From Gammaproteobacteria bacterium (GTDB taxonomy: Bacteria; Pseudomonadota; Gammaproteobacteria; Ga0077536): DNA of 64,000 nucleotides. Location: NCBI GenBank assembly GCA_016191285.1, contig JACPPA010000014.1, forward strand, positions 1-64,000. The letters are read 5' to 3'. Below the pieces are notes generated by a model that saw nothing but the letters and a program-made list of their open reading frames with translations, made no database searches and was not told where the DNA came from. Below are positions 1 to 64,000 of this stretch, piece after piece (the stretch's first letter is position 1; each line of letters starts with the position of its first letter). The position numbers and the translations under genes are program-made.

Positions 1-93
1 AAAATCCGAGTGTTGCAGCGTCGCGCTTACGGACTGCGTGACGAAGAGTACCTTCGATTGAAGATCCTTACCTGCATGCTGCCTAAGCTTTGA
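1..93 (+). CDS. C-terminal end of a transposase (probably ISL3-like), truncated by window edge
   Basis: An open frame enters from the left edge and stops with TGA at 91-93, giving 30 residues ending in RRAYGLRDEEYLRLKILTC and a short tail. The basic RRAYG(L)RDxEYxxLK pattern resembles the C-terminus of ISL3-type DDE transposases. This family assignment is from recall and not certain. The bases just after the stop (about 103-137) contain a TCCGG-centred sequence that could be the terminal inverted repeat, but the other end of the element lies outside the window. No ORF on either strand competes with it. Confidence 0.55.
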   Translation, partial: KIRVLQRRAYGLRDEEYLRLKILTCMLPKL

Positions 94-139
94 GCGATAA
101 ATGATCAAGTTTTACCCACACTAAGTCCGGATGACCCAA

Positions 140-277
140 TTATTTAGACGAGCCGCGCGCGCCAGAACCGCGATTGCCACTCGACACAGCGAACGGCGAT
201 GCCGCCGGCGCCGCCGGTTTTTTTACTTGTTTCGGTTTCTTTAATTCGCGACCGCTGCGTTTTTGACCTTTGGCCAT
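140..277 (-). CDS. Small conserved basic protein (MAKGQ-type, 45 aa)
   Basis: This gene is very short but has a clear start: ATG at 275-277 preceded by AAGGA seven bases upstream, and a TAA stop at 140-142. The product begins MAKGQKRSGRELKKPKQ and continues as a Lys/Pro/Ala-rich, low-complexity basic tail. Short proteins starting MAKGQxRSxxExKKPK are widespread in beta- and gammaproteobacteria and have no known function. No membrane segment or cysteine is present. It lies between the transposase remnant and a T2SS-F-like gene on the same strand, with about 86 bases to the latter's stop. Confidence 0.7.
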   Translation of the reverse strand: MAKGQKRSGRELKKPKQVKKPAAPAASPFAVSSGNRGSGARGSSK

Positions 278-363
278 GGTGAATTCCTTACGTGATTAAG
301 ATCGCTTTAGTCGGTGGACGGTAGCAGTTTTCTTGACCCGCGTCCGATTGGGATTGGGGCGTG

Positions 364-1335
364 TCAACCGAGTAGCGAACTCGCCATTCCAATTACCACG
401 CACAGGTACGCCAGCCGCGGTAACCACCGCGCAACCTCGGCCTCAAAGGCGCGAGAAATTTCACGTTCGCTGCGCGCCACGCGCAGCACCATTTCGGGGA
501 GTCGGCCGGCGTGCTCACCGGTGTTCACCAATTGCACGCAAGTGGCGTCGAAGCTCCGCTGGTCGCGCATCGCGGCCGCCAGCGTGCGACCGGCGCGAAG
601 GTGTGGGAGCATTTTGGCAAGTTCATCGCGCTGCGCGGAATTAGCGACGACTTGGGTCGCGCTCGTCGCGGCGCTAACCGCCGGCAGGCCGGCTTCGAGC
701 AGCAACCCCAGCGTTTCAAGATAAGCGGCCGCGGCCTTGCGTCGCTGCCTGGCGCCGAACACGGGAACGCGCAACAGCATCCAATCCGCGCCACGCGAAA
801 TACTGTTTCTCGTCGGCGGTCGATCGCGCAACCATTGCGGCAACTTCGCCAGCAGCCACGCCACGGCACTGAGTTTCAATAAAAAGCCCACCGTTAGCGC
901 GAAGTACTGCGCAGCGGCTACGCGACCGGCAACGAGATCCGCGAGCGGCGCGACGAACACGGCGAGCACCAACATGCCGGCCGGCAACATCAGGCGACGC
1001 CGCATCAGCCGCCGCTGAAGGCGCCGGTCTTCGCACCCTTCGGCCAACCGGCGATAGATCGGTTCCGGGCTCCCACCCTGCGTCGCGGCCCCGATGAGCG
1101 CCGCCTCCGACGCCGTGAAAAGCCCCGCCCGCAGGCCGGCCTCGGCCAGCGAACGACCGCTCGCCACCGCCGTGGCGGCATTACCCGCACGCTGGCCGAG
1201 CCGCGGGGAATCCGGCTCCCGGGCAATCGTCGTCAAGGCGCGTTCAGCTGCCACACCAGCCGCTTCCAAGTTGGCAAGCGCCACAAAAAGCTGCGCGCGC
1301 AACCCATCGTTCAGCGGAGCCTGCGCGGACTTCAC
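364..1335 (-). CDS. Type II secretion/pilus assembly F-domain membrane protein (GspF/PilC-like)
   Basis: The 323-residue protein has two copies of the T2SSF fold. Each is a helical cytoplasmic domain (about 10-110 and 190-290) followed by a hydrophobic segment: one near 118-160, made of two helices, and a last one at the C-terminus. Family members are inner-membrane platform proteins of type II secretion or type IV pilus systems that couple the motor ATPase to pilin assembly. It is somewhat shorter than the usual 400 residues and no gsp or pil partner is nearby, so it is an orphan. The start is GTG at 1333-1335 with no strong ribosome site. Exact system unknown. Confidence 0.7.
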   Translation of the reverse strand: MKSAQAPLNDGLRAQLFVALANLEAAGVAAERALTTIAREPDSPRLGQRAGNAATAVASGRSLAEAGLRAGLFTASEAALIGAATQGGSPEPIYRRLAEGCEDRRLQRRLMRRRLMLPAGMLVLAVFVAPLADLVAGRVAAAQYFALTVGFLLKLSAVAWLLAKLPQWLRDRPPTRNSISRGADWMLLRVPVFGARQRRKAAAAYLETLGLLLEAGLPAVSAATSATQVVANSAQRDELAKMLPHLRAGRTLAAAMRDQRSFDATCVQLVNTGEHAGRLPEMVLRVARSEREISRAFEAEVARWLPRLAYLCVVIGMASSLLG

Positions 1336-1397
1336 AGCGCGACGTTAGCACGATAGATTGGCGGGGCGAATTTCGCGTGATGCATAGGAAGGCCGTA

Positions 1398-2579
1398 ATG
1401 AGTGCGACAACCATACTCTACGATGATCGGGTAACCGATGTGGCGAGTGCGAAGGTTACCGGCGAGCAATTATGGCTCACCCCCGCGGAGCTGCGCGCCG
1501 TCACTGGCTGGAAGCTTGAAACCGAGGGTCTGTGCAAAGAGGCGGCCTGCGTACGCGTCGATCCACAATGGCTCGACACGGCTGGCCGAATCAATCTTTC
1601 GGCTTTTGCCGGCCACCTGGGGCAACCCCTCACGCGCGAACCCGCGCATGACGCGTGGGCCTTCGGTGAAAGCGTTAATGCACGCCGCGATGCACTGTTC
1701 GGGCTCGAAGCGCCCAACTTCACGCTGCCCGATCTCGACGGCAAGTTGCATTCGCTTAGCGACTACCGCGGGAAGAAAGTTTTCATGTACTCCTGGGGTT
1801 CCTACTGAGGCTGTAGCTTTGATCTGTCCGTGTGGCAGGTAATCTACGAAGAACTCCGGAACCAAGGCCTCGAAATTATTGCAGTCGCGTTCGACACCGC
1901 AGGCAAACCGGCGGTGGAAGCGAAGATTCGCGCCGCGGATTGCCGCGAACGTCCGGCGGTGTTGGCCCGCCTCATGGGTTGGGCGCCCGATCTGTGGGAC
2001 CGCCAGTCACCACCGACCTACCCGTGCTTGATCGATGAAGGTCACGTTGTCGCTGAACTCTACGGCATGGTCAATGTGCCGCAGGGCGTGTGGATCGACG
2101 AAGCTGGCCGAATCGTACGGCCCGCTGAATCGGCCGGAACGAGCGACATGGTGCGGCATATGAATCGCGAGACTTTCGAAATTCCAGATGCAGCGGCGGC
2201 AAGCGGTGCGGCGGTCCGTAACACCTACATCGATGCGTTGCGCGATTGGGTGAAAAACGGCGCCGCCAGTCCGTATGCGCTATCGGCGAAAGAAGTTAAG
2301 CGCCGGATGCAGGGCCCGAGTGAGGCGGATGTGCGGGCGGCGACACATGTGCGGCTGGGCCGGTATCTGTATGGGAAGGGCGCGCTCGAGCGCGCCAAGC
2401 ATCACTTCGAAGAAGCAGTGCGGCTGTGTCCCAAGAGCTGGAATTATCGCCGCCAGGCGATGATGCTCGACCCAGAGAGTGTTGGCGAACTGAACGCCGG
2501 TCCCAATTTCTGGTCTGCGGTGGATGCGCTCGGCAGCGAGCCGTTTTACGCCCCGGCGGATTTCAGCGTCGCCAGGTGA
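1398..2579 (+). CDS. Two-domain redoxin, candidate selenoprotein (in-frame TGA = Sec137)
   Basis: Two open stretches, 1398-1805 and 1809-2579, lie in the same frame separated only by TGA at 1806-1808. The joined product (393 residues) has an N-terminal domain, a thioredoxin/AhpC-like domain from about residue 110, and a helical TPR-like C-terminus (about 270-390). Around the TGA the sequence is YSWGSY-U-GCSFDLSVWQ. Cysteine members of this family, from recall, have W-A-S-W-C-G-C-R here, so the TGA replaces the first, nucleophilic cysteine. Conservation continues undisturbed downstream (DLxVWQ, NVPQGVWIDEAGRIVRP). A SECIS-like hairpin follows. The ATG at 1398 is preferred over 1377 because AGGAAGG lies five bases upstream. 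The alternative is a nonsense mutation. Other genes here use TGA as stop, so recoding would have to be site-specific. Confidence 0.75.
1822..1840 (+). promoter_or_regulatory. SECIS-like stem-loop downstream of the in-frame TGA
   Basis: Bases 1822-1828 pair with 1834-1840 (A-U, U-G, C-G, U-A, G-C, U-G, C-G), leaving a five-base apical loop CGUGU at 1829-1833. The loop starts 20 bases after the TGA and has G as its second base. Bacterial SECIS elements lie within the coding region directly after UGA and typically have a short apical loop with a G among its first two bases, about 16-37 bases from UGA. The fit is by eye and two of seven pairs are G-U. Confidence 0.5.
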
Positions 2580-2618
2580 GCTAACGATGCAGTAGCGGTT
2601 GGATGCCGCGTCGATCAC

Positions 2619-2655
2619 GGTAACGGAGAGCTAAGGGATCACGCTCTCCGTTACC
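2619..2655. terminator. Perfect 12-bp hairpin between convergent genes
   Basis: GGTAACGGAGAG at 2619-2630 is exactly complementary to CTCTCCGTTACC at 2644-2655, with a 13-base loop. It lies between the end of the redoxin gene (plus strand) and the end of the small minus-strand gene at 2711. Position and symmetry suit a bidirectional terminator. No long T-run follows on either side, so it could instead be a repeat. Confidence 0.5.
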
Positions 2656-2710
2656 TTCGGTAATTCACCCAGCGCGTTTAAATTGACCGCGGACACGCCG
2701 CAAGTAGCGA

Positions 2711-2959
2711 TCACAATCCCAGATCCTTGCGCAACTTATCCTCAACCGCCTTGACCGCTAACTCTTTGCGCTTTTTATTCCGGTCGCTCTGCGTCTCGGC
2801 GCGCTGCACGCGTTTGGAAATTTCCGCTAGTGCCGCGTCCAGTTCCACGCCGGCCGGTAACTGCAGCGCTGTGTCCAAATCAGAAAGGTACTCCGTGCGT
2901 TTTTTGGGCGGTAACTTCCAGATGCGAATTTTCAGGGCTTGATTGGATTCTGTACTCAC
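2711..2959 (-). CDS. Conserved hypothetical small charged protein (82 aa)
   Basis: The product is highly charged and mostly helical, with an acidic middle and a Lys/Arg-rich C-terminal helix (QSDRNKKRKELAVKAVEDKL). There is no membrane segment, cysteine or recognised domain. The start is GTG at 2957-2959 with AAGGAA six bases upstream, which supports real translation. It converges on the redoxin gene and shares the hairpin at 2619-2655 with it. Function not recognised. Confidence 0.55.
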   Translation of the reverse strand: MSTESNQALKIRIWKLPPKKRTEYLSDLDTALQLPAGVELDAALAEISKRVQRAETQSDRNKKRKELAVKAVEDKLRKDLGL

Positions 2960-3201
2960 GGGGTTTCCTTGTTCATTTAAGCGCCGACGCTAGCGCGGTC
3001 TGTAGGTGCAAGCGGGGCACAACTGGCACCAGCGACCATTGTATTGATGGTAGCCGCATCCGCATAATTCTGCTGCCTTGTGGGCCTCGATCGGCGCCTC
3101 GAAATTGCACAACGTTAGACACCCCCTTGGCGCTCATCTCATCGCTTAGCAAGTCAATGCTAGTATCCAAACTCGGCATACCGACTTGTTTAGGAGAAAC
3201 C

Positions 3202-5049
3202 ATGACCCGCGCGATAGCCTTGAGTTTAGTTCTATTGGCGGTAAGTAGTAGTTATGCCGCGGAACCCGCCGCGCCACCAGCGCCGAGCAACACGCAATGG
3301 TTGAGCTACAACGGCAACGTCAATGGTCAGCGTTATGTCGATCTCAACCAGATCAATGCTGCGAACGCCGCCCAACTGGGCGAAGTGTGCCGGCTCAAGG
3401 TCGACGATACTGGCGCGTTTCATACGGGTATCTTGCAGATCGACGGCGTCCTCTATTTCACGACCGCGACCGATACCTTGGCCGTGGATGCGACGAATTG
3501 CGCCTTGCGCTGGCGCCATCGCTACGAGGCCGAAGACACCGGTGGTTCCGCCTTGCAGGTTAATCGTGGCGTTGCTTACGCCAACGGTAAACTCTTTCGT
3601 GGCACCCTGGATGACCGCCTAATCGCTATCGATATCGCGACCGGCAAAACCCTATGGCAATTCCAGATCGGCGACCCGGCGCAGGGCGAGTTCTTCGCCG
3701 CGGCACCGCAAATTTATCAAGGATTGGTGATCATCGGTGCGGCGGGCGGCGACTGGGGGATCCGCGGGCGCGTAATGGCGTTCGATACGGAAACCGGGCG
3801 CGAAGCGTGGCGCTTCTATACCATTCCGCGCGGCGATGAGCCGGGCGCGAAATCGTGGCGTAACGCACCCAGCGCACGCTATGGCGGCGGTGGCACCTGG
3901 ACCACTTACACGCTCGACATGGCGGCCGGCGAATTATTCGTCTCGGTCGGAAATCCCGCGCCCGACTTTATGCCGGAGCATCGCCCCGGCGACAACCTCT
4001 ACACCAACAGCATGGTGGTGTTGGATGCGGCCACCGGCAAACTCAAGTGGTATCACCAATTGTCATCGAACGATGGCAAGGATCTCGATCTCGGCGCGGC
4101 GCCGATGCTGTATTTCAATAGTAAAGGCGAGCGCATGGTCGCGTTCGGCGGTAAGGACGGTTACCTCTATGGCGTTAATCGCGAAACGCAAAAGCGAGTG
4201 TTCAGGACCCCGGTGACCACGATCACCGCGCCGAAACCAATCCCGAATACAAAATCAGTCGAAGTATGTCCTGGGATTTTGGGTGGCGTCGAATGGAACG
4301 GCCCGGCGTTTGATCAAGCCAATAAGGCGGTGGTGGTGGGCAGTGTGGATTGGTGTGCGACGTTGACCACGGACGACAAGTTCCAATACAAACCGGGCAC
4401 TTTCAATTTCGGCGGCAGTTTTAAGTTCCAGGACAAAAGTCGCGGCTGGGTGGTCGCGGTAGATGCCGATACCGGCGCGCCACGCTGGAAATATGAAACC
4501 ACCGGGCCCCAGGTTTCCGGCATCACCCCGACTGCGGGGGGCGTGATCTTCGCCGGCGATATGGCGGGCAATTTCTTCGCACTCGATAGCCGCGATGGCA
4601 AACCACTGTTCAAAACCGATAGCGGTGGCGCGCACGCCGGCGGGGTGATCACCTACATGCGGAACGGCAAACAATATGTCGCGGTCGCCTCGGGCAATGT
4701 GTCGCGAATTACGTTCGGCGTAGTCGGCAGCCCGACGATCGTGATTTATGCTTTGGATGGCACTGGAGCTGCAGCGCTAACGGCGGCGGCGAGTGCAACA
4801 GTCGCGAGCACTCGCGCGCCGGATCCCGCGAATGGCGCGGCGCTTTTTGGCAAGGTTTGCGCCGCCTGTCACGGCGGTAAAGCCGAGGGTGGCACCGGCC
4901 CCGCGCTGATCGGCCTTTCCAAACGCCTCGATCTCGCCGCGACCGTGAAATGGATCGAAAACCCATCGGCGAAAATGCCGAAGCTCTATCCCGCGCCGTT
5001 AGACGAACAGGCGGTTAAAGACGTCGCGAGTTATGTGCAAGGACTGTGA
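3202..5049 (+). CDS. PQQ-dependent dehydrogenase with C-terminal cytochrome c
   Basis: The 615-residue periplasmic protein starts at ATG 3202 (AGGAG six bases upstream). It has a signal peptide (about 1-19, ending SSYA-AEP), an eight-bladed PQQ propeller (about 30-520) with repeated AxDxxTGxxxW tryptophan-docking motifs, and a cytochrome c domain with CAACH at 553-557. It should oxidise an alcohol or sugar-like substrate and pass electrons to its own haem, as type II quinohaemoprotein dehydrogenases do. The vicinal Cys-Cys of methanol-dehydrogenase-type enzymes is absent at the expected place (SALQVNRG). The catalytic region reads KDLDLGAAP, with two aspartates spaced D-x-D. The upstream in-frame extension to 2830 lacks a signal and is rejected. 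Substrate unknown. Confidence 0.85.
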   Translation: MTRAIALSLVLLAVSSSYAAEPAAPPAPSNTQWLSYNGNVNGQRYVDLNQINAANAAQLGEVCRLKVDDTGAFHTGILQIDGVLYFTTATDTLAVDATNCALRWRHRYEAEDTGGSALQVNRGVAYANGKLFRGTLDDRLIAIDIATGKTLWQFQIGDPAQGEFFAAAPQIYQGLVIIGAAGGDWGIRGRVMAFDTETGREAWRFYTIPRGDEPGAKSWRNAPSARYGGGGTWTTYTLDMAAGELFVSVGNPAPDFMPEHRPGDNLYTNSMVVLDAATGKLKWYHQLSSNDGKDLDLGAAPMLYFNSKGERMVAFGGKDGYLYGVNRETQKRVFRTPVTTITAPKPIPNTKSVEVCPGILGGVEWNGPAFDQANKAVVVGSVDWCATLTTDDKFQYKPGTFNFGGSFKFQDKSRGWVVAVDADTGAPRWKYETTGPQVSGITPTAGGVIFAGDMAGNFFALDSRDGKPLFKTDSGGAHAGGVITYMRNGKQYVAVASGNVSRITFGVVGSPTIVIYALDGTGAAALTAAASATVASTRAPDPANGAALFGKVCAACHGGKAEGGTGPALIGLSKRLDLAATVKWIENPSAKMPKLYPAPLDEQAVKDVASYVQGL

Positions 5050-5098
5050 TGATTCCGCGCGATGGGGCCAGCGCCGTTGCCAGCCCCATCGACCGATC

Positions 5099-5326
5099 TC
5101 ACGCCTCGTATTTGAATGACAAGGAGACCCGTGCCCGATACGCGACGACCTTGCCGTTTTCGATCTTAAGGTCGAGCTTCTGGATCTCCGCCACGCGCAG
5201 GTCGCGCAGCGATTTCGCTGCAGTTTCTACCGCGTTCTTCGCCGCATCTTCCCAGGATTGCGCGCTGGTGCCGATGACTTCCGTTACGCGATAGATTGGC
5301 GACGCGGTGGTTTTGCTTTTAGCCAT
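5099..5326 (-). CDS. Dodecin family protein (non-flavin type)
   Basis: The 75-residue protein matches the dodecin fold along its whole length: IYRVTEVIGTSAQSWEDAA, SLRDLR, then IENGKVVAYRARVSLSFKYE. Dodecins form hollow dodecamers that bind flavins or, in some branches, metals. The tryptophan that sandwiches flavin in archaeal and bacterial flavin dodecins is replaced here (RVAEIQ), so flavin binding of the usual kind is doubtful. A strong GGAGGGG lies ahead of the ATG at 5324-5326. It is convergent with the PQQ dehydrogenase gene, 49 bases away. Confidence 0.85.
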   Translation of the reverse strand: MAKSKTTASPIYRVTEVIGTSAQSWEDAAKNAVETAAKSLRDLRVAEIQKLDLKIENGKVVAYRARVSLSFKYEA

Positions 5327-5433
5327 GATGCCCCTCCGGAGTGGTTGGCGGGATCGACGTCATTCGTGATCCTCGATCTGAGTCTAGCAGCAAAATTCGA
5401 GAACTCTGGGCGACGTTCATAGAGACTCAAAGC

Positions 5434-5514
5434 AAGCCGTACGGATAAGCGGCGCAGCCGCGTAATCCGACAACGCTCGGCGGATGGCGTCCTTCGGACT
5501 GATCCGCCCTACTT
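5434..5514. repeat. Dispersed palindromic intergenic repeat
   Basis: This intergenic stretch contains imperfect inverted segments (CGGATAAGCGGC..GCCGCGTAATCCG and GGCGGATGGCGTCC..GGACTGATCCGCC). The pattern resembles the GTAGGGCGGAT-type dispersed repeats common in gammaproteobacteria. It separates the dodecin gene from the DHA2 exporter. No coding potential is seen. Whether other copies exist in the genome cannot be seen in this window. Confidence 0.4.
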
Positions 5515-5536
5515 GTTTATTCGGCGGCGCGCGAAA

Positions 5537-6949
5537 TTACGCGGTGATTTGCACGCTGCCCCTGCTCACACTTTCACCGTCGTGTGAACGCAGCGTCCAG
5601 AACGAGAGTGACGACAGGATCGTCAGACTACCCAAGGTCAGAAACGCATGATGCAACGCGTTCGTCACCCCCACTTGTTCGGTTTGCGGCAGACCGCCCA
5701 AGTACCAAGCCGTGATCAGTGAACCACAGGCCAGGCCAAAGCTCATCGACATCTGCTGCAACGAACTCGCGATGGTGCTCGCCATGCTCGAATCCGCAGG
5801 GTCGATATCCGCATAGGCCATCGAATTCATGCTCGAAAACTGCAGCGAATTGAAGAACCCCAGCGAAAGGCTGAACAATAGGATCAGGGGAATAGACGTG
5901 GCCGCGTTCACCAGTGAGAAGAGACCGATGGTGATCCCGATAAACAGCGTATTCACGATCAGCACTTGCCGGTAGCCATAGCGGCGCAACACGCGCGAGG
6001 AGATGAGCTTCATACCCATCGCGGCGGCGGCGGCCGGCATCATCAGCAAACCCGATTGCCAGGCCGGCAGACCGAGACCGAGTTGGTAGAGCAGCGGTAG
6101 CAAGAAGGGCAGGCCACCGATGCCGAGCCGCGTGACGAAGCCACCGACGACCGACACCCGAAACGTGCGGACGCGAAACAACGCGAGTCGGAGCAACGGA
6201 TACGGCGTGTGCACTGCATGCCAGCCGTAAGCAGCCAACAGGCTGACCGCGAGCAGCAGCAGGACGGCCGCCGAGGTGATGTCCAGATTATGTTCGCCGA
6301 ATACTTCCAACAACCATGAGAGCAACGCGGTCCCGGCCCCAAACAGGACCAGACCAATCAAGTCCAAGGTGTGCGGTTGATCGTTGCGATAATCCGGCAT
6401 GTAACGATGAATGAGCCACAACGCGGTCAGCCCCACCGGCACATTGACGAAGAAAATCTCGCGCCACGACAGCCAGTGCACGATGAGTCCACCCACCGTC
6501 GGTCCGAGCAGCGGCCCGATCAATGCGGGAATAATGACGAAATTCATCGCCGCTAGCAGCTCCGCTTTGGGAAACGTGCGAATGATCGCGAGCCTGCCAA
6601 CCGGCATCATCATCGCCGCGCCTATCCCCTGCAAAATACGGGTCGCCACCAGCATCGGCGCATTAATGGCCAGACCACACAGGATCGACGCGAGGGTGAA
6701 GATCCCGACCGCGATCGAGAAGACCAGGCGGGTGCCAAACCGATCCGCCATCCAGCCACTCATCGGAATACACACCGCCAAACTCAGGATGTAGCTGGTA
6801 ACTACCGCCTTTAAACTCAAGGGGGTCACGTGCAAACTCGCCGCCATGGCCGGCACAGCGGTGTTGACGATAGTCGAATCGAGTTGCTCCATGAACAAGG
6901 CGGTCGCCACCACCCAGGGCAGATAGCGCTTGATTGCAGCAGGACTCAT
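5537..6949 (-). CDS. DHA2-family MFS drug exporter (EmrB/QacA type)
   Basis: The 470-residue protein has about 14 hydrophobic segments and classic MFS signatures. There is LDSTIVNTAVP in helix 1, a GWMADRFGTR loop (motif A) near residue 65, RILQGIGAAMMMP (helix 4) and LGPTVGGLIVHWLSWREIFFVNVPVG (motif C region and the WR-FxxNxP motif of DHA2 proteins). Such proteins export drugs or organic compounds using the proton gradient. No membrane-fusion partner gene is adjacent. The ATG at 6947-6949 fits the family start. A TetR or MarR regulator, often found beside such genes, is not present. Confidence 0.9.
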   Translation of the reverse strand: MSPAAIKRYLPWVVATALFMEQLDSTIVNTAVPAMAASLHVTPLSLKAVVTSYILSLAVCIPMSGWMADRFGTRLVFSIAVGIFTLASILCGLAINAPMLVATRILQGIGAAMMMPVGRLAIIRTFPKAELLAAMNFVIIPALIGPLLGPTVGGLIVHWLSWREIFFVNVPVGLTALWLIHRYMPDYRNDQPHTLDLIGLVLFGAGTALLSWLLEVFGEHNLDITSAAVLLLLAVSLLAAYGWHAVHTPYPLLRLALFRVRTFRVSVVGGFVTRLGIGGLPFLLPLLYQLGLGLPAWQSGLLMMPAAAAAMGMKLISSRVLRRYGYRQVLIVNTLFIGITIGLFSLVNAATSIPLILLFSLSLGFFNSLQFSSMNSMAYADIDPADSSMASTIASSLQQMSMSFGLACGSLITAWYLGGLPQTEQVGVTNALHHAFLTLGSLTILSSLSFWTLRSHDGESVSRGSVQITA

Positions 6950-7051
6950 GCGCGCACTGTACTCATTCGAGGTTTCTAATTTGCGCTGTATTCGGCGAGA
7001 GTTGCGATTTGGCGTTTATCGGAACGGAAGGCAGCCTGCGCATTCGCTAGT

Positions 7052-7403
7052 TTATCGTGGCGCAGCTTCCTTCAGCAGGTTCGCGTGGTTCGTAGCTAAC
7101 CATTTTTTTGTTTGTGCGAATATTGCTTCTGCTCGGGCTACGCATTCCTTAACCGATTCAGGATCGATCGGTTCGCCAGTGTAGTCGTTTAAATTGCGCT
7201 TACGCCGAGCGTGTCTAACACCAACCAATCTTCCTTACGAACTCTCAACGTAAACGAGAGCGATGCGAGTACCGTCCGATGATTTCCGGGACGCGAGAAT
7301 CTCGAATATTTCTCTCTGCCGCAACGAGTAACCGTTGCGTTTCCGCCGTGTTAGGTACGTGCGGTTTGATCTGATCTGTTCGGACCAGATTATCCAAACT
7401 CAT
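7052..7403 (-). pseudogene. Degraded HEPN-domain toxin partner of the upstream HTH-nucleotidyltransferase
   Basis: An ATG at 7401-7403 overlaps the end of the HTH-MNT gene by 14 bases and starts MSLDNLVRTDQIKPH..AETQRLLVAAERNIRDSRV, the expected beginning of the HEPN protein that follows such genes. The frame stops after about 50 residues. A different frame then gives RRKRNLNDYTGEPIDPESVK..AEAIFAQTKKWLATN to a TAA at 7052-7054, the usual HEPN C-terminus. The core with the catalytic RxxxxH region is lost through a deletion or frameshift. The toxin is therefore probably dead while its antitoxin-type partner remains open. Confidence 0.65.
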
Positions 7404-7971
7404 CGACCGTCCCGATTACCCAAAGCTTGGGTGAGCGCCAAATAGCTGCGACGAACGCATCTTTCGCGGCCTTCTTTCGTATGAACTCGTCCCTTTTCAT
7501 AACGCTGGAGTTAATCTCGCGCCCCAATAGATCGCGAGTATTAGCGAGCGAGCGCACCGCCGCGCTGAAACTCAGGTCCCCGATGATAAGTACGTCCACA
7601 TCGCTACGGTTGGATTCGGACCCCGCTGCAACCGAACCGTAAACCACGGCCGCTTGAATCTTTAGTAGATTTGGTTGCAGAGCCTCGCGAATCACGTCGA
7701 TCAATCCGGCCGTTTTTCGCAATAGCCCGGCGAGTTCGACGAAAACGGGGCAGGCACGATTCGCGGAGAAAAACACTTGCTTGCCGGTCGCCACCCGAGT
7801 AAGTAAGCCGAGCGCGGATAATGCTGTCAATTCGCGGTGCAAGGTGCCCGGCGAAATGCCCGTCAAGCGGGCTATTTCCCGCACGTGTAACCGGTCTTCT
7901 GGGCGCAACATTAGGACCGCAAGAATTGCGGTCCGCGTTTGACCCAGTAAGTGATGAATTAGGCTTTTCAT
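7390..7971 (-). CDS. HTH-nucleotidyltransferase (MNT) fusion protein, antitoxin-type
   Basis: The protein (193 residues from ATG 7971) has an N-terminal winged helix (HVREIARLTGISPGTLHRELTAL), an ArsR-like wing and a minimal nucleotidyltransferase domain with GSVAAGSESNRSDVDVLI, carrying the GS and DxD metal-binding motifs intact. MNT proteins paired with HEPN toxins silence the toxin by AMPylation, and the HTH suggests operon autoregulation. An upstream start at 8034 would add 21 atypical residues. The 7971 ATG has AAAAGAGA before it and fits family length. Its HEPN partner downstream is broken, so it is an orphan antitoxin. Confidence 0.75.
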   Translation of the reverse strand: MKSLIHHLLGQTRTAILAVLMLRPEDRLHVREIARLTGISPGTLHRELTALSALGLLTRVATGKQVFFSANRACPVFVELAGLLRKTAGLIDVIREALQPNLLKIQAAVVYGSVAAGSESNRSDVDVLIIGDLSFSAAVRSLANTRDLLGREINSSVMKRDEFIRKKAAKDAFVAAIWRSPKLWVIGTVDEFG

Positions 7972-8033
7972 GTTCTCTTTTCGGCAACAAATGTAGCCAT
8001 TATGAGAACGCTCCGCAAGTTCGTTACGGGCCA

Positions 8034-8153
8034 TTAACCTTTCAAATCTTCCGCAATTGTCGCGATTTTTTCGAGCGCGACTTCCAAGTCGGCGGCAATA
8101 TCCGCCGCGATGATCTCAGGCGACGAGGTTGGTGGATTCTTCGATTCTGCGGG
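8034..8153 (-). pseudogene. C-terminal remnant of an unknown gene (39 codons)
   Basis: A frame open after a TAG encodes PEIIAADIAADLEVALEKIA followed by TIAEDLKG and a TAA at 8034-8036, which overlaps an ATG (TAATG). This acidic helical tail resembles the C-terminal helices of some type I modification subunits, but that is only an impression. No start codon or ribosome site belongs to it, so it is read as the 3' stub of a gene lost by deletion. Confidence 0.3.
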
Positions 8154-8227
8154 CTATGACCTGCCAACCTCGGGCTAGCCAAAGGACCCAACTGGAGAAT
8201 GGTGGGTCCTCCATTTCTCTACTCTAA

Positions 8228-8375
8228 GGAAGCTCTGCAAAAGGCGGAGCTTCCTAAAGGCACAGGGAGGTGCCGCCATTTTCAATGGTTGCCAACCATT
8301 GAAAATGAAGGGAAGCAAAAATCATACTTTTTGCTTCCCGTACTCTGAAAAGTCCAGGATGGACTTATTCAGAGT
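8228..8375. repeat. Composite element of five consecutive hairpins
   Basis: Five different inverted repeats follow each other with almost no spacer: 8228-8254 (GGAAGCTCTGC arms), 8259-8274 (GGCAC arms), 8277-8307 (perfect 14-bp arms, 3-base loop), 8310-8339 (perfect 12-bp arms, GGGAAGCAAAAA) and 8342-8375 (about 15-bp arms, one bulge). The first hairpin recurs almost identically at 39988-40014. No coding potential is seen. It could be a composite dispersed repeat or a structured RNA. It abuts the end of the broken MNT gene. Confidence 0.65.
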
Positions 8376-8379
8376 TTCC

Positions 8380-8670
8380 CTAAAGCCGAACGCAGTAAAT
8401 CATCTGGCGCTCAGCTTGCACGCGCTCGCGGAAGTACGGATTTCGAGACTGGTTTCGGTGATGAGGTCAATCTGCCTTCCGAAAAGCGTCTCCAGGCTTT
8501 CCTTGAGTCCGAAATATGCATCGGCACTCGCCAAGGGTAGGTCGTCGAACTCCACCAGGAAATCAAGGTCGCTGATCACTGGATCGAAGTCCCCTCGGAC
8601 TGCCGCAAGGAAGTGATCTGGGTTGAGAGACGCGAATCGCCAACGCCCGCAATTCGTGTCTCTGTGCCGA
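8380..8670 (-). pseudogene. Frameshifted MNT nucleotidyltransferase remnant
   Basis: One frame reads AAVRGDFDPVISDLDFLVEF followed by ADAYFGLKESLETLFGRQIDLITE, the centre of an MntA-like antitoxin including SDLD. The end continues in another frame (PYFRERVQAERQMIYCVRL, stop TAG at 8380-8382). The beginning with the GSxxR motif is scrambled, so at least two frameshifts have occurred. No HEPN partner remains next to it. Compare the longer copy at 13759-14181. Confidence 0.65.
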
Positions 8671-8685
8671 ACTTGATTCCGGCCG

Positions 8686-9093
8686 CTACCCCGGCATCCG
8701 CTCAAACGCCGGCATACCACTGGGCACGTGGTGAAACGACTGTTTATCCACGGTGAAGATGGCTAAATCGGGCGTGAACTTTTTGGGATCATCCATCGTG
8801 CCCACTTTAATCAGCATCACGTCCGGCAATGCGTGCGGCGCCTTGCTCAGGACTTGCGTGCCGCAGTCCGGGCAGAATTCGCGCGTTACAGGATCTTTAA
8901 GATCGGCACGCGCGAAGCGCTTCGGAGTGCCCTTTGTATAGTTAAATCCCGCGGCGGGCATGCCAATTGTCACGTTCGCGCTGCCGCCGGAAACATACTG
9001 GCATTCGCGGCAATGACATTGCACCTTGATGACCGGATCGCCCGAGGTGTGATACTGAATATTGCCGCAATAGCAGCGTCCTGAAAATTCCAT
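8686..9093 (-). CDS. GFA/CENP-V family zinc protein
   Basis: The 135-residue protein shows the zinc ligands of the glutathione-dependent formaldehyde-activating (GFA) fold: CYCG at the start, CHCxxC about residue 27, and CPDCG near residue 75. The FARADLKDPVTREFCPDCGTQ block is typical. Most members are of unknown function; a few act on S-hydroxymethylglutathione. It is a single gene, convergent with nothing and flanked by repeats on its upstream side. Start ATG at 9091-9093. Confidence 0.85.
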   Translation of the reverse strand: MEFSGRCYCGNIQYHTSGDPVIKVQCHCRECQYVSGGSANVTIGMPAAGFNYTKGTPKRFARADLKDPVTREFCPDCGTQVLSKAPHALPDVMLIKVGTMDDPKKFTPDLAIFTVDKQSFHHVPSGMPAFERMPG

Positions 9094-9176
9094 AGCGTCT
9101 CTCCTGATTGTCGGGTTGTGGGCACTTTAACCTTACGGGGAATTGCGAGGTCGCGCCAGATTCAACTCAAACTATA

Positions 9177-9419
9177 CCCATTCACATCGATGGTGGATCA
9201 TTGGACTTTGGTCGCCCGTGCGATCCATGAATCTTCGTCCGGACTCCCCAACCTGCGCCATGCCGGAAACCGCCGCGCGGTGATCCAGAATCCCTGCGAC
9301 GTCTCCAAAGCCCCCTGGATTCCGGACGCCGCCGCGTGCGCGGCGGCGTCCGGAATGACGACGGTCAGGCTCAGGCATCCCACGATTTCCTGGATCATTT
9401 CCGAGGCGATTCGGTTTAG
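9177..9419. repeat. 243-bp direct repeat, left copy
   Basis: This block is about 97% identical to 11371-11612 in the same orientation: five short differences, including one single-base indel and a small cluster near the end. Its centre carries a long palindrome (GGATTCCGGACGCCGCCGCG and its complement) of the ATTCCGG dispersed-repeat kind. The right edge supplies the stop codon of the next pseudogene. The two copies bracket about 1.95 kb. Confidence 0.85.
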
Positions 9420-9911
9420 GTCACTGGACACTCATCGCCAAAGGCAAACGGCGCGCGCGGTTGCGGGGCATCCGGCGGTAAGAAGGCGCGACGAAACGTA
9501 AAGGCCTGCTCGGTCGGTCCGTGCTTGCGCAGGAGATCGAGTTTGGCGCTCGCCTCCGGCACGGTAGGGCGATGACCCTGCCGCACCCACCACAGCACCA
9601 CAGACATCTCGCGCATGCGTTCAAACCATTCTTTGCGACGGCGTGATTTCCACATGCGCGGATCCATACACGTAATCGTTCAACGCTTCGACATCGCGCC
9701 ATATCGACATGTTGACCAACATGTTTTCACCCGTGGGCCGCAATGCAGTCGCATCGCCTTCCTCGGTTTGCAGGCGCCAAATAAATCCGGGTGAGCGCTC
9801 GGCGAGCGCGTTAATACGCTCGAGGTTCGCCACGAAATCGGCCATCACCGGCGGCTCCGGCGGTTCCTTCATGAGGGCGATGTTTAATTGCGCAAGTTCG
9901 TAGGGGGACAT
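9416..9911 (-). pseudogene. DUF3291-like protein, broken by one frameshift
   Basis: The frame from ATG 9911 (AAAGGGAAACCC upstream) gives YELAQLNIALMKEP..FVANLERINALAERSPGFIWRLQTEEG..ALNDYVYGSAHVE. It then leaves the family pattern, which continues in the next frame as RRRKEWFERMREMSVVLWWVRQGHRPTVPEA..LRKHGPTEQAFTFRRAF. Together they make one DUF3291 protein of about 160 residues, related to antibiotic-biosynthesis-monooxygenase folds. The shift lies near 9645. The stop at 9416-9418 falls inside the direct repeat, so the native C-terminus may also be replaced. A sequencing error could mimic this. Confidence 0.65.
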
Positions 9912-9933
9912 GGGTTTCCCTTTGCGTTACTTG

Positions 9934-11355
9934 CTAGGCGGGAAGCAATCCCGCTTTGTGCAGGCCAACCATTAGTCGCGTGGTGGTGTCGGCGTTGCCG
10001 GACAGGGTTCGAACATAGCCGGCGAAGCGCTGCGGAGTTAGGTTGTTGTTGATGGTCAGCGAACGCGCGACCACCTGACTCGCCTCCTCCGCTTGGTCGC
10101 AGGCGCCAAGGGCACTTGCGAGGCACAACAAGCCGCGTGTGAATTTTGGCGAGGCCTCGACGACTTTGCGAAAGCAACCCAATGCTTCCTGATACTGTTC
10201 CAGGTTCATACACGCCAATCCCTGAAACAGTTCCCACGTCCACACGGACGGGTGTTCTGGCGCGATTTCGAGGATGCGCGCGGCAATCGCATAGGCTTCA
10301 GTCGCATTCTCTTGACTGCCGAAAGCTAAAGAGCGGGCAAGGAACCCCCACTCCATCAAATCGTGGGGCGACAATTGCGTACCGCGGCGCAGTGCGGACA
10401 CCGATTTCTCGCGCTCGCCAAGTTCCACCCAAACGCGACCGGCATACATCAGCACTTCCGAATCACGGCCGGTCAGGGCCAGCGCGTGCTCGATCGCAGC
10501 ACGCGCTTCAGCTTTTGCCGCGGCCTCGTCCGGCGCCGATCCCGTGGAGACCAGATCCATCAGTAGTTGCGCCAGCAAGGCGTGGGCAAGCGCGTAGTTC
10601 GGATCAATCCGCAGTGCCTTGCGCACGAGCCCCACGGCATCCTTGATGGAAGCCGGTGCGGTCGACAGCATGTAATCGTGGCGGGCTTTCTGGGTGAGGC
10701 TCCAGGCGGTCATGTCATTAGTGCTGGGCGCGAGATTCAGGACCTCAGCGCGAAACGCCGCGCCGCCGAGAGACGCGGCAATGGCCTGCGCGATTTCTTC
10801 TTGTACCTTGAGAATGTCGGCGAACTGGCGCTCATAGGTTTTCGACCACAGCTGACGGCCGGTCGTGCTGTCGGCGAACTCGGCGATCACACGCAGCTTG
10901 TCGGCATCGTGGCGAACGCTACCGTGTACCACGTAGCGGACCGCCAGTTGTTTAGCGGTTTCCGCGAGCGATAAGGATTTGCCGCGCAGCGCAAACGAAT
11001 CCGAACGTGGGGCGAGATGGACGTAACCCGCGCGACTCAGCGCCGAAATTATTTCGCACGAAATGCCGTCGGCGAGATGCGCGTCGGCGGGATCGCTGGA
11101 GATGCTGTCGAAGGGCATGACGGCGATTGCGCCGGGACCTGAAACAGGCGCCGATAGCGGCATGATTTGCGCACCGGCCGACGCCGTCGATGGCACAATT
11201 GCCGGGAGCGCTACGTCGCTGCCGGTCAGGCGCGGACGAGCTTCCCGGCGCAGCAGCGGCGCGGCGATGATGCTGACCAACGTAACCAGTCCGGCCAGGC
11301 CAGAGAGTAGGTTGGCATTGTCAACGACCCACGACTGAATTAGAGAAAGGTTCAT
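9934..11355 (-). CDS. Membrane-anchored FlgO/TolB-like domain plus TPR protein
   Basis: The 473-residue protein (ATG 11355) has an N-terminal membrane helix (about 17-34), a linker and a domain of the kind found in CadC-like regulators and adenylate cyclases (IAVMPFDSISSDPADAHLADGISCEI..VVHGSVRHDADKLRVIAEFADSTTGRQLWSKTYER). At least four TPR-like helical pairs follow. In relatives this architecture sits behind a DNA-binding or cyclase domain, and none is present here. It may be a stand-alone sensor half. A GTG at 11379 is possible but lies in the direct repeat. The gene is bracketed by the two repeat copies. Confidence 0.6.
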   Translation of the reverse strand: MNLSLIQSWVVDNANLLSGLAGLVTLVSIIAAPLLRREARPRLTGSDVALPAIVPSTASAGAQIMPLSAPVSGPGAIAVMPFDSISSDPADAHLADGISCEIISALSRAGYVHLAPRSDSFALRGKSLSLAETAKQLAVRYVVHGSVRHDADKLRVIAEFADSTTGRQLWSKTYERQFADILKVQEEIAQAIAASLGGAAFRAEVLNLAPSTNDMTAWSLTQKARHDYMLSTAPASIKDAVGLVRKALRIDPNYALAHALLAQLLMDLVSTGSAPDEAAAKAEARAAIEHALALTGRDSEVLMYAGRVWVELGEREKSVSALRRGTQLSPHDLMEWGFLARSLAFGSQENATEAYAIAARILEIAPEHPSVWTWELFQGLACMNLEQYQEALGCFRKVVEASPKFTRGLLCLASALGACDQAEEASQVVARSLTINNNLTPQRFAGYVRTLSGNADTTTRLMVGLHKAGLLPA

Positions 11356-11370
11356 TCGCGAGCAGCTAAA

Positions 11371-11612
11371 CCCATTCACATCGATGGTGGATCATTGGAC
11401 TTTGGTCGCCCGTGCGATCCATGAATCTTCGTCCGGACTCCCCAACCTGCGCCACGCCGGAAACCGCCGCGCGGCGATCCAGAATCCCTGCGACGTCTCC
11501 AAAGCCCCTGGATTCCGGACGCCGCCGCGTGCGCGGCGGCGTCCGGAATGACGACGGTCAGGCTCGGGCATCCCACGATTTCCTGGATCATTTCCGATGT
11601 CATTCGGTTTAG
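11371..11612. repeat. 243-bp direct repeat, right copy
   Basis: This is the second copy of the 9177-9419 block, one base shorter, same orientation, about 97% identical, with the same internal palindrome of GGCGTCCGGAAT type. It lies directly upstream of the FlgO/TPR gene start, so it may carry that gene's promoter region. Confidence 0.85.
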
Positions 11613-11685
11613 CAGATTAAGCAGTGCAGCCGGGATGTTCGGATCCCGCTGACGGCATAGACTACTTCACCCCGGCGTCGATCGA

Positions 11686-12066
11686 TTAGGAACTTTCCAC
11701 CGGGCCATTTGCGTCCCGCCACGCTTTGAAGCCACCGCCCAGATGCGCGACGCGAGTGAGGCCCATGGCTTGCGCGGTGTCGGCCGCTAACGCCGAGCGA
11801 CCGCCGCTCGCGCAATAAAAAAGCACCTGCTTGCCGGAAGAAAACGCCGGATTGTGATAGGGCAGCGTCGGATCCAAGGCGAATTCCAACATACCGCGAG
11901 TCACATGCACGGCGCCCGGAATTTTCCCGTCGCGCTGCAACTCAGCGCTATCGCGCAGATCGACAAACACCGTGTCCGCATCGTGGAGTCGTCCAATGGC
12001 GTCCTGCGTGGTGACGGTTTGCACGCGTGAGTTCGCTTCGGCGACAAGTTCTTTGGCAGTTTTCAT
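11686..12066 (-). CDS. Single-domain rhodanese-like sulfurtransferase
   Basis: The 126-residue protein has the rhodanese fold with VFVDLRDSAELQRDGKIPGAVHV and the active-site loop CASGGRS, whose cysteine would carry the persulfide, then ALAADTAQAMG and GGGFKAWRDANGP. It lacks a signal peptide and is probably cytoplasmic. Start ATG 12066 overlaps the stop of the DUF1326 gene (TAATG), which indicates translational coupling. A start four codons upstream is less likely. Likely a sulfur-transfer or detoxification partner of the neighbouring gene. Confidence 0.85.
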   Translation of the reverse strand: MKTAKELVAEANSRVQTVTTQDAIGRLHDADTVFVDLRDSAELQRDGKIPGAVHVTRGMLEFALDPTLPYHNPAFSSGKQVLFYCASGGRSALAADTAQAMGLTRVAHLGGGFKAWRDANGPVESS

Positions 12067-12689
12067 TAGGCGGCCCACGCAAATTTGGCGTAATGCCCGT
12101 TATTACCGGCTTCTTTCATATCGAGGTCAAGCCCAAAGCAGTGAACATGCGTTTCGGATGACTTGGCGAGCGCAAGCTTGCGCGCGGCCGGATGGCCGGC
12201 ATTATCGATGTAAAACGGCTCGCCGTTGCCGAGGCGCGACAATACGCCAGCAATCTTGAAGCGAAGCTTGTCACGAATGGTCACCGCGCGTTCAACGCCG
12301 TTGATCACGAACTCGATGGGTTGGAATTCGATTCCACGGAAATCGCTGACCAATTTTTGACGAATCATCCCCGGCGGTCCGCCCGCCTCGCCGCTCGCGA
12401 TCTGAGTGAGTGCCTGACGCTGGGCGGCATTGGCGGCTTCGTCGACGATGACGCCGAGCACCCAATTCCCGGCGCTCATGACCTTGCCGGATTTGACGAC
12501 CAGCGCGAACTTGAGTCCCGCCAGATCAACGCCGCCGCCGCTGCCTTCGTCAATCCGGAAAATCAGCAGTGCCGTACAGTTATCGTAAGTAACCGCAGCC
12601 TGCGGATTGGTATAGAGGCAGGGACACAGATAGTCGCAGTTGCAGCTTTCCATGTATTCCCCACTGATTTTCCACGCTAATGCGCTCAT
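12066..12689 (-). CDS. DUF1326 family protein
   Basis: The 207-residue protein starts AWKISGEYMESCNCDYLCPC, the cysteine-rich N-terminal pattern of DUF1326, and ends ETHVHCFGLDLDM. The clustered cysteines (CNCDYLCPC) suggest metal or redox chemistry, but the function is unknown. A strong GGGAGG precedes the ATG at 12687-12689. The gene is coupled to the downstream rhodanese gene, so a joint sulfur-related role is plausible. Confidence 0.85.
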   Translation of the reverse strand: MSALAWKISGEYMESCNCDYLCPCLYTNPQAAVTYDNCTALLIFRIDEGSGGGVDLAGLKFALVVKSGKVMSAGNWVLGVIVDEAANAAQRQALTQIASGEAGGPPGMIRQKLVSDFRGIEFQPIEFVINGVERAVTIRDKLRFKIAGVLSRLGNGEPFYIDNAGHPAARKLALAKSSETHVHCFGLDLDMKEAGNNGHYAKFAWAA

Positions 12690-12766
12690 GGTGCATCCTC
12701 CCGATGGAATGAAAATTTGCCCTTGGTTGAGTATAGGCCCACTTCAATCGAAGTTGACTGGGCGAA

Positions 12767-12994
12767 TCAACGAAAGCGCGGCGCCCGACGTTCGAGGTAT
12801 GCGCGGGTCCCTTCGTGGAATTCCGGCGTATCATAGATGCAGTGCAAGGCCTCGAACCTGTGGCGGATAGAAGCGACTATGAGCTCGCGCATGGTCTGTT
12901 CGCGAAACGCGTTATGAACTTGAGGGCGATCGATCGTAATCGTGGCGACGCCGTCGGCCACTTGGTAGTGCACATCGACTGACGCCAAGCTCAT
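12767..12994 (-). pseudogene. Enoyl-CoA hydratase with large internal deletion
   Basis: The ATG at 12994 overlaps the EthD gene stop (ATGA). The product reads VHYQVADGVATITIDRPQ..VHNAFREQTMRELI, the N-terminus of a crotonase-fold enzyme, then jumps directly to HCIYDTPEFHEGTRAYLERR, the crotonase C-terminus. About 180 central residues, including the oxyanion-hole GG(G/A)xD region, are missing although the frame is kept. The 75-residue product cannot be an active hydratase. The C-terminal FxEGTxAxLExR pattern resembles the naphthoyl-CoA synthase or BadI branch. Confidence 0.75.
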
Positions 12995-13683
12995 AGCGGC
13001 CAGCGAACGCGATATTCGTCGGCCAGGAACGCGGTGCAATTCGCACCATCGAGAAAACGCGGCGCATCGTCACTGAAGATTTTTTGAATTCGCGGACTCG
13101 TCCAATAGGTGAGGAACGAAGCGTGATCCGCGAACCAAAGTTCAGCGACACCGTCGTAGGCGGGTGTGCCTTGAGCATAGGTTTCGGGAATTTGATGACA
13201 TTGAACATAGCGCAACACTCCGGCATCGCGCGGGATCTGCGGGCCATGCCCATTGAGCCAATACTCCTGAAATTGCGCCACCGTCATGTCCGGGCGCCGG
13301 TGCAGTAGGAAAATGGCTTTGGTCAACTTGGCGTCTTGGCTGACAGCAGGGCCTTCGATCAGCACGTGCTCACGCGTGGCGAGAAACGCCAGCTTGTTCA
13401 CATCGATGAAATTCGGCTCATCCGCCTGCGCACCGGTGATGTAGTCGGGGTTCTTGGACAGGTTCGTAATCTCGTCGAGTGTATCGAACCACACCTCGGC
13501 GACGCCGTCGTAGGGCACGTTATCGAAACCAGGTAACGGATTGTGCGTGCGATGACTCTGCACATAGCGTTTAAGGTTCTTCATGCGCAAGGCCAACGGA
13601 CCATGCACTTCGCGCCAATAGCGATGAAACTCCGCGTCCGGCATTCCGGATTTCTTGGTGACTAATGCGATACCTTTGATCAT
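12991..13683 (-). CDS. Tandem EthD-domain protein
   Basis: The 230-residue protein from ATG 13683 (GGGAGAC upstream) contains two EthD/Dabb ferredoxin-like repeats: KKSGMPDAEFHRYWREVHGPLA..RYVQSHRTH..YDGVAEVWFDT and RRPDMTVAQFQEYWLNGHGPQI..RYVQCHQIP..YDGVAELWFAD. EthD proteins assist degradation of ethers and other organic compounds, often as small helper proteins. Its stop overlaps the start of the deleted enoyl-CoA hydratase gene, so both once formed a catabolic operon. Confidence 0.85.
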   Translation of the reverse strand: MIKGIALVTKKSGMPDAEFHRYWREVHGPLALRMKNLKRYVQSHRTHNPLPGFDNVPYDGVAEVWFDTLDEITNLSKNPDYITGAQADEPNFIDVNKLAFLATREHVLIEGPAVSQDAKLTKAIFLLHRRPDMTVAQFQEYWLNGHGPQIPRDAGVLRYVQCHQIPETYAQGTPAYDGVAELWFADHASFLTYWTSPRIQKIFSDDAPRFLDGANCTAFLADEYRVRWPL

Positions 13684-13758
13684 GTGGCGTCTCCCGGTGG
13701 TTGTTGGCTGATGAATCTCATTCGCCTGTTGGTCCAATCGCAGTGAATTATGGCTTGG

Positions 13759-14181
13759 TCAGGGTTGCCCCAGCAGACTCTCGATAGTATTCCGAAGCGA
13801 TATGAGATCGGTTTCAATCACACCCCAGACGATCCGATCGTCTGCTGGGCGTCCCACAGTAACTTGCGGGAATCGGCGTGCATAGACTATTTGTCGTTCG
13901 GTCAACACGCGTTCGCGTAAGAATGAATTCTCTAGATTTGCGTCGGTAACGAGGTCCACCTTACGACCAGGCAGCAATTCCAAACTTTCTTTTAATGCAA
14001 AGTAGGCGTCTGCAAATTGTGCCGGTGGAATTTCGTCAAACTCGACGAGGAAATCGAGATTACTGTTTATGAGATCAAAATCGGTCCTGGCCGCCGAGCC
14101 GAACACATCGAGGCGTCGAGCACCGATTCGCCTGCAGGCGTTCGCGACTGCTTCGCGTCGCTGGGCGATTAGCGTCGCCAT
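13759..14181 (-). pseudogene. MntA-HepT remnant: antitoxin fused to toxin C-terminus by deletion
   Basis: Residues 1-105 from ATG 14181 form an MntA-type nucleotidyltransferase: RRLDVFGSAARTDFDLINSN then LDFLVEF, ADAYFALKESLELLPGRKVDLVTDANLENSFLRERV. The rest, PADDRIVWGVIETDLISLRNTIESLL, is the C-terminal end of the HepT (DUF86/HEPN) toxin that normally follows as a separate gene. A deletion therefore joined antitoxin and toxin in frame and removed the HepT catalytic RxxxxH motif. In addition the first aspartate of the MNT DxD motif is Asn (SNLD instead of SDLD). An upstream start at 14307 would add 42 residues of no known pattern. Confidence 0.65.
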
Positions 14182-14310
14182 AGCAAACTCTACATTCGTT
14201 AACTGGTGCCGGACGAGGGATTGGAGAAATCCGATTGTAGCGTTGTCCGCATTCGATTTCTTAGTTCGCATAGGAAACGAGTTACCGTCACGGACCCGTC
14301 GGGTCATTAC

Positions 14311-14496
14311 TCAACGGACACCTTCTTTTCGTAGTGTTTCAGCCGTCACCCGGACGAGCCGCGAATTCCTGATCACAATGATCGCAGTATCAGTTCGTAC
14401 TGCGTGTTCGCGCGCCATCAGTGCCGCGCGCCGCATCGCTATCAATGACCCTGGCAAATCTTTGTCCTTGGCCTGCGCAAGCTGATCTTGGGTCAT
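14311..14496 (-). CDS. Small protein coupled to zeta-type toxin, probable antitoxin
   Basis: The 61-residue product (ATG 14496 overlapping the toxin stop as ATGA) reads AQAKDKDLPGSLIAMRRAA..AREHAVRTDTAIIVIRNSRLVRV then TAETLRKEG. The short beta-hairpin IIVIRNSRLVRV and flanking helices recur in small proteins next to chromosomal zeta-like kinases, from recall. Antitoxin function is inferred from position and size. In the classic epsilon-zeta pair the antitoxin gene comes first. Here it comes second. Confidence 0.55.
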   Translation of the reverse strand: MTQDQLAQAKDKDLPGSLIAMRRAALMAREHAVRTDTAIIVIRNSRLVRVTAETLRKEGVR

Positions 14497-15014
14497 AACC
14501 TTTCTCTCCATTCAACCAACAGCGGTTCGTCGCCTGAATTATCGTAGATCGCCCAGGCGTCCACTGCGTCACGATAGTGATTCTCGAAATTTTTGCGCCC
14601 GGTGGCAAAACGTCGCCGAATAACCGTTTGTGGAATGTCGTGACCGCCCTGGCGCACGCGCTCAGCGACACGTGCAATAGCCATCTCGACCGTCGGCAAG
14701 CTCAAGAAAATCAGACTCAAATGGTAGCCACGGTGACGCCAGTTTTCGATATGCCGTAAATACCCGTGCCCTGATAACGTCGTTTCAAAGGCAAAGCTTT
14801 CGCGACGCGCAGCGCAAGCCGCGATCTCTTGCAACATCAAACGCCCCGCCTTGATCGCGATCGTTTCCGGCGCAAAGGGAGATAAGCCGGTGGCGATAAG
14901 ATCGGCATTGATAAAGCGGGGACATTGAGCCTCCTGCGGCAGAAAAGCCTGCGCGAACGTCGTTTTCCCCGCGCCATTGGGTCCCGCGATGATAACGATT
15001 TTAGGATCACGCAT
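14493..15014 (-). CDS. Zeta-toxin-like P-loop kinase
   Basis: The 173-residue protein has a Walker A motif GPNGAGKTT at residues 11-19, INADLIATGLSPF, ESFAFETTLSGHGYL and a C-terminal RRRFATGRKNF..YRDAVDAWAIYDNSG. This is the pattern of zeta-type kinases, which phosphorylate UDP-N-acetylglucosamine or other small substrates. The length is typical of the short chromosomal branch. It is followed without a gap by a small probable antitoxin gene and lies 45 bases downstream of the PLD-like gene of the defense operon, all on the same strand. Confidence 0.75.
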   Translation of the reverse strand: MRDPKIVIIAGPNGAGKTTFAQAFLPQEAQCPRFINADLIATGLSPFAPETIAIKAGRLMLQEIAACAARRESFAFETTLSGHGYLRHIENWRHRGYHLSLIFLSLPTVEMAIARVAERVRQGGHDIPQTVIRRRFATGRKNFENHYRDAVDAWAIYDNSGDEPLLVEWRERL

Positions 15015-15058
15015 GCCGCGGACTCCGCGGATTTTTGAAGATACGTCTTATCATGGCG

Positions 15059-15961
15059 CTATACCAACGGCCGCGTGCCGTGAACGATCAATTCATCGAC
15101 CGCGTCAAACGCGATGTTCTCTGAACAATAGGCTTCGTGCAGCTCTCGTCGCAGCGTTTCAGACGTTAGATACAAATGCGTAGTACTTCCCGGCTCTCCA
15201 GCATCCAAGCCGACGGAAAAATCCACGCGCCCCAAATTGGTCAGAATGTGGCGGTCATGCAATCTTCTACTGCCCGCGCGTTCCGATACGCGCACAAAGA
15301 TGACTGAGCTTCCTTGCGGAATACATTGAGAAAGGTGGCGGCCGCATTGGCTTTCAAAAAACTCACGCGACAAATTCGTGTTGCAATAGTAAAAAATGCG
15401 CTCAAGCGCCTGCGTTCGACCAGAAAAAGCAACTTCTAGGAAGGCCTTAAGGGGATCTCTGAACCTTGGCTCGTTGGGTCTAAAATGTGGATCGATAAAA
15501 ACGATTTCCTTGCTTGCACGAAGTAGCGGCGCAACGGCTTGCGCCATCGCATTAGCTTCGCGTGCAACATCAATCGCAAGGGCGACCGTCCAGCGTGGGT
15601 GGGTATTGTTGATATCGTCCCACGCCAGCACACCTTCGTGTGTCCTGGGATTCGTCGCTGACACGATGGCGTGAAACGGTCTCTCCACATGCTCGGCTTC
15701 GGCATTACTTAACCAGTCGAGGCGGGGATTCCACGCATGATTGCGCCCTATCAATTGTTCCTTTATTGAGACGAGCCACTCGACCACTCGGTTCCGTTCG
15801 ACTTCTCCTAACGTGTTTAAGGAGTCATACACCAGGCGCTCCCATCGGCGGGGATACCGACTGATGACTCGAGCGTTGGAAACTCCGAAGCACTGCGCAA
15901 TAAATCGAAAGCGCTCACCATCGGCGAACAATAATGGATCTACCGCATATTCGAGGATCAT
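15059..15961 (-). CDS. PLD/MIT_C-like protein with HDR motif, partner of the DUF3696 ATPase
   Basis: Starting at ATG 15961, two bases after the ATPase stop, the 300-residue protein has an N-terminal helical region, a middle with VFIDPHF (about 154-160) and a C-terminal RRLHDRHILTN (about 232-242) with conserved strand VDFSVGLD. This layout, DPxF followed by an HDR(H/Y)I(L/I)T motif, resembles single-motif phospholipase-D-like domains such as MIT_C, where the usual HKD lysine is absent. It may be a nuclease or lipase-like effector driven by the ATPase. Not a named family that I can assign. Confidence 0.6.
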   Translation of the reverse strand: MILEYAVDPLLFADGERFRFIAQCFGVSNARVISRYPRRWERLVYDSLNTLGEVERNRVVEWLVSIKEQLIGRNHAWNPRLDWLSNAEAEHVERPFHAIVSATNPRTHEGVLAWDDINNTHPRWTVALAIDVAREANAMAQAVAPLLRASKEIVFIDPHFRPNEPRFRDPLKAFLEVAFSGRTQALERIFYYCNTNLSREFFESQCGRHLSQCIPQGSSVIFVRVSERAGSRRLHDRHILTNLGRVDFSVGLDAGEPGSTTHLYLTSETLRRELHEAYCSENIAFDAVDELIVHGTRPLV

Positions 15962-15963
15962 TC

Positions 15964-17664
15964 CTAAAACAACTCCCCCGCCCGCTCTCCAAAAAATCCC
16001 GCCGGCCATTTATCGATAAACTCGCCATCCGCGCGAATCCGTAGGCGCTTGAAGACAGTCTGATCATTCGGGATGTGGATGAAATAAACGGATATATCGT
16101 CCGGCGTCAGGGCAAAGGTATTGGGTGGCAACTCACCGTCGGTCGTTTCGCGAATGCGGCGAAGGACGCGGAGCATCAGGTGCTCGCTGTGTGTCTCGAT
16201 CAAAAATATTACATCGGCTTCCCGAATTCGAGACGCAAACAAGTCGCCGAAGCCCATCTGGGTCTTGGGGTGTAGATGAAGCTCTGGCTGCTCCACCGCG
16301 ACAATGCCGCGGCGTGTTTCGAGTGCGGCGACCACCACTGGCAGTAGTTGCGAGATCCCAACGCCGATATCTCGCGCGTGCACCGTTGTGCGGGTTCGCT
16401 CGTCGACGATTCCCAGGCTCGTCACAGTCGGTGCGCGTTCGAGCAATCGTTTTACTTCATCGAGATTCTCTTCGGCATCGGCGCCACCAAGGAGGCCAAC
16501 CAAGTACTGCCACTCGTCGAGTTCCTTGTAGTTGCGTCGAATTAGCCGGTAGCCAGTCTCGAAGCGATCGTCTCTCGCAATCCAGTCGTTGACGCGATCA
16601 AGAAAGGTCTGGGTCTCGGTATTCAGAATATCCCATGCCCTGCTGCCATCGGCCCAACGCCCGATCATCGGCGAACGCTGTGCCGTACTGGTACGGTCCG
16701 GGATATTCCGATACGGGCCTAGGTACACGATGTCATCGAGCAAATCCCGAAGCAGGTCCAGGGGGCCGACGATTAAGGCGCTTAAGACGGCCGATATCAC
16801 CATATCGGTTTGAAAAACACTCGCTCGCTCGTCCGTTTGCCATGTGCCTGCAGGGAAAGTGAGCCTTTGTCCTCTCGGCGGAATTCCGTCAGGACAGGTC
16901 GGTAACGCGATGTCGCCCACGAATACTCTGAGTTTTCCTCTGAAATTGCCCCACTTTTTAAACGTTTCTGAAATACATTCATCTAGGTAGTCACCAAACG
17001 TTTCACTGTCGGCGTCCGCTTCCGCATCGACCTGTGCAAACGCTGATTCCAAATCTTCTAGATTGATATCCGCAGAACCTTCCGAATCCAAATCTTCGGG
17101 CCAGCCTTCGCCCCCAAACAGGGGATGATAGATATCCAGGAACTTCAGCCGCACATCCTTGGCATCCGCTTGCTGCTCAATGATCGCCAGGGGTTTGTCG
17201 TTGATATCGATGCGCAAGGTCGAGGCATAGGGCGTCTGCCGGATTTCGCTCCAGTGAATACTTAAAGCAACGGTGACATCGTTGACGCCTTTCAGCACTT
17301 TATCGGGTTGGTAAAGCGCTGCGTTGACGGATTCAAGCGTTAACCATTCGTCGCCAAGTAAAAAATTTGGCAATTCGCGTTCGGATAGATCAAGCACTGC
17401 CACGAAGCGCATGGGTTCCATCGAGTCGTTACTGTGCAGTAGATTCCGATAGCCACCCAGGTCCATAGCGGCCCCGCCCATCAAGGTCAGGTCCGCATCC
17501 AAATTGTTGCGGCCGAGGATTTCGTGCAGGTAGGCGAGTGCCTGTAACACAGTGCTCTTGCCGGCACTGTTCGGACCGAACAATAGCGTGATCGGTTTGA
17601 GTTCAATTCGCTGTGGATCGCGAATGCCCTTGAAGTTCTGGATGGTGAGTGATTTTAGGAGCAT
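15964..17664 (-). CDS. SMC/OLD-like AAA ATPase with C-terminal DUF3696 tail
   Basis: The 566-residue protein begins IQNFKGIRDPQRIELKPITL, then Walker A GPNSAGKST (30-38). The middle insertion is long, followed by the ABC-type signature region RDIGVGISQLLPVVVAAL, Walker B IVAVEQPELHLHPK and the switch ETHSEHLMLRVLRRI. The last residues, FIDKWPAGFFGERAGELF, match the DUF3696 tail. Such ATPases drive nucleases in OLD, Gabija and PARIS-like defense pairs. No TOPRIM domain is fused here. The start overlaps hsdS by ten bases and the next gene follows after two bases, so this pair is built into the restriction operon. Confidence 0.8.
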   Translation of the reverse strand: MLLKSLTIQNFKGIRDPQRIELKPITLLFGPNSAGKSTVLQALAYLHEILGRNNLDADLTLMGGAAMDLGGYRNLLHSNDSMEPMRFVAVLDLSERELPNFLLGDEWLTLESVNAALYQPDKVLKGVNDVTVALSIHWSEIRQTPYASTLRIDINDKPLAIIEQQADAKDVRLKFLDIYHPLFGGEGWPEDLDSEGSADINLEDLESAFAQVDAEADADSETFGDYLDECISETFKKWGNFRGKLRVFVGDIALPTCPDGIPPRGQRLTFPAGTWQTDERASVFQTDMVISAVLSALIVGPLDLLRDLLDDIVYLGPYRNIPDRTSTAQRSPMIGRWADGSRAWDILNTETQTFLDRVNDWIARDDRFETGYRLIRRNYKELDEWQYLVGLLGGADAEENLDEVKRLLERAPTVTSLGIVDERTRTTVHARDIGVGISQLLPVVVAALETRRGIVAVEQPELHLHPKTQMGFGDLFASRIREADVIFLIETHSEHLMLRVLRRIRETTDGELPPNTFALTPDDISVYFIHIPNDQTVFKRLRIRADGEFIDKWPAGFFGERAGELF

Positions 17665-18836
17665 GTCAGTGATGTCATCGGCTCGCTGCTATCTTCGAGG
17701 GGCATAGCGGCTTTCGAGAGCTCGCCGCGGAAAGCGCGGTGCTGGAGGCTCGCGAAGAGCGCGTCCAACTCCCTTAGCGAAGCGCGCTGTGCAGTCTTCA
17801 CCTTCTCCACTGCAGTGACTCGGCGGGCGAATTCACGCTGCAATTCGATGGGGGGCACTGGGACGACAAGATTTCGCAGCAAGGCCAAATTGATATTTTT
17901 CTGCGCAGATTCGGGCGCAGCGTCTTCAAGCGCCTTCTGGAGAAAGGAAAGCCAACTGCGCACGAACTGCACCGTTGCGAATTCCTCAGCACGAAAACCC
18001 ACGATGCTGTCGGGGAAGCACGCGTCGAAGGTGAGAATTCCAGTCTTCGCAATATTCGCGGCAATCGTGATGCACAGCGTTCCCGCTGGCCACATTTTGC
18101 TCTGCCGCAGCCCAACTTCAGAATAAGTGCTGTGATATTCGCGAATATATCCATCGCAGTTCGCGACTTCGCCTGTTTGTACCAATGGGTAAGGCCCGCC
18201 TAAGAGTTCTGGTGCATTTCGCGGACGATGCTTGGAAGCACCACGGTCAAGCGTGCCAACTTCGGAGAACAATTTTCGCGACCAACTTTTTAGATTAATA
18301 ACGGGGTCGCCGAAGAGGTCGAGAAAGATAGATTGGGCGAGGGAGTCGAGTTGAACGAGAGCAGCACGGCGCTTGGCCCGCAACGCCTCCGCCCGGTCCA
18401 GCACCTCCGCAATCCGCCGCTGTTCCGCCAGCGGCGGCAGCTTTAGTTTCTGTCGATATGCGTCCTCGCGATTAAGGCCCGGTACAGCCGCCGCCTTGTT
18501 TAGCCGAGTAAGACCAAGACCTTTGAGTCGATAGGCGAGCCATCGAAGGTCAGTCTTCGTCGCGCTCCCGTCGATGAAGTAGGTCGTATCAATTGGCCAG
18601 CATGGGGCGGGAGACAGATGCACTTCACCGAACGAACCCTTCCGTCCAACGACGATTGTTGGTCCTTCGGTGATTGGTTCGGTGTGCCGCCCGACTATAC
18701 CGTTTGAGCCATAGACCGCGATTTCGCCTCCTGCTCGTTTTTCCTCGGGCAGACTCTTCCCATATTTGAACTCGCAGACTTCGCCGAGGGAAACCTCCGG
18801 CCATTCATCCTTCGTCATTCGACCTTCGGACTTCAC
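17655..18836 (-). CDS. hsdS: Type I restriction-modification specificity subunit
   Basis: The 393-residue protein has two target-recognition domains. The first starts [17 protein letters not shown] and ends [27 protein letters not shown], the conserved helical spacer. The second starts [14 protein letters not shown] and ends [36 protein letters not shown]. It sets the bipartite DNA target of the methylase and nuclease. The GTG start at 18836 overlaps the hsdM stop (GTGA) and has GGAGGGG about eight bases upstream. An ATG six codons later is an alternative. It overlaps the ATPase gene by ten bases. Confidence 0.92.
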
Positions 18837-20518
18837 TTCAGCATCCCCTCCAGTTCCTTCATGCCCTGCTGAATCTCCGCCTCCAGTTGGCCGAGGGCTT
18901 TCAGGATTTCGCTTGGGCTGCGGTGCGCGACTTCGGCGTGGACGACTTCCTTGTAGCGGTTGAGCGAGAGGTCGTAGCCCTGCGCGGCGAGGTCGGCCTT
19001 GGGCACGCAGAAGCTTTGCGCGGTGCGTGGGCGGTTCATTTCCCCCTCACCCCGGCCCTCTCCCTCGAGGGGAGAGGGAGAAAGACATCGCCAGCGCGCG
19101 AGGATGTCGGGTAGGTTGTTCTTCGCGTGGTCTTCGGCAGTCAAGACTGGATTCCCGCTTTCGCGGGAATAACAGGAAGGCACTGGACCGAGCTTTTCCA
19201 GCGGCAGCAGCGCTGAGCGTTTGTCGTCTAGGCTCCAGCCGTCGGCCTCCACATCGTAGAACCAGACTTGATCCGTGCGTCCGCCCTTCGTGAAAACGAT
19301 GATGGCGGTGGAAACACCCGCGTAGGGTTTGAACACGCCCGAGGGCAGCGATATCACCGCCTCCAGTTGATTCTCTTCGATCAGCGCGCGACGTAGCGCG
19401 GTGTGTGCCTTGCTGGAACCAAACAGCACGCCATCCGGCACAATCACGGCGGCGCGGCCGCCGTTCTTCAACAGTCGCAGAATCAAGGCGATGAAGAGCA
19501 GTTCGGTTTTGCGGGTCTTGACCATTCGTAGGAGCGACGGATGAATGTCCTCTTCGTCCAGATTGCCTTTGAACGGTGGGTTCGCGAGGACTACATCGAA
19601 GCGATTGACTGCTTTATCGGGGAAGTTTTCGGTGAAGCTCGCACTCAGCGTGTCTTGATAATGGATCTGCGGGGACTCCACACCGTGCAGCAACAGGTTC
19701 ATCGCGGCAATGCGGAGCATGGTGGCATCGAAGTCAAAGCCGTTCAGCATCCGGGCGCGAATGTGCTCCCAATGCGGTTCCAACAAATCGCCGGTGAAGA
19801 CGCGCTCGGTCTTGCCATCGACTTGCGCCTCATAGGTCCCCTCGGGTGATGAATATTTCTGGAGCAGAAATTCCATGCAGCCAACCAGGAAGCCTCCGGT
19901 GCCGCATGCAGGATCGGCCACTGTCTCGGTGGGTTTCGGGTCCAGCATCTCCACCATCAGACGAATAATGTGGCGGGGCGTGCGGAACTGGCCGTTGATC
20001 CCTGCGGTGGTGAGTTTGGAGAGCAGGTATTCGTAGAGATCGCCCTTGGTATCGCCTTCCGTCAGTGGCAGGCTCTCGACCATGTTGACCGCCTGCACCA
20101 GCAAGGTCGGTTTCTGGATCATGAGCTGCGCGTCTTTGAAGTATTCCTTGAACGTGCTGTGGGCCGCGTCACTCTCGGCGCCGACCGTGACAATCTGTTT
20201 GAAATGCTTGAACACGCGGTCGCGCACGAAGGGCAGCATGTCGTCCGCCGGCAGATGCCGATAGCGCGACCAGCGTAGGGTTTGTGGATCGATTTTCTTC
20301 TCTTCCTCGGTCCCGGCCGGGTCGACGGTGAATATGGTGTCGAACGGCTTTCCGGTTCGCGCGGCGCGCTTCTCATTGCGGGTCTCCACAATGTCGAGCA
20401 GTCGCGAGAACATCAGAAAGGTAATCTGCTCGATGACGGTCAGCGGGTTGGTGATGCCCCCGGTCCAGAAGGCGGTCCAGAGCTGGTCGATGCGGCTTTT
20501 CAACTCGCCGTTGATCAT
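18833..20518 (-). CDS. hsdM: Type I restriction-modification N6-adenine methylase subunit
   Basis: The 561-residue protein contains the HsdM N-terminal helical domain, methylase motif [11 protein letters not shown] (201-210) and motif IV NPPF (313-316), and ends [23 protein letters not shown]. It methylates adenine together with HsdS. Two segments do not belong to the family pattern: CYSRESGNP near 448-457 and [15 protein letters not shown] near 478-493. Both are translations of dispersed DNA repeats inserted in frame in a region between the methylase core and the C-terminal helices. The gene ends in a four-base overlap with hsdS and follows hsdR by 15 bases. Confidence 0.93.
19039..19085. 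repeat. Dispersed CTCTCCC/GGGAGAG repeat inside hsdM
   Basis: The block CTCTCCCTCGAGGGGAGAGG with flanking CCCCTCACCCCGGC is a common dispersed repeat type in proteobacterial intergenic regions. Here it is inserted in frame in hsdM and encodes [15 protein letters not shown]. Confidence 0.6.
19148..19173. repeat. Dispersed ATTCCCGC/GCGGGAAT palindrome inside hsdM
   Basis: The perfect palindrome ATTCCCGC-TTTC-GCGGGAAT, a common dispersed bacterial repeat, lies in frame within hsdM and encodes the peptide CYSRESGNP. It is 62 bases from a second, different repeat insertion in the same gene. Confidence 0.65.
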
Positions 20519-20533
20519 GGATGTAGATACTCC

Positions 20534-23500
20534 CTAAAGTTCAGGTGGCGCAAAGTCGCCAATGATTCTGACAATTTCCCCTGCCTCGGCATCTGGGAAC
20601 ACACCATCGAGTCCCTCGGCGTCTACTACTGTGAAGGGATCCTCATACAGGCGCGTCAGCTCGATGGAACCGTAGCGCGCGATGTGGTTCTGCAGCAGGC
20701 TTAAGAAACGCGTTTGTTTCGCGGTGAGTCGGGGATGTTTCTGCACGAAATCCGCGAAACGCGCGGCCACGGCGGCCGGTTCGAGGCCCACGAGATCCCG
20801 AATCATAAAATCCAACGGGGGCGCGACGTCGTAAAACTCGGCTAGCGTATCCAATGACACGCCGGGGTGTTGGGTCAACACCAGTGAATTCAATTGAGAG
20901 AGTTCGGCGGGGGTCACTGGCTCCAAACCACGAATTTTTTTTAACACCGGCTCGCTATCGAACAGGCTGGTTAAGATCTCTTCGACTTGCTTCTTGTACA
21001 GCGCCATATCCACCGAATGCAGGGACGAGGAGCGGCGGCCAGAGATCACCCCACTGTCCGTCACGTCCACAACTTTTGTTGATGCCCCGGTCCCGATTGC
21101 GCTGGCCTGATGGTGAATGATGTCGCGTAATTCGATGCGTACGTGTTCAAGGTCGGGCCTCGTTACGGCACTCCAGAACGCGGCGGATTTGATCCGCGCG
21201 ATGACCTCGGCCTTGGCCTTGACGGGGCTCAAGTGCATCTGCAAACCATTAATCTGATCCATCGCCTGAATGCGGAGGTCTGCAAGACGGCTGGAACCTT
21301 TTAGATGTTCGAGCAGCATGCGAGTGAGCAACAGATCAAATTGGCGGGCATCCGTCGCCCCGCGGATATCGACCCATTGCATCAGCGGCGCCATATCGGC
21401 CCGGAGTGCGGCGACGGTGGCCGGCGCAAACTGCCGCAGGACTTCATGCCGGGAAAGTTCGCGCTTGGAACGCCACTTTTCGCGTACTGCGATCGTTTCC
21501 TCGGGCAAGCTACTCAAATCTTGTTCGAGCAGATGAATCGTCGCTTCGAACAACGACAGGTCCGGCGCATTGAGCGCAGCTTCCGCCAGATCGAGCCGGG
21601 CCTCGAACAGCAGCTGCATCAGGGATTTCGAAACCGTTGGTTCTTTATGCTGATAGTGAAAATCAAAGTAGTCGAAATTGCCCCAGTGATCGAATACGCG
21701 AAAGAATTTCTTGTTATTGCCGGGGCCGAAGAGGTTCTCACAAAGCCGTGTACCCCGGCCGAGCATTTGCCAGAACTTAACTTTCGATAGCACGGGTTTC
21801 GCGAAGACGAGATTGACGATTTCCGGGATATCGATGCCGGTATCCAGCATATCGACAGATATCGCAATCGTCAGCGGGTTCTTCGGATCCTTAAAATCAT
21901 CAATGAGCTGCTCGGCTCTGGGATCGTAATTGTCGATCACCTGGCACAGGCGTCCACCATATTGTGGATAAAGGTCGTCGAATACTTTGCGAAGAAGTAC
22001 CGCGTGCTCGTGGTTGCGGGCAAAGATAATGCTTTTGCCGACCAGCTGTCCCGTGGCGTCGCGGACACCGTTCTCCATGAGATTCCGGATGATGTGGCGA
22101 TTGGTGTCCTTGTTATAGACGGCTTTATCCAAGTCCCTCGCTTCAAAATCGAAGAATCTCGGCGATTCGCCTTGATCCTCCAACTCTATTCGTTGCTCCT
22201 CTGTCAGTTGCTCGTATTTGATGCCGCGCCGCAGAAATTCCGTTTGATACGTGTGCACTTCGTAAGGAACCAAGAAACCCTCTTGTACCGCGCGTTCGTA
22301 ATCGTAATTGAATGTGGGATTCTTAATGTCACACTCGAAGAGGCGGAAAGTATTCCGTAATACGAACTCAACCGGGGTTGCGGTCAATCCCACCTGCAAA
22401 CAATCGAAATAGAGAAACAGATCCCCGTACAGGTTGTAGATCGATCGATGAGATTCATCGGCGATCAAGAGATCAAAGAATCCCACGTCGAATGATTGAT
22501 ACGAACGGATCATCGCTGGATAAGTCGCGAAGTAAATGCGTTGGTCGCGATCGCTGGCGGTACGTGCGGTGACGCGCACCATGGGTTCTGACAGAAAATT
22601 CCCGAAGGCGTTGAATGCCTGCTTACGGAGTTCCTTTCGATCGCACAGGAATAGCACGCGCTTAACCCAGCCTGCGCGAATCAACAGATCAACCAGTGCG
22701 ACCGCGACGCGGGTTTTTCCCGTGCCGGTCGCCTGCACCAGTAGTGTCTTGCGACGCTTGCGGGTAAACGATTCGGTAACCCGCTTGATTGCTTCGTGCT
22801 GGTAGATGCGGTCGACGATTTCCTTCTTCGGAGAAAAAATCTCGAGCGCCTGGCGGGAACTGCGCAGGCGCATCTGAAACTGTAGGCTGTCGCGCGAATA
22901 AAAGCCGAAGATTTTTCTCGGCGGCAGGCCCTGAGCGTCATCCCAAATCCAGGTCTCGTATCCATTGGTGTAGAAGATGACTGGCCGCTGACCGTACCTC
23001 TGTTCTAGACCATCCGCATATAGGCGGGCCTGCGTCTGTCCCTTTTCAGGTTTTTCGGCAGTTCTCTTCGCTTCGATAACCGCCAGCGGTTTACCGTCTT
23101 CGTCCCACAGTACGTAGTCCGCGTAGCCGAGACCAGTATCCGTCGGCTGGTGCTGGACCTCCCATTCCAATCCGACTTGCTCAGTGCTTTCACCATTCAC
23201 GCCAATGTTCCAACCGGCCGCAACCAGCGCGCTGTCGATTAGGCGATTGCGCGTTTCGGTTTCGTTGAAGTCCAAAGAATTCGCGACATCATCACCGACC
23301 TTGGCCATTCTGCGCGCAAAGGATGACAGCTTGCTCCGCTCGCTGACCGACGCAGAGTTTTCACCGAGGATCGCCGGTTCGCAATCGAGAGATATACTCG
23401 GATTGAACCGCTCCCGAAGACGAGCCTGCAACTCGCCCGCGCTTTTTTGCGCCGCTTCAAGTTCTTCCATTAACTTTGTGAGCTGAGCCTCCTGCTCGGC

Positions 23501-24034
23501 GACTTTCTGAATAGCCGCTTTCTTATCCCGCTTCAGCTGCGACTTCGATTCCGAATCGTCGTTAACCATCTCTGGTTCGATAAATTCACCGCATCGCTTC
23601 TGATCTCCGTTTAGGTAGGTCCCGAAGTACCAACGACCAAGGTCATAGCATTCCTTCAAGATCCAGTTCGCGGTCTTCACTGAAATGCTATTACCGTGCG
23701 CCGCCTTATTGCCGTGGTCTCTAACCGCATGCAGTTTGTACACGACTGGCAAGGGTACTGCTGCTTTAAAGGACGGATTGCTCAGCATCTCGTTCAGATT
23801 TGGATCTGGCGGAATCGCGAAATCGAGGTAGCGATAGATCGAGGCAACGACACGCTCCGCAAACATCCGGAGTTTGACTAGCGCGCTTTGGGGGTCGGAG
23901 TGCGCGTAATTCTCAGCGAAGCCACCCAAGGCCGCGAGATCCGGAGACCCGTCGCGCAGAAATTCAAAATTAATCGATTGCATCAGCTGCGTATCCATAA
24001 CCCTGTGGAGAGCAAGCCCCATGCCATCACGCAT
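20534..24034 (-). CDS. hsdR: Type I restriction endonuclease/translocase subunit
   Basis: The 1166-residue protein has an N-terminal DUF4145-like helical domain (about 30-145), a coiled coil (about 160-210), and a PD-(D/E)xK nuclease with ETRNRLID, D306 in [12 protein letters not shown] and EAK at 321-323. The SF2 translocase follows with Walker A ATGTGKT (435-441), DESH (526-529) and QMLGRGTR downstream. The C-terminal helical domain binds the methylase. All key residues are present, so restriction should be functional. ATG 24034 overlaps the sigma-54 activator stop by eight bases; an ATG at 23998 is an alternative start. Confidence 0.93.
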
Positions 24035-25547
24035 TAATCCCGTATTTCGCGAGCCAGTTTTTCAATGTCTGATAACTCGGCAAACCGAGTAGCTCCGCAG
24101 CCTTAGTTTTGTTTCCACCTGCCTCTGACATCGCGCGCTCAAGGTAGTGACGCGCCACCTCCGCCAAGATTCCTTGCAAATCAACTCCGTCACCAAAAGC
24201 TCGGTCAAGAACATTTGCAGATCTATCAGACGTATCTAACAGCGCGTCGCGAAGCTCTTCCTTGGAAATGAACGCGCCCTCCGACCAAATCGCCGCGCGG
24301 GTGAGCGTATTCAACAATTCACGAACATTACCAGGCCATGGATGATTTAATAGAAGATTTTTTGCGCTTGAGGAAAGTTTTTTCTCGACCCAAGCTGTTT
24401 CCGCAGTACTGGAGCTATTCACTCGACCTAATAAGTGATCAATAAGGAGCGAAAGATCACCAATGCGCTCGCGAAGCGGTGGTAGGCGAAGAACCGCAAC
24501 CGCCAAACGATAGAACAAATCTTCGCGGAACCTCCCTGCCGCAACCTCGTGAGCAAGATTCCGATTAGTCGCGGCAACGATTCGAACGTCTACGTTCCTC
24601 GGTCGGGTCGCGCCGACTGCTACCACCTGTTTCGCCTCCAACGCCCGCAGCAGCTTCACCTGAGCCGAAAGTGGTAACTCACCAATTTCGTCCAGAAACA
24701 ACGTGCCGCCGTCTGCTTCTTCAAAATGTCCAGTGCGATCTGCGGCAGCCCCCGTAAAGGCGCCCTTCTTGTGGCCAAAGAACTCGGATTCGACTAGCTC
24801 AGGGGAGACGGCACCACAATTCACCGGGATAAACGGTTTAGAGTGCCGCAGACTGGCATTGTGAATTGCGCGAGCTAACAACTCCTTACCGGTTCCGCTT
24901 TCACCCTCAATCAAGATCGGAACATTCCGTACCGCTGCTTTTCTTGCCTTCGAGATCGCGCGTGCCATCGTTTCGCTGCGGTAAACGATGTCACCAAAGG
25001 TCGATGGGGCCGGAACCTCTCCTGAGGCAAGGGCGGATAGGTCGCGATCTGGGCCTCGGAAAAACTCTGGGACGTACTCCGCAGACATCTCAAACGGGAT
25101 GGAAACCGATTTCACACCGTGATCTCGAGAAGATTCAACCAGCTCGGCGGGAAAGCGAGTTTTCGCCACGATAATCCACACTGCCGCCATTGCAGGTGTC
25201 CCTGGACTCAGGTGGTAAGTTAATTTGATGGCCTCCCCATACTTCTGACGCAATACATTTACCTTGGCGGTCACCGTCTTGTAGATCTCGCCGAAATGCG
25301 TTGGTGATGACAGTGAAGCAAGAGCCATCTCAATCGGACAACTCACTTTCGGTTCCAGCCATTTCACGAACAGAGTTGTTTCGGATTTCGGGTAGTTGCT
25401 TAGCAGAACCGCCAAATCGTAACGGCGTTGGGTCATGGCCTGCGCGATCGGCCCTATCCCCGCTTCTTTATTCCCAATGGCAGCTTTTAGATCCGTCTGT
25501 CCAACCCATGCGAGCAAGATATTGGTAGGTTTTCCAGAGGCGACCAT
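24027..25547 (-). CDS. RtcR-like sigma-54 activator with N-terminal CARF domain
   Basis: Residues 1-150 form a CARF-type domain as in RtcR (NILLAWVGQTDL, HFGEIYKTV, LTYHLSPGTPAM at 109-120, where GT-xM is the ligand-loop motif). Next is a sigma-54 AAA+ domain with Walker A GESGTGKE (215-222), GAFTGA (262-267, contacts sigma-54), Walker B GTLFLDEIGE (281-290) and HPWPGNVREL. The C-terminal Fis-type helix-turn-helix is NKTKAAELLGLPSYQTLKNW. RtcR controls RNA repair genes; here the gene overlaps hsdR, so it probably controls the restriction operon in response to a nucleotide ligand. No clear -24/-12 promoter was found upstream by eye. Confidence 0.85.
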   Translation of the reverse strand: MVASGKPTNILLAWVGQTDLKAAIGNKEAGIGPIAQAMTQRRYDLAVLLSNYPKSETTLFVKWLEPKVSCPIEMALASLSSPTHFGEIYKTVTAKVNVLRQKYGEAIKLTYHLSPGTPAMAAVWIIVAKTRFPAELVESSRDHGVKSVSIPFEMSAEYVPEFFRGPDRDLSALASGEVPAPSTFGDIVYRSETMARAISKARKAAVRNVPILIEGESGTGKELLARAIHNASLRHSKPFIPVNCGAVSPELVESEFFGHKKGAFTGAAADRTGHFEEADGGTLFLDEIGELPLSAQVKLLRALEAKQVVAVGATRPRNVDVRIVAATNRNLAHEVAAGRFREDLFYRLAVAVLRLPPLRERIGDLSLLIDHLLGRVNSSSTAETAWVEKKLSSSAKNLLLNHPWPGNVRELLNTLTRAAIWSEGAFISKEELRDALLDTSDRSANVLDRAFGDGVDLQGILAEVARHYLERAMSEAGGNKTKAAELLGLPSYQTLKNWLAKYGINA

Positions 25548-25899
25548 TTGGGCATCCTACGTTTCTTTCTCTTTATAGAAAAATATTTCTTCAGGGGCTC
25601 GTTCGCCGGGGCGGCAAGATCGACGCGCTGAAGAAAGCCGACACCTAGTGATGCCGTTGCTGTCGCGCGTAAGGAACGCTCTGGTAGCGCTCACATAACA
25701 ATTGTCTGCGTTTGATCTATGTCGGCACGTAAACTCCGATTAGGACAACGCGAGATACCCTTTGCGGTAAAAGACCCTGGAGTGGTCGCGTAGATGGCGG
25801 TCAGCACGAAGGGCAACAGTGCAGGGAACGAATCACCGAACCTGATCGGCAGCGTCGCATGAACGACGGCGAGATCTCAGTACGCTACGAGTTCTCAAG
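25548..25899. other. Intergenic stretch, no gene seen
   Basis: I see no ORF with family features and no clear sigma-54 promoter (GG-N10-GC in a TGGCAC/TTGC context). The first 60 bases, directly upstream of the CARF regulator, are AT-rich on both strands and would be the expected site of its promoter. A short open tail ending at a TAG near 25650 on the plus strand could be a gene stub but has no recognisable pattern. Confidence 0.5.
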
Positions 25900-26787
25900 T
25901 TATTCGACGGATTCCACTTCGACGATGCGATCCGCAGCCTCGATTGCACCGTCGACTGCTCGAATGCTGAGGTCGCGCTGCTTAGCTTGCGTCGCGAGCG
26001 TGTCTAATGCCGTGTAGATAGTTTCGAGAGATTTGGCGTCGAATTCGATCGTGTTGCGCGGTGGACGAGCCACGATGAGTTCGTAGACGTGCCCTGGATG
26101 CGAAAACTGAGAATCGCGCAAATACTCTAAGCGCCAAGCCTTAGCCTGCCCTTCCGAGACCGCCTTGCGAAGGTTCTTCGAATCCATCGCAAGCAGTCCG
26201 CAGACGAAGCGCCGGCCGAGGAAATCTACGGCATCAAAGTCGTGATCGCCCCTGCTTGGCTGCCCACCGCGGCCGGCATGGAAGTACCGGAGCAGTGATC
26301 CGCGCCGCTGCTCGATCACTGCTCGCACCTGCTCCGAAAACCGGCGTCGGGCGACGCGGGCATCGGCGTATTCCACAGGATCCGCGTGACGGTTGGCCGC
26401 ATGCGCGACATAGAGCGAAGAGGTCCACATCGCCGCTGAATCGAGGGCCTGACTAACCGAGTCGGCCTCTGTCAACCGGACATCGCCCGCGAACGTCGAC
26501 GTCAACGGTGGGCTCCACGTTTCGAGGGGACGCCCTTTTTTGAGCCAGGCCGCCAGCGCTTCGCACACGAGTTCGAGTTGCCCAAGGATGTCCTGCGCAC
26601 CATCTGGATACATGCAGTGAAGGACGTACTCATCGATAAGCGGGCGGACGCCGACATCCACGCCCCCCAGCGTCGCCGCGACGGCAATCGCAATCCTTTC
26701 CCCTGAATGTGGGCTGGGCTCGACGTAAACCGCCCGCCACTTAGCTTGGTACAAGGGCCGACGTGGGAATTCTGCCGGATCGTTCAT
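25900..26787 (-). CDS. HipA-like-kinase partner protein (DUF3037-like)
   Basis: The 295-residue protein starts YQAKWRAVYVEPSPHSGERIAIAVAA, resembling the beginning of DUF3037 proteins, which usually follow short HipA-like kinases. The rest is mixed alpha/beta with no clear catalytic motif or membrane segment. Its ATG overlaps the stop of the kinase gene (ATGA), showing they are one unit. The pair is probably a toxin-antitoxin or defense module. The family assignment is tentative and rests on the N-terminus and the gene pairing. Confidence 0.5.
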   Translation of the reverse strand: MNDPAEFPRRPLYQAKWRAVYVEPSPHSGERIAIAVAATLGGVDVGVRPLIDEYVLHCMYPDGAQDILGQLELVCEALAAWLKKGRPLETWSPPLTSTFAGDVRLTEADSVSQALDSAAMWTSSLYVAHAANRHADPVEYADARVARRRFSEQVRAVIEQRRGSLLRYFHAGRGGQPSRGDHDFDAVDFLGRRFVCGLLAMDSKNLRKAVSEGQAKAWRLEYLRDSQFSHPGHVYELIVARPPRNTIEFDAKSLETIYTALDTLATQAKQRDLSIRAVDGAIEAADRIVEVESVE

Positions 26788-27592
26788 CGTAGAGTCAGCA
26801 CGTTGAAGCCTAGCCGCATGCTGACGAGCGTCGGCAGATCTGTTGCGCGCCGCTCGAGAAACTCATGAATTGCATCGACATCCTCGCGCGCGATGAGTGA
26901 CGCCGACCAGGGAAACAGAGCTAACGTGTCGAGATAATTTGGGGCCAGTTGCCGCGCACGTTCAACCAGCGCCTGCCTGATATTCGCCGGTTCCGACACA
27001 AGCTGATCAAGCAAGCTATTTGATACCCGTACAAACGAGTCTTCTCTCAGACGCTCGGGTGACCAGGACGCCCCAGTAAGAATGTGGCTGTGATCGATCA
27101 AGACGAAGCGATCAGGCCGCTGGAACATAACGTTCGAGGGTGTCCGATCATCGTTGGCAATCCATTCGTCGAAAATGGCGATGTCCTCCTTTATCCCCCA
27201 CTGCTTGAAGCGCTGCTGCCATAGCGCTTCGTCTTCGTAGGACTCCGGTCGCATGAAACTAGCGAAGGATTTCCCGGCGGCGCTCGCACTCGCAAAGGTC
27301 AAACGTGCCTCTTCGCCCGGCTTCCATAGAGCGCTATCCGGTAGCGGGTTCGTTCGACGCGGACAATGTAGGGCTGCGGGCTCGGCATGCGCAGCTCGTG
27401 CGCCAGCCAGCCACCAATGAATTCGCCGGCCTGCATGCGGTTCGGTTGCAACTTCACGTAGACCGGCACGCGTTCCTGGCGATTGGTTTGCCGAGTGACA
27501 ATTTGACCGAACCAAGTCTCGCGCAGGCGATCGACCGATCGGCTGATCAGCACGGCACCGGCAAGTAACTGTCCATAGTGGATCGTTGACAA
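26784..27592 (-). pseudogene. HipA-like kinase, disrupted by a frameshift
   Basis: The frame from ATG 27592 gives AVLISRSVDRLRETWFGQI..VPVYVKLQPNRMQAGEFIGGWLAHELRMPSPQPYIVRV, the N-terminal lobe of a HipA-like kinase with the VKL lysine. It then diverges near 27340. The next frame continues DSALWKPGEEARLTFASASA and holds the catalytic part FDEWIANDDRTPSNVMF and VLIDHSHILTG down to 26784. All kinase motifs exist but in two frames, so a single-base indel breaks the gene, unless it is an assembly error. Its partner gene overlaps the stop. Confidence 0.7.
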
Positions 27593-27979
27593 GGTTGTCC
27601 TTGGCGCTCAGCAGCTAGCGAGTCTGAAAGGTAGTTTCGGTATGGTACTCCGCCGGCGTCTGGCCGGCATCGAGCACATCTATTCTACCGGAGATCGGCG
27701 ACTCGCCCACCGGCCAAGCGGACTTTCGATTCGGCCGGCTATCCGACTCGGAGCACAGCCGCGAAGGACGACCGCCATCGCGCTCTCGGGCAACTGCTCG
27801 CCGATTGCGAATCTGTGTTGCCGAAACTTGGACCAATAGCGATACACACTTACGCGAACGGGATCGAGATCAGCTTATGGAATGCCAAAATTGCCACGCC
27901 TTTATCCGACTAACGTAAGATCATCTATGGCTCGTAAGTGCAAATTTAGGACGTCTTTGAACGTTCTAGAAAGATCGAC
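27593..27979. other. Intergenic stretch next to tRNA-Thr, no gene recognised
   Basis: Several overlapping short frames exist on both strands but none has a ribosome site or a family pattern. This is the position where an integration site or integrase gene would be expected if the defense block entered at the tRNA. I see no integrase and no obvious copy of the tRNA 3' end. Confidence 0.5.
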
Positions 27980-28054
27980 TGGTGCCGGATGAGGGACTCG
28001 AACCCCCGACCTTCGGTTTACAAAACCGCTGCACTACCACTGTGCTAATCCGGC
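27980..28054 (-). tRNA. tRNA-Thr(UGU)
   Basis: On the minus strand the sequence folds as a cloverleaf: acceptor GCCGGAT pairing with ATCCGGC, D-arm GCACAGTGGTAGTGC, anticodon loop TTTGTAA (anticodon TGT), T-arm with GGTTCGAGTCC, and encoded CCA at 27980-27982. It follows the SPOR-domain gene, matching the E. coli position of thrU after birA-coaA. Its 3' end faces the defense island. Confidence 0.95.
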
Positions 28055-28096
28055 AATTTGGATGATCGCGATTGGCGTCGCTTAGGCGCCGGCATT

Positions 28097-28867
28097 CTAG
28101 GGGCTCGGCGCGGGGTCGGCAATTTTTGCGCAATCGATCGTCTCAACCGCCGCGCCGTACAAATCTTCGCGCGGGATCAACGCGGGATCCTCATAGCCCA
28201 CGGCCAGGTTGGCGCGTAGCCAGGTGGCTTCGGTGGTCTCGACTTGCGGCACAACTAGCGGCTGATAGCCTTGTTTCGTGATCTCGGCCAGGCGGCGATT
28301 CACCGCGTCCTGTGAGCTAAACAATCCGAGTGAGATCGCGTGGCTTAAATCCTGGCGTTGGATCAACAACACGTCGTGCACGCCTTTGCGTTCAAGATCG
28401 GCCAAATTCGCGCGCGCTTCGCTGGTGTTCTTTGGTTCAAGATAAACCCCGAAATAACGGCGCGAGTTGATCGTCTGACTAACGCGCTGCACTTTAGCCG
28501 CGCGCGGCGTTAGCCATTGTTCGACTTTACGCGCGTCGACCACGGCGGCAAACGGACCGATGGTCACGCACACCTCGGAAGGCACGCCATGCTCAGGGCT
28601 CGCCTCGGCGGAGGAATCGGCTGATGTCTCGGCAGGCACGCTAGCGCCGGGTGACGTAGTGGGCTCGGCAGTGGCGGCCGTCGTTGGTTCGGTGTCTCGT
28701 GTCGGCGGTAATTGATCGAGCTCCGAAACCAACTTAAGCGTTGGCGTATCCGGCGGCAGCGGCGCCGCCATACGCGGCTCGCGCGCGGCCTCTTGCAGTC
28801 GCGTGTTAAAACGCCATCCAAAGTACAACGCATTGGCGAGCACCAGCAACAGCGCCAACCATTTCAT
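28097..28867 (-). CDS. SPOR-domain inner-membrane protein
   Basis: The 256-residue protein has an N-terminal membrane helix (about 2-18), a long Pro/Thr/Ala/Ser-rich linker (about 30-95) and a C-terminal SPOR-like domain (VCVTIGPFAAVVDARKVEQWL..RRYFGVYLEP..HAISLGLFSSQDAVNRRL). SPOR domains bind glycan strands of septal peptidoglycan. In Pseudomonas and relatives a similar gene follows coaX, as here, with a four-base overlap. It ends about 40 bases before the tRNA. Confidence 0.85.
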   Translation of the reverse strand: MKWLALLLVLANALYFGWRFNTRLQEAAREPRMAAPLPPDTPTLKLVSELDQLPPTRDTEPTTAATAEPTTSPGASVPAETSADSSAEASPEHGVPSEVCVTIGPFAAVVDARKVEQWLTPRAAKVQRVSQTINSRRYFGVYLEPKNTSEARANLADLERKGVHDVLLIQRQDLSHAISLGLFSSQDAVNRRLAEITKQGYQPLVVPQVETTEATWLRANLAVGYEDPALIPREDLYGAAVETIDCAKIADPAPSP

Positions 28868-29604
28868 TTGCTGTGCTCCGCCACGATGGCGATACCTTGC
28901 AGCACCAGATCGGGCACTACTTCTACCGGAAAGGGACTCAGTTCTTTGATGACTTCGGCTTCACCCCCCGTTGCATACCACACGGGCGCTTCGCCGATTT
29001 CGTCCCGCCAACGCAGCGCGACGCGTGCGAGAATTCCAGCGACTGCCTCGCGACACCCGAGCGAGATGGCGCCTGCGGTATTGGTGGCGAAACGATCGAT
29101 CGCTTGCACGCGATCCAACGCGAGCTGCGCCGTGCCTTGTGTGAGGCTCCGCGCCATCAGGCTTAGTCCGGGCGCGATCAAGCCGCCGAGATGTGCGCCG
29201 TGTTGGGTGACCACATCCACGGTCAACGCGGTGCCGGCATCAACGACACACACCGCGCCACCGGCACGATCGTAACCGGCCAACGCCGCGAGCCAGCGAT
29301 CAACGCCTAGCTGCGCCGGTCGATCGTAATGGGTAAACATCCCCGCGAATTTTTGCGTGACCGTCATGAATTCCGGTTCTAACCGCCAGTGTTCGGCGAG
29401 CCAGGATTTCAACGCCGTGGCAATCGCGTTACCGGCGACATTGGAAATCAACACGCGCTCGGGGCGTTCTATGCGTTCGAATAATTCCGTACATGCCGCG
29501 AGCGGACGTTTGCGCCACTCGCACGGCTTGAGTGATCTGATCACGCCGCGTTCATGAATACCGGCCTTGATCCGGGAATTGCCGATGTCGATGAGGAGCA
29601 TCAT
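28864..29604 (-). CDS. coaX: Type III pantothenate kinase
   Basis: The 246-residue protein starts LLIDIGNSRIKAGI, the phosphate-binding DxGNxxxK-like motif of CoaX, and contains DRWLAALAGYD and VVDAGTALTVDVV, followed by GGLIAPGLSLMARSL. It phosphorylates pantothenate as the first step of coenzyme A synthesis in the cytoplasm; the type III enzyme needs a monovalent cation. It overlaps birA by four bases upstream and the SPOR gene by four bases downstream, so the three form one operon. Confidence 0.95.
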   Translation of the reverse strand: MMLLIDIGNSRIKAGIHERGVIRSLKPCEWRKRPLAACTELFERIERPERVLISNVAGNAIATALKSWLAEHWRLEPEFMTVTQKFAGMFTHYDRPAQLGVDRWLAALAGYDRAGGAVCVVDAGTALTVDVVTQHGAHLGGLIAPGLSLMARSLTQGTAQLALDRVQAIDRFATNTAGAISLGCREAVAGILARVALRWRDEIGEAPVWYATGGEAEVIKELSPFPVEVVPDLVLQGIAIVAEHSK

Positions 29605-30578
29605 GGGGCGTCTGCCAAGCGTACATGACCGGTCATATACGCCACGCGTTCCGCGCCATGTTCGATCAGTAACATGCCATTGGCATCGACCCCGCGCGCC
29701 GTGCCGTTGACCGTGCGATCGGGGAGCATGAGATCAACAACGTGACCATCCAGCACATCGAACTCGCGCCATTCAGTCATCAACGGCGCGAATCCGGTCG
29801 CTTGGAAAGCTTGCAACGCGGCGAGCAAGCGCTCGATCAACACGGCGGCCACGACATTACGCGACACAGGCGCGCCGAGCGCAGTACGTAAATCGGTCAC
29901 CGGCTGCGGGATCCCCGCGCGTACCGCGGCCGCCAGAGCGCAGTTGATCCCCACCCCAATGACCACCGTGCTCGAACCCGCATACTCCGCGCGCATTTCG
30001 ATCAAGATTCCGGCGAGTTTGCGGCCGGCATGCAAGACATCGTTCGGCCACTTCACGCCCACGTTCGCAACGTTCAGATCACGCACGGCACGCGCGACCG
30101 CGAGTCCGATGACGAGGCTCAATGCGCTCATCGTGTTCGGCGGCGAATCGAAGCGCCAACCGAGTGATAAACACACACCACCACCGGGTGGCGCGCGCCA
30201 GGCGTCGCCACGCCGGCCGCGCCCGGCGGTCTGGAATTCGGCCAGCAGCACTTCGCCGTGAATGTCGGCCCGCGACGCGCGTTCGAGCAACTGTTGATTG
30301 GTGGAGTCAGTCACGCGTTCAATGCGCAAGGCGCGCAACGCGCGGCGCGCGGCGACGCTTAGGCGGGCTTCGATTACGTCGATGCGCAAAGCCTCGAACG
30401 GCACGGCCAGCCGATAGCCTTTGCCCGGCACCGCTTCTATTTCAACGCCGAGATCTTGCAAACGCTGCACACGATTCCACACCGCGGCGCGCGTGACCCC
30501 AAAGGCCGCGGCGAGGGTTTCACCGGAATGCGCACGCCCGTCACTCAAACATTCGAGGATCTCGAAAACCTTCTCCAC
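29601..30578 (-). CDS. birA: Bifunctional biotin-protein ligase/biotin operon repressor
   Basis: The 325-residue protein has an N-terminal winged helix (ILECLSDGRAHSGETLAAAFGVTRAAVWNRVQRL), the ligase core with TDSTNQQLLERA, the biotinyl-adenylate loop GRGRRGDAWRAPPGGG and VGVKWPNDVLHAGRKLAGILIE, and a C-terminal SH3-like domain. It attaches biotin to acetyl-CoA carboxylase and represses biotin genes when loaded. It heads the birA-coaX-SPOR operon. Confidence 0.96.
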   Translation of the reverse strand: MEKVFEILECLSDGRAHSGETLAAAFGVTRAAVWNRVQRLQDLGVEIEAVPGKGYRLAVPFEALRIDVIEARLSVAARRALRALRIERVTDSTNQQLLERASRADIHGEVLLAEFQTAGRGRRGDAWRAPPGGGVCLSLGWRFDSPPNTMSALSLVIGLAVARAVRDLNVANVGVKWPNDVLHAGRKLAGILIEMRAEYAGSSTVVIGVGINCALAAAVRAGIPQPVTDLRTALGAPVSRNVVAAVLIERLLAALQAFQATGFAPLMTEWREFDVLDGHVVDLMLPDRTVNGTARGVDANGMLLIEHGAERVAYMTGHVRLADAP

Positions 30579-30610
30579 TCCGCGGGCGCTGCGGTCCTAA
30601 TGGCGGCGCA

Positions 30611-33091
30611 CTAGCTGCGCTTATCCGGCGGTTTGTTGCCCGAATCGGGCACGTGCAAGGGCGATTTATTCATCACCACGGTATCCTGGTTTGGAATGTC
30701 GCCAGAGCTCCCGGTCACGTCGAAAATATCGTCGACGAGGGGGCCTGTCTTCAAGCTCGCTTCCTCATCCACGCGCTCCTTATTCTCGAATACCGCGCTT
30801 TGCGTAAATCGCTCCGACGGCGGATCCGACATCACCCGGTCAGGTCGCTCGGGAACGAAGGTCGGGGCTTCGGAAGGATCGGTGCGGTCGAGGTCATCGC
30901 GCGCCACGGTGGTCAACGCGCCGAAAGTACCGGTACCAAGGCCCGGCTGCGTGCCAGAAGCAGCGGCCGCGTGGTGATCGAAGACCACTGTCGGCGGGAC
31001 GAAGTTTGAGGTTGAATCATCATCACCCAGCCCCGAAACCCTGGTGATATCGAGCACGTCGAGATCGGTGTTCGAATCGGGCCGCGGGCCCTTCATCAGA
31101 TCCGGCGCGGGGCCTACCGTGTTGTCATCGAAAAACGCGGCGGCATCGGCGTCTAGCGCCGACGCCGCGGTCGCCGGCTCGGCATAATCTTCTTCGTCGA
31201 GCGGCAGGCGATCCAGAACCTGCGTCGCGGCACTACGCTCATCGTCGAAGGTGTCATCGCCCTCGGCGACTGCGGGCGCGGGATACGCACTGTGCGGTCC
31301 GCTACCTTCGAAAAATGCTTCCTTGTCGTTTTCCAAGGCGTCCATATCGCCGTCGGCGGCGGTGAAGTCGAGTTCATCGGTGGGCGGGACGGCGCCCGCC
31401 GCGGTGTGTAACGCATCCTTATTGAGCCAGGCGGCGGTCGCCGTTGCACTCGCGGCTCCGGCGCGCGCGATCGTCGACGACAATCCATCATTCTGCAGGG
31501 CGGTCGTGGTCGCTGCCACGGTCGCGTCTTGCGCGGCAACGATGGTTTGGTCCGGTGAAATCCCCACCACGGTGCGGCTGCTATCCGCCATCGCGGGATA
31601 AGAAAATTCGAACTCAAATTTATGGAATTTGACGCGATCGCCGTGCTTGAGCTGACGCTCGCCCAGCACCCGTTCGTTATTCACGTAGGTGCCGTTGACA
31701 CTGCCTTGGTCGACCAGCCAAAACCCGAGATCTTTCTGTTTGATCACGGCGTGACGCCGCCCGATCGTGGCCTTGTTCACGACAAAATAATCGAGGTAGT
31801 CGGTATCCGTCCCCGCCGTCCGCCCAATCATCACCGGCTTTTCACCGAGTTTACGCGCGCCTTCGGCGGTCAAGCCATGCACATCTATCAAGAACGCTTC
31901 GACGTCACGCGGTTTGGCGGGCGCGGCGCTGACCACCGGCTCGGGCGTCGCCGGCACCTGTTTTTTCCGGCGCGCGAACCACACGCCGAGCGCGGCTAAG
32001 GCCGCGACCAGCGCCGCGCCTCCCACTAAGCGCATGGACACCGCCGGCGGCGCCGCTGGAGTAGTGGCGTTTTCAGGGCGCACGATCACGGCTTTGCCGG
32101 CCGGCGCGCTTTCCATTTCTTTGATCAACTGTTCGACCGGCACGCCGGTTTGTTTCGCGAGCTCTTCCAACGACGCGCGCTCTTCAGCGGACAGCGGCAC
32201 TTTCTCGTCACCGGTGGCAGGTGCGGCGGGTGCCGTTGGCGGCATGGCCGGCGCCGCCGGTTCGACCGGAGCTGCCACTACTGGCTCGGGCGGCGCGGAG
32301 GATTCGGCCGCCGCAGGTTCTTCTGCTGGCGGCGTTGGGGTTACGACTGCCGGGGGTGCCGCGGGCTCCGCAGGGAGCGCGGCCGGGGCTTCCGGTGCGG
32401 TTGGCAGCGGCGCTACCGACTCCGTGGTGGCCGGTGGGATCGCTGCTAGCCGCGCGTTGATTTCCGCGAATACGGGCGGGAGTTCGTCGGCTTTCAGCGC
32501 CCGGAAGTACTCACCCCCCGAGCGCGCCGCCAGCTCCTGCAGCAATTCGTGATCGGCATCTGCGGTCAATCCGATGTCGTAGATTTTGATGTGTTTGGCG
32601 GTGGCGCCGGCCACGATAACTTCGCGCAAAGCCTTGGTGCGATCGAGATCACGGGCTTTATCGCCGGTATCGACAATGCCATCGGTCATGAACACGATGG
32701 ACTTGGCGACGCCGGCCCGCCCGTTGGTTTCAAGTTCGCTGAGCGCGCGCTCGATCGCCGTGGGAATATCGGTTAGTTGTCCGCGATAGTTGATGCGATT
32801 CAATCCGCTCGCGAATTTGGCGCGCGTGGTGTCGGTCACTTCGGTCAGCGGTACCGCGAGACGCACCGACTCATCGAAAATCAGCACGCCCGCGCGCGTA
32901 TCGGCGGGGAGTTTCGCGAGCATTTTCGCGATGGCGTTTTTCGCGATCCGAGCAGGATCGCTCTGCCGCATGCTGCCCGAATTATCGAGCACCAGGAGCA
33001 GATCCTGCGGCACCGCGAACACGACTGCGGCGTGCAGCGCGGAAGTCATCAACAGAGATTTTAAGATTCGCGACAGGTGGGTATTCATCAT
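30611..33091 (-). CDS. VWA-FHA membrane protein
   Basis: From ATG 33091 (GGAAAT upstream) the 826-residue protein has a signal sequence, a von Willebrand A domain with the metal site DNSGSM, and a long Ala/Pro-rich segment. A transmembrane helix follows (AALVAALAALGVWFARRKK), then an FHA domain (PVMIGRTAG, NKATIGRRHAVI, DQGSVNGTYVNNERV) and a long acidic, probably disordered C-terminus. The VWA domain would be outside the inner membrane and the FHA domain inside, so it could transmit an envelope signal to a phosphothreonine partner. No kinase gene is adjacent. It lies 22 bases upstream of birA's end on the same strand. Confidence 0.8.
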   Translation of the reverse strand: MMNTHLSRILKSLLMTSALHAAVVFAVPQDLLLVLDNSGSMRQSDPARIAKNAIAKMLAKLPADTRAGVLIFDESVRLAVPLTEVTDTTRAKFASGLNRINYRGQLTDIPTAIERALSELETNGRAGVAKSIVFMTDGIVDTGDKARDLDRTKALREVIVAGATAKHIKIYDIGLTADADHELLQELAARSGGEYFRALKADELPPVFAEINARLAAIPPATTESVAPLPTAPEAPAALPAEPAAPPAVVTPTPPAEEPAAAESSAPPEPVVAAPVEPAAPAMPPTAPAAPATGDEKVPLSAEERASLEELAKQTGVPVEQLIKEMESAPAGKAVIVRPENATTPAAPPAVSMRLVGGAALVAALAALGVWFARRKKQVPATPEPVVSAAPAKPRDVEAFLIDVHGLTAEGARKLGEKPVMIGRTAGTDTDYLDYFVVNKATIGRRHAVIKQKDLGFWLVDQGSVNGTYVNNERVLGERQLKHGDRVKFHKFEFEFSYPAMADSSRTVVGISPDQTIVAAQDATVAATTTALQNDGLSSTIARAGAASATATAAWLNKDALHTAAGAVPPTDELDFTAADGDMDALENDKEAFFEGSGPHSAYPAPAVAEGDDTFDDERSAATQVLDRLPLDEEDYAEPATAASALDADAAAFFDDNTVGPAPDLMKGPRPDSNTDLDVLDITRVSGLGDDDSTSNFVPPTVVFDHHAAAASGTQPGLGTGTFGALTTVARDDLDRTDPSEAPTFVPERPDRVMSDPPSERFTQSAVFENKERVDEEASLKTGPLVDDIFDVTGSSGDIPNQDTVVMNKSPLHVPDSGNKPPDKRS

Positions 33092-33102
33092 TAGATTTCC
33101 AG

Positions 33103-33960
33103 CTACTCTTGTCTGTTCAAGACACTTTCGGGGCCAAGCGCGAGCGGGCGTTGCGGGTCGCGACTCCATTCGCTCCATGAACCGCAGTAGACGCGCGGTT
33201 CAGGGAGTCCGGCATGCACCTGGGCGAGCACATTGTGACATGCGGAAACACCGGACCCGCAATAATGCACGGTGGCCGCGTTCGGTAGTGTACCCAAACT
33301 CGTTCGGAATGCCTCCCGCAGCAGGTCGGGCTCAAGCAAAACGTCGTGCGGGCCGAGACTGGTGCGCCAAAAGTGATTGCGGGCGCCCGGAATGTGTCCG
33401 GCACGGGGATCGATCGGTTCATGCTCGCCACGGTAGCGTCCCGGGTCACGTGCGTCGACCAAGGACAACGCCGGAGTGATCCGCGCCAGCGTCACCACGT
33501 GCGCGTGGTGAAACTGGCCTGGAAACTCGGTGGCCACGGGCGCCGGAAGCGTCGCGTCTAATCCAAATCCGTGGTCGCGCCAGGCCTTGATGCCGCCGTC
33601 CAACACCGCCACTTGTGGGTGTCCCATATTCCGCAGCAGCCACCACAGGCGCGCGGCGGCGAGACCGCCGCTCAGTGCGTCATACGCCACCACTTGAGAT
33701 TCGGGGTGAATGCCGAGTCGGCTAAATACGGCGATCAATTGTCGCGGGGTGGGTAATGGATGTCGACCGTGGTCGGTGATTGGCGGGCCGGAGAGGTCGC
33801 GATCCAGGTGGACATAGAACGCGCCGGGGAGATGCCCGCTCCGGTACGCCGCCTCGCCCGCTGCGGGATCCGCCAGATCGAACCGACAATCGATCACGGT
33901 AAGCGCCGCCGCGCCGCGCATTGCGTGTAACTCCGGCGCCGAAATTAGGGTCGTATGCAT
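33103..33960 (-). CDS. Two-domain rhodanese sulfurtransferase (SseA-like)
   Basis: The 285-residue protein (ATG 33960) has an inactive N-terminal rhodanese domain (VIDCRFDLADPAAGEAAYRSGHLPGA..DAL without cysteine) and an active C-terminal one with LVDARDPGRYRGEHEP and the loop CGSGVSACHN. Layout and length match thiosulfate or 3-mercaptopyruvate sulfurtransferases. The CG(S/T)GV(T/S) loop is the form associated with mercaptopyruvate sulfurtransferase-like enzymes. It ends 11 bases upstream of the VWA-FHA start and is probably co-transcribed with it. Confidence 0.88.
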   Translation of the reverse strand: MHTTLISAPELHAMRGAAALTVIDCRFDLADPAAGEAAYRSGHLPGAFYVHLDRDLSGPPITDHGRHPLPTPRQLIAVFSRLGIHPESQVVAYDALSGGLAAARLWWLLRNMGHPQVAVLDGGIKAWRDHGFGLDATLPAPVATEFPGQFHHAHVVTLARITPALSLVDARDPGRYRGEHEPIDPRAGHIPGARNHFWRTSLGPHDVLLEPDLLREAFRTSLGTLPNAATVHYCGSGVSACHNVLAQVHAGLPEPRVYCGSWSEWSRDPQRPLALGPESVLNRQE

Positions 33961-34034
33961 ACCGCGACAATAGCACCGAAATCGCACTCAAGCCTTCACG
34001 TATCATGCTGAGGAAACTGTTGTTGGAAGTTCGC

Positions 34035-35138
34035 ATGCGTCTCGCGGCTATCGAATTCTTGACCGTGTTCTTGTTGGTCACACTGACGGGCTGCAGCGCC
34101 CTAAATTTTTACGGCCAAGCCGTCCGTGGCCAAGTTGAACTGTTGAGCGCGCGACGCCCGTTAGCGATGGTGATCGCTGATCCGACAACTCCCCCAGCCA
34201 TTCAAACCAAACTTCGAGTCGCCGCGGCCGCGCGGACTTTTGCGAGTGCAGTCCTCGCCTTGCCCGCTAACGCCAGCTATACCACGTATGCGGACCTCCA
34301 CCGCGAATATGTGGTGTGGAATGTGTTCGCAGCGCCAGTCTATAGCTTGGAGTTGCACCGGTCGTGTTACTTAATCGTCGGCTGTTTGACCTACCGGGGC
34401 TATTTCAGCAAAGCCGACGCGAAAGCCTATGCTGCCGCGTTGCGCCAGCAGGGGCTCGAAGTCTTTGTTGGCGGGGTGGCGGCGTATTCGACGCTCGGGT
34501 GGTTTAACGATCCCATCCCCAGCACCATGCTCAAACGGACCACCGCGGAATTAGTTAAAACCGTCTTCCACGAATTGGCGCATCAACTCATTTATGTGCC
34601 GGACGACGCAACATTTAACGAAAGCTTCGCGACCAGCGTTGCAGACTTAGGCTTCGTGCGCTGGCGCGCGCAAGACCCCGTGGCGCAATCGGTTATTGAC
34701 GACACGCGGGACGACGCGCCGCTTATCGCGCTGTTGTTGGACACCCGCGCGCGATTGGAAACTCTTTATGCGAGTGCGCTGCCGCCGGCCGGCAAGGAGG
34801 CGCGAAAGCGGCTGTTATTCGCCGAGTTGAATACCGCCTACCTTGTCCTCAAGGCCCGTTGGGGCGGGGCAACAACATATGACCGCTGGATGACCGGGGA
34901 TATGAATAACGCCAAGCTTGCCTCGGTCGCGACCTATCATGATTACGTGCCGGCGTTTATCGCGTTGTTTCATCGGGCTGGCGACGATTTCAGCCGCTTC
35001 TACGCCAGCGTTCGCGACCTCGCCAAACTTCCGCCGGCCGCGCGCAAAGCCTGCCTCGACGCGGTGGCGGATCCCGTCGTCACCGGCTGCGGACCGAAAA
35101 TGGCAGCGCAACCCGGTACGTCAGCGCTAAAGTTCTAA
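34035..35138 (+). CDS. Predicted lipoprotein zinc aminopeptidase (COG4324-like)
   Basis: The 367-residue protein starts at ATG 34035 (GGAAG upstream) with a lipoprotein signal ending LVTLTGC. It contains TLGWFNDPIPSTM, the metalloprotease motif HELAHQ and FNESFATSV, the pattern of the predicted aminopeptidase family. C-terminal pieces (ARWGGATTYDRWM, NNAKLASVATYHDYVPAF) are also typical. It should sit on the periplasmic face of a membrane and trim peptides. Divergent from the sulfurtransferase gene. Confidence 0.85.
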   Translation: MRLAAIEFLTVFLLVTLTGCSALNFYGQAVRGQVELLSARRPLAMVIADPTTPPAIQTKLRVAAAARTFASAVLALPANASYTTYADLHREYVVWNVFAAPVYSLELHRSCYLIVGCLTYRGYFSKADAKAYAAALRQQGLEVFVGGVAAYSTLGWFNDPIPSTMLKRTTAELVKTVFHELAHQLIYVPDDATFNESFATSVADLGFVRWRAQDPVAQSVIDDTRDDAPLIALLLDTRARLETLYASALPPAGKEARKRLLFAELNTAYLVLKARWGGATTYDRWMTGDMNNAKLASVATYHDYVPAFIALFHRAGDDFSRFYASVRDLAKLPPAARKACLDAVADPVVTGCGPKMAAQPGTSALKF

Positions 35139-35166
35139 TCCTAGGCCGCCTGGTTATTTGAACCGC

Positions 35167-35511
35167 ATGGCGCCGCTCGTTAGTCTTCAGGTCCGAATTT
35201 CAACGGACTCGCGATCTGTGCACATCACGTTCGTCAAAAAAATCCTGGCCGACGGTACACCGTGCCGCAAATGTCACGACGTTGAGCAACGCCTGGAACG
35301 GGGTGGCTACTGGTCGAGCATCGACGCGGTGGCGGTGGCCGACGAGCGCGATCCGCACAGTGCCGGCATGCGATTAGCCAAGGAACTGAACGTTCAATAC
35401 GCCCCGTTCTTTGTCGTGCGCCAAGGTGACGAGACCCGGGTGTATACGATCTACCTGCAATTTGTGCGCGAAGTGCTCGAAGCGCGCGCGCCGGCGGTCG
35501 AAGGGTCTTAG
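35167..35511 (+). CDS. Thioredoxin-fold small protein with CRKC motif
   Basis: The 114-residue protein has VHITFVKKILADGTPCRKCHDVEQRLE, a glutaredoxin-like CxxC motif in an unusual position after a Lys-rich strand, followed by ADERDPHSAGMRLAKELNVQYAPFFVV (the cis-Pro segment). This pattern belongs to conserved hypothetical redox proteins. ATG 35167 is chosen; a TTG at 35158 is possible. It follows the aminopeptidase gene by 28 bases. Confidence 0.7.
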   Translation: MAPLVSLQVRISTDSRSVHITFVKKILADGTPCRKCHDVEQRLERGGYWSSIDAVAVADERDPHSAGMRLAKELNVQYAPFFVVRQGDETRVYTIYLQFVREVLEARAPAVEGS

Positions 35512-35550
35512 TGTATTTTGCGTCGAACCGACATAATTCGTGCACTGTGA

Positions 35551-35605
35551 GAGCCGCTTTAGCCGCGAATTGGGTGGTAATCCTTATTCGCGGCTAAAGC
35601 CGCTC
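35551..35605. repeat. GAGCCGCTTTAGC-type hairpin repeat
   Basis: Arms 35551-35570 and 35586-35605 are complementary at 19 of 20 positions with a 15-base loop. A closely related hairpin is at 40066-40128. It lies between two convergent genes and may also act as a terminator. Confidence 0.8.
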
Positions 35606-35639
35606 CCACAAAAAGGCGGAGTTCTTCGCGGGACAGGAC

Positions 35640-36647
<1,008 letters not shown>

Positions 36648-36773
36648 TTATAGAAGCTCTGCGAATTCGTAACGGACGAGCAGGAAATACGGGGGGTACT
36701 TAAAAAGTCGCCGGCAAGGGAAGGGGTCCCAGCCGGCGCGGGCGTTGCATGAATTGCTAGTTGTTATAAGGGG

Positions 36774-36998
36774 CTAAACATGAACCTGCCGGTAGCCTTT
36801 AATCAGGTCGGCCATCCGATCCTTGAGGTGCAGTTTCTCTTTCTTGAGAAGCTCCAGATCAAGTTGGTTCATTACGACTTGCTTGGCGTTCGCGTCATGG
36901 ACTTTCGTCTTCAGCGTGCTGTACTTGTCGTAGAGCCGTCTGAACTTTGCACTGTCGAGTAGTAGCGCGTCAACGGCATCTTGATCGAATTCGAACAT
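36774..36998 (-). CDS. DUF465 (YdcH-like) small protein
   Basis: The 74-residue helical protein starts at ATG 36998, preceded by AAAAGGGGG. It reads FRRLYDKYSTLKTKVHDANA..LELLKKEKLHLKDRMADLI, the antiparallel helical hairpin of DUF465 proteins, whose function is unknown. Longer upstream starts are not supported. It lies alone between cysB and the proline iminopeptidase gene. Confidence 0.8.
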   Translation of the reverse strand: MFEFDQDAVDALLLDSAKFRRLYDKYSTLKTKVHDANAKQVVMNQLDLELLKKEKLHLKDRMADLIKGYRQVHV

Positions 36999-37219
36999 TA
37001 GACCCCCTTTTAGTGAAAAGGATTGACATCTGCCATCGTTAAAGTTAGCCCACCAAACACGCCCCTGCAAGGTTGGGCGCTAATCTTTAGCGAATGTTTT
37101 AACTATTTGATAGTTCGAATTTTCGCATGCCTTTTTGCGCCAATTTAGGGTGACGTGCCGGCCTCATCAGCACGCTAAAGTCACTGCTGATTAGGAATAA
37201 TCCGACGTTTATCCTGGGG

Positions 37220-38161
37220 TTAGCGAAAGCGGTCGGTCGCGTCGATCAAGGCTGACGCAATCCCTGGTTCGAACGCCGCGTGACCGGCATCCGGCACCAT
37301 CACCAAGGCCGATTCCGGCCAGCGTTGATGCAGCATCCACGCGGTGCGCGCGGGGCACACCACATCGTAGCGGCCTTGCACGATCACACCGGGTAAATGA
37401 CGAATGCGATCCACGCGATCCAGAAGTTCGGCATCCGAATTAAAAAATCCGCGGTGCATGAAGTAATGACACTCGATACGCGCAAACGCCAAGGCAAAAT
37501 CATCCGCACCGAAGGCCGCGATTTGCGCCGGATCCGCCAACAAGTGGCTGGTGCTCGCTTCCCACACGCTCCACGCGCGCGCGGCCTCGAGTTGCGTGTC
37601 GCGTGACGCGGCTGTCAAGCGCCGATGATAGGCGGCGATCATGTCGCGGCGTTCGTCCAGCGGGATCACGGCTTGGTACGCCGCCCAGGCTTCGGGAAAC
37701 AACGCGCCGGCGCCTTCTTGATAAAACCACTCCAATTCCCAGCGGCGTAACGTGAAAATCCCACGCAGAATTAATTCAGTCACGCGCGTGGGATGTGTTT
37801 CGCCATACGCCAGCGCCAAAGCCGAGCCCCATGAGCCGCCGAAGAGCTGCCACGCCGAAATCTCGAGTCGCTCGCGCAACGCCTCCATATCCGCGACCAA
37901 ATCCCAGGTGGTGTTGCGCTCGAGGCAGGCATGCGGCAGCGAACGGCCGCAGCCACGCTGATCGAACAGGATAATGCGATACGCGTCCGGATCGAAAAAC
38001 TGACGCATCCGCGGCGAAGTACCGCCGCCGGGCCCACCATGAATGAACAACACCGGCTTACCACGCGGGTTTCCGCATTGTTCGTAATAGATCCGATGCA
38101 ACGGATCGGCCAGCAGCATACCGGTGTCGTAGGGATCAAGCGGTGGGTAGAGTGTGCGCAT
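37220..38161 (-). CDS. pip: Proline iminopeptidase
   Basis: The 313-residue alpha/beta hydrolase shows the family signatures LFIHGGPGGG, LFDQRGCGRS and the nucleophile elbow FGGSWGSALALAY, with the late histidine in PDAGHAAFEPG. It releases N-terminal proline from peptides in the cytoplasm. Length matches the family (about 310-320). It is divergent from the dihydropteroate-synthase-like gene at 38248. Confidence 0.95.
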   Translation of the reverse strand: MRTLYPPLDPYDTGMLLADPLHRIYYEQCGNPRGKPVLFIHGGPGGGTSPRMRQFFDPDAYRIILFDQRGCGRSLPHACLERNTTWDLVADMEALRERLEISAWQLFGGSWGSALALAYGETHPTRVTELILRGIFTLRRWELEWFYQEGAGALFPEAWAAYQAVIPLDERRDMIAAYHRRLTAASRDTQLEAARAWSVWEASTSHLLADPAQIAAFGADDFALAFARIECHYFMHRGFFNSDAELLDRVDRIRHLPGVIVQGRYDVVCPARTAWMLHQRWPESALVMVPDAGHAAFEPGIASALIDATDRFR

Positions 38162-38247
38162 GGGGTGAAGTCTGGTCGACCGAGGTTAATTCAACGTACC
38201 ATGCCAACGCAATCGCGCACCGACGAGGAAGAGTTACGCGTTTTCGA

Positions 38248-39687
38248 ATGATGACTGCTCCCGCTTCCGAACACTTCATCTTCATCACCGGCAAATTGGC
38301 GGAGAAAAGTCTCACTCGAGTCTTGAGTGAATTAACTCCGCGCCCTTTCACCTACGAAATCCGGGTGCTCGGCGTGGCCGTGGCGGCGCTCTTGACTGGC
38401 GAGTTAATCGCGCGCCGGCTCGGCGACGTGACGGGCGCGAGCAAAGTTATCATCCCGGGGCGCTGTCGCTGCGATTTGGACCAACTCGCCGCGAACTTCG
38501 CCACGCCTTTCGTGCGTGGGCCCGAAGAATTAAAGGATCTCCCGCAATTTTTTGGCGGTCAGGCACGAGCCCAGACGCTCGCGCGTCACGCCTGCCTAAT
38601 CTTTGCTGAAATCGTCGATGCTCCCCACTTAACGGTGGCGGAATGCTTAGCCCGCGCGGTGCGCTATCGGGCGGATGGCGCAGATGTCATCGATCTGGGC
38701 TGTTTGCCCGAGGTGCCCTTTCCGCGCCTCGCCGAGTGCGTCAAGGCACTGCGTGACGACGGATTCAAAGTCAGTGTCGATTCGCTCGATAGCGCCGAGT
38801 TATTGCGTGGCGGCAAGGCCGGCGCGGACTATCTCTTCAGCCTAAGCGAAGAGACGCTGTGGATCGCCGACGAAGTCGCGGCTACACCGATCCTGATCGG
38901 TAACGAGCCACGCGACCTCGCCTCGCTGTATCGCGCCATCGAGCAGTTTAGCGCGCGGCAACGCCCGTTCTATGCCGATCCGATACTCGATCCCATTCAC
39001 CACGGTTTCACCGATTCACTGTTGCGCTATCGCGCGTTGCGCGAAAAATATCCGCACGTCGAGATCATGTTTGGCCTTGGCAATATCAGCGAACTCACGC
39101 ACGCCGACACCTTGGGAATTAACGCGCTAATGCTGGGTGTGGTGTCCGAACTCAACATCGCCGCCGTACTGACCACCGAAGTCAGCGGACACTGTCGTAG
39201 CGTGGTGCGCGAAGTCGACCGTGCGCGGCGGATCATGTTTGCAGCGCACGAAGATCAGGCGCCGCCACGGCATATCGACGAAGGCTTGCTCGCCCTACAC
39301 GAGCGCAAGCCGTTTCCGTATAGCGCCGAAGAGATCGCTGAGTTCGCGCGTGCGGTGAAAGATCCAAACTTCCGGATTCAGGTCGCGGCCGACGGCATCC
39401 ACATCTACAACCGCGACGGCGAAACGGTCGCCACCGATCCCTATGCGTTATTTCCCGCGCTCAAGGTTGAAGACGATGGCGCGCATGCGTTTTATCTCGG
39501 CCTCGAACTCGCGCGTGCGCAGATCGCCTGGCAACTCGGTAAACGTTATGACCAGGACGAAGAACTCGGGTGGGGCAGCGTGCGCCCGCGGCCGGTTGCT
39601 GATCTGCGGCACTTCAGCGTCGAACGCAGCACGCTAAAGGCGCGCAAGACCAAGCGACGGCTGAAGGATCGAGATCCAAGTGAATAG
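38248..39687 (+). CDS. Dihydropteroate-synthase-like protein (tetrahydromethanopterin-type branch)
   Basis: The 479-residue protein (ATG 38248) has an N-terminal domain (FIFITGKLAEKSLTRVLSEL..VKIIPGRCRCDLDQL-like) and a TIM-barrel DHPS-like domain with YRADGADVIDLGCLPE, KVSVDSLDSAEL, FYADPILDPIHHGF and MFGLGNISELTHADTLG. Homologues in archaea and methylotrophs (MJ0107 type) are linked to methanopterin synthesis rather than folate. The usual folate FolP is only about 280 residues. No other methanopterin genes are in the window, so the pathway is inferred from family only. Confidence 0.8.
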   Translation: MMTAPASEHFIFITGKLAEKSLTRVLSELTPRPFTYEIRVLGVAVAALLTGELIARRLGDVTGASKVIIPGRCRCDLDQLAANFATPFVRGPEELKDLPQFFGGQARAQTLARHACLIFAEIVDAPHLTVAECLARAVRYRADGADVIDLGCLPEVPFPRLAECVKALRDDGFKVSVDSLDSAELLRGGKAGADYLFSLSEETLWIADEVAATPILIGNEPRDLASLYRAIEQFSARQRPFYADPILDPIHHGFTDSLLRYRALREKYPHVEIMFGLGNISELTHADTLGINALMLGVVSELNIAAVLTTEVSGHCRSVVREVDRARRIMFAAHEDQAPPRHIDEGLLALHERKPFPYSAEEIAEFARAVKDPNFRIQVAADGIHIYNRDGETVATDPYALFPALKVEDDGAHAFYLGLELARAQIAWQLGKRYDQDEELGWGSVRPRPVADLRHFSVERSTLKARKTKRRLKDRDPSE

Positions 39688-39987
39688 ATTGGCGTAATTA
39701 GGACCCTGAAGCCCGGCTAAATAGCCCGCCCTGTAATTTAACACCAACTCAGGCTTCGAGGCGATGTCGACACCGGATGCCAAGAACCCCGTCATCCCGG
39801 AAAGTGCGCAGCCCTTATAGACGTCACCCCGGAATTCGCGCAGCGACTATCCGGGGCGGGATCCCGCCGGTAGTTCCGCCCCTGGATCCCGGGTCGGCGC
39901 GGCTGACGTGGCTCCGCGCGGGATGACCGACCTCACAATTTCGGTCGGGTGTCTTTTCTTGAGCCCATCGCAATGCGGGCTATTTAG

Positions 39988-40014
39988 GGAAGTTCTGCAA
40001 AAGGCAGAGCTTCC
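39988..40014. repeat. Second copy of the GGAAG(C/T)TCTGC hairpin
   Basis: This 27-base hairpin differs from 8228-8254 at only two positions. Here it stands alone, without the four other hairpins of the composite element. Confidence 0.75.
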
Positions 40015-40065
40015 TTAGTGTCCCGCGCCGAACCTGCATAGTTCGCTGGCCACCAATGGCGCCTG

Positions 40066-40128
40066 GTGGGAGCCGCTTTAGCGGCAAATGAGGCCTTAAC
40101 AAAGATTCGCCGCTAAAGCGGCTCCCAC
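40066..40128. repeat. Perfect 20-bp inverted repeat (GTGGGAGCCGCTTTAGCGGC)
   Basis: Arms 40066-40085 and 40109-40128 are fully complementary with a 23-base loop. It is related to the hairpin at 35551-35605 and to the GGGAGCGGCTTTAGC repeats common in gammaproteobacteria. Confidence 0.85.
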
Positions 40129-40206
40129 GGCAAATTTGAGTGAATATCGACGACCGTCGCTGTCTTGCTTCAGCACCAATCACCTGGACGTGTGCATCAC
40201 GTGGAT

Positions 40207-41004
40207 TCATGCTTTCTCAAGCATCGCCGCCAACGCGCGATAGGTTTCCTCCGGCCGTTCTTCCAGCATGCCGTGCCCGCAGGTTTGCAGCAGCGCAAGA
40301 GTCGGCTGTTTGAAGTGCTGCATGAATGCCCGCGCGCCTTTCAGCGGCGTCATGCGATCGCGATCGCCCAGAATTAAATTGACCGGACATTGCGCGCGTT
40401 GCGCCGCATCGGTGCCACCGGTATAGACATGACAGGCGTGTAGATCGGTATACAGTACTCCTCGCGCCGCACGTTCGACGAGGCGCTGAATCGGGGTGAC
40501 AATTCCCATGCCCGGCACGGCATTGCCACCCAGTTGAGCCACATAGTCATGGCCCCAGATCATCAACATATCCACCGCCGCATGATCATTGTTTTGCGCG
40601 GCCTCGAGTAACGGCGCGCCCACCTGCATCGGATAACTGAAGCCTAGTAAGGCGAGCGAACGTACAAACTCCGGCGCCTGCCCCGCGGCTTCGAGCACCA
40701 CTAGCGAACCCAAACTATGGCCGGCCAAAACTGCGCGGTTAAAGCCAAGTGCGCGGACCACGCCCAGCACCCATGTCGCCATCGCTTCGACACCGGCTAG
40801 CGGTGCGCCCGATGAACGCCCATGACCCGGCAAATCGAGCGCGATGACCGCGTAGCCATGGCGCGCAAAATACCGCGATTGGAGTGTCCATACCGTGTGG
40901 TCCATGCCCGCGCCATGCACGAAGACCAGCGCCGGTAGGTTAACGTCCAGCGCCTGACCGCCGTTCGCATAGAAAACTTGGTGACCGTTGAATGTCGTCA
41001 ACAT
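40207..41004 (-). CDS. Alpha/beta hydrolase
   Basis: The 265-residue protein has the oxyanion region FVHGAGMDHTVW, IALDLPGHGRS, the nucleophile elbow GHSLGS, an aspartate in LILGDRDRMTP and the histidine in LQTCGHGMLEERP, a full Ser-Asp-His triad. The substrate cannot be told from sequence. It starts ten bases downstream of the metY end on the same strand, so the two are likely one transcript. Confidence 0.88.
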   Translation of the reverse strand: MLTTFNGHQVFYANGGQALDVNLPALVFVHGAGMDHTVWTLQSRYFARHGYAVIALDLPGHGRSSGAPLAGVEAMATWVLGVVRALGFNRAVLAGHSLGSLVVLEAAGQAPEFVRSLALLGFSYPMQVGAPLLEAAQNNDHAAVDMLMIWGHDYVAQLGGNAVPGMGIVTPIQRLVERAARGVLYTDLHACHVYTGGTDAAQRAQCPVNLILGDRDRMTPLKGARAFMQHFKQPTLALLQTCGHGMLEERPEETYRALAAMLEKA

Positions 41005-41014
41005 GGAAACTGCC

Positions 41015-42307
41015 TTATTGCTGAGAACGATAGAGCGCGCGTGATAGGTCGTCGATCAAATCCTGCGGATCCTCGAGGCCAATCGATAACCGCACGAATC
41101 CCTCGGCAATGCCTGCGTTGCGCAATGCCGCTGCGTCGAGCCGCGCGTGCGTCGTCGTAGCGGGGTGGATAACCAACGATTTCGCGTCGCCCACGTTCGC
41201 GAGGTGCGAAAAGAGCTGGAGCCCTTCGATAAATTTGCGCCCCGCGTCGCGGCCGCCTTTCAAATCAAAACCGAATACCGCACCGCAGCCCTTCGACAAT
41301 AAGCGCCGAGCCAGCGCGTGATCTTCGTGGTGTGCAAGACCGGGATAGGTGACGCGTTCAACCGCTTCGTGCTTGCACAGGTAGGCTGCGATCGCTTCAG
41401 CGTTCGCCACGTGGCGCGGCATCCGCAACGGCAGGGTCTCCAACCCCTGCAGAAATTGAAACGCGATGGTCGGACTCAACACGCCACCGAAGTCGCGCAA
41501 GCCTTCGAGGCGAACGCGGGCGATGTACGCCGACGGTCCAAAATCCTCGGTGAAGTCGATTCCATGAAGCCCGGGATCGGGTTCAGTCAGCCGTGGGAAA
41601 CGGCCCGATGCCTCCCAGTCAAAGCGCCCCGCATCGACCACGCAACCGCCAATGGCAGCCCCGTGTCCGCCGATGAACTTGGTCAATGAATGCACGACCA
41701 CATCCGCGCCGTGAACGAACGGCTGCAACAGCACAGGCGTGGTTAACGTCGCGTCGATGACGAGCGGGATCTCTGCCGCGTGCGCCACCGCCGCGACGGC
41801 GTCGATATCGAGCACCTCGCAGCGCGGATTACCCACCGTCTCGGCGAAAATCAATTTGGTATTGGGTTGGATGGCGCGCGCGAACTCAGCAGGTTGCCGC
41901 GGATCGACCATGGTGGTGGTGATGCCAAAGCGCGGCAACGTATACGTGAATAAATTGTGGGTGCCGCCGTACAGCGCGCGCGACGACACAATATGCGCAC
42001 CGGCTTCCACCAAGGTCATCACCGCGAGATGGATGGCGGCCATCCCGCTCGCCGTGGCCACCGCGCCAACCCCGCCCTCCAACGCCGCGAGGCGCTCTTC
42101 GAGCACCGCCACCGTGGGATTGGCGATGCGCGAATAGATATAACCGGCACGAGCGGCGGTAAACAGGCCGGCGGCCTGCGCCGTGTCTTGAAAAACGAAT
42201 GACGTCGTTTGATAGATCGGCACCGCGCGGCTTCCCGTCGTGGGATCAGGGCGTTGTCCCGCGTGCAGGCTCAAGGTATCGAATCCGATTCCGCGCGGTC
42301 CGCTCAT
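41015..42307 (-). CDS. metY: O-acetylhomoserine sulfhydrylase (PLP)
   Basis: The 430-residue protein belongs to the Cys/Met-metabolism PLP family: FDTLSLHAGQRPDPTTGSRA, QTTSFVF, YSRIANPTVAVLEERLAALE, the PLP lysine in HSLTKFIGGHG and ATTTHARL near the end. Length and the long central insertion fit O-acetylhomoserine aminocarboxypropyltransferase rather than MetB. It makes homocysteine from O-acetylhomoserine and sulfide. ATG at 42305-42307. Confidence 0.92.
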   Translation of the reverse strand: MSGPRGIGFDTLSLHAGQRPDPTTGSRAVPIYQTTSFVFQDTAQAAGLFTAARAGYIYSRIANPTVAVLEERLAALEGGVGAVATASGMAAIHLAVMTLVEAGAHIVSSRALYGGTHNLFTYTLPRFGITTTMVDPRQPAEFARAIQPNTKLIFAETVGNPRCEVLDIDAVAAVAHAAEIPLVIDATLTTPVLLQPFVHGADVVVHSLTKFIGGHGAAIGGCVVDAGRFDWEASGRFPRLTEPDPGLHGIDFTEDFGPSAYIARVRLEGLRDFGGVLSPTIAFQFLQGLETLPLRMPRHVANAEAIAAYLCKHEAVERVTYPGLAHHEDHALARRLLSKGCGAVFGFDLKGGRDAGRKFIEGLQLFSHLANVGDAKSLVIHPATTTHARLDAAALRNAGIAEGFVRLSIGLEDPQDLIDDLSRALYRSQQ

Positions 42308-42351
42308 AAGATTTTCTCGCGTTAAAGTTCGTTAATGGTACGACAAGCGCG

Positions 42352-43344
42352 CTACCGCGGCTGCAGCGCAAAGAGTTTCGCGCGCACCGTTTGCCGATAA
42401 GCGCGCGGCCCAACCGTCAGCGCGCGTTCAAACAGGCGCGTGAAATGGCCGTGATCGAAATAACCGACGCGATACGCGATTTCGCCGACACTGAGATTAG
42501 TGGACTCGAGCAACTCCTTGGCCATTTTGATGCGCTGTTGCTGTAGGTAGGTCAACGGCGACACCCCAATCGCCGCGCGAAAGCGTCGATCGAGACTGCG
42601 CGGACTCACGCCGAATTCACGCGCCAATTCAGAGATCCGCAATTGTTCCTGCAACCGGCGTTGCATCGCCAGTTGAATCTCGACGATCAGCTCGTCGGCA
42701 TGCTGGAGATCTTCCCCATCGAGAAAGCGATAGTTGTCGAACGGCCGTCTAATCTCGTGCGAAAAATTGCGCTCGACGTGATGTGCAATCGCGCGGCCAT
42801 AGAAACGCTCGATTAAATGCACGGTCACATCCGCCATCGCATTCACGCTGGCGGCACAAAAAATCGCGTTGGCCTGCGTGATAAAGTACTGGCGCTTGAG
42901 CTGCACCGCCGGGTAATCCCGTGCGAATCGATCGAAGTAATGCCAATGCGTGGTGGCCGCCTTGCCATCCAGTAGTCCAGCTTCGGCGAGGAAACAACAC
43001 CCCGTACCCACCGCGGAGACCAAGGCGCCGGCGGCCAATTGGGCGCGCAACCAGGAGTGTAACGCCGCCGAGCGAGTAAGAACCGGGCGTGGATTTCGCC
43101 ACAGCGCCGGTAGGTAGATCACATCGAAGTTCGTCGTTGAACTGAGCGTCGCGTTCGGGGTTAACGCAATCCCCGCCTGGGTTGCGACGGTCGCGCCGGC
43201 GTGCGCGGCAATGGTTTCAATGTGTAGCGGCGGCCTAACGCGGTGCCGCCCCTGCGCAGTACTCGCCGCCGCCTGCCACATCTCGAGCGGGAGCATGGCG
43301 CTCGCGGCCAGCATTCGATCCGCTAATACAAAGGCGAGGTTCAT
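42352..43344 (-). CDS. GlxA-type AraC regulator with DJ-1/PfpI domain
   Basis: The 330-residue protein (ATG 43344) has an N-terminal DJ-1/PfpI-like domain (LPLEMWQAAAS, FDVIYLPALW, VSAVGTGCCFLAEAGLLDG with the elbow cysteine) and a C-terminal AraC DNA-binding domain (ISELAREFGVSPRSLDRRFRAAIGVSP..AYRVGYFDHGHFTRLFERALTVGPRAYR). It is a transcription factor with unknown ligand. The divergent neighbour 185 bases away is fabY. Confidence 0.9.
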   Translation of the reverse strand: MNLAFVLADRMLAASAMLPLEMWQAAASTAQGRHRVRPPLHIETIAAHAGATVATQAGIALTPNATLSSTTNFDVIYLPALWRNPRPVLTRSAALHSWLRAQLAAGALVSAVGTGCCFLAEAGLLDGKAATTHWHYFDRFARDYPAVQLKRQYFITQANAIFCAASVNAMADVTVHLIERFYGRAIAHHVERNFSHEIRRPFDNYRFLDGEDLQHADELIVEIQLAMQRRLQEQLRISELAREFGVSPRSLDRRFRAAIGVSPLTYLQQQRIKMAKELLESTNLSVGEIAYRVGYFDHGHFTRLFERALTVGPRAYRQTVRAKLFALQPR

Positions 43345-43348
43345 TGAG

Positions 43349-43412
43349 TTTGGGACACCCATCGAACGGGTGAATTGGGGCGAATTTGGGAGGGCGAATT
43401 TGGGACACCCAT
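43349..43412. repeat. Pair of TTTGGGACACCCAT direct repeats
   Basis: The 14-mer occurs at 43349-43362 and again at 43399-43412, with related GAATTTGGG and GAATTGGGG pieces between. It lies in the divergent promoter region of the GlxA-type regulator and fabY. It could be an operator pair for the regulator or a dispersed-repeat fragment. Confidence 0.5.
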
Positions 43413-43528
43413 GAACAGATTGATAGATTATTGGCGAATATCGCCATCTATTTGTCGGATTCGGCCAATATAGCTGAACTGGGGACAGCCTAGAATGGTT
43501 TAACCTAATTCTTCGGACCGGCTACCCC

Positions 43529-45430
43529 ATGACCCGTTTGCCCGTCATCATTGGTTTCGGGGGAATCGGCGCCGCCGGCCGCTCCTCCTTTCATCACGCG
43601 TATCGTCGTACCGTCCTCGATAGCCTGCCGATCGCCCAGCGCCACACCACGCTCCGCGCGCTGGCCGCGATGATGGGCCTGGTCCACACTCAGAACGGAC
43701 AAACCGTCACCGCCGACGGCTCCCCGCTTGCCATCGACGCGATTCCCCGCCACTTCGAAGCCTATGTTCGCGACCACACGCTAATTCGCCGCCTGGAGCC
43801 GCAGTATTTCGATGCCGATCAGATGGCGGTTCAACTAAATTTCGAAATTGGACCGAGCAATTCGAAACCCGTCGTGTTCGCCACCCACACCGAGGAACTC
43901 CCGTCGCCCTTGCCGGGCGGATGGCGAGTACTAAGCCAGGCCAATGGCGTAACGCAAATCGAACTCGCCACGGCCACCGACTTTCGTATCGAAACCCATC
44001 GTAAAATTGCCGTGCAGTCCGGCGGACAACTTCCCACCGGCTTTGATCCCACTAAGCTCTACCCCTCGCGATTTCATCCCCGCGGATTGGCGATGACCAT
44101 TATCGCCGCCTCGGATGCGGCGAAATCGGTCGGCATCGACTGGGATGTCCTGACTGCGAAAGTGCAACCGGATGAAGTCGCCGTGTATGCCTCGAGCGCG
44201 ATGGCACAACTCGATCAACACGGCACCGGCGGTATGTTGCAAGCCCGCTTAAAGGGGGGGCGTGTCAGCTCGAAACAATTACCGCTCGGCCTGAATACGA
44301 TGCCGGCCGATTTCGTGAATGCGTATGTGCTGGGCAGCGTCGGTTGTACGGGCGCGATTGCCGGCGCCTGCGCGAGCTTTCTGTATAACCTGCGGCTCGC
44401 GGTCGAAGACATCCAATCCGGGCGTCGACGTGTGGTGGTTGTCGGCAATGCCGAAGCACCGTTAGTCCCCGAAGTGATCGAGGGTTATCACGCGATGAGC
44501 GCGCTCGCGACCGATGAGCAATTATGCAAACTCGACGGCGCGGGCGTGCCGGATTATCGACGCGCGAGCCGCCCGTTTGGTGAAAATTGCGGCTTCGTGC
44601 TCGGCGAATCGGCGCAGTACTTTGTGTTGTGCGATGATGCATTGGCGCTCGAATTAGGCGCCGATATTCACGCTGCCGTGCCCGATGTGTTCGTGAATGC
44701 CGACGGCTTTAAGAAATCCATTTCCTCACCCGGCCCCGGCAATTACATCACGCTCGCCAAGGCCGTCGCCGCCATGCGCGCTTTACTCGGCGAAGACACG
44801 GTCAGGCGCCAGAGTTTTATTCAAGCCCATGGCTCGAGTACGCCGCAGAATCGGGTCACCGAATCGCGGATCTTCGATCAAGTAGCGCGCGCCTTCGATA
44901 TCCATGACTGGCCAGTCACCGCGGTAAAGGCCTTTCTCGGTCACTCATTGGCCCCGGCCAGTGCCGATCAATTGGTGAGTTCGCTCGGCGTGTTTAAACA
45001 CGAGCTGTTGCCCGGCATCAAAACCACCCCCGAAATCGCGGCCGACGTCCATCGCGAACGCCTGAATATCGCGCTTCGGGATTTCGATCTCAAAGGTCGC
45101 GCCGAAATTGCGTTTCTCAATTCCAAAGGCTTTGGCGGCAATAACGCAACCGGTGCGATCCTGTCGCCGCGCGTGACCGCGGCGATGCTGACTAAACGTC
45201 ATGGTCACGCGGTAATGGCCGATTACGAGCGACGCCGCGAAGCGGTGCGCGCGAAAGCCGCCGAATACGACGAAGCATGCTGCCAAGGTCCTATGCAACC
45301 GATCTATCGCTTTGGCGACGCATTGATCGATGAAACTCAAATCGAAATCGACAGCCACAGCCTACGCTTGCCCGGTATGCCCAACTCGATCAGCTTAGAC
45401 TTGCCGAACCGCTATCCGGATATGGTTTGA
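43529..45430 (+). CDS. fabY: Beta-ketoacyl synthase, FabY type
   Basis: The 633-residue thiolase-fold enzyme begins RLPVIIGFGGIGAAGRSSFHHAYRR, as in Pseudomonas FabY (634 residues). It has active-site C281 in GACAS, histidines in QAHGSST and FLGHSLAPAS and GFGGNNA near the end. FabY starts fatty-acid synthesis by condensing acetyl-CoA with malonyl-ACP. The next genes encode hotdog thioesterases, fitting an acyl-CoA context. ATG 43529. Confidence 0.88.
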   Translation: MTRLPVIIGFGGIGAAGRSSFHHAYRRTVLDSLPIAQRHTTLRALAAMMGLVHTQNGQTVTADGSPLAIDAIPRHFEAYVRDHTLIRRLEPQYFDADQMAVQLNFEIGPSNSKPVVFATHTEELPSPLPGGWRVLSQANGVTQIELATATDFRIETHRKIAVQSGGQLPTGFDPTKLYPSRFHPRGLAMTIIAASDAAKSVGIDWDVLTAKVQPDEVAVYASSAMAQLDQHGTGGMLQARLKGGRVSSKQLPLGLNTMPADFVNAYVLGSVGCTGAIAGACASFLYNLRLAVEDIQSGRRRVVVVGNAEAPLVPEVIEGYHAMSALATDEQLCKLDGAGVPDYRRASRPFGENCGFVLGESAQYFVLCDDALALELGADIHAAVPDVFVNADGFKKSISSPGPGNYITLAKAVAAMRALLGEDTVRRQSFIQAHGSSTPQNRVTESRIFDQVARAFDIHDWPVTAVKAFLGHSLAPASADQLVSSLGVFKHELLPGIKTTPEIAADVHRERLNIALRDFDLKGRAEIAFLNSKGFGGNNATGAILSPRVTAAMLTKRHGHAVMADYERRREAVRAKAAEYDEACCQGPMQPIYRFGDALIDETQIEIDSHSLRLPGMPNSISLDLPNRYPDMV

Positions 45431-45438
45431 GACGCGCG

Positions 45439-45882
45439 ATGCCAGAAGACCTCGGTACTAGCCCACGCACCCGCGGCGATGCAGATCACTGTTTCGTCTG
45501 CGGCCCCGCTAACGCGCAAGGTTTGCGGATAAAATTTCAGCTTGATAACGGCGTGTGCCGTGGTGAATTTACAGCGCTGCCTCATCACGTGGGATTCGAC
45601 TCGATCACGCACGGCGGTATTCTTTTCAGCGTGCTCGACGACGTCATGGCCAATTGGTTATTCCTGCAAGGCGCGCGCGGGTTCACCGCCAAATGTGAAA
45701 TTCGCTACCGGCAACCGTTGCCCATCGGGGTGACGATAAAAGTGAAATGCTCGCTGAAACAACGCAAGGGCCGCTTGGTGGTATTGGAATCCAGTGCGGC
45801 CCGCGTCGATAATGAGATCCTGGTGGCGCAGGCCGAAGCTAGTTTCATGGTCGAAGACTTTGGCCAATTACCGCCGACGTAA
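45439..45882 (+). CDS. PaaI-family hotdog thioesterase
   Basis: The 147-residue protein has HCFVCGPANAQGLRIKF at its start and the hotdog core HHVGFDSITHGGILFSVLDDVMANWLF, with the conserved HGG and acidic residue. It should hydrolyse an acyl-CoA. ATG 45439, nine bases after the fabY stop, is preferred over the TTG at 45427. Followed by the CWC gene after ten bases. Confidence 0.85.
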   Translation: MPEDLGTSPRTRGDADHCFVCGPANAQGLRIKFQLDNGVCRGEFTALPHHVGFDSITHGGILFSVLDDVMANWLFLQGARGFTAKCEIRYRQPLPIGVTIKVKCSLKQRKGRLVVLESSAARVDNEILVAQAEASFMVEDFGQLPPT

Positions 45883-45892
45883 ACGCACCCGA

Positions 45893-46120
45893 ATGAGCGA
45901 ATCCGCCAACGCCGAATTTGAAATCAAGCAGTGTTCGCAATGCGGCACTCGCTTTGGATGCGGCGCGCGGGCGCGCGAGTGCTGGTGCGCGGCATTCCCG
46001 CCGCTCGCCGGCTCCGCGTTACAAACTGGCGTCGATTGCCGCTGCCCAAACTGTCTGCGCGACGCGCCCGCCACGACTTCGCCAGCAACGTCAAACCGTG
46101 AACCCCGCGATGCGATTTGA
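45893..46120 (+). CDS. Cysteine-rich CWC family small protein
   Basis: The 75-residue protein reads KQCSQCGTRFGCGARARECWCAAFPPL..VDCRCPNCLRDAPA, the cysteine-rich CWC pattern, with a presumed zinc site. Function unknown. It lies between two thioesterase genes and overlaps the next one by 11 bases, so it is translated in the same operon. Confidence 0.8.
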   Translation: MSESANAEFEIKQCSQCGTRFGCGARARECWCAAFPPLAGSALQTGVDCRCPNCLRDAPATTSPATSNREPRDAI

Positions 46121-46526
46121 ACGCGACAAAACCCTACACTTTCAGCATTGCGATCCCGCGGGGATCATCTTCTATCCGCAGTATTTCGTGTTATTTCACG
46201 AGTTGATGGAGGAATGGTTCACCGCGGCGCTTAACACGCCGTACGGCGAGTACATTCGCGTTCAACGCTTGGGCGTGCCCGCGGTGAAAATAGAAGCCGA
46301 GTTTCTGACCCAGGCGTTTCTCGGCGACACCTTGCGGTTGGGGTTGATCTGCGAACGCTTAGGCACCAGTTCACTCACGCTGGCGGTCGATGTTCATGGC
46401 GGTGACGCCTGTCGCGCCCGCGGCAAGATCACCGTGGTACAGATGTCACTAGAATCGCGCCGCGCCGTCGCCTTTGACTCGGCGTTGCGCGTGCGAATGG
46501 AGCGCTTCCTGCACGCGCCGATATGA
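46110..46526 (+). CDS. 4-hydroxybenzoyl-CoA-type hotdog thioesterase
   Basis: The 138-residue protein starts at ATG 46110 with FERDKTLHFQHCDPAGIIFYPQYFVLFHELMEEWF. The catalytic Asp of the CDPAG(I/V)(I/V)(F/Y) motif is present. It should hydrolyse an acyl- or aroyl-CoA. It overlaps the CWC gene and ends a four-gene operon starting with fabY. Confidence 0.88.
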   Translation: MRFERDKTLHFQHCDPAGIIFYPQYFVLFHELMEEWFTAALNTPYGEYIRVQRLGVPAVKIEAEFLTQAFLGDTLRLGLICERLGTSSLTLAVDVHGGDACRARGKITVVQMSLESRRAVAFDSALRVRMERFLHAPI

Positions 46527-46620
46527 CGTTGATTCAGCCTCGTTTCAGGTCTATTGGAGTTAAGATGAAGGGCGTCGACCAACCCCAGGTGACCTGACGA
46601 GAAGCTTCCCGTAATAGAAA

Positions 46621-47601
46621 ATGCGCCGCGTCCTAAATCACTTTTCAATCGCCTTCATGGGCCTCGCACTCCTTGCCACACAGGGGTGTAAGGAAGAAGA
46701 GGCACGGCGCTCGCCCACGCAAATTACCAGTCGTGCCAAAGCGGTCCAAGAAGCCGAACGCAAGCGATTGGAAGCGCAGCAGACAGCGCAAACGAGCACG
46801 CAAGAGGGCAGTTCAAAGGGTCCGCCATCCAACGCTGGTACCGGCGGCGCGGCTGGTTCGGCTGGTAACGCACCTCCAACACCACAATATATGTCGCCCA
46901 GTGAACGCGGAGCGGACGTGCAAGTCACTGAGCGACGACTCGATGGCAACGCGACCCTGCCGTCCGCGGCACGGACCGCCACCCCAGCCGCGCCTGCCGC
47001 TGCGGGCCGGCCACGTGCCCAAGGTGGCGGCAATATGCCGAGCCTGGCGCGGCCGGCGGATGCCTCGGTGCAACCGAATTCGGTTCCCGGCGAACCCAGT
47101 GGTGGTACTGGTCTGCCAGCATCACCGCGTGGCGGTGCATCGGTCCTGTCGACCGAAGGGGCGACCGCCGCCGCGGTCAGCGCCAGTGAACGCGGTGGCG
47201 CACTCAATCAGGAATTGCAACGTAAGCTCGGTGAGTTCGATGCCCGCATGCGCAAAGCCCAAGAGAATGCGGCGAAAGAGCGCGCGCAGATGGGCGGCGC
47301 GGCGGCAGCCGAACGGGGCGCGGTCGATGGCCGCGGTGGGCGACTCGTGCCACCCGAGGTACGCGGCGCCGGCGGCGCCGCAGGTACTGCCACCGGCCTC
47401 GGTAGCACGCCCGACAAATCCGGTGCGACCCAGTCCGCCGATCGTCGCTACCCGAGAAACGGCACCTCCGGTGAAGTCCCGGCCGGCGGCGACGACGATA
47501 TCGTCGCCCGCCAGCTACGCGAAGCGGCTGATCGCGAGCCGGATCCCGTGCTCCGCGAGAAATTACGAGCGGAATATCGCAAGTACAAAGGAGGGTTGTG
47601 A
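46621..47601 (+). CDS. Lipoprotein of the envelope cluster, low complexity
   Basis: The 326-residue protein has a lipoprotein signal with a cysteine at about 23 (LLATQGC) and a helical basic stretch (AVQEAERKRLEAQQ). A Gly/Ala/Pro/Thr-rich middle follows, then a charged coiled-coil-like segment (LQRKLGEFDARMRKAQENAAKERAQ) and a C-terminus EAADREPDPVLREKLRAEYRKYK. No known domain. It opens the nine-gene envelope cluster and its end nearly touches the next gene. Confidence 0.6.
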   Translation: MRRVLNHFSIAFMGLALLATQGCKEEEARRSPTQITSRAKAVQEAERKRLEAQQTAQTSTQEGSSKGPPSNAGTGGAAGSAGNAPPTPQYMSPSERGADVQVTERRLDGNATLPSAARTATPAAPAAAGRPRAQGGGNMPSLARPADASVQPNSVPGEPSGGTGLPASPRGGASVLSTEGATAAAVSASERGGALNQELQRKLGEFDARMRKAQENAAKERAQMGGAAAAERGAVDGRGGRLVPPEVRGAGGAAGTATGLGSTPDKSGATQSADRRYPRNGTSGEVPAGGDDDIVARQLREAADREPDPVLREKLRAEYRKYKGGL

Positions 47602-47603
47602 GC

Positions 47604-48866
47604 GTGAGGTCGGTTGTAGGCGCGATAGCGGCGCTCAGTGCAATGACGATGGTCCTCGTGGGCTGCGCATCGAACCCGCCGCCACCTTACACGCCGCCGC
47701 CCGGCACTGCGTCGCCACCGGTCGCGTATCAGGAACCAAGCTCGGCGCCACTATCCACCCAGCTCAAGCTCGACGTCGGCATCGACGTTTTCGATCCAGG
47801 CATCGAGGGATTGGATTCCGATCAACACATCACGACGCCGAGTGTCCGCCGCGCCGAAGCGCATTACCTTCCAACCGTCCTCGCCAACACCTTGGAGCGC
47901 CGCGGGGTGTGGGGTCGGGTTCGTCTCTCACCGCACAAGCAAAGTGAAATGGATCTGTGGATCGACGGGCGAATACTTGATTCCGACGGTACTCGACTCA
48001 AACTGAGTATCACGGTAACCGCTGCCACCGGCCAGGTGTGGTACACGCGCGAATACGACGAGCAGGTAGAACGCTATGTCTACGACGCCGATCCAACGCA
48101 CGAATACCGCGATCCTTTACAAGGGATCTATGAGCGCATTGCAGACGACTTGCAGCACGCAGCGGCCAAGCGCGACGGCAATGAATTGCGCGAAGCGCAG
48201 GCGGTGGCGCAATTGCTATTCGCGCGGCGGTTCGCGCCCGAACAATTCGGCGATTATCTGGCGCCTGATGCCAAGGGCCAACTGCATGTAAAACGGCTCC
48301 CCGCCGTTGATGATCCGGCCGTGCGACGCATGGCCGATTTGCGCGCGCGCGATCTGATGTTCGTCGATCAAGTCGACACTTATTTCGATGACTTCAACCG
48401 TAACATGCAGCCCTCCTACGATCGCTGGCGGCAAGCGAGTCACGACGAAGTCTCGAAGATGAAAAGCCTCAAAACCCAAGGCATGTTGCGGAAAATCGGA
48501 GGCGCGCTGGCGATGCTCGGCGGCTTAGCCGCGATGACCGCCAGCAATAATTCTGGACTCGGCGTGGCGGGTGTGGCCGGCATGGCTGGCGGTGCTTACT
48601 TGTTTAGCACCGGCGTCGACAAAAGCGAAGAAGCGAAGATCCATGAAGCGGCGTTGGCAGAGCTGGCCGATTCCTTGGGCACGAGCATGAAACCGCATCA
48701 TATCGAGCTTAGTAATCGGACCGTCACCCTAACCGGGACGGTCGAAGAGCAATATGCGCAATGGCGCGGCTTACTCGCGGATATTTACCGCAACGATAAT
48801 GGGCAGAACACGAATAGCTTACCGATTATCACCAGCGATCCGCTGCCGAATGATGCGGCCAAATAA
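47604..48866 (+). CDS. Lipoprotein with C-terminal BON-like strand
   Basis: The 420-residue protein starts at GTG 47604, nine bases after AGGAGG; a GTG at 47598 lies too close. The signal ends MTMVLVGCAS. The mature part has a DVGIDVFDPGIEG domain, a helical region (QVDTYFDDFNRNMQPSYDRW), a Gly/Ala-rich hydrophobic stretch, and ends LSNRTVTLTGTVEEQYAQWR, similar to a BON-like strand. No named family. Probably anchored in a membrane of the envelope. Confidence 0.65.
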   Translation: MRSVVGAIAALSAMTMVLVGCASNPPPPYTPPPGTASPPVAYQEPSSAPLSTQLKLDVGIDVFDPGIEGLDSDQHITTPSVRRAEAHYLPTVLANTLERRGVWGRVRLSPHKQSEMDLWIDGRILDSDGTRLKLSITVTAATGQVWYTREYDEQVERYVYDADPTHEYRDPLQGIYERIADDLQHAAAKRDGNELREAQAVAQLLFARRFAPEQFGDYLAPDAKGQLHVKRLPAVDDPAVRRMADLRARDLMFVDQVDTYFDDFNRNMQPSYDRWRQASHDEVSKMKSLKTQGMLRKIGGALAMLGGLAAMTASNNSGLGVAGVAGMAGGAYLFSTGVDKSEEAKIHEAALAELADSLGTSMKPHHIELSNRTVTLTGTVEEQYAQWRGLLADIYRNDNGQNTNSLPIITSDPLPNDAAK

Positions 48867-48906
48867 GCGTTGCATCGTGTGCATCTCCCTCTAAGTTAGA
48901 CGGCCT

Positions 48907-50439
48907 ATGTCGACCGCATCCGAGCGCGACGAACAGAGCGCGCCAATCGAACCGTACAGCCTCGACTCGAACGCGGCGTCAGCGGTAAGCCGCGATCGCG
49001 GCCGTAATCCACTGCTGTTGGCGTCCGCGGTGATCGGCTTACTCGCGATTGGCGTCGGCATGGTGTTGTTCGGATTACCTCATTGGGTAGAACCTGGTGT
49101 CACGGCTAGCCCCCCTGCGGTGACCGCATCGCTGCCAGCGCCAACCGATACCCCGACCACCCCGACGACGGATTCGGCCACCCCGCTCATTCCGGAACCG
49201 CCGGAAGCGCGCCCAGCCGCGCAAGACGCGCTCGCGACCCTGCTACCGGCGCTCGATGCCCTGCGCGCGCAGCGCGTCGAGACCTGGGGCGCCGACACCT
49301 ATCAAGCGGCGCTGGCCAAGATCGCGGACGGCGAAAAAGCATATCGCGAGCAGCGCTACACGGCGGCCCGCATGGCCTACCAGAGCGCGAGCGAAGGACT
49401 CGCGACCTTACGCGCCAAAATTCCACAGGTAGTGAGCGACTACTTGGATGAAGGTCAGCGCGCATTGTTAAGTCACAACGCGCGCGCGGCCGAGACCGCC
49501 TTCACTGCCGCCTTGGCCTTGGCTCCCACTAACAGCGCAGCACAACGCGGGGTGGCGCGGGCCGACGCCTTCGACAAGGCGATGGCGCTGTTGGACGAAG
49601 CGCACGGCTACGAGCGGATGGGCGATACCGCGCGCGCCGCGGAGACGTATCGTGCGGTACTTAAGCTCGATCCCGAAATCGCCGACGCGCGCCAGGCCTT
49701 GGCCAAAATCGAGACAGCGCGCAATGTCGCGGCCTTCTCCCAGCTTATGTCGACGGGTTTCACGGCGTTAAATACCGGCGATTACGGCGCGGCGCGCAGT
49801 GCGTTCGAAGCGGCGCGCAAACTCGATCCGCGAGCGCGCGAAGCGGCTAACGCACTCGCCCAAACGCAGAGCCGCGCCACGGCAGCACAGATTGAATCGG
49901 CCATGACGGCTGCGCATCGCGCCGAACAAAGCGAACGCTGGCCGGAAGCGGCTGCGCAATTTCGCAAAGCACTGAGTGTCGATAAAGGGATCGAAGCGGC
50001 AAGCATGGGCGCGGCCCGCGCCGAACGACGCGCGGTGTTGGAAACGCGGCTTCTGCGCGCCCTCAAAGATCCCGAACGCTTGGCGGACAACGCGGTTTAT
50101 CAAGAGGCCGTCGCCGTGCGCGACGCAGCGCAACTCATCGCCACACCGGGTCCGCGGTTGCGGCAACAGTTAGTTACCTTAAGCGATCGACTGCGCATCG
50201 CGCGCACGCCAGTGGCGATCAACTTGAAATCGAATGGCGCCACGGCCATCACCATCTTGAAGGTCGGTGCGATCGGAACCTTCACTGCGCATCAACTCAC
50301 GCTCTTTCCCGGACGGTATACTGCGCTCGGCCAACGGAATGGCTACCGCGATGTGCGGCAGGAATTTAGCGTGGCCGCCGAGGCCGGACCGCTTACGCTC
50401 ATCGTGCAATGTGAGGAACCAGTACCCTTCGGGAGATAA
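48907..50439 (+). CDS. Single-pass TPR membrane protein
   Basis: The 510-residue protein has a short cytoplasmic N-terminus, one membrane helix (about 35-57), a Pro/Thr linker and several TPR-like repeats (AETAFTAALALAPTNSAAQRG, AAETYRAVLKLDPEIADARQAL, GAARSAFEAARKLDPRAREA). The C-terminal beta segment (TLFPGRYTALGQRNGYRDVRQE) resembles a PEGA domain. It likely acts as a periplasmic scaffold. The next gene starts six bases downstream. Confidence 0.7.
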   Translation: MSTASERDEQSAPIEPYSLDSNAASAVSRDRGRNPLLLASAVIGLLAIGVGMVLFGLPHWVEPGVTASPPAVTASLPAPTDTPTTPTTDSATPLIPEPPEARPAAQDALATLLPALDALRAQRVETWGADTYQAALAKIADGEKAYREQRYTAARMAYQSASEGLATLRAKIPQVVSDYLDEGQRALLSHNARAAETAFTAALALAPTNSAAQRGVARADAFDKAMALLDEAHGYERMGDTARAAETYRAVLKLDPEIADARQALAKIETARNVAAFSQLMSTGFTALNTGDYGAARSAFEAARKLDPRAREAANALAQTQSRATAAQIESAMTAAHRAEQSERWPEAAAQFRKALSVDKGIEAASMGAARAERRAVLETRLLRALKDPERLADNAVYQEAVAVRDAAQLIATPGPRLRQQLVTLSDRLRIARTPVAINLKSNGATAITILKVGAIGTFTAHQLTLFPGRYTALGQRNGYRDVRQEFSVAAEAGPLTLIVQCEEPVPFGR

Positions 50440-50444
50440 TTCGC

Positions 50445-52616
50445 GTGGCGCGCGGCGACGACCCAACTCCAGCAGTGGCGGACGATCGAATCCATCCAAC
50501 CACCTTCAAACCGCCGAGTCGTTTGCGCGGCATCGAGTGGCCGCGCGTGCCGTGGACGCAGTTATTCATCGGCGCCACCTTACTCGCGGTGGGTTTGGTG
50601 ATGTTGCTGATCTTCGGCGCACGCTCGGTGCGGCTAGTGGTGACGCCGAATTCCGCCGCCATAACCGTCGCCCACGGCCTCGCGCCGCATTTCGCCGGCA
50701 GCTGGATGCTGTTACCCGGCACGCATCGGGTAGCGGCGCGCGCGCCAGGCTACCGGCCGTTGCAAGCGCAGATCAAAGTCTCGGGCGAGGCCACGCAAAC
50801 TTTTCAATTCGAATTAAAACCCCTACCGGGTCAACTGCGACTCACGCTCGCGCCCGTAGCCCAGGCCGAAGTTCGCATCGATGACCAACTCGCGGGGCAC
50901 GCGCCGGGCGTGATTGAACCTGTCGAAGCGGGCACGCGACAAGTGGTGGTGCGCGCCGCGCGTTATCTCGACTTCAGCATCGATTTCAACGTTGAAGGCA
51001 AAGGCCAGGAACAGGCGTTAAGTGTCACCTTGCAGCCGGCGTGGGCGAAATTCACCCTTGCCTCGCAGCCGGAAGGCGCCACCGTGCGAAGCGGCGCCAC
51101 CACCCTCGGTATCACGCCCCTGACCGCCGAATTGATCCACGGCGAACGGGACATCGCGGTGACCAAGAAAGGCTATAAGCCATGGCATCGCAGGGTCACG
51201 GTGATCGCGGGTCAGCCCGTCAACATTCCTGATGTCCGGCTCGTGAAAGACGACGGTTATCTCAAAGTAGTCAGCGCGCCGGCGGGCGCGGCGGTCACCG
51301 TCGATGGCAATTTCAAGGGCGAGGCGCCGCTTAAGTTTGCGGTGAGCGCCGATAACGATCACGAAGTAGCGGTAATGAAAACCGGCTATGTGCCGGGCAA
51401 GATCAAAGTCTCGGTCGAATCAGGCGAGGTCCGTGAACTGCCGATCCAACTCGCCCCCGAACTCGCGGTGATTGAGCTCGTCACGACGCCCGACGATGCC
51501 GAACTCTTGCTCGATGGGGCGCCCCACGGCACGGCGACACAACGGCTCGAATTGCCCACGTTCGAGCATGAAGTGATCGTGCGCAAACCGGGCTTCGCTA
51601 CCTACCGCACGTTGGTCACGCCGCGCAAAGGCGTCGAAAAGCGCTTGCAGATCCGGCTCAAGACCGCGGCCGAAATGGCCCAAGAAGAAGCAACGCGCCC
51701 CCCTCCGCCGGCCTCCACTTCGAGCCCGCCATCGCAATCGAACAATGAGGCGCAACAGCAAGCCGATCTCACGGCGGGGGTCTTTGTCCCACCAGAACTT
51801 GCCACTGCGCCCAAACCGCAATTCGCGGAGGGCATGGTGCGCAGCGTCCTCGGTCAGGAATTAAAACTATTTGCCGGCGGCGAATTTCAACTGGCGGCGA
51901 CGACTCCGCATGCGGTGCATCTGGCGCGTCCGTTTTATTTGGGCTTGCTGGAAGTCTCGAATCGCGACTACCGTCATTTCATCGGCAGCCATCGTACGCA
52001 AGGCGCCGCGGGGCAGGATTTGAACGCAGATAACCTGCCGGTGGCGAATGTCACGTGGGAAGCCGCTGCCACGTATTGCAATTGGTTGAGCCGGCGCGAA
52101 TCGTTACCCGCGTTCTATCAAATCAAATATGGGCGAGTGCTCGGCGTGAATCCGGATGCCGTCGGCTATCGTCTGCCGACCGAGGCCGAGTGGGATTGGG
52201 CCGCACGTTTAACGCCCGCAGGCAAGACACTCGAGTTTCCATGGACCGGTGGCTTTCCGCCACACGGTCGCAGCGGTAATTACGCCGACGAATCGGCCAA
52301 GACTTTGGTCAAACAATTCATTGCGGGCTACAACGATAGTTTCGCGGCCAGCGCGCCGGTGGGAAGCTTCCCGCCCAATCTCCGCGGACTGCACGATCTC
52401 GCGGGCAATGTCAGCGAATGGGTGCACGATTTTGATGGAGCGGCGAGCGGCGGCGCCGCGACTGATCCGCTGGGACCGAGCAGCGGCGCCACCCATGTGA
52501 TCAAGGGCTCGAGCTGGGCCCATGGCAGCAGTGCCGAACTCAATCTCAAGTTTCGGGCCGCTGGTAACCAGCCCCGACCCGACCTTGGCTTTAGACTGGC
52601 GCGTTACGCGCAATAG
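50445..52616 (+). CDS. PEGA-repeat membrane protein with FGE-sulfatase-like domain
   Basis: The 723-residue protein (GTG 50445) has one membrane helix (about 38-58) and four to five PEGA-type repeats (for example SAPAGAAVTVDGNFKGEAPLKF, where x-V-DG-x-x-G-x-x-P marks PEGA). A formylglycine-generating-enzyme-like domain occupies the last 260 residues (RPFYLGLLEVSNRDYRHF, VTWEAAATYCNWLSRRE, LPTEAEWDWAAR, DLAGNVSEWV). The catalytic cysteine pair of true FGEs is absent, so this is probably a binding or structural module. The membrane topology puts all domains outside the cytoplasm. Confidence 0.75.
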   Translation: MARGDDPTPAVADDRIHPTTFKPPSRLRGIEWPRVPWTQLFIGATLLAVGLVMLLIFGARSVRLVVTPNSAAITVAHGLAPHFAGSWMLLPGTHRVAARAPGYRPLQAQIKVSGEATQTFQFELKPLPGQLRLTLAPVAQAEVRIDDQLAGHAPGVIEPVEAGTRQVVVRAARYLDFSIDFNVEGKGQEQALSVTLQPAWAKFTLASQPEGATVRSGATTLGITPLTAELIHGERDIAVTKKGYKPWHRRVTVIAGQPVNIPDVRLVKDDGYLKVVSAPAGAAVTVDGNFKGEAPLKFAVSADNDHEVAVMKTGYVPGKIKVSVESGEVRELPIQLAPELAVIELVTTPDDAELLLDGAPHGTATQRLELPTFEHEVIVRKPGFATYRTLVTPRKGVEKRLQIRLKTAAEMAQEEATRPPPPASTSSPPSQSNNEAQQQADLTAGVFVPPELATAPKPQFAEGMVRSVLGQELKLFAGGEFQLAATTPHAVHLARPFYLGLLEVSNRDYRHFIGSHRTQGAAGQDLNADNLPVANVTWEAAATYCNWLSRRESLPAFYQIKYGRVLGVNPDAVGYRLPTEAEWDWAARLTPAGKTLEFPWTGGFPPHGRSGNYADESAKTLVKQFIAGYNDSFAASAPVGSFPPNLRGLHDLAGNVSEWVHDFDGAASGGAATDPLGPSSGATHVIKGSSWAHGSSAELNLKFRAAGNQPRPDLGFRLARYAQ

Positions 52617-52624
52617 GAATTTTG

Positions 52625-52858
52625 ATGCACTCACCTCGCTATTTACTCGGAATAATGATGATGGCGCTCGCGGTCGGCGGCGCGTTAGCGGCGGACACGA
52701 CACCGCACGCAACGGCACCGCCAGCGAGTGCGCCCGCGGCATCGCCACCCGATCCGGAACGACCCGAATATCGCGCGCGCGCCCTGCCGACGGACAGCTT
52801 CAATCCCAGCGAACAGATGTCCGAAGATTATCCCGTGCCGTTTCCCGCGGATATTTGA
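52625..52858 (+). CDS. Small exported Pro/Ala-rich protein
   Basis: The 77-residue protein has a signal peptide (about 1-22, ending GGALA-ADT), a Pro/Ala linker and a charged tail (RPEYRARALPTDSFNPSEQMSEDYPVP). It has an AGGAA upstream of ATG 52625. No domain. Its position inside the cluster suggests a small periplasmic component. Confidence 0.6.
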   Translation: MHSPRYLLGIMMMALAVGGALAADTTPHATAPPASAPAASPPDPERPEYRARALPTDSFNPSEQMSEDYPVPFPADI

Positions 52859-52898
52859 TCCGCGCCCCACACCTTAAGCTTTGGATCGAGCGAGCCCC

Positions 52899-54212
52899 AT
52901 GTCAGCGACGATTATTGAATTAAACGATGCCACGGTACGCGTCGCGCGCGGCGTCGAACCCCTATTCCAGAGTCCAGGCTATGCCACCACGGTGGACGGC
53001 GTCCTCGCAGTCGGTGCGGGCGGATACGCGCAACATTGGCTCAGGCCGCGCCACGCGAGCAATCGGTTTTGGCATGATCTAAACACCGCCCCGCTCCAAC
53101 AATTCGGCAAGCGCGTGCGGCATGCGGGCGATCTGGCGTTTCTGCATCTTGAACATTTACGCGAGTGCGCGGGGCATCCGGCGGCGGCGATCTTCATCGT
53201 GCCCGGATTTTATCAACGCCCACAATTGAGTCTGCTGCTCGGCATCGCGCAAGCCGCCGGCATCGGCGTTCAAGCGCTGGTCGATAGTGCGGCCGCGGTA
53301 GGCGCGACCTTGCCTCCGGGAACTTACGCCCATGTGGAAGCGACCTTACACCAGTGCGTGATTAGCCACCTCGAAGTCGATCAGGAACGCGCCGTACGCC
53401 GGCAAGTTGAGGTGGTGGCCGGGGCCGGGCTCGCGCACTTTAAGCAGCACATTGTCAGTTGCGTGGTGGATGCATTTCTCACACGCTGCCGCTTCGATCC
53501 CCTGCACGACGCGGCCACCGAGCAGCTGCTGCATGATCACTTGAACGAGTGGCTCGCGCTGCTCGCGGATCGTCCTGAAATCACCATTGCCATCGAGCAT
53601 CGTGGGGCGCGGCATGAAACCCGTCTGCACCGCGATACGGTGATCGCCGCCACCAGACCCTTGGTCCAGCAGCTTGCAAGCCGCGTGGGCGATGCGCGCA
53701 CGGTGCTGGATTATCGACTCGGCGTCATTCCCGGCGTGTTGTACGGCTGGCGCGACGCGCAGCTCCTGACCGACGCCGCGGTGTTGGTCGGCTGCGCGCA
53801 GAATCCCGCGCTGAAATCGCGCCATGCCAACACGAGCGTCGCGCTCAGAACCGAACTGCCGGTGGTGCCCGCGGACTCGCGGATCGCGCTCACGCCCTCG
53901 GCGGCGAACGACGCGGCCGCCAGTACGGCCAGTCACTTACTGGCGCAACATGTCGCCTATCCGATTGGCCGCCGGCGCTTGTACGTCGCGCCGCATGGCG
54001 CGGTCAGTCGTACGCGCGGGATCGACTCGGTGTGTGTGGTACATGGCGACGACACCGGTACCCGCTTGGAAGTGCTGAACAGCGCGACGGTGTTACTGAA
54101 CGGTCGCGCCGTAGCCGGCACTGCACGCCTGAACCCGGGCGATCACATTACGATTCCAGGCGCGACCTCACTCTTCGTGCCCATCACCGTGCACGCCAAC
54201 GATGCGATTTAG
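52899..54212 (+). CDS. Actin/Hsp70-fold protein with FHA-like C-terminus
   Basis: The 437-residue protein (ATG 52899) contains AAAIFIVPGFYQRPQLSLLLG then IAQAAGIGVQALVDSAAAVG and TYAHVEATLHQCVISHLE, which follow the Hsp70/FtsA pattern of a phosphate-binding and hinge region. The end, EVLNSATVLLNGRAVAGTARLNPGDHITI, looks like an FHA or SH3-like beta sandwich. The first adenosine-binding motif is degraded, so ATPase activity is uncertain. It has no signal and should be cytoplasmic. It overlaps the next gene by 11 bases. Confidence 0.55.
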   Translation: MSATIIELNDATVRVARGVEPLFQSPGYATTVDGVLAVGAGGYAQHWLRPRHASNRFWHDLNTAPLQQFGKRVRHAGDLAFLHLEHLRECAGHPAAAIFIVPGFYQRPQLSLLLGIAQAAGIGVQALVDSAAAVGATLPPGTYAHVEATLHQCVISHLEVDQERAVRRQVEVVAGAGLAHFKQHIVSCVVDAFLTRCRFDPLHDAATEQLLHDHLNEWLALLADRPEITIAIEHRGARHETRLHRDTVIAATRPLVQQLASRVGDARTVLDYRLGVIPGVLYGWRDAQLLTDAAVLVGCAQNPALKSRHANTSVALRTELPVVPADSRIALTPSAANDAAASTASHLLAQHVAYPIGRRRLYVAPHGAVSRTRGIDSVCVVHGDDTGTRLEVLNSATVLLNGRAVAGTARLNPGDHITIPGATSLFVPITVHANDAI

Positions 54213-55287
54213 ACGTCGGGCGTTTTCGATATTTACGCTGTCTTTTCTCGATGTCATGTGCTGCGGCTTTGGCGCCGTGGTGTTGTTGTTCATGATCCTG
54301 AAACACGAAGCGATCAAAAAGGAAAAAGTCCAGGCTGTTGATCTTGGCGTCGAAGTCAGTTTATTGCAGCAGGAAATAACCGCCGCCCAAGCGAAGCAGG
54401 CGCAGGCCGCACAGGACGCGACCAGCTCCGATGCCGAACTGGTTAAGTTGCTCGCCGAATCCGCCACGGCGCGTGAGGCGCTAGCGGCCGCGAAGTCGGC
54501 CCTCCAATCGCGCGCCGCGCCCGCGGTTACCGCCAAGGACATCGAAGCCTTGAAAGTAGCGCTGCGCAAACTTGAAACCGAGAAGCAGCAATTGCTGTCC
54601 GAATTGAATGCGCATTCACGCCAGGTCAGATCGTTCACTGGCGAAGGTAATCGCGAATACTTGACCGGCATTCGTATGAATGGCCGGCGCACGTTAATTT
54701 TGCTCGATGCCTCGGCCAGCATGCTGGATGAAACCATCGTAAACGTACTGCGTAGACGGAATATGGACGATGCCGCCAAACGCCGTTCCGAAAAATGGCG
54801 GCAGGCGGTGGATACCGTCGATTGGATCAGCGCGCGCCTTAGCCCTGGGAGTTTTTATCAGATTTACCTGTTCAATACCGAGGTCAGGCCCATTGTCGCC
54901 GGCACCGACGGACGCTGGCTCAGCACCGATGATCGCAATCAATTCAATCAAGCCATCGCCGCTACTCGCCAGCTGCTTCCCGATGGCGGTTCGAATCTCG
55001 CCAAGGCTTTGCAAGTGCTGCGTACGCTGCAGCCGCAGGCGGATAATGTGTTTTTGATCACCGATGGACTGCCGACCCAGGGTTTGGGCACGAGTCGCCG
55101 CGCCACGGTCTCGGGTAATCAGCGCATCGCGTTTTATCAAGAAGCGCGCTCGCAAATTCCCGCGGGCTCGCCGGTAAATGTGATCCTGCTGCCAATGGAA
55201 GGCGACCCGATGGCGCCGTGGGCGTATTGGGATTTGGCGATGACCACGCGCGGAGCGTTCTTAACGCCGGCCTACGACTGGCCATGA
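54202..55287 (+). CDS. VWA protein with ExbD/TolR-like membrane helix (first of pair)
   Basis: The 361-residue protein starts with a basic stretch, then a membrane helix (about 12-33) with SFLDVMCCGFGAVVLLFMI. D17 corresponds to the proton-binding aspartate of ExbD/TolR (F-I-D-V-M-L). A coiled coil (about 35-140) and a VWA domain with the metal site DASAS (169-173) and FLITDGLPTQG follow. The domain after the helix would be periplasmic. It replaces the peptidoglycan-binding domain of MotB/TolR. It overlaps the next gene by four bases (ATGA). Confidence 0.75.
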   Translation: MRFRRRAFSIFTLSFLDVMCCGFGAVVLLFMILKHEAIKKEKVQAVDLGVEVSLLQQEITAAQAKQAQAAQDATSSDAELVKLLAESATAREALAAAKSALQSRAAPAVTAKDIEALKVALRKLETEKQQLLSELNAHSRQVRSFTGEGNREYLTGIRMNGRRTLILLDASASMLDETIVNVLRRRNMDDAAKRRSEKWRQAVDTVDWISARLSPGSFYQIYLFNTEVRPIVAGTDGRWLSTDDRNQFNQAIAATRQLLPDGGSNLAKALQVLRTLQPQADNVFLITDGLPTQGLGTSRRATVSGNQRIAFYQEARSQIPAGSPVNVILLPMEGDPMAPWAYWDLAMTTRGAFLTPAYDWP

Positions 55288-56294
55288 AGCTGTCGCGCCG
55301 CGATCCTCCGGAAATCGGAATTTCATTTCTCGACACCATCACGTGCGGGATTGGCGCCATCATTTTGCTGATGGTGATCACCGTCACCGCGCCGCCCGAA
55401 CCGGTGCGGCCAACCGACGATCCGCGCGCCGCCCAAATCAGCCAATTGGAACGCACGCTCTTCGCTTCACGTGACGAGATGAAGGCCGCGATCGTCAGAC
55501 TCGATACGCGGCGTGAGGAGCTCGCGGCCAAGCGCAAGGAAATCGCAGACATGAAAAAAGCGACCACCGCGACGCTTAACGAACAAACACGCGCTAGCGC
55601 CGCCGAACAAGACGCCGCGCTGAATGCTAAGGTGTACGGCGAACTCGAAATCGCACACCAAAAGCTAACTGCTGAAATGCTGCGGTTATACGCGCAGAAG
55701 GATCGGCCGCGATCGGAAAATTACATCGGTGGGATCCCGATCGACAGCGAATACATTATTTTCATCATCGATACCTCGGGCAGTATGTTCAACTACGCCT
55801 GGCCCAAGGTCATGGAGGTATTGGTGCAAACGCTGACGGTTTATCCGCAAGTGAAAGGCTTGCAGGTCCTAAGCGATCAAGGCAGCTACATGTTTCCCGA
55901 GTATGTCGGACGTTGGATCGAAGACACGCCGGCGCGCCGGCGCGCCGTGATCGATCGTCTTCGAACCTGGAATGTGTTTAGCAAATCGTCGCCCGCCGAA
56001 GGCATCGAAGCCGCGATCGAACAATTTTATCGCAACGATCGCAAAATCAGTCTCTATGTTTACGGCGACGAATTTACCGGTAAATCGATCACCGAAGTCG
56101 TCGACTACGTGCGCAAGCTTAACCGCCCTGACGCTAACGGCGCTCCGCATGTGCGCATTCATGCGGTAGGCTTTCCGACGCAGTTCGCGAATCCTCCTGG
56201 CTTGCAAATCACCGGCATCCGGTTCGCCGCCCTGATGCGCGAATTGACGCACCGAAACGGCGGCAGCTTCATCGGTCTTAATTCGTTTCGCTAG
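55284..56294 (+). CDS. VWA protein with ExbD/TolR-like membrane helix (second of pair)
   Basis: The 336-residue protein (ATG 55284) is a distant paralogue of its neighbour. It has a membrane helix SFLDTITCGIGAIILLMVI with D17 at the same position, a coiled coil (about 45-140) and a VWA domain with DTSGS (163-167) and a typical SPAEGIEAAIEQFYR segment. The proline preceding the Asp in ExbD is absent. The two could pair as a hetero-dimer within one channel, as ExbD or TolR dimers do. The longer upstream start at 55218 would run inside the previous gene. Confidence 0.75.
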   Translation: MKLSRRDPPEIGISFLDTITCGIGAIILLMVITVTAPPEPVRPTDDPRAAQISQLERTLFASRDEMKAAIVRLDTRREELAAKRKEIADMKKATTATLNEQTRASAAEQDAALNAKVYGELEIAHQKLTAEMLRLYAQKDRPRSENYIGGIPIDSEYIIFIIDTSGSMFNYAWPKVMEVLVQTLTVYPQVKGLQVLSDQGSYMFPEYVGRWIEDTPARRRAVIDRLRTWNVFSKSSPAEGIEAAIEQFYRNDRKISLYVYGDEFTGKSITEVVDYVRKLNRPDANGAPHVRIHAVGFPTQFANPPGLQITGIRFAALMRELTHRNGGSFIGLNSFR

Positions 56295-56312
56295 TTTGAG
56301 AGTGTTACCCGC

Positions 56313-57113
56313 ATGCTGAAAAAACGCTTCCCCATCGACTTCTTTTACATGATCGTCACGCTGTTGCTCTCGGTAATCATCGTGCACACCATCTACACCA
56401 CGGTGGTCCGCCCGCAAGCCGAAGCCACGCTCCGTAGTTGGGACGAGCGCTGGAAGATTGAACCGACTTATGCCCCGACCCGCTCGGTGATGGTGATCGT
56501 GCACGATCTTGAACCCGAGGCCTGCTTCATTCTGACCGTATGGGCCGGTTTTATCCTCGGCTTTCGCTGGTTCATCATGGCCCGTGAACGCGCGCTGCTC
56601 GAGCACGAATTCATCGGACTCAAGGGCGGTCAGGTGATCTTTCCGGATGATATTCGCGAATTCTCGCGGCAAATCGAACAACTGCCCGATGACAAGCGGC
56701 GGTTGTTCCTGCCACGCGCGCTGAAGGTTGTGATGAATCGTTTCGGCGCGACGCGAAGTGTGCAGCATTCGGCGAGCGCCGCGCGCGACGAATGCGAATT
56801 CGAAGCGTCGCGCTTGGATGCTGAATTGTCGTTGATTCGATTTTCGGTGTGGGCGATTCCGGCGGTGGGATTCGTCGGTACCGTGCGTGGCATTGGCGCC
56901 GCGCTCCAGCAAGCACAACGCGCGGCGGCCGGCGATGTAACGGGCGTGACCCACGGCCTGGGGATCACCTTCAACTCGACCTTGGTCGCGCTCAGCCTGT
57001 GTATCGTGGTGATGTTTTTTCTCCATCAACTCCAGCTCTCGCAGGATCGCCTGGTGCTCGATATCAAAAGCTACATCGATGAACATCTCATTCGGCATTT
57101 GCGCGAGCGCTGA
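56313..57113 (+). CDS. MotA/TolQ/ExbB-type proton channel protein
   Basis: The 266-residue protein has a first membrane helix (about 9-31), a second (about 70-89), a cytoplasmic loop (about 90-170) and two C-terminal helices (about 174-196 and 218-238) with AIPAVGFVGTVRGIGAALQQ and GITFNSTLVALSLCIVVMFF, the two conserved pore helices of the MotA/TolQ/ExbB family. It should form the pentameric stator. It lies 18 bases after the second VWA gene; the pair of Asp-bearing VWA proteins would be its partners. Confidence 0.82.
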   Translation: MLKKRFPIDFFYMIVTLLLSVIIVHTIYTTVVRPQAEATLRSWDERWKIEPTYAPTRSVMVIVHDLEPEACFILTVWAGFILGFRWFIMARERALLEHEFIGLKGGQVIFPDDIREFSRQIEQLPDDKRRLFLPRALKVVMNRFGATRSVQHSASAARDECEFEASRLDAELSLIRFSVWAIPAVGFVGTVRGIGAALQQAQRAAAGDVTGVTHGLGITFNSTLVALSLCIVVMFFLHQLQLSQDRLVLDIKSYIDEHLIRHLRER

Positions 57114-57186
57114 CGTGCCGGCCGACACGACATTGTCATCAATTCCCTGTAGAGTGCGCGGCCGCGGTAAACAGGGAAAAATAACG

Positions 57187-57291
57187 ATGGAACGCAACGC
57201 TTATCGCCGTCAACGATACCAGCCTCGCCTATGGATCGCGGCGATGGCCATTCTCGGCTTTGTCGTCATCGCGGTTAAGCTCGGCGTGTAG
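57187..57291 (+). CDS. Tiny single-helix membrane peptide (34 aa)
   Basis: The ORF from ATG 57187 (GGGAAAAATAAC upstream) encodes ERNAYRRQRYQPRLWIAAMA then ILGFVVIAVKLGV. It has a basic N-terminus and one membrane helix. Similar tiny proteins accompany membrane machines, so it may be a subunit, but it could also be chance. Confidence 0.45.
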   Translation: MERNAYRRQRYQPRLWIAAMAILGFVVIAVKLGV

Positions 57292-57314
57292 CCGAGCGCG
57301 CGGTTCAGCCCCGC

Positions 57315-58193
57315 CTACAACACCTCGCGCGCGAGTGCATCCAGTTCGCGCTTGATTTCGTCGCAGGCGCGCGCAGTAATCCACACGATGACTTGTTCTA
57401 CGCCCAACCCTTCGAATTGGGCGATCTCGCGCCGTGTTCGCCACTGATTTGCCGCGCCGAAGATCGTAATTCGGATCGTCGCCGGATCGCGCCCGGCGGT
57501 CTCGCACAGCGCACGGAGTTGATCGCGGCCATCGACGACCTGCGCGACTTTGTGCACTACCGGCAACCAGCCATCGCCGTAGCGTACGATGCGGTGAAAC
57601 ACGCGCTTCGCCCATTCGTCGCCGAACATGATGCCGCCGAGATAAATGGGGGGATGAGGCCGTTGTACCGGTTTTGGGTAGCAACGTAGCGGCGGATAGT
57701 CGTAATACTTGCCGTGATATTCTGAATCGTGCGCGGTCCAACACGCCTTCATAACTTCGATTGCTTCGCGCACCTGTGTCCAACGATGTTCGAAGTCGCC
57801 ACCCAGCATCTCGGATTCTTCTTTATTCCAACCGGCGCCGATGCCGAAGTGGAAGCGCCCGCCGCTAAAACTATCGAGCGACGCAATTTCCTTGGCCAAG
57901 TGCAGTGGATTGCGCTCCGGTACTAGCAACACGCCAGTGCCAACTTCGAGGTGCGTCGTCGCGGTCGCCGCGCGCATCAATGCGATCAACGGGTCCGGCA
58001 TTTTCCATAAATAATCCGGATCAGGCTCAGTGCCGGATTTCGGGTTCCCTGGATAGGGCGTTGAATAGTTGACCGGCAAAATAATATGGTCCGGAACCCA
58101 GTACGACGCGAAACCTAAATCTTCCGCATGTTTGGCAACGATCGCCGGATCTGCTTGTGCATCGGGCAGAATAGAAAATACGCCGACTTTCAT
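57315..58193 (-). CDS. Luciferase-like F420-dependent oxidoreductase (TIGR03619-like)
   Basis: The 292-residue TIM-barrel protein has MKVGVFSILPDAQADPA, YWVPDHIILPVNYSTPYPG, VGTGVLLVPERNPLHLAKEIASLD and GGRFHFGIGAGWNKEE, the typical F420-type luciferase-like pattern. It probably reduces or oxidises a small organic substrate with F420 or FMN. No F420 biosynthesis gene is in the window. Convergent with the envelope cluster. Confidence 0.85.
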   Translation of the reverse strand: MKVGVFSILPDAQADPAIVAKHAEDLGFASYWVPDHIILPVNYSTPYPGNPKSGTEPDPDYLWKMPDPLIALMRAATATTHLEVGTGVLLVPERNPLHLAKEIASLDSFSGGRFHFGIGAGWNKEESEMLGGDFEHRWTQVREAIEVMKACWTAHDSEYHGKYYDYPPLRCYPKPVQRPHPPIYLGGIMFGDEWAKRVFHRIVRYGDGWLPVVHKVAQVVDGRDQLRALCETAGRDPATIRITIFGAANQWRTRREIAQFEGLGVEQVIVWITARACDEIKRELDALAREVL

Positions 58194-58288
58194 GGGTTAC
58201 TCCTAAGGTTTAATGAATTGAGACGCGCCTCGCCCGCGCCTTGATTCTAAAGGATGTGCTCGCTCGACACCTTGCTTATACTGGCTAC

Positions 58289-60937
58289 ATGATGCTGAAT
58301 CCAAGCCCAAACACGACCTATCTCAAGGACTACGAGCCACCGGCGTTTCTGATTCAAACGGTGGATCTCGAGTTCAACATCGAGCGCGACGCAACGTCGG
58401 TCAAAGCCCGCCTGCGCGTAACGCGCAACCCGGCGGCGCGGAATAAAGCCGCCGATTTATGTTTGGATGGCGAGGCGCTTGAGCTCTTGAACCTCGCGCT
58501 CGATGGCCGCACGCTGACCCCAGCGGAATATTCGCTTAGTACGCGTCATCTCAGCATCCGAGCGGTACCGGAGGCGTTCGTACTCGATACCGAAGTCAGC
58601 ATTCAACCCGCGCACAACACGCAACTCATGGGCCTCTTTGCTTCCAGTGACGGCCTGTTCACGCAGTGCGAAGCGGAAGGCTTCCGGCGCATCACGTTTT
58701 TTCTCGACCGGCCGGACGTCATGGCGCGCTACACCACCACCATCCGCGCCGATAAGACGCAATATCCCGCCCTGCTCTCCAACGGCAATTTGGTCGCGAG
58801 CGGCGACGAGGCTTCCGGTCGTCACTGGGCAAAATGGGTCGATCCGTTTCCGAAGCCGTGCTACCTCTTCGCGCTGGTCGCGGCCAAACTCGACGTGCTC
58901 GAAGATCGCTACACGACGCGTTCCGGACGCGAGGTAAGGCTATCGGTATTGGTCGAACCCGGACGTCTCGATCAATGCGGTTTTGCGATGGACGCGCTCA
59001 AGCACGCCATGCGCTGGGATGAAGCAGTCTTTGGTCTTGAACTCGACCTCGATCAATACATGATCGTCGCCGTGGCCGATTTCAATATGGGCGCGATGGA
59101 GAACAAGGGTCTCAACATCTTCAACACGAAATACGTATTGGCGCGCGCCGATCTCGCCACCGACTACGATTTCATGATGCTCGACCGCGTGATCGCGCAC
59201 GAGTACTTTCATAACTGGACCGGTAACCGCGTGACCTGCCGCGATTGGTTCCAGTTAAGTTTAAAAGAAGGCCTGACGGTCTTTCGCGATCAACAATACG
59301 GCGGCGATCGCTACTCGCATGCGGTACAGCGCATTCAGGAAGTGCGTGGTCTGCGCGCCTCTCAGTTTCCGGAAGACGCCGGCCCGATGGCGCATCCGGT
59401 ACGGCCAGCGGCCTACATGGAGATCAGCAATTTCTACACCGCGACGGTCTATAACAAAGGCGCCGAAGTGGTGCGCATGATTCACACCCTGCTTGGCGCC
59501 GCGCATTTTCGCCGCGGGATGGATCTGTACTTTGCACGGCACGACGGCCAAGCCGTCTGCACCGAAGATTTCGTCCGCGCGATGCAGGACGCAAGCGGCG
59601 TTGATCTGGCGTTGATGCAACGCTGGTACGACCAGGCCGGCACCCCGCATGTCGCGGTGCGCGCCGACTACGACGCGAGCGCCGCGCGCTACACCTTACA
59701 CTTCACTCAAACCTGCGCCGCGACACTGGACCAGGCCAACAAACTGCCCTTTCCAATTCCGATCGTACTTGGCCTCCTCGACCCGCAGGGCAACGCGATC
59801 CCGCTACATCGCGTTGGCGATCGCGGCGACGTCTCAACCAGTCACACGTTGGTGTTAACAGCCGCCACGGGTTCGATAACTTTCGAGCGCGTCACGACAC
59901 TACCGGTCCCGTCCTTGCTCCGCGGTTTCTCCGCGCCGGTGACGCTCGACTTCGAGTATTCGGTCGCTGAACTCGCCCATTTGATGGCGCACGATACCGA
60001 TCCGTTTAATCGCTGGGAGGCCGGGCAACGCTTGGCCGTGCGCGTGTTGTTGGACGGAATCCATTCGCATCAGCAAGGACGGCCTTTAGAATTTCCCGCG
60101 CAGTTCATGGAGGCGTGTCGGCGCATTCTGATCGATGCCGCGGCCGATCCGGCATTTGCCGCGGAGGCGCTCAGTCTACCGGTAGCCGCCTATCTCGCCG
60201 AGCAAATGGACGTAATCGACCCGGACGCAATTCTCTCCACGCGTAGCGCCTTACGTCGCGCGATGGCGCAAGCTTTGCGAACCGAGTTTGAAACCGCTTA
60301 CCGCAATTTCGAAGTGGCAGGCGACTATGCACCCGAACCACAAGCGGCTGGCAAGCGCGCGCTGCGCAACACCGCGTTGGCCTACTTGATGGAACTCAAT
60401 ACGCAGCCAATTCGGGATAGCGGTGTTCGGCAGTTGAGAACGGCCAACAATATGACAGATGCAATCGCTGCGCTGAGCGCGCTCGCCAATACCGACTGCA
60501 GCGAACGACCGCGCGCATTGGCGGAGTTTTATACGCGCTGGCAAAGCGAACCCTTGGTCCTCGATAAATGGTTTTCAGTGCAAGCTACCTCACGCCTTGC
60601 TGGAACTTTAGACAACGTTCGAAAATTACTCGACCATCCCGCTTTCGAACTCACCAATCCGAACAAAGTGCGTGCGTTGATCGGAAGCTTTTGTCATGGT
60701 AACCATGCCGGGTTTCATGCCGCGAATGGCGCGGGTTACGCGTTCACCGCGGACCAAATCATCGCGCTCGACACGATCAATGCCCAGGTCGCCGCCCGCC
60801 TCGCGCGCGCCTTCGATCGCTGGCGAAAATTCGATGTCGCGCGCCAGGCGTTGGCGCGGTCGGCGCTGGAACGCGTACGCGATACCCCGGGGCTATCGCG
60901 CGATACCACGGAAGTGGTGACGCGCGCGCTGGCGTAA
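58289..60937 (+). CDS. pepN: Aminopeptidase N (M1 family)
   Basis: The 882-residue protein has the substrate motif GAMEN, the zinc motif HEYFHNWTGNRVTCRDWFQLSL followed by KEGLTVFRDQ, and length close to E. coli PepN (870). The start at ATG 58289 fits the family better than 58241. It is a broad cytoplasmic aminopeptidase. The neighbouring 52-base region upstream holds no strong ribosome site. Confidence 0.96.
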   Translation: MMLNPSPNTTYLKDYEPPAFLIQTVDLEFNIERDATSVKARLRVTRNPAARNKAADLCLDGEALELLNLALDGRTLTPAEYSLSTRHLSIRAVPEAFVLDTEVSIQPAHNTQLMGLFASSDGLFTQCEAEGFRRITFFLDRPDVMARYTTTIRADKTQYPALLSNGNLVASGDEASGRHWAKWVDPFPKPCYLFALVAAKLDVLEDRYTTRSGREVRLSVLVEPGRLDQCGFAMDALKHAMRWDEAVFGLELDLDQYMIVAVADFNMGAMENKGLNIFNTKYVLARADLATDYDFMMLDRVIAHEYFHNWTGNRVTCRDWFQLSLKEGLTVFRDQQYGGDRYSHAVQRIQEVRGLRASQFPEDAGPMAHPVRPAAYMEISNFYTATVYNKGAEVVRMIHTLLGAAHFRRGMDLYFARHDGQAVCTEDFVRAMQDASGVDLALMQRWYDQAGTPHVAVRADYDASAARYTLHFTQTCAATLDQANKLPFPIPIVLGLLDPQGNAIPLHRVGDRGDVSTSHTLVLTAATGSITFERVTTLPVPSLLRGFSAPVTLDFEYSVAELAHLMAHDTDPFNRWEAGQRLAVRVLLDGIHSHQQGRPLEFPAQFMEACRRILIDAAADPAFAAEALSLPVAAYLAEQMDVIDPDAILSTRSALRRAMAQALRTEFETAYRNFEVAGDYAPEPQAAGKRALRNTALAYLMELNTQPIRDSGVRQLRTANNMTDAIAALSALANTDCSERPRALAEFYTRWQSEPLVLDKWFSVQATSRLAGTLDNVRKLLDHPAFELTNPNKVRALIGSFCHGNHAGFHAANGAGYAFTADQIIALDTINAQVAARLARAFDRWRKFDVARQALARSALERVRDTPGLSRDTTEVVTRALA

Positions 60938-60975
60938 AAGAACGCGTTCCGAATTGCGCTTCGGGCTGGGCGTGA

Positions 60976-61083
60976 GGGAGCGGCGCGTATCTAAGGTGAA
61001 AACCGTCGGCCGCAGGGACGCGGCCGTCGAGCGTCCAGGGATGGATTCACAGCGAGTTTTCACCTTAGATACGCGCCGCTCCC
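60976..61083. repeat. Perfect 28-bp inverted repeat, 52-bp loop
   Basis: The arms GGGAGCGGCGCGTATCTAAG.. (60976-61003) and its complement (61056-61083) match over 28 of 28 bases. The loop contains GCAGGGACGCGGC and CAGGGATGGATTCACAGCG, which look like a common dispersed repeat. It lies between pepN and the HAD gene and could be a terminator or a small mobile repeat. Confidence 0.9.
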
Positions 61084-61157
61084 CTTAGCGTGGTCGTACA
61101 ATTCGGAACACGAACGAAGCCGCGCTTTACGAATTAATTAGGTAATCAAAGAAGTTT

Positions 61158-61874
61158 ATGTTTAAAGGCATTTTTTTCGATCTGGGCGGCACGCTCGTCA
61201 GCTACCACAAGGTGAATCGCACGCATGCGCCGCTGCTGCTCGAAGCGGCGACGCGAATTGGCGTTGGTGACGATATCGAAGCAGTGAAGCTCGCGTACGC
61301 GCGGGCCGTGCAAGAACAGACAGCGCTGTATGCGACGAAGGATTACTACCTGCATCGCGATTTTTTCCAGGATTCGTTCCGGCGATGTTTTAGCTTGCTG
61401 GGCGCGCCGATCGAGTCCGCGATCGAAGCGTGGTACCAACACGAACACGTCACGCGGATCCGCGATTGCCTGGAAGTGAAGCCGGACTGCCACGCCACGC
61501 TCGGCGCGCTCCGCGCGAAACAACTCTATTTATCGATCGCGTCGAACATCGACGATGACATGCTGGATCCAATCATCAAGCGCGAAGGCTTGGCGCGACA
61601 TTTCCATGACTGGACCAGTTCAGAAGGCGCGCGTTCGTGCAAACCGCACCGGCGCTTTTTCGAAGTATGTCTGGAAAAATCCGGGCTCGCGGCGCACGAC
61701 GTGCTCTTTGTTGGCGACTCGCCGGAACACGATATCGCGGGCGCACATGCGGTGGGCATGGCGACCGCGCTCATCGTCAACGCGGGTATCGTGCCTCCGC
61801 TGCAGAGTAAGCAAATCGCGCTCGAACCCGATTACACGATTCATTCGCTGAGCGAATTAATGCGCTTGGTTTGA
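61158..61874 (+). CDS. HAD-superfamily hydrolase
   Basis: The 238-residue protein has motif I FFDLGGTLV, SIASNID (motif II), a lysine in SCKPHRRFF (motif III) and FVGDSPEHDIAGAHAVG (motif IV). The second aspartate of the usual DxDGT motif is glycine (DLGGT), as in some phosphatase and haloacid-dehalogenase branches. Substrate unknown. A weak ribosome site precedes ATG 61158. Confidence 0.88.
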   Translation: MFKGIFFDLGGTLVSYHKVNRTHAPLLLEAATRIGVGDDIEAVKLAYARAVQEQTALYATKDYYLHRDFFQDSFRRCFSLLGAPIESAIEAWYQHEHVTRIRDCLEVKPDCHATLGALRAKQLYLSIASNIDDDMLDPIIKREGLARHFHDWTSSEGARSCKPHRRFFEVCLEKSGLAAHDVLFVGDSPEHDIAGAHAVGMATALIVNAGIVPPLQSKQIALEPDYTIHSLSELMRLV

Positions 61875-61904
61875 ACCGGCGAGAAGCATTTTTGACAGTG
61901 CTTG

Positions 61905-63737
61905 CTACTTGGGCCCAAACGCTAAAAACACATTGCCGGGGATCCCCCACAATCCATAGCCCGCGCCGAAATAAATCCAACCATTGACGACCGTCACTCC
62001 CGCGCCCTTGATGGCGCCACCATGCGCGGGCACATTGTTGACCGTGGTGAAATCGCGCTTCGTATCAAAATCCCAAATTACTTTACCGCTTGCCGGATCA
62101 TAGGCGCGCATATGACCATCCATCGAACCGGAAAATAACACCCCGGGGATCAACGTCGCCGCCGCGGGCTGGCCGGCATTGCAGCCGGGTAGTCCGGTGC
62201 AATCTGGCGCGGCCGCCGGCGTGTTCCACACGTCGGCGCCGTCCGCGATTTTGATCGCATACAAACCGCCGCCCGCGCCCACCGTGGCCTTGCTCTCCCA
62301 TACATCGGAAATCGGCACGTAGACCGTGTCGGCGTCCGCCGCATAGCCCCATTCAATCCCGCCCAGCACACCGCCGGGTGACAATCGTTTGCGCCACAGC
62401 ACTTTGCCGCGGCGATCGGGATCGAGCGCGTGCATCACGCCTGATTTCTGCCCGGCCAGCAACACTCGCCGCCCATGCGGAAGCTGGCGGAGAATCGCCG
62501 ACGAACCGAAGTCAAGATCGGGCCCGCATTTTTTGACGACGACCGGATCGGGATTCGGTGCAATACACGCCGTCGAAAATGCGTCGTCCGCAGTCGCCTG
62601 CATATACCAGCGTTGCCGGCCGGTCTTAAGGTCCAACGCCACCACGGCGTCACTGGTCGCGGCGGCAGGCGGCGAATAACTATCTCCGGTAGTCACGTAG
62701 AGCGCGCCTGCCTTGGGGTCAACGGTCGGTTGCGACCACACGGCCGCGCCCGAGGGCCCCCAGAGCTGCGTTCCCACGCGATTCTTACGTGTTTTCCGCG
62801 GCGGCGTTGGGATGAGATAGCTTTTCCACCGTTGTTTGCCGGTCTTGGCATCGAGCGCCACCACGCTGCCACGGAATTTACAGCACTCATATTTCGGCGA
62901 GCTGCCACCAAGTTCCTCGAATGACGCCACGGGCACATAGAGCATACCGCGATAGAGCGCGGCCGAACCGGTCACTACCGCCCATGGGTGGTCATCGACA
63001 TGCCGTTCCCACAGCACCTTGCCGGTCTCGGCATCGAGCGCGTAGTAATGCGCGCTTCGATCGCCCGCATACAACACCAGACGGCCATTCGCTTGCTTGT
63101 CGAGCAAAATGGCCCCGCGCACCGCCGCCGGAGTTGGGAACTTCCAATACGCGCAGCCAGTTTTCGCATCGAGCGCGTAAATTCCGCCTTCTTGTGAGCC
63201 CAAGAAGATCCGCCCGCCAGCCACTGCTGGTTGAGTGGAAACCGTGGTGCCGCCGGCAAAGCCAAACGCCCATTTGAGTTCGATCTGCGGTAGCGCCGCG
63301 GCGGTCAAACCGGCGTGGGCGGCCGGTTGGAAATGACTGTTATCGAGATCGAGACCCCACCCCGACCAATGCGGTTCAACCAATGCGTTTGCCGGTAGCG
63401 GTGAAGCGGCTGCACATTGGACCAACGCCTCGGGCTCGGCGGTCGTTGGCACGCTGCCCCACGGGATCTCCGAGGCGTACACGGCGACCGCACGGCGTTC
63501 GATTTCGCTTAAGGCCGAACCTTGAATCACCATCAATCCGCTGCTCAAGGCTTGAAAGATTTTTTCGGGCGGTAAGCCGGCCAATTGGGCCGGGGTTAGG
63601 GCACGCGGCACGGGTGTTGCGCTATGACAAGCCGCGCAGGTCGTTTGAAATAATTTCTCGCCCAGCGCCTTCTCGTCCGCCCAACTCGGGACCACACCGA
63701 GCAAACTGAGTAGCACCACGAATGTAGTACGCGCCAT
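61905..63737 (-). CDS. Cytochrome c-PQQ propeller fusion (polyvinyl-alcohol dehydrogenase-like)
   Basis: The 610-residue protein (ATG 63737 with AAAGGAG upstream) has a signal peptide (1-20, ending PSWA-DEK), a cytochrome c domain with CAACH (34-38) and a PQQ-type eight-bladed propeller with repeated YALDAxTGxxxW. The order, haem first and propeller second, is that of PVA dehydrogenase-like enzymes and opposite to the gene at 3202. Cysteine pair ECC occurs near the middle. Periplasmic alcohol oxidation is likely; substrate not known. The extension to 63929 lacks a signal and is rejected. Confidence 0.85.
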   Translation of the reverse strand: MARTTFVVLLSLLGVVPSWADEKALGEKLFQTTCAACHSATPVPRALTPAQLAGLPPEKIFQALSSGLMVIQGSALSEIERRAVAVYASEIPWGSVPTTAEPEALVQCAAASPLPANALVEPHWSGWGLDLDNSHFQPAAHAGLTAAALPQIELKWAFGFAGGTTVSTQPAVAGGRIFLGSQEGGIYALDAKTGCAYWKFPTPAAVRGAILLDKQANGRLVLYAGDRSAHYYALDAETGKVLWERHVDDHPWAVVTGSAALYRGMLYVPVASFEELGGSSPKYECCKFRGSVVALDAKTGKQRWKSYLIPTPPRKTRKNRVGTQLWGPSGAAVWSQPTVDPKAGALYVTTGDSYSPPAAATSDAVVALDLKTGRQRWYMQATADDAFSTACIAPNPDPVVVKKCGPDLDFGSSAILRQLPHGRRVLLAGQKSGVMHALDPDRRGKVLWRKRLSPGGVLGGIEWGYAADADTVYVPISDVWESKATVGAGGGLYAIKIADGADVWNTPAAAPDCTGLPGCNAGQPAAATLIPGVLFSGSMDGHMRAYDPASGKVIWDFDTKRDFTTVNNVPAHGGAIKGAGVTVVNGWIYFGAGYGLWGIPGNVFLAFGPK

Positions 63738-64000
63738 GACGGCTCCTTTAATCTTTATTGCGCTGGAGTGTACTGAGCAAACACCCGATGTTCCAAGTAT
63801 GCCGGATCGAAATATAAGAGCTCGAATAGCGACTCGGTAGCGGACCATCAAAATTGCTCTACCTGTCCCGGTGAACCAGGCCGTGTGAAAACTCGATAGG
63901 AGTTGTCGTCGTAACGTCCGACCCTGCACCCATCATTCCGGCGCACGCCGGAATCCAGTGAAGATAATAATACTGTCCGCGCCGTGCGCGGACACCTGTT
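63738..64000. other. Upstream region with ATTCCGGCG palindrome
   Basis: No gene is seen before the window ends. A perfect palindrome ATTCCGGCGCACGCCGGAAT lies at 63935-63954, related to the ATTCCGG elements in the 243-bp repeats at 9177 and 11371. Confidence 0.5.

Follow-up and report, generated by a model that had tools for sequence, protein, structure and literature searches.

Positions 1398 to 2579 of the window (the whole stretch of 64,000 nucleotides that was analysed) very probably encode a thioredoxin-fold selenoprotein in which the UGA at 1806-1808 is read as selenocysteine (Sec) in a ResA/TlpA-type redox centre; we put the probability of this reading at about 0.92. The initial annotation of this DNA had proposed that Sec replaces a catalytic cysteine here through UGA recoding, and this was supported by the conservation of the UGA, the presence of the sel genes in the genome, and a frozen codon in the loop of the hairpin that follows. 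The features of a bacterial selenoprotein gene were found together, namely a conserved in-frame UGA with coding constraint on either side, sel genes, and a hairpin with an apical G. Sequence analysis supports the frame, the conserved UGA and its readthrough, the decoding genes, and the predicted fold.

Reading frame and features

Feature coordinates are listed in Table 1. The two halves of the gene lie in one frame, as had been annotated and as was confirmed from the sequence, and the internal TGA is the only interruption. The mechanical ORF list breaks the gene into 1377-1808 and 1830-2579, and a standard-code ORF finder would split it in two. The source genome (G000; 5.1 Mb, 60 contigs) holds a single strong match to the gene and two more weak ones (E 5.9e-5 and 5.4e-4). 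Another match with a TGA in this genome (L003, C59:60495-60758) was rejected, since its frame is that of an ordinary peroxiredoxin-like protein and the TGA precedes the apparent start.

Table 1. Features of the predicted selenoprotein gene (positions in the window).
Feature	Position	Strand	Details
Predicted selenoprotein gene	1398..2579	+	393 aa including Sec137; ATG at 1398; terminal stop TGA at 2577-2579
AGGAAGG, likely Shine-Dalgarno sequence	1386..1392	+	5 nt upstream of ATG 1398; judged from the sequence
N-terminal part, about residues 1-100	1398..1697	+	without Pfam match; block of the model with pLDDT 84-96
Invariant Cys46	1533-1535	+	23/23 rows of alignment A1
Invariant Cys51	1548-1550	+	23/23 rows of A1
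Thioredoxin-fold domain (AhpC-TSA/Redoxin), residues ~102-240	1701..2117	+	Pfam PF00578, E 2.3e-13; ResA is the best PDB match
In-frame TGA, predicted Sec137, first active-site residue of U-G-C	1806..1808	+	TGA conserved in homologues
Cys139, presumed resolving cysteine	1812..1814	+	invariant, 23/23
Putative bacterial SECIS hairpin, 7-bp stem	1822..1840	+	loop CGUGU at 1829-1833
24-residue insertion, residues 182-205	1941..2012	+	window's clade; 24-column gap in the other A1 rows
Pro228 in N-V-P	2079..2081	+	invariant, 23/23
TPR-like C-terminal part, residues 314-346	2337..2435	+	PF07719, 23.4 bits, cut-off 27; all-helical in the model

Recurrence of the UGA and coding constraint around it

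The window's order, which is represented here by one family of 36 genomes, gave 33 matches in 26 genomes; two miss the site, and the 31 that cover it each hold one TGA. On codon inspection, from which the G005:C2 and G035:C26 copies were left out, all 29 copies had the TGA exactly at the site. The same was true of all 35 distinct gene regions, which were collected with a motif allowing any residue at the Sec site, among them 6/6 genes from a more distant clade (L062-L067; 32-33% identity in the best segment, motif WASWUGC or WSSWUGC). In a sample of the phylum scored with A1, the family was present in 2 of 398 genomes; besides the window's own, this was G523, a genome of a different class that is 100% complete in one contig and has the motif WASWUGC. 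Matches were then counted in 71 of the 76 genomes of G523's order (79 matches); one misses the site, all 78 that cover it hold at least one TGA, and base-by-base inspection of 30 loci placed the TGA at the site in every one. Of 369 genomes in a class-wide sample scored with the NCBIfam model NF041054, 3 had the long form, each belonging to the window's own family, and the other 14 matches were short frames (W-C-x-x-C in 13 of 14 by a motif script, nothing for L076). Absence in these two wide samples (369 and 398 genomes) is no proof, because at most five first-look candidates were scored per genome. Plasmid records gave no match at E 1e-10.

Relatives checked for the same UGA retain the TGA at this codon, and no sense codon occurs there in the 35 regions or in the 30 loci of G523's order. 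A Cys form of the long family was likewise not seen in the window's order, G523's order, L062-L067, or the class and phylum samples. Family conservation was said in the annotation to continue past the TGA, and A1 agrees: homologues 69-79% identical to the window's protein align over the full length, residues 137-139 are invariant in 23/23 rows, and the sequence after the TGA is conserved rather than decayed. A lone in-frame TGA in a single genome would be typical of a nonsense mutation, a pseudogene, or a sequencing error, and such an origin has a practically negligible probability here given the same TGA in 35/35 regions, in 30/30 loci of another order, and in a complete one-contig genome, with conserved sequence downstream. 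Base-calling error in particular is untenable, since the TGA recurs in many genomes including G523. Both in the window's lineage and in another order of its phylum, the genes examined keep the presumably catalytic UGA and offer no Cys alternative, and the family therefore lends itself to the question of why Cys has not taken the place of Sec.

Ten related loci are in named records (Gammaproteobacteria, 5; Proteobacteria/Pseudomonadota, 2; Klebsiella pneumoniae, 3, probably mislabelled). L054, L055, and L060 are public MAG records labelled Klebsiella pneumoniae, and the label looks wrong. Genomes G005 and G035 carry three family copies each, of which by identity two belong to the window's clade and one to the order's other clade.

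A stop at the TGA followed by a restart at GTG1830, giving two proteins from two cistrons, would account for the mechanical ORF that begins at that GTG and for the conservation of the GTG (35/35 and 30/30). The seven codons between the TGA and GTG1830 had 33 silent and 10 replacement changes by parsimony on the tree of the 35 distinct genes, compared with 108 silent and 42 replacement changes in the 14 codons before the TGA and 108 silent and 102 replacement changes in codons +11 to +25. The codons for Gly138, Cys139, and Asp142 together had 15 silent changes and no replacements, and the Cys139 codon is TGC in 18 genes and TGT in 17, with 8 inferred silent changes. The motif used for collecting genes requires G, C, and D at 138, 139, and 142, which could bias the silent/replacement count; every homologous locus inspected fitted the motif, none was lost to it, and in A1, which was built without it, the three residues are invariant (23/23). 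The codons from the TGA to GTG1830 thus evolve as coding sequence, which argues against termination and restart. Such a split would also sever the active-site region of what is predicted to be a single thioredoxin fold, and by eye no Shine-Dalgarno sequence lies at the usual distance before GTG1830, the GAGG of TGAGG being about 20 nt away. We consider two cistrons very improbable and favour translation through the UGA.

Decoding machinery

The source genome was searched for selA, selB, selC, and selD, which the annotation had named as a check of its reading, and all were present, each above its curated cut-off. On contig C37, selA (4715-6064; 583.7 bits, cut-off 267.9), selB (6112-8001; 396.3 bits, cut-off 242.25), and the tRNA-Sec gene selC (8055-8146; 59.2 bits, gathering score 47) adjoin, and selD (16912-17820; 283.6 bits, cut-off 125) is nearby on the same contig. 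ARAGORN also called the C37 tRNA as tRNA-SeC, with anticodon tca. The selD of this genome appears from its sequence to be the Cys form. It (L050) forms the latter part of one frame, and the first half of that frame resembles, by eye, an NADH dehydrogenase/FAD oxidoreductase. The covariance search gave a further tRNA-Sec match (G000:C53:239814-239899), which at 47.7 bits barely exceeds the gathering score of 47 and is perhaps another long-arm tRNA.

UGA might instead be read as an ordinary amino acid through a suppressor tRNA or an altered code, and a frame that is open under a changed code would fit any residue. The genome has the full Sec gene set, and the site matches the redox-active Cys of ResA. 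For 33 of the 35 genes the end is known, and their stop codons are TAG in 13, TGA in 10, and TAA in 10; since 10 of 33 genes, the window's included, end in TGA, this codon is also a genuine stop. An ordinary amino acid at the site is accordingly exceedingly improbable, and the decoding genes favour Sec.

Within the window's order, selB was found in 23 of 25 gene-bearing genomes and in 8 of 11 others (Fisher p = 0.15); there is no significant tracking, and the co-occurrence of the gene with selB is uninformative. For this test G010 and G030 were counted as selB-positive because their selB is split over contigs, and G032 was counted as gene-negative because its match stops short of the Sec site. 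The gene is present and no selB was found in G009 (86% complete) and G029 (87%).

Hairpin downstream of the UGA

The annotation had described a stem-loop with G in a 5-base apical loop starting 14 bases after the TGA, and the hairpin was found as described, with its stem at 1822-1828/1834-1840 and G as the second base of the loop. The E. coli fdhF SECIS is a short hairpin after the UGA that likewise has G in a small apical loop. Compared with that element, as we take it to be, the apical G of the window lies 2 nt farther from the UGA and the bulged U is not conserved. Rfam gave two matches on the gene, both far under their gathering scores. The z-score was -0.82 for the 40-nt fold and -2.76 for the 23-nt hairpin, and the hairpins of three homologues had z-scores of -0.39, -2.12, and -1.22. 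Stems of at least 7 pairs were obtained in 35.5% of synonymous recodings of the window's region (P = 0.355). The window's hairpin by itself is modest evidence, and it is partly forced by the protein sequence.

The hairpin is supported because of codon conservation across homologues. In all 35 genes the loop Val codon (+8) is GTG, which makes it the most frozen codon of the gene, first among 93 scored columns and the only one of them in which every gene has the same codon; it is also GTG in 30/30 loci of G523's order. The best 8-codon windows begin at codons +3 to +5 and each contain 4 scored columns. The codon before the loop GTG is TCC in 22 and CCC in 13 of the 35 genes, and CCC in 30/30 loci of G523's order. 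Of the 35 genes, 29 have a stem of at least 5 pairs at the fixed place; over 200 synonymous recodings this number averaged 10.5 and never exceeded 18. Stems under 5 occur in the six genes L062-L067 (clade C), in which the stem is broken after 4 pairs; in G523's order the stem has 5 pairs in 20 loci and 6 pairs in 10. Paired cells amounted to 86.6%, above 500/500 shuffles and every slid version. Base-pair covariation is weak and adds no support, with two-sided change in one of seven pairs (2 cells); of 500 shuffles, 482 and 383 did equally well or better.

Predicted fold and proposed redox centre

The best Pfam match was AhpC-TSA (PF00578, 50.6 bits, cut-off 26), followed by Redoxin (34.9 bits); GSHPx matched weakly, and TPR matches were all under their cut-offs. 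The AlphaFold2 model had a mean pLDDT of 89.1 and a pTM of 0.88. Its best PDB match by fold was ResA (E 6.3e-10), with a TM-score of 0.76 by target and 0.28 by query, the latter low because one domain matches. Ranks 1-19 among the 50 fold matches listed are ResA-type, with peroxiredoxins lower, and ResA also leads the PDB matches by sequence of the thioredoxin domain. A profile search of the whole alignment against the PDB placed two engineered TPR proteins at the top, followed by thioredoxin-family and ResA entries.

These matches bear on whether the protein, with Sec inserted, would be a peroxiredoxin-type peroxidase rather than a ResA/TlpA-type disulfide reductase. The AhpC/TSA and GSHPx matches and the peroxiredoxins lower in the fold search lean towards a peroxidase, which has an appreciable if smaller likelihood, whereas the lead of ResA by both domain sequence and model fold, the place of thioredoxin-family and ResA entries next after the engineered proteins, and the invariant N-V-P, which presumably fits the thioredoxin cis-Pro, point to the reductase. 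We take Pro228 of N-V-P to be at the cis-Pro position of thioredoxin folds. The invariants of A1 (23/23) include C46, C51, residue 137, G138, C139, W146, and P228.

The TGA had been placed at the first Cys of a C-G-C motif in cysteine relatives. The position stands, as Sec137 falls opposite the first CxxC cysteine of ResA in the alignment, the spacing to the second Cys being one residue shorter; the motif does not, as no C-G-C relative was seen and the cysteine relatives that were seen are ResA/TlpA-like with C-x-x-C. The window's protein shares the thioredoxin fold with Bacillus ResA (PDB 1st9, 1su9, 4nmu) and differs from it in having Sec in place of the first Cys, a UxC active site one residue shorter than CxxC, and additional N-terminal and TPR-like C-terminal parts. 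Its row of A1 shows, by eye, no evident export signal; rows L062-L067 have an N-terminal extension that by eye is hydrophobic and signal-like in most.

From these data we infer Sec insertion itself, the redox chemistry, the role of Cys46 and Cys51, and the substrate. SelB with Sec-tRNA would bind the hairpin just after the UGA, and the ribosome would place selenocysteine at that codon rather than terminating. Sec137 would be the nucleophile of the ResA/TlpA-type redox centre and would attack peroxide or a disulfide, Cys139 would resolve the intermediate by forming a selenenylsulfide with Sec137, and this bond would be reduced by a thiol donor; the attacking and resolving roles are assumed by analogy with ResA and known Sec enzymes. 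The invariant N-terminal Cys46 and Cys51 may pass electrons on. A more speculative proposal, which we regard as rather unlikely, is that the long UGC family is Sec-dependent with no Cys version anywhere, and that in the window's clade the protein would be cytoplasmic with Cys46/Cys51 as a built-in reductant for Sec137-Cys139, forming a self-contained selenium relay.

Relation to catalogued families

The gene is a lineage-specific variant of a selenoprotein family already catalogued in NCBIfam and in reviews. NF041054, 'ResA-like WAxxUGC motif-containing protein', was the sole NCBIfam model matched at E 1e-30, by 23/23 A1 members. Scored with Cys substituted for Sec, the window's protein is homologous to it over the long architecture (294.9 bits, E 9.2e-88) and falls short of the curated cut-off of 300; a 24-residue insertion cuts its match in two. 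The W-A-x-x-U-G-C motif reads W-G-S-Y-U-G-C in the window, with UGC kept and A replaced by G. The model passes 4 of 17 proteins overall, L116 (313.6) and three of the nine scored from the window's clade (L020, 311.3; L032, 306.2; L027, 303.8). The other six of the clade are L021 (298.2), L030 (295.4), the window, L024 (294.3), L060 (272.3), and L033 (270.9). Scores below 300 were also given by L111 (296), L119 (291.8), L040 (285.9), L036 (282.4), L039 (266.5), L062 (246.4), and L065 (233.8); for L111, L116, and L119 a script chose the starts, possibly truncating the proteins and so depressing the scores.

A tree of 59 rows that includes the WASWUGC genes, for which the program flagged long branches at the L062 group and at L065, places the 15 window-type rows in one clade with 100/100 support, and G523's order is not a single clade. 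The window's clade appears distinctive in its WGSYUGC motif, its 24-residue insertion, and the lack of an evident export signal.

Any suggestion that the family is new would not hold, as it is already NF041054 in NCBIfam and a UGC selenoprotein is in print, judged by motif and domain. The 2008 Global Ocean Sampling survey (PMC2398784) has, in the part available, a 'Prx-like (UGC-containing)' selenoprotein with pfam00578 and UGC, and its table row prints 46, 15, and 855, which we take as the numbers of Sec sequences, of samples, and of Cys homologues, respectively. The window's gene belongs with it by pfam00578 and UGC (residues 137-139 here) and differs in that the present searches turned up no Cys form of the long family, against the 855 apparent Cys homologues of that row. 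The available parts of two further sources list a 'UGC-containing Prx-like' selenoprotein with pfam00578 and UGC (PMC9312934) and a 'UGC-containing TlpA disulfide reductase family protein' with domain cd02966 and the UGC motif (PMC13188914); the available part of PMC5029168 has no mention of UGC. Published examples are MBL6689828.1 and MDE0950781.1, and identity with the 2008 UGC family rests on motif and domain. The literature library searched returned no paper on NF041054, WAxxUGC, ResA-like selenocysteine proteins, or acidobacterial redoxin selenoproteins.

Neighbouring genes

No partner is common to all 17 loci compared, and with no neighbour constant the context does not name a substrate. 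In the window, a PQQ-dependent dehydrogenase-like gene with a C-terminal cytochrome c domain (2830-5046) comes after the selenoprotein gene; its homologues occur in 5 of the 17 loci, the window included, and in L052, L054, and L057 a related gene directly precedes that for the selenoprotein. Homologues of an H-NOX (haem-NO-binding) protein and a hybrid histidine kinase are both found in these same three loci, and in L054 (7249-9477) the pair lies downstream of the selenoprotein gene and is encoded on the other strand. In the distant signal-bearing clade, the gene can come after DUF1592-type (PSD), DUF1552, and ankyrin-repeat genes (L062:442-5862).
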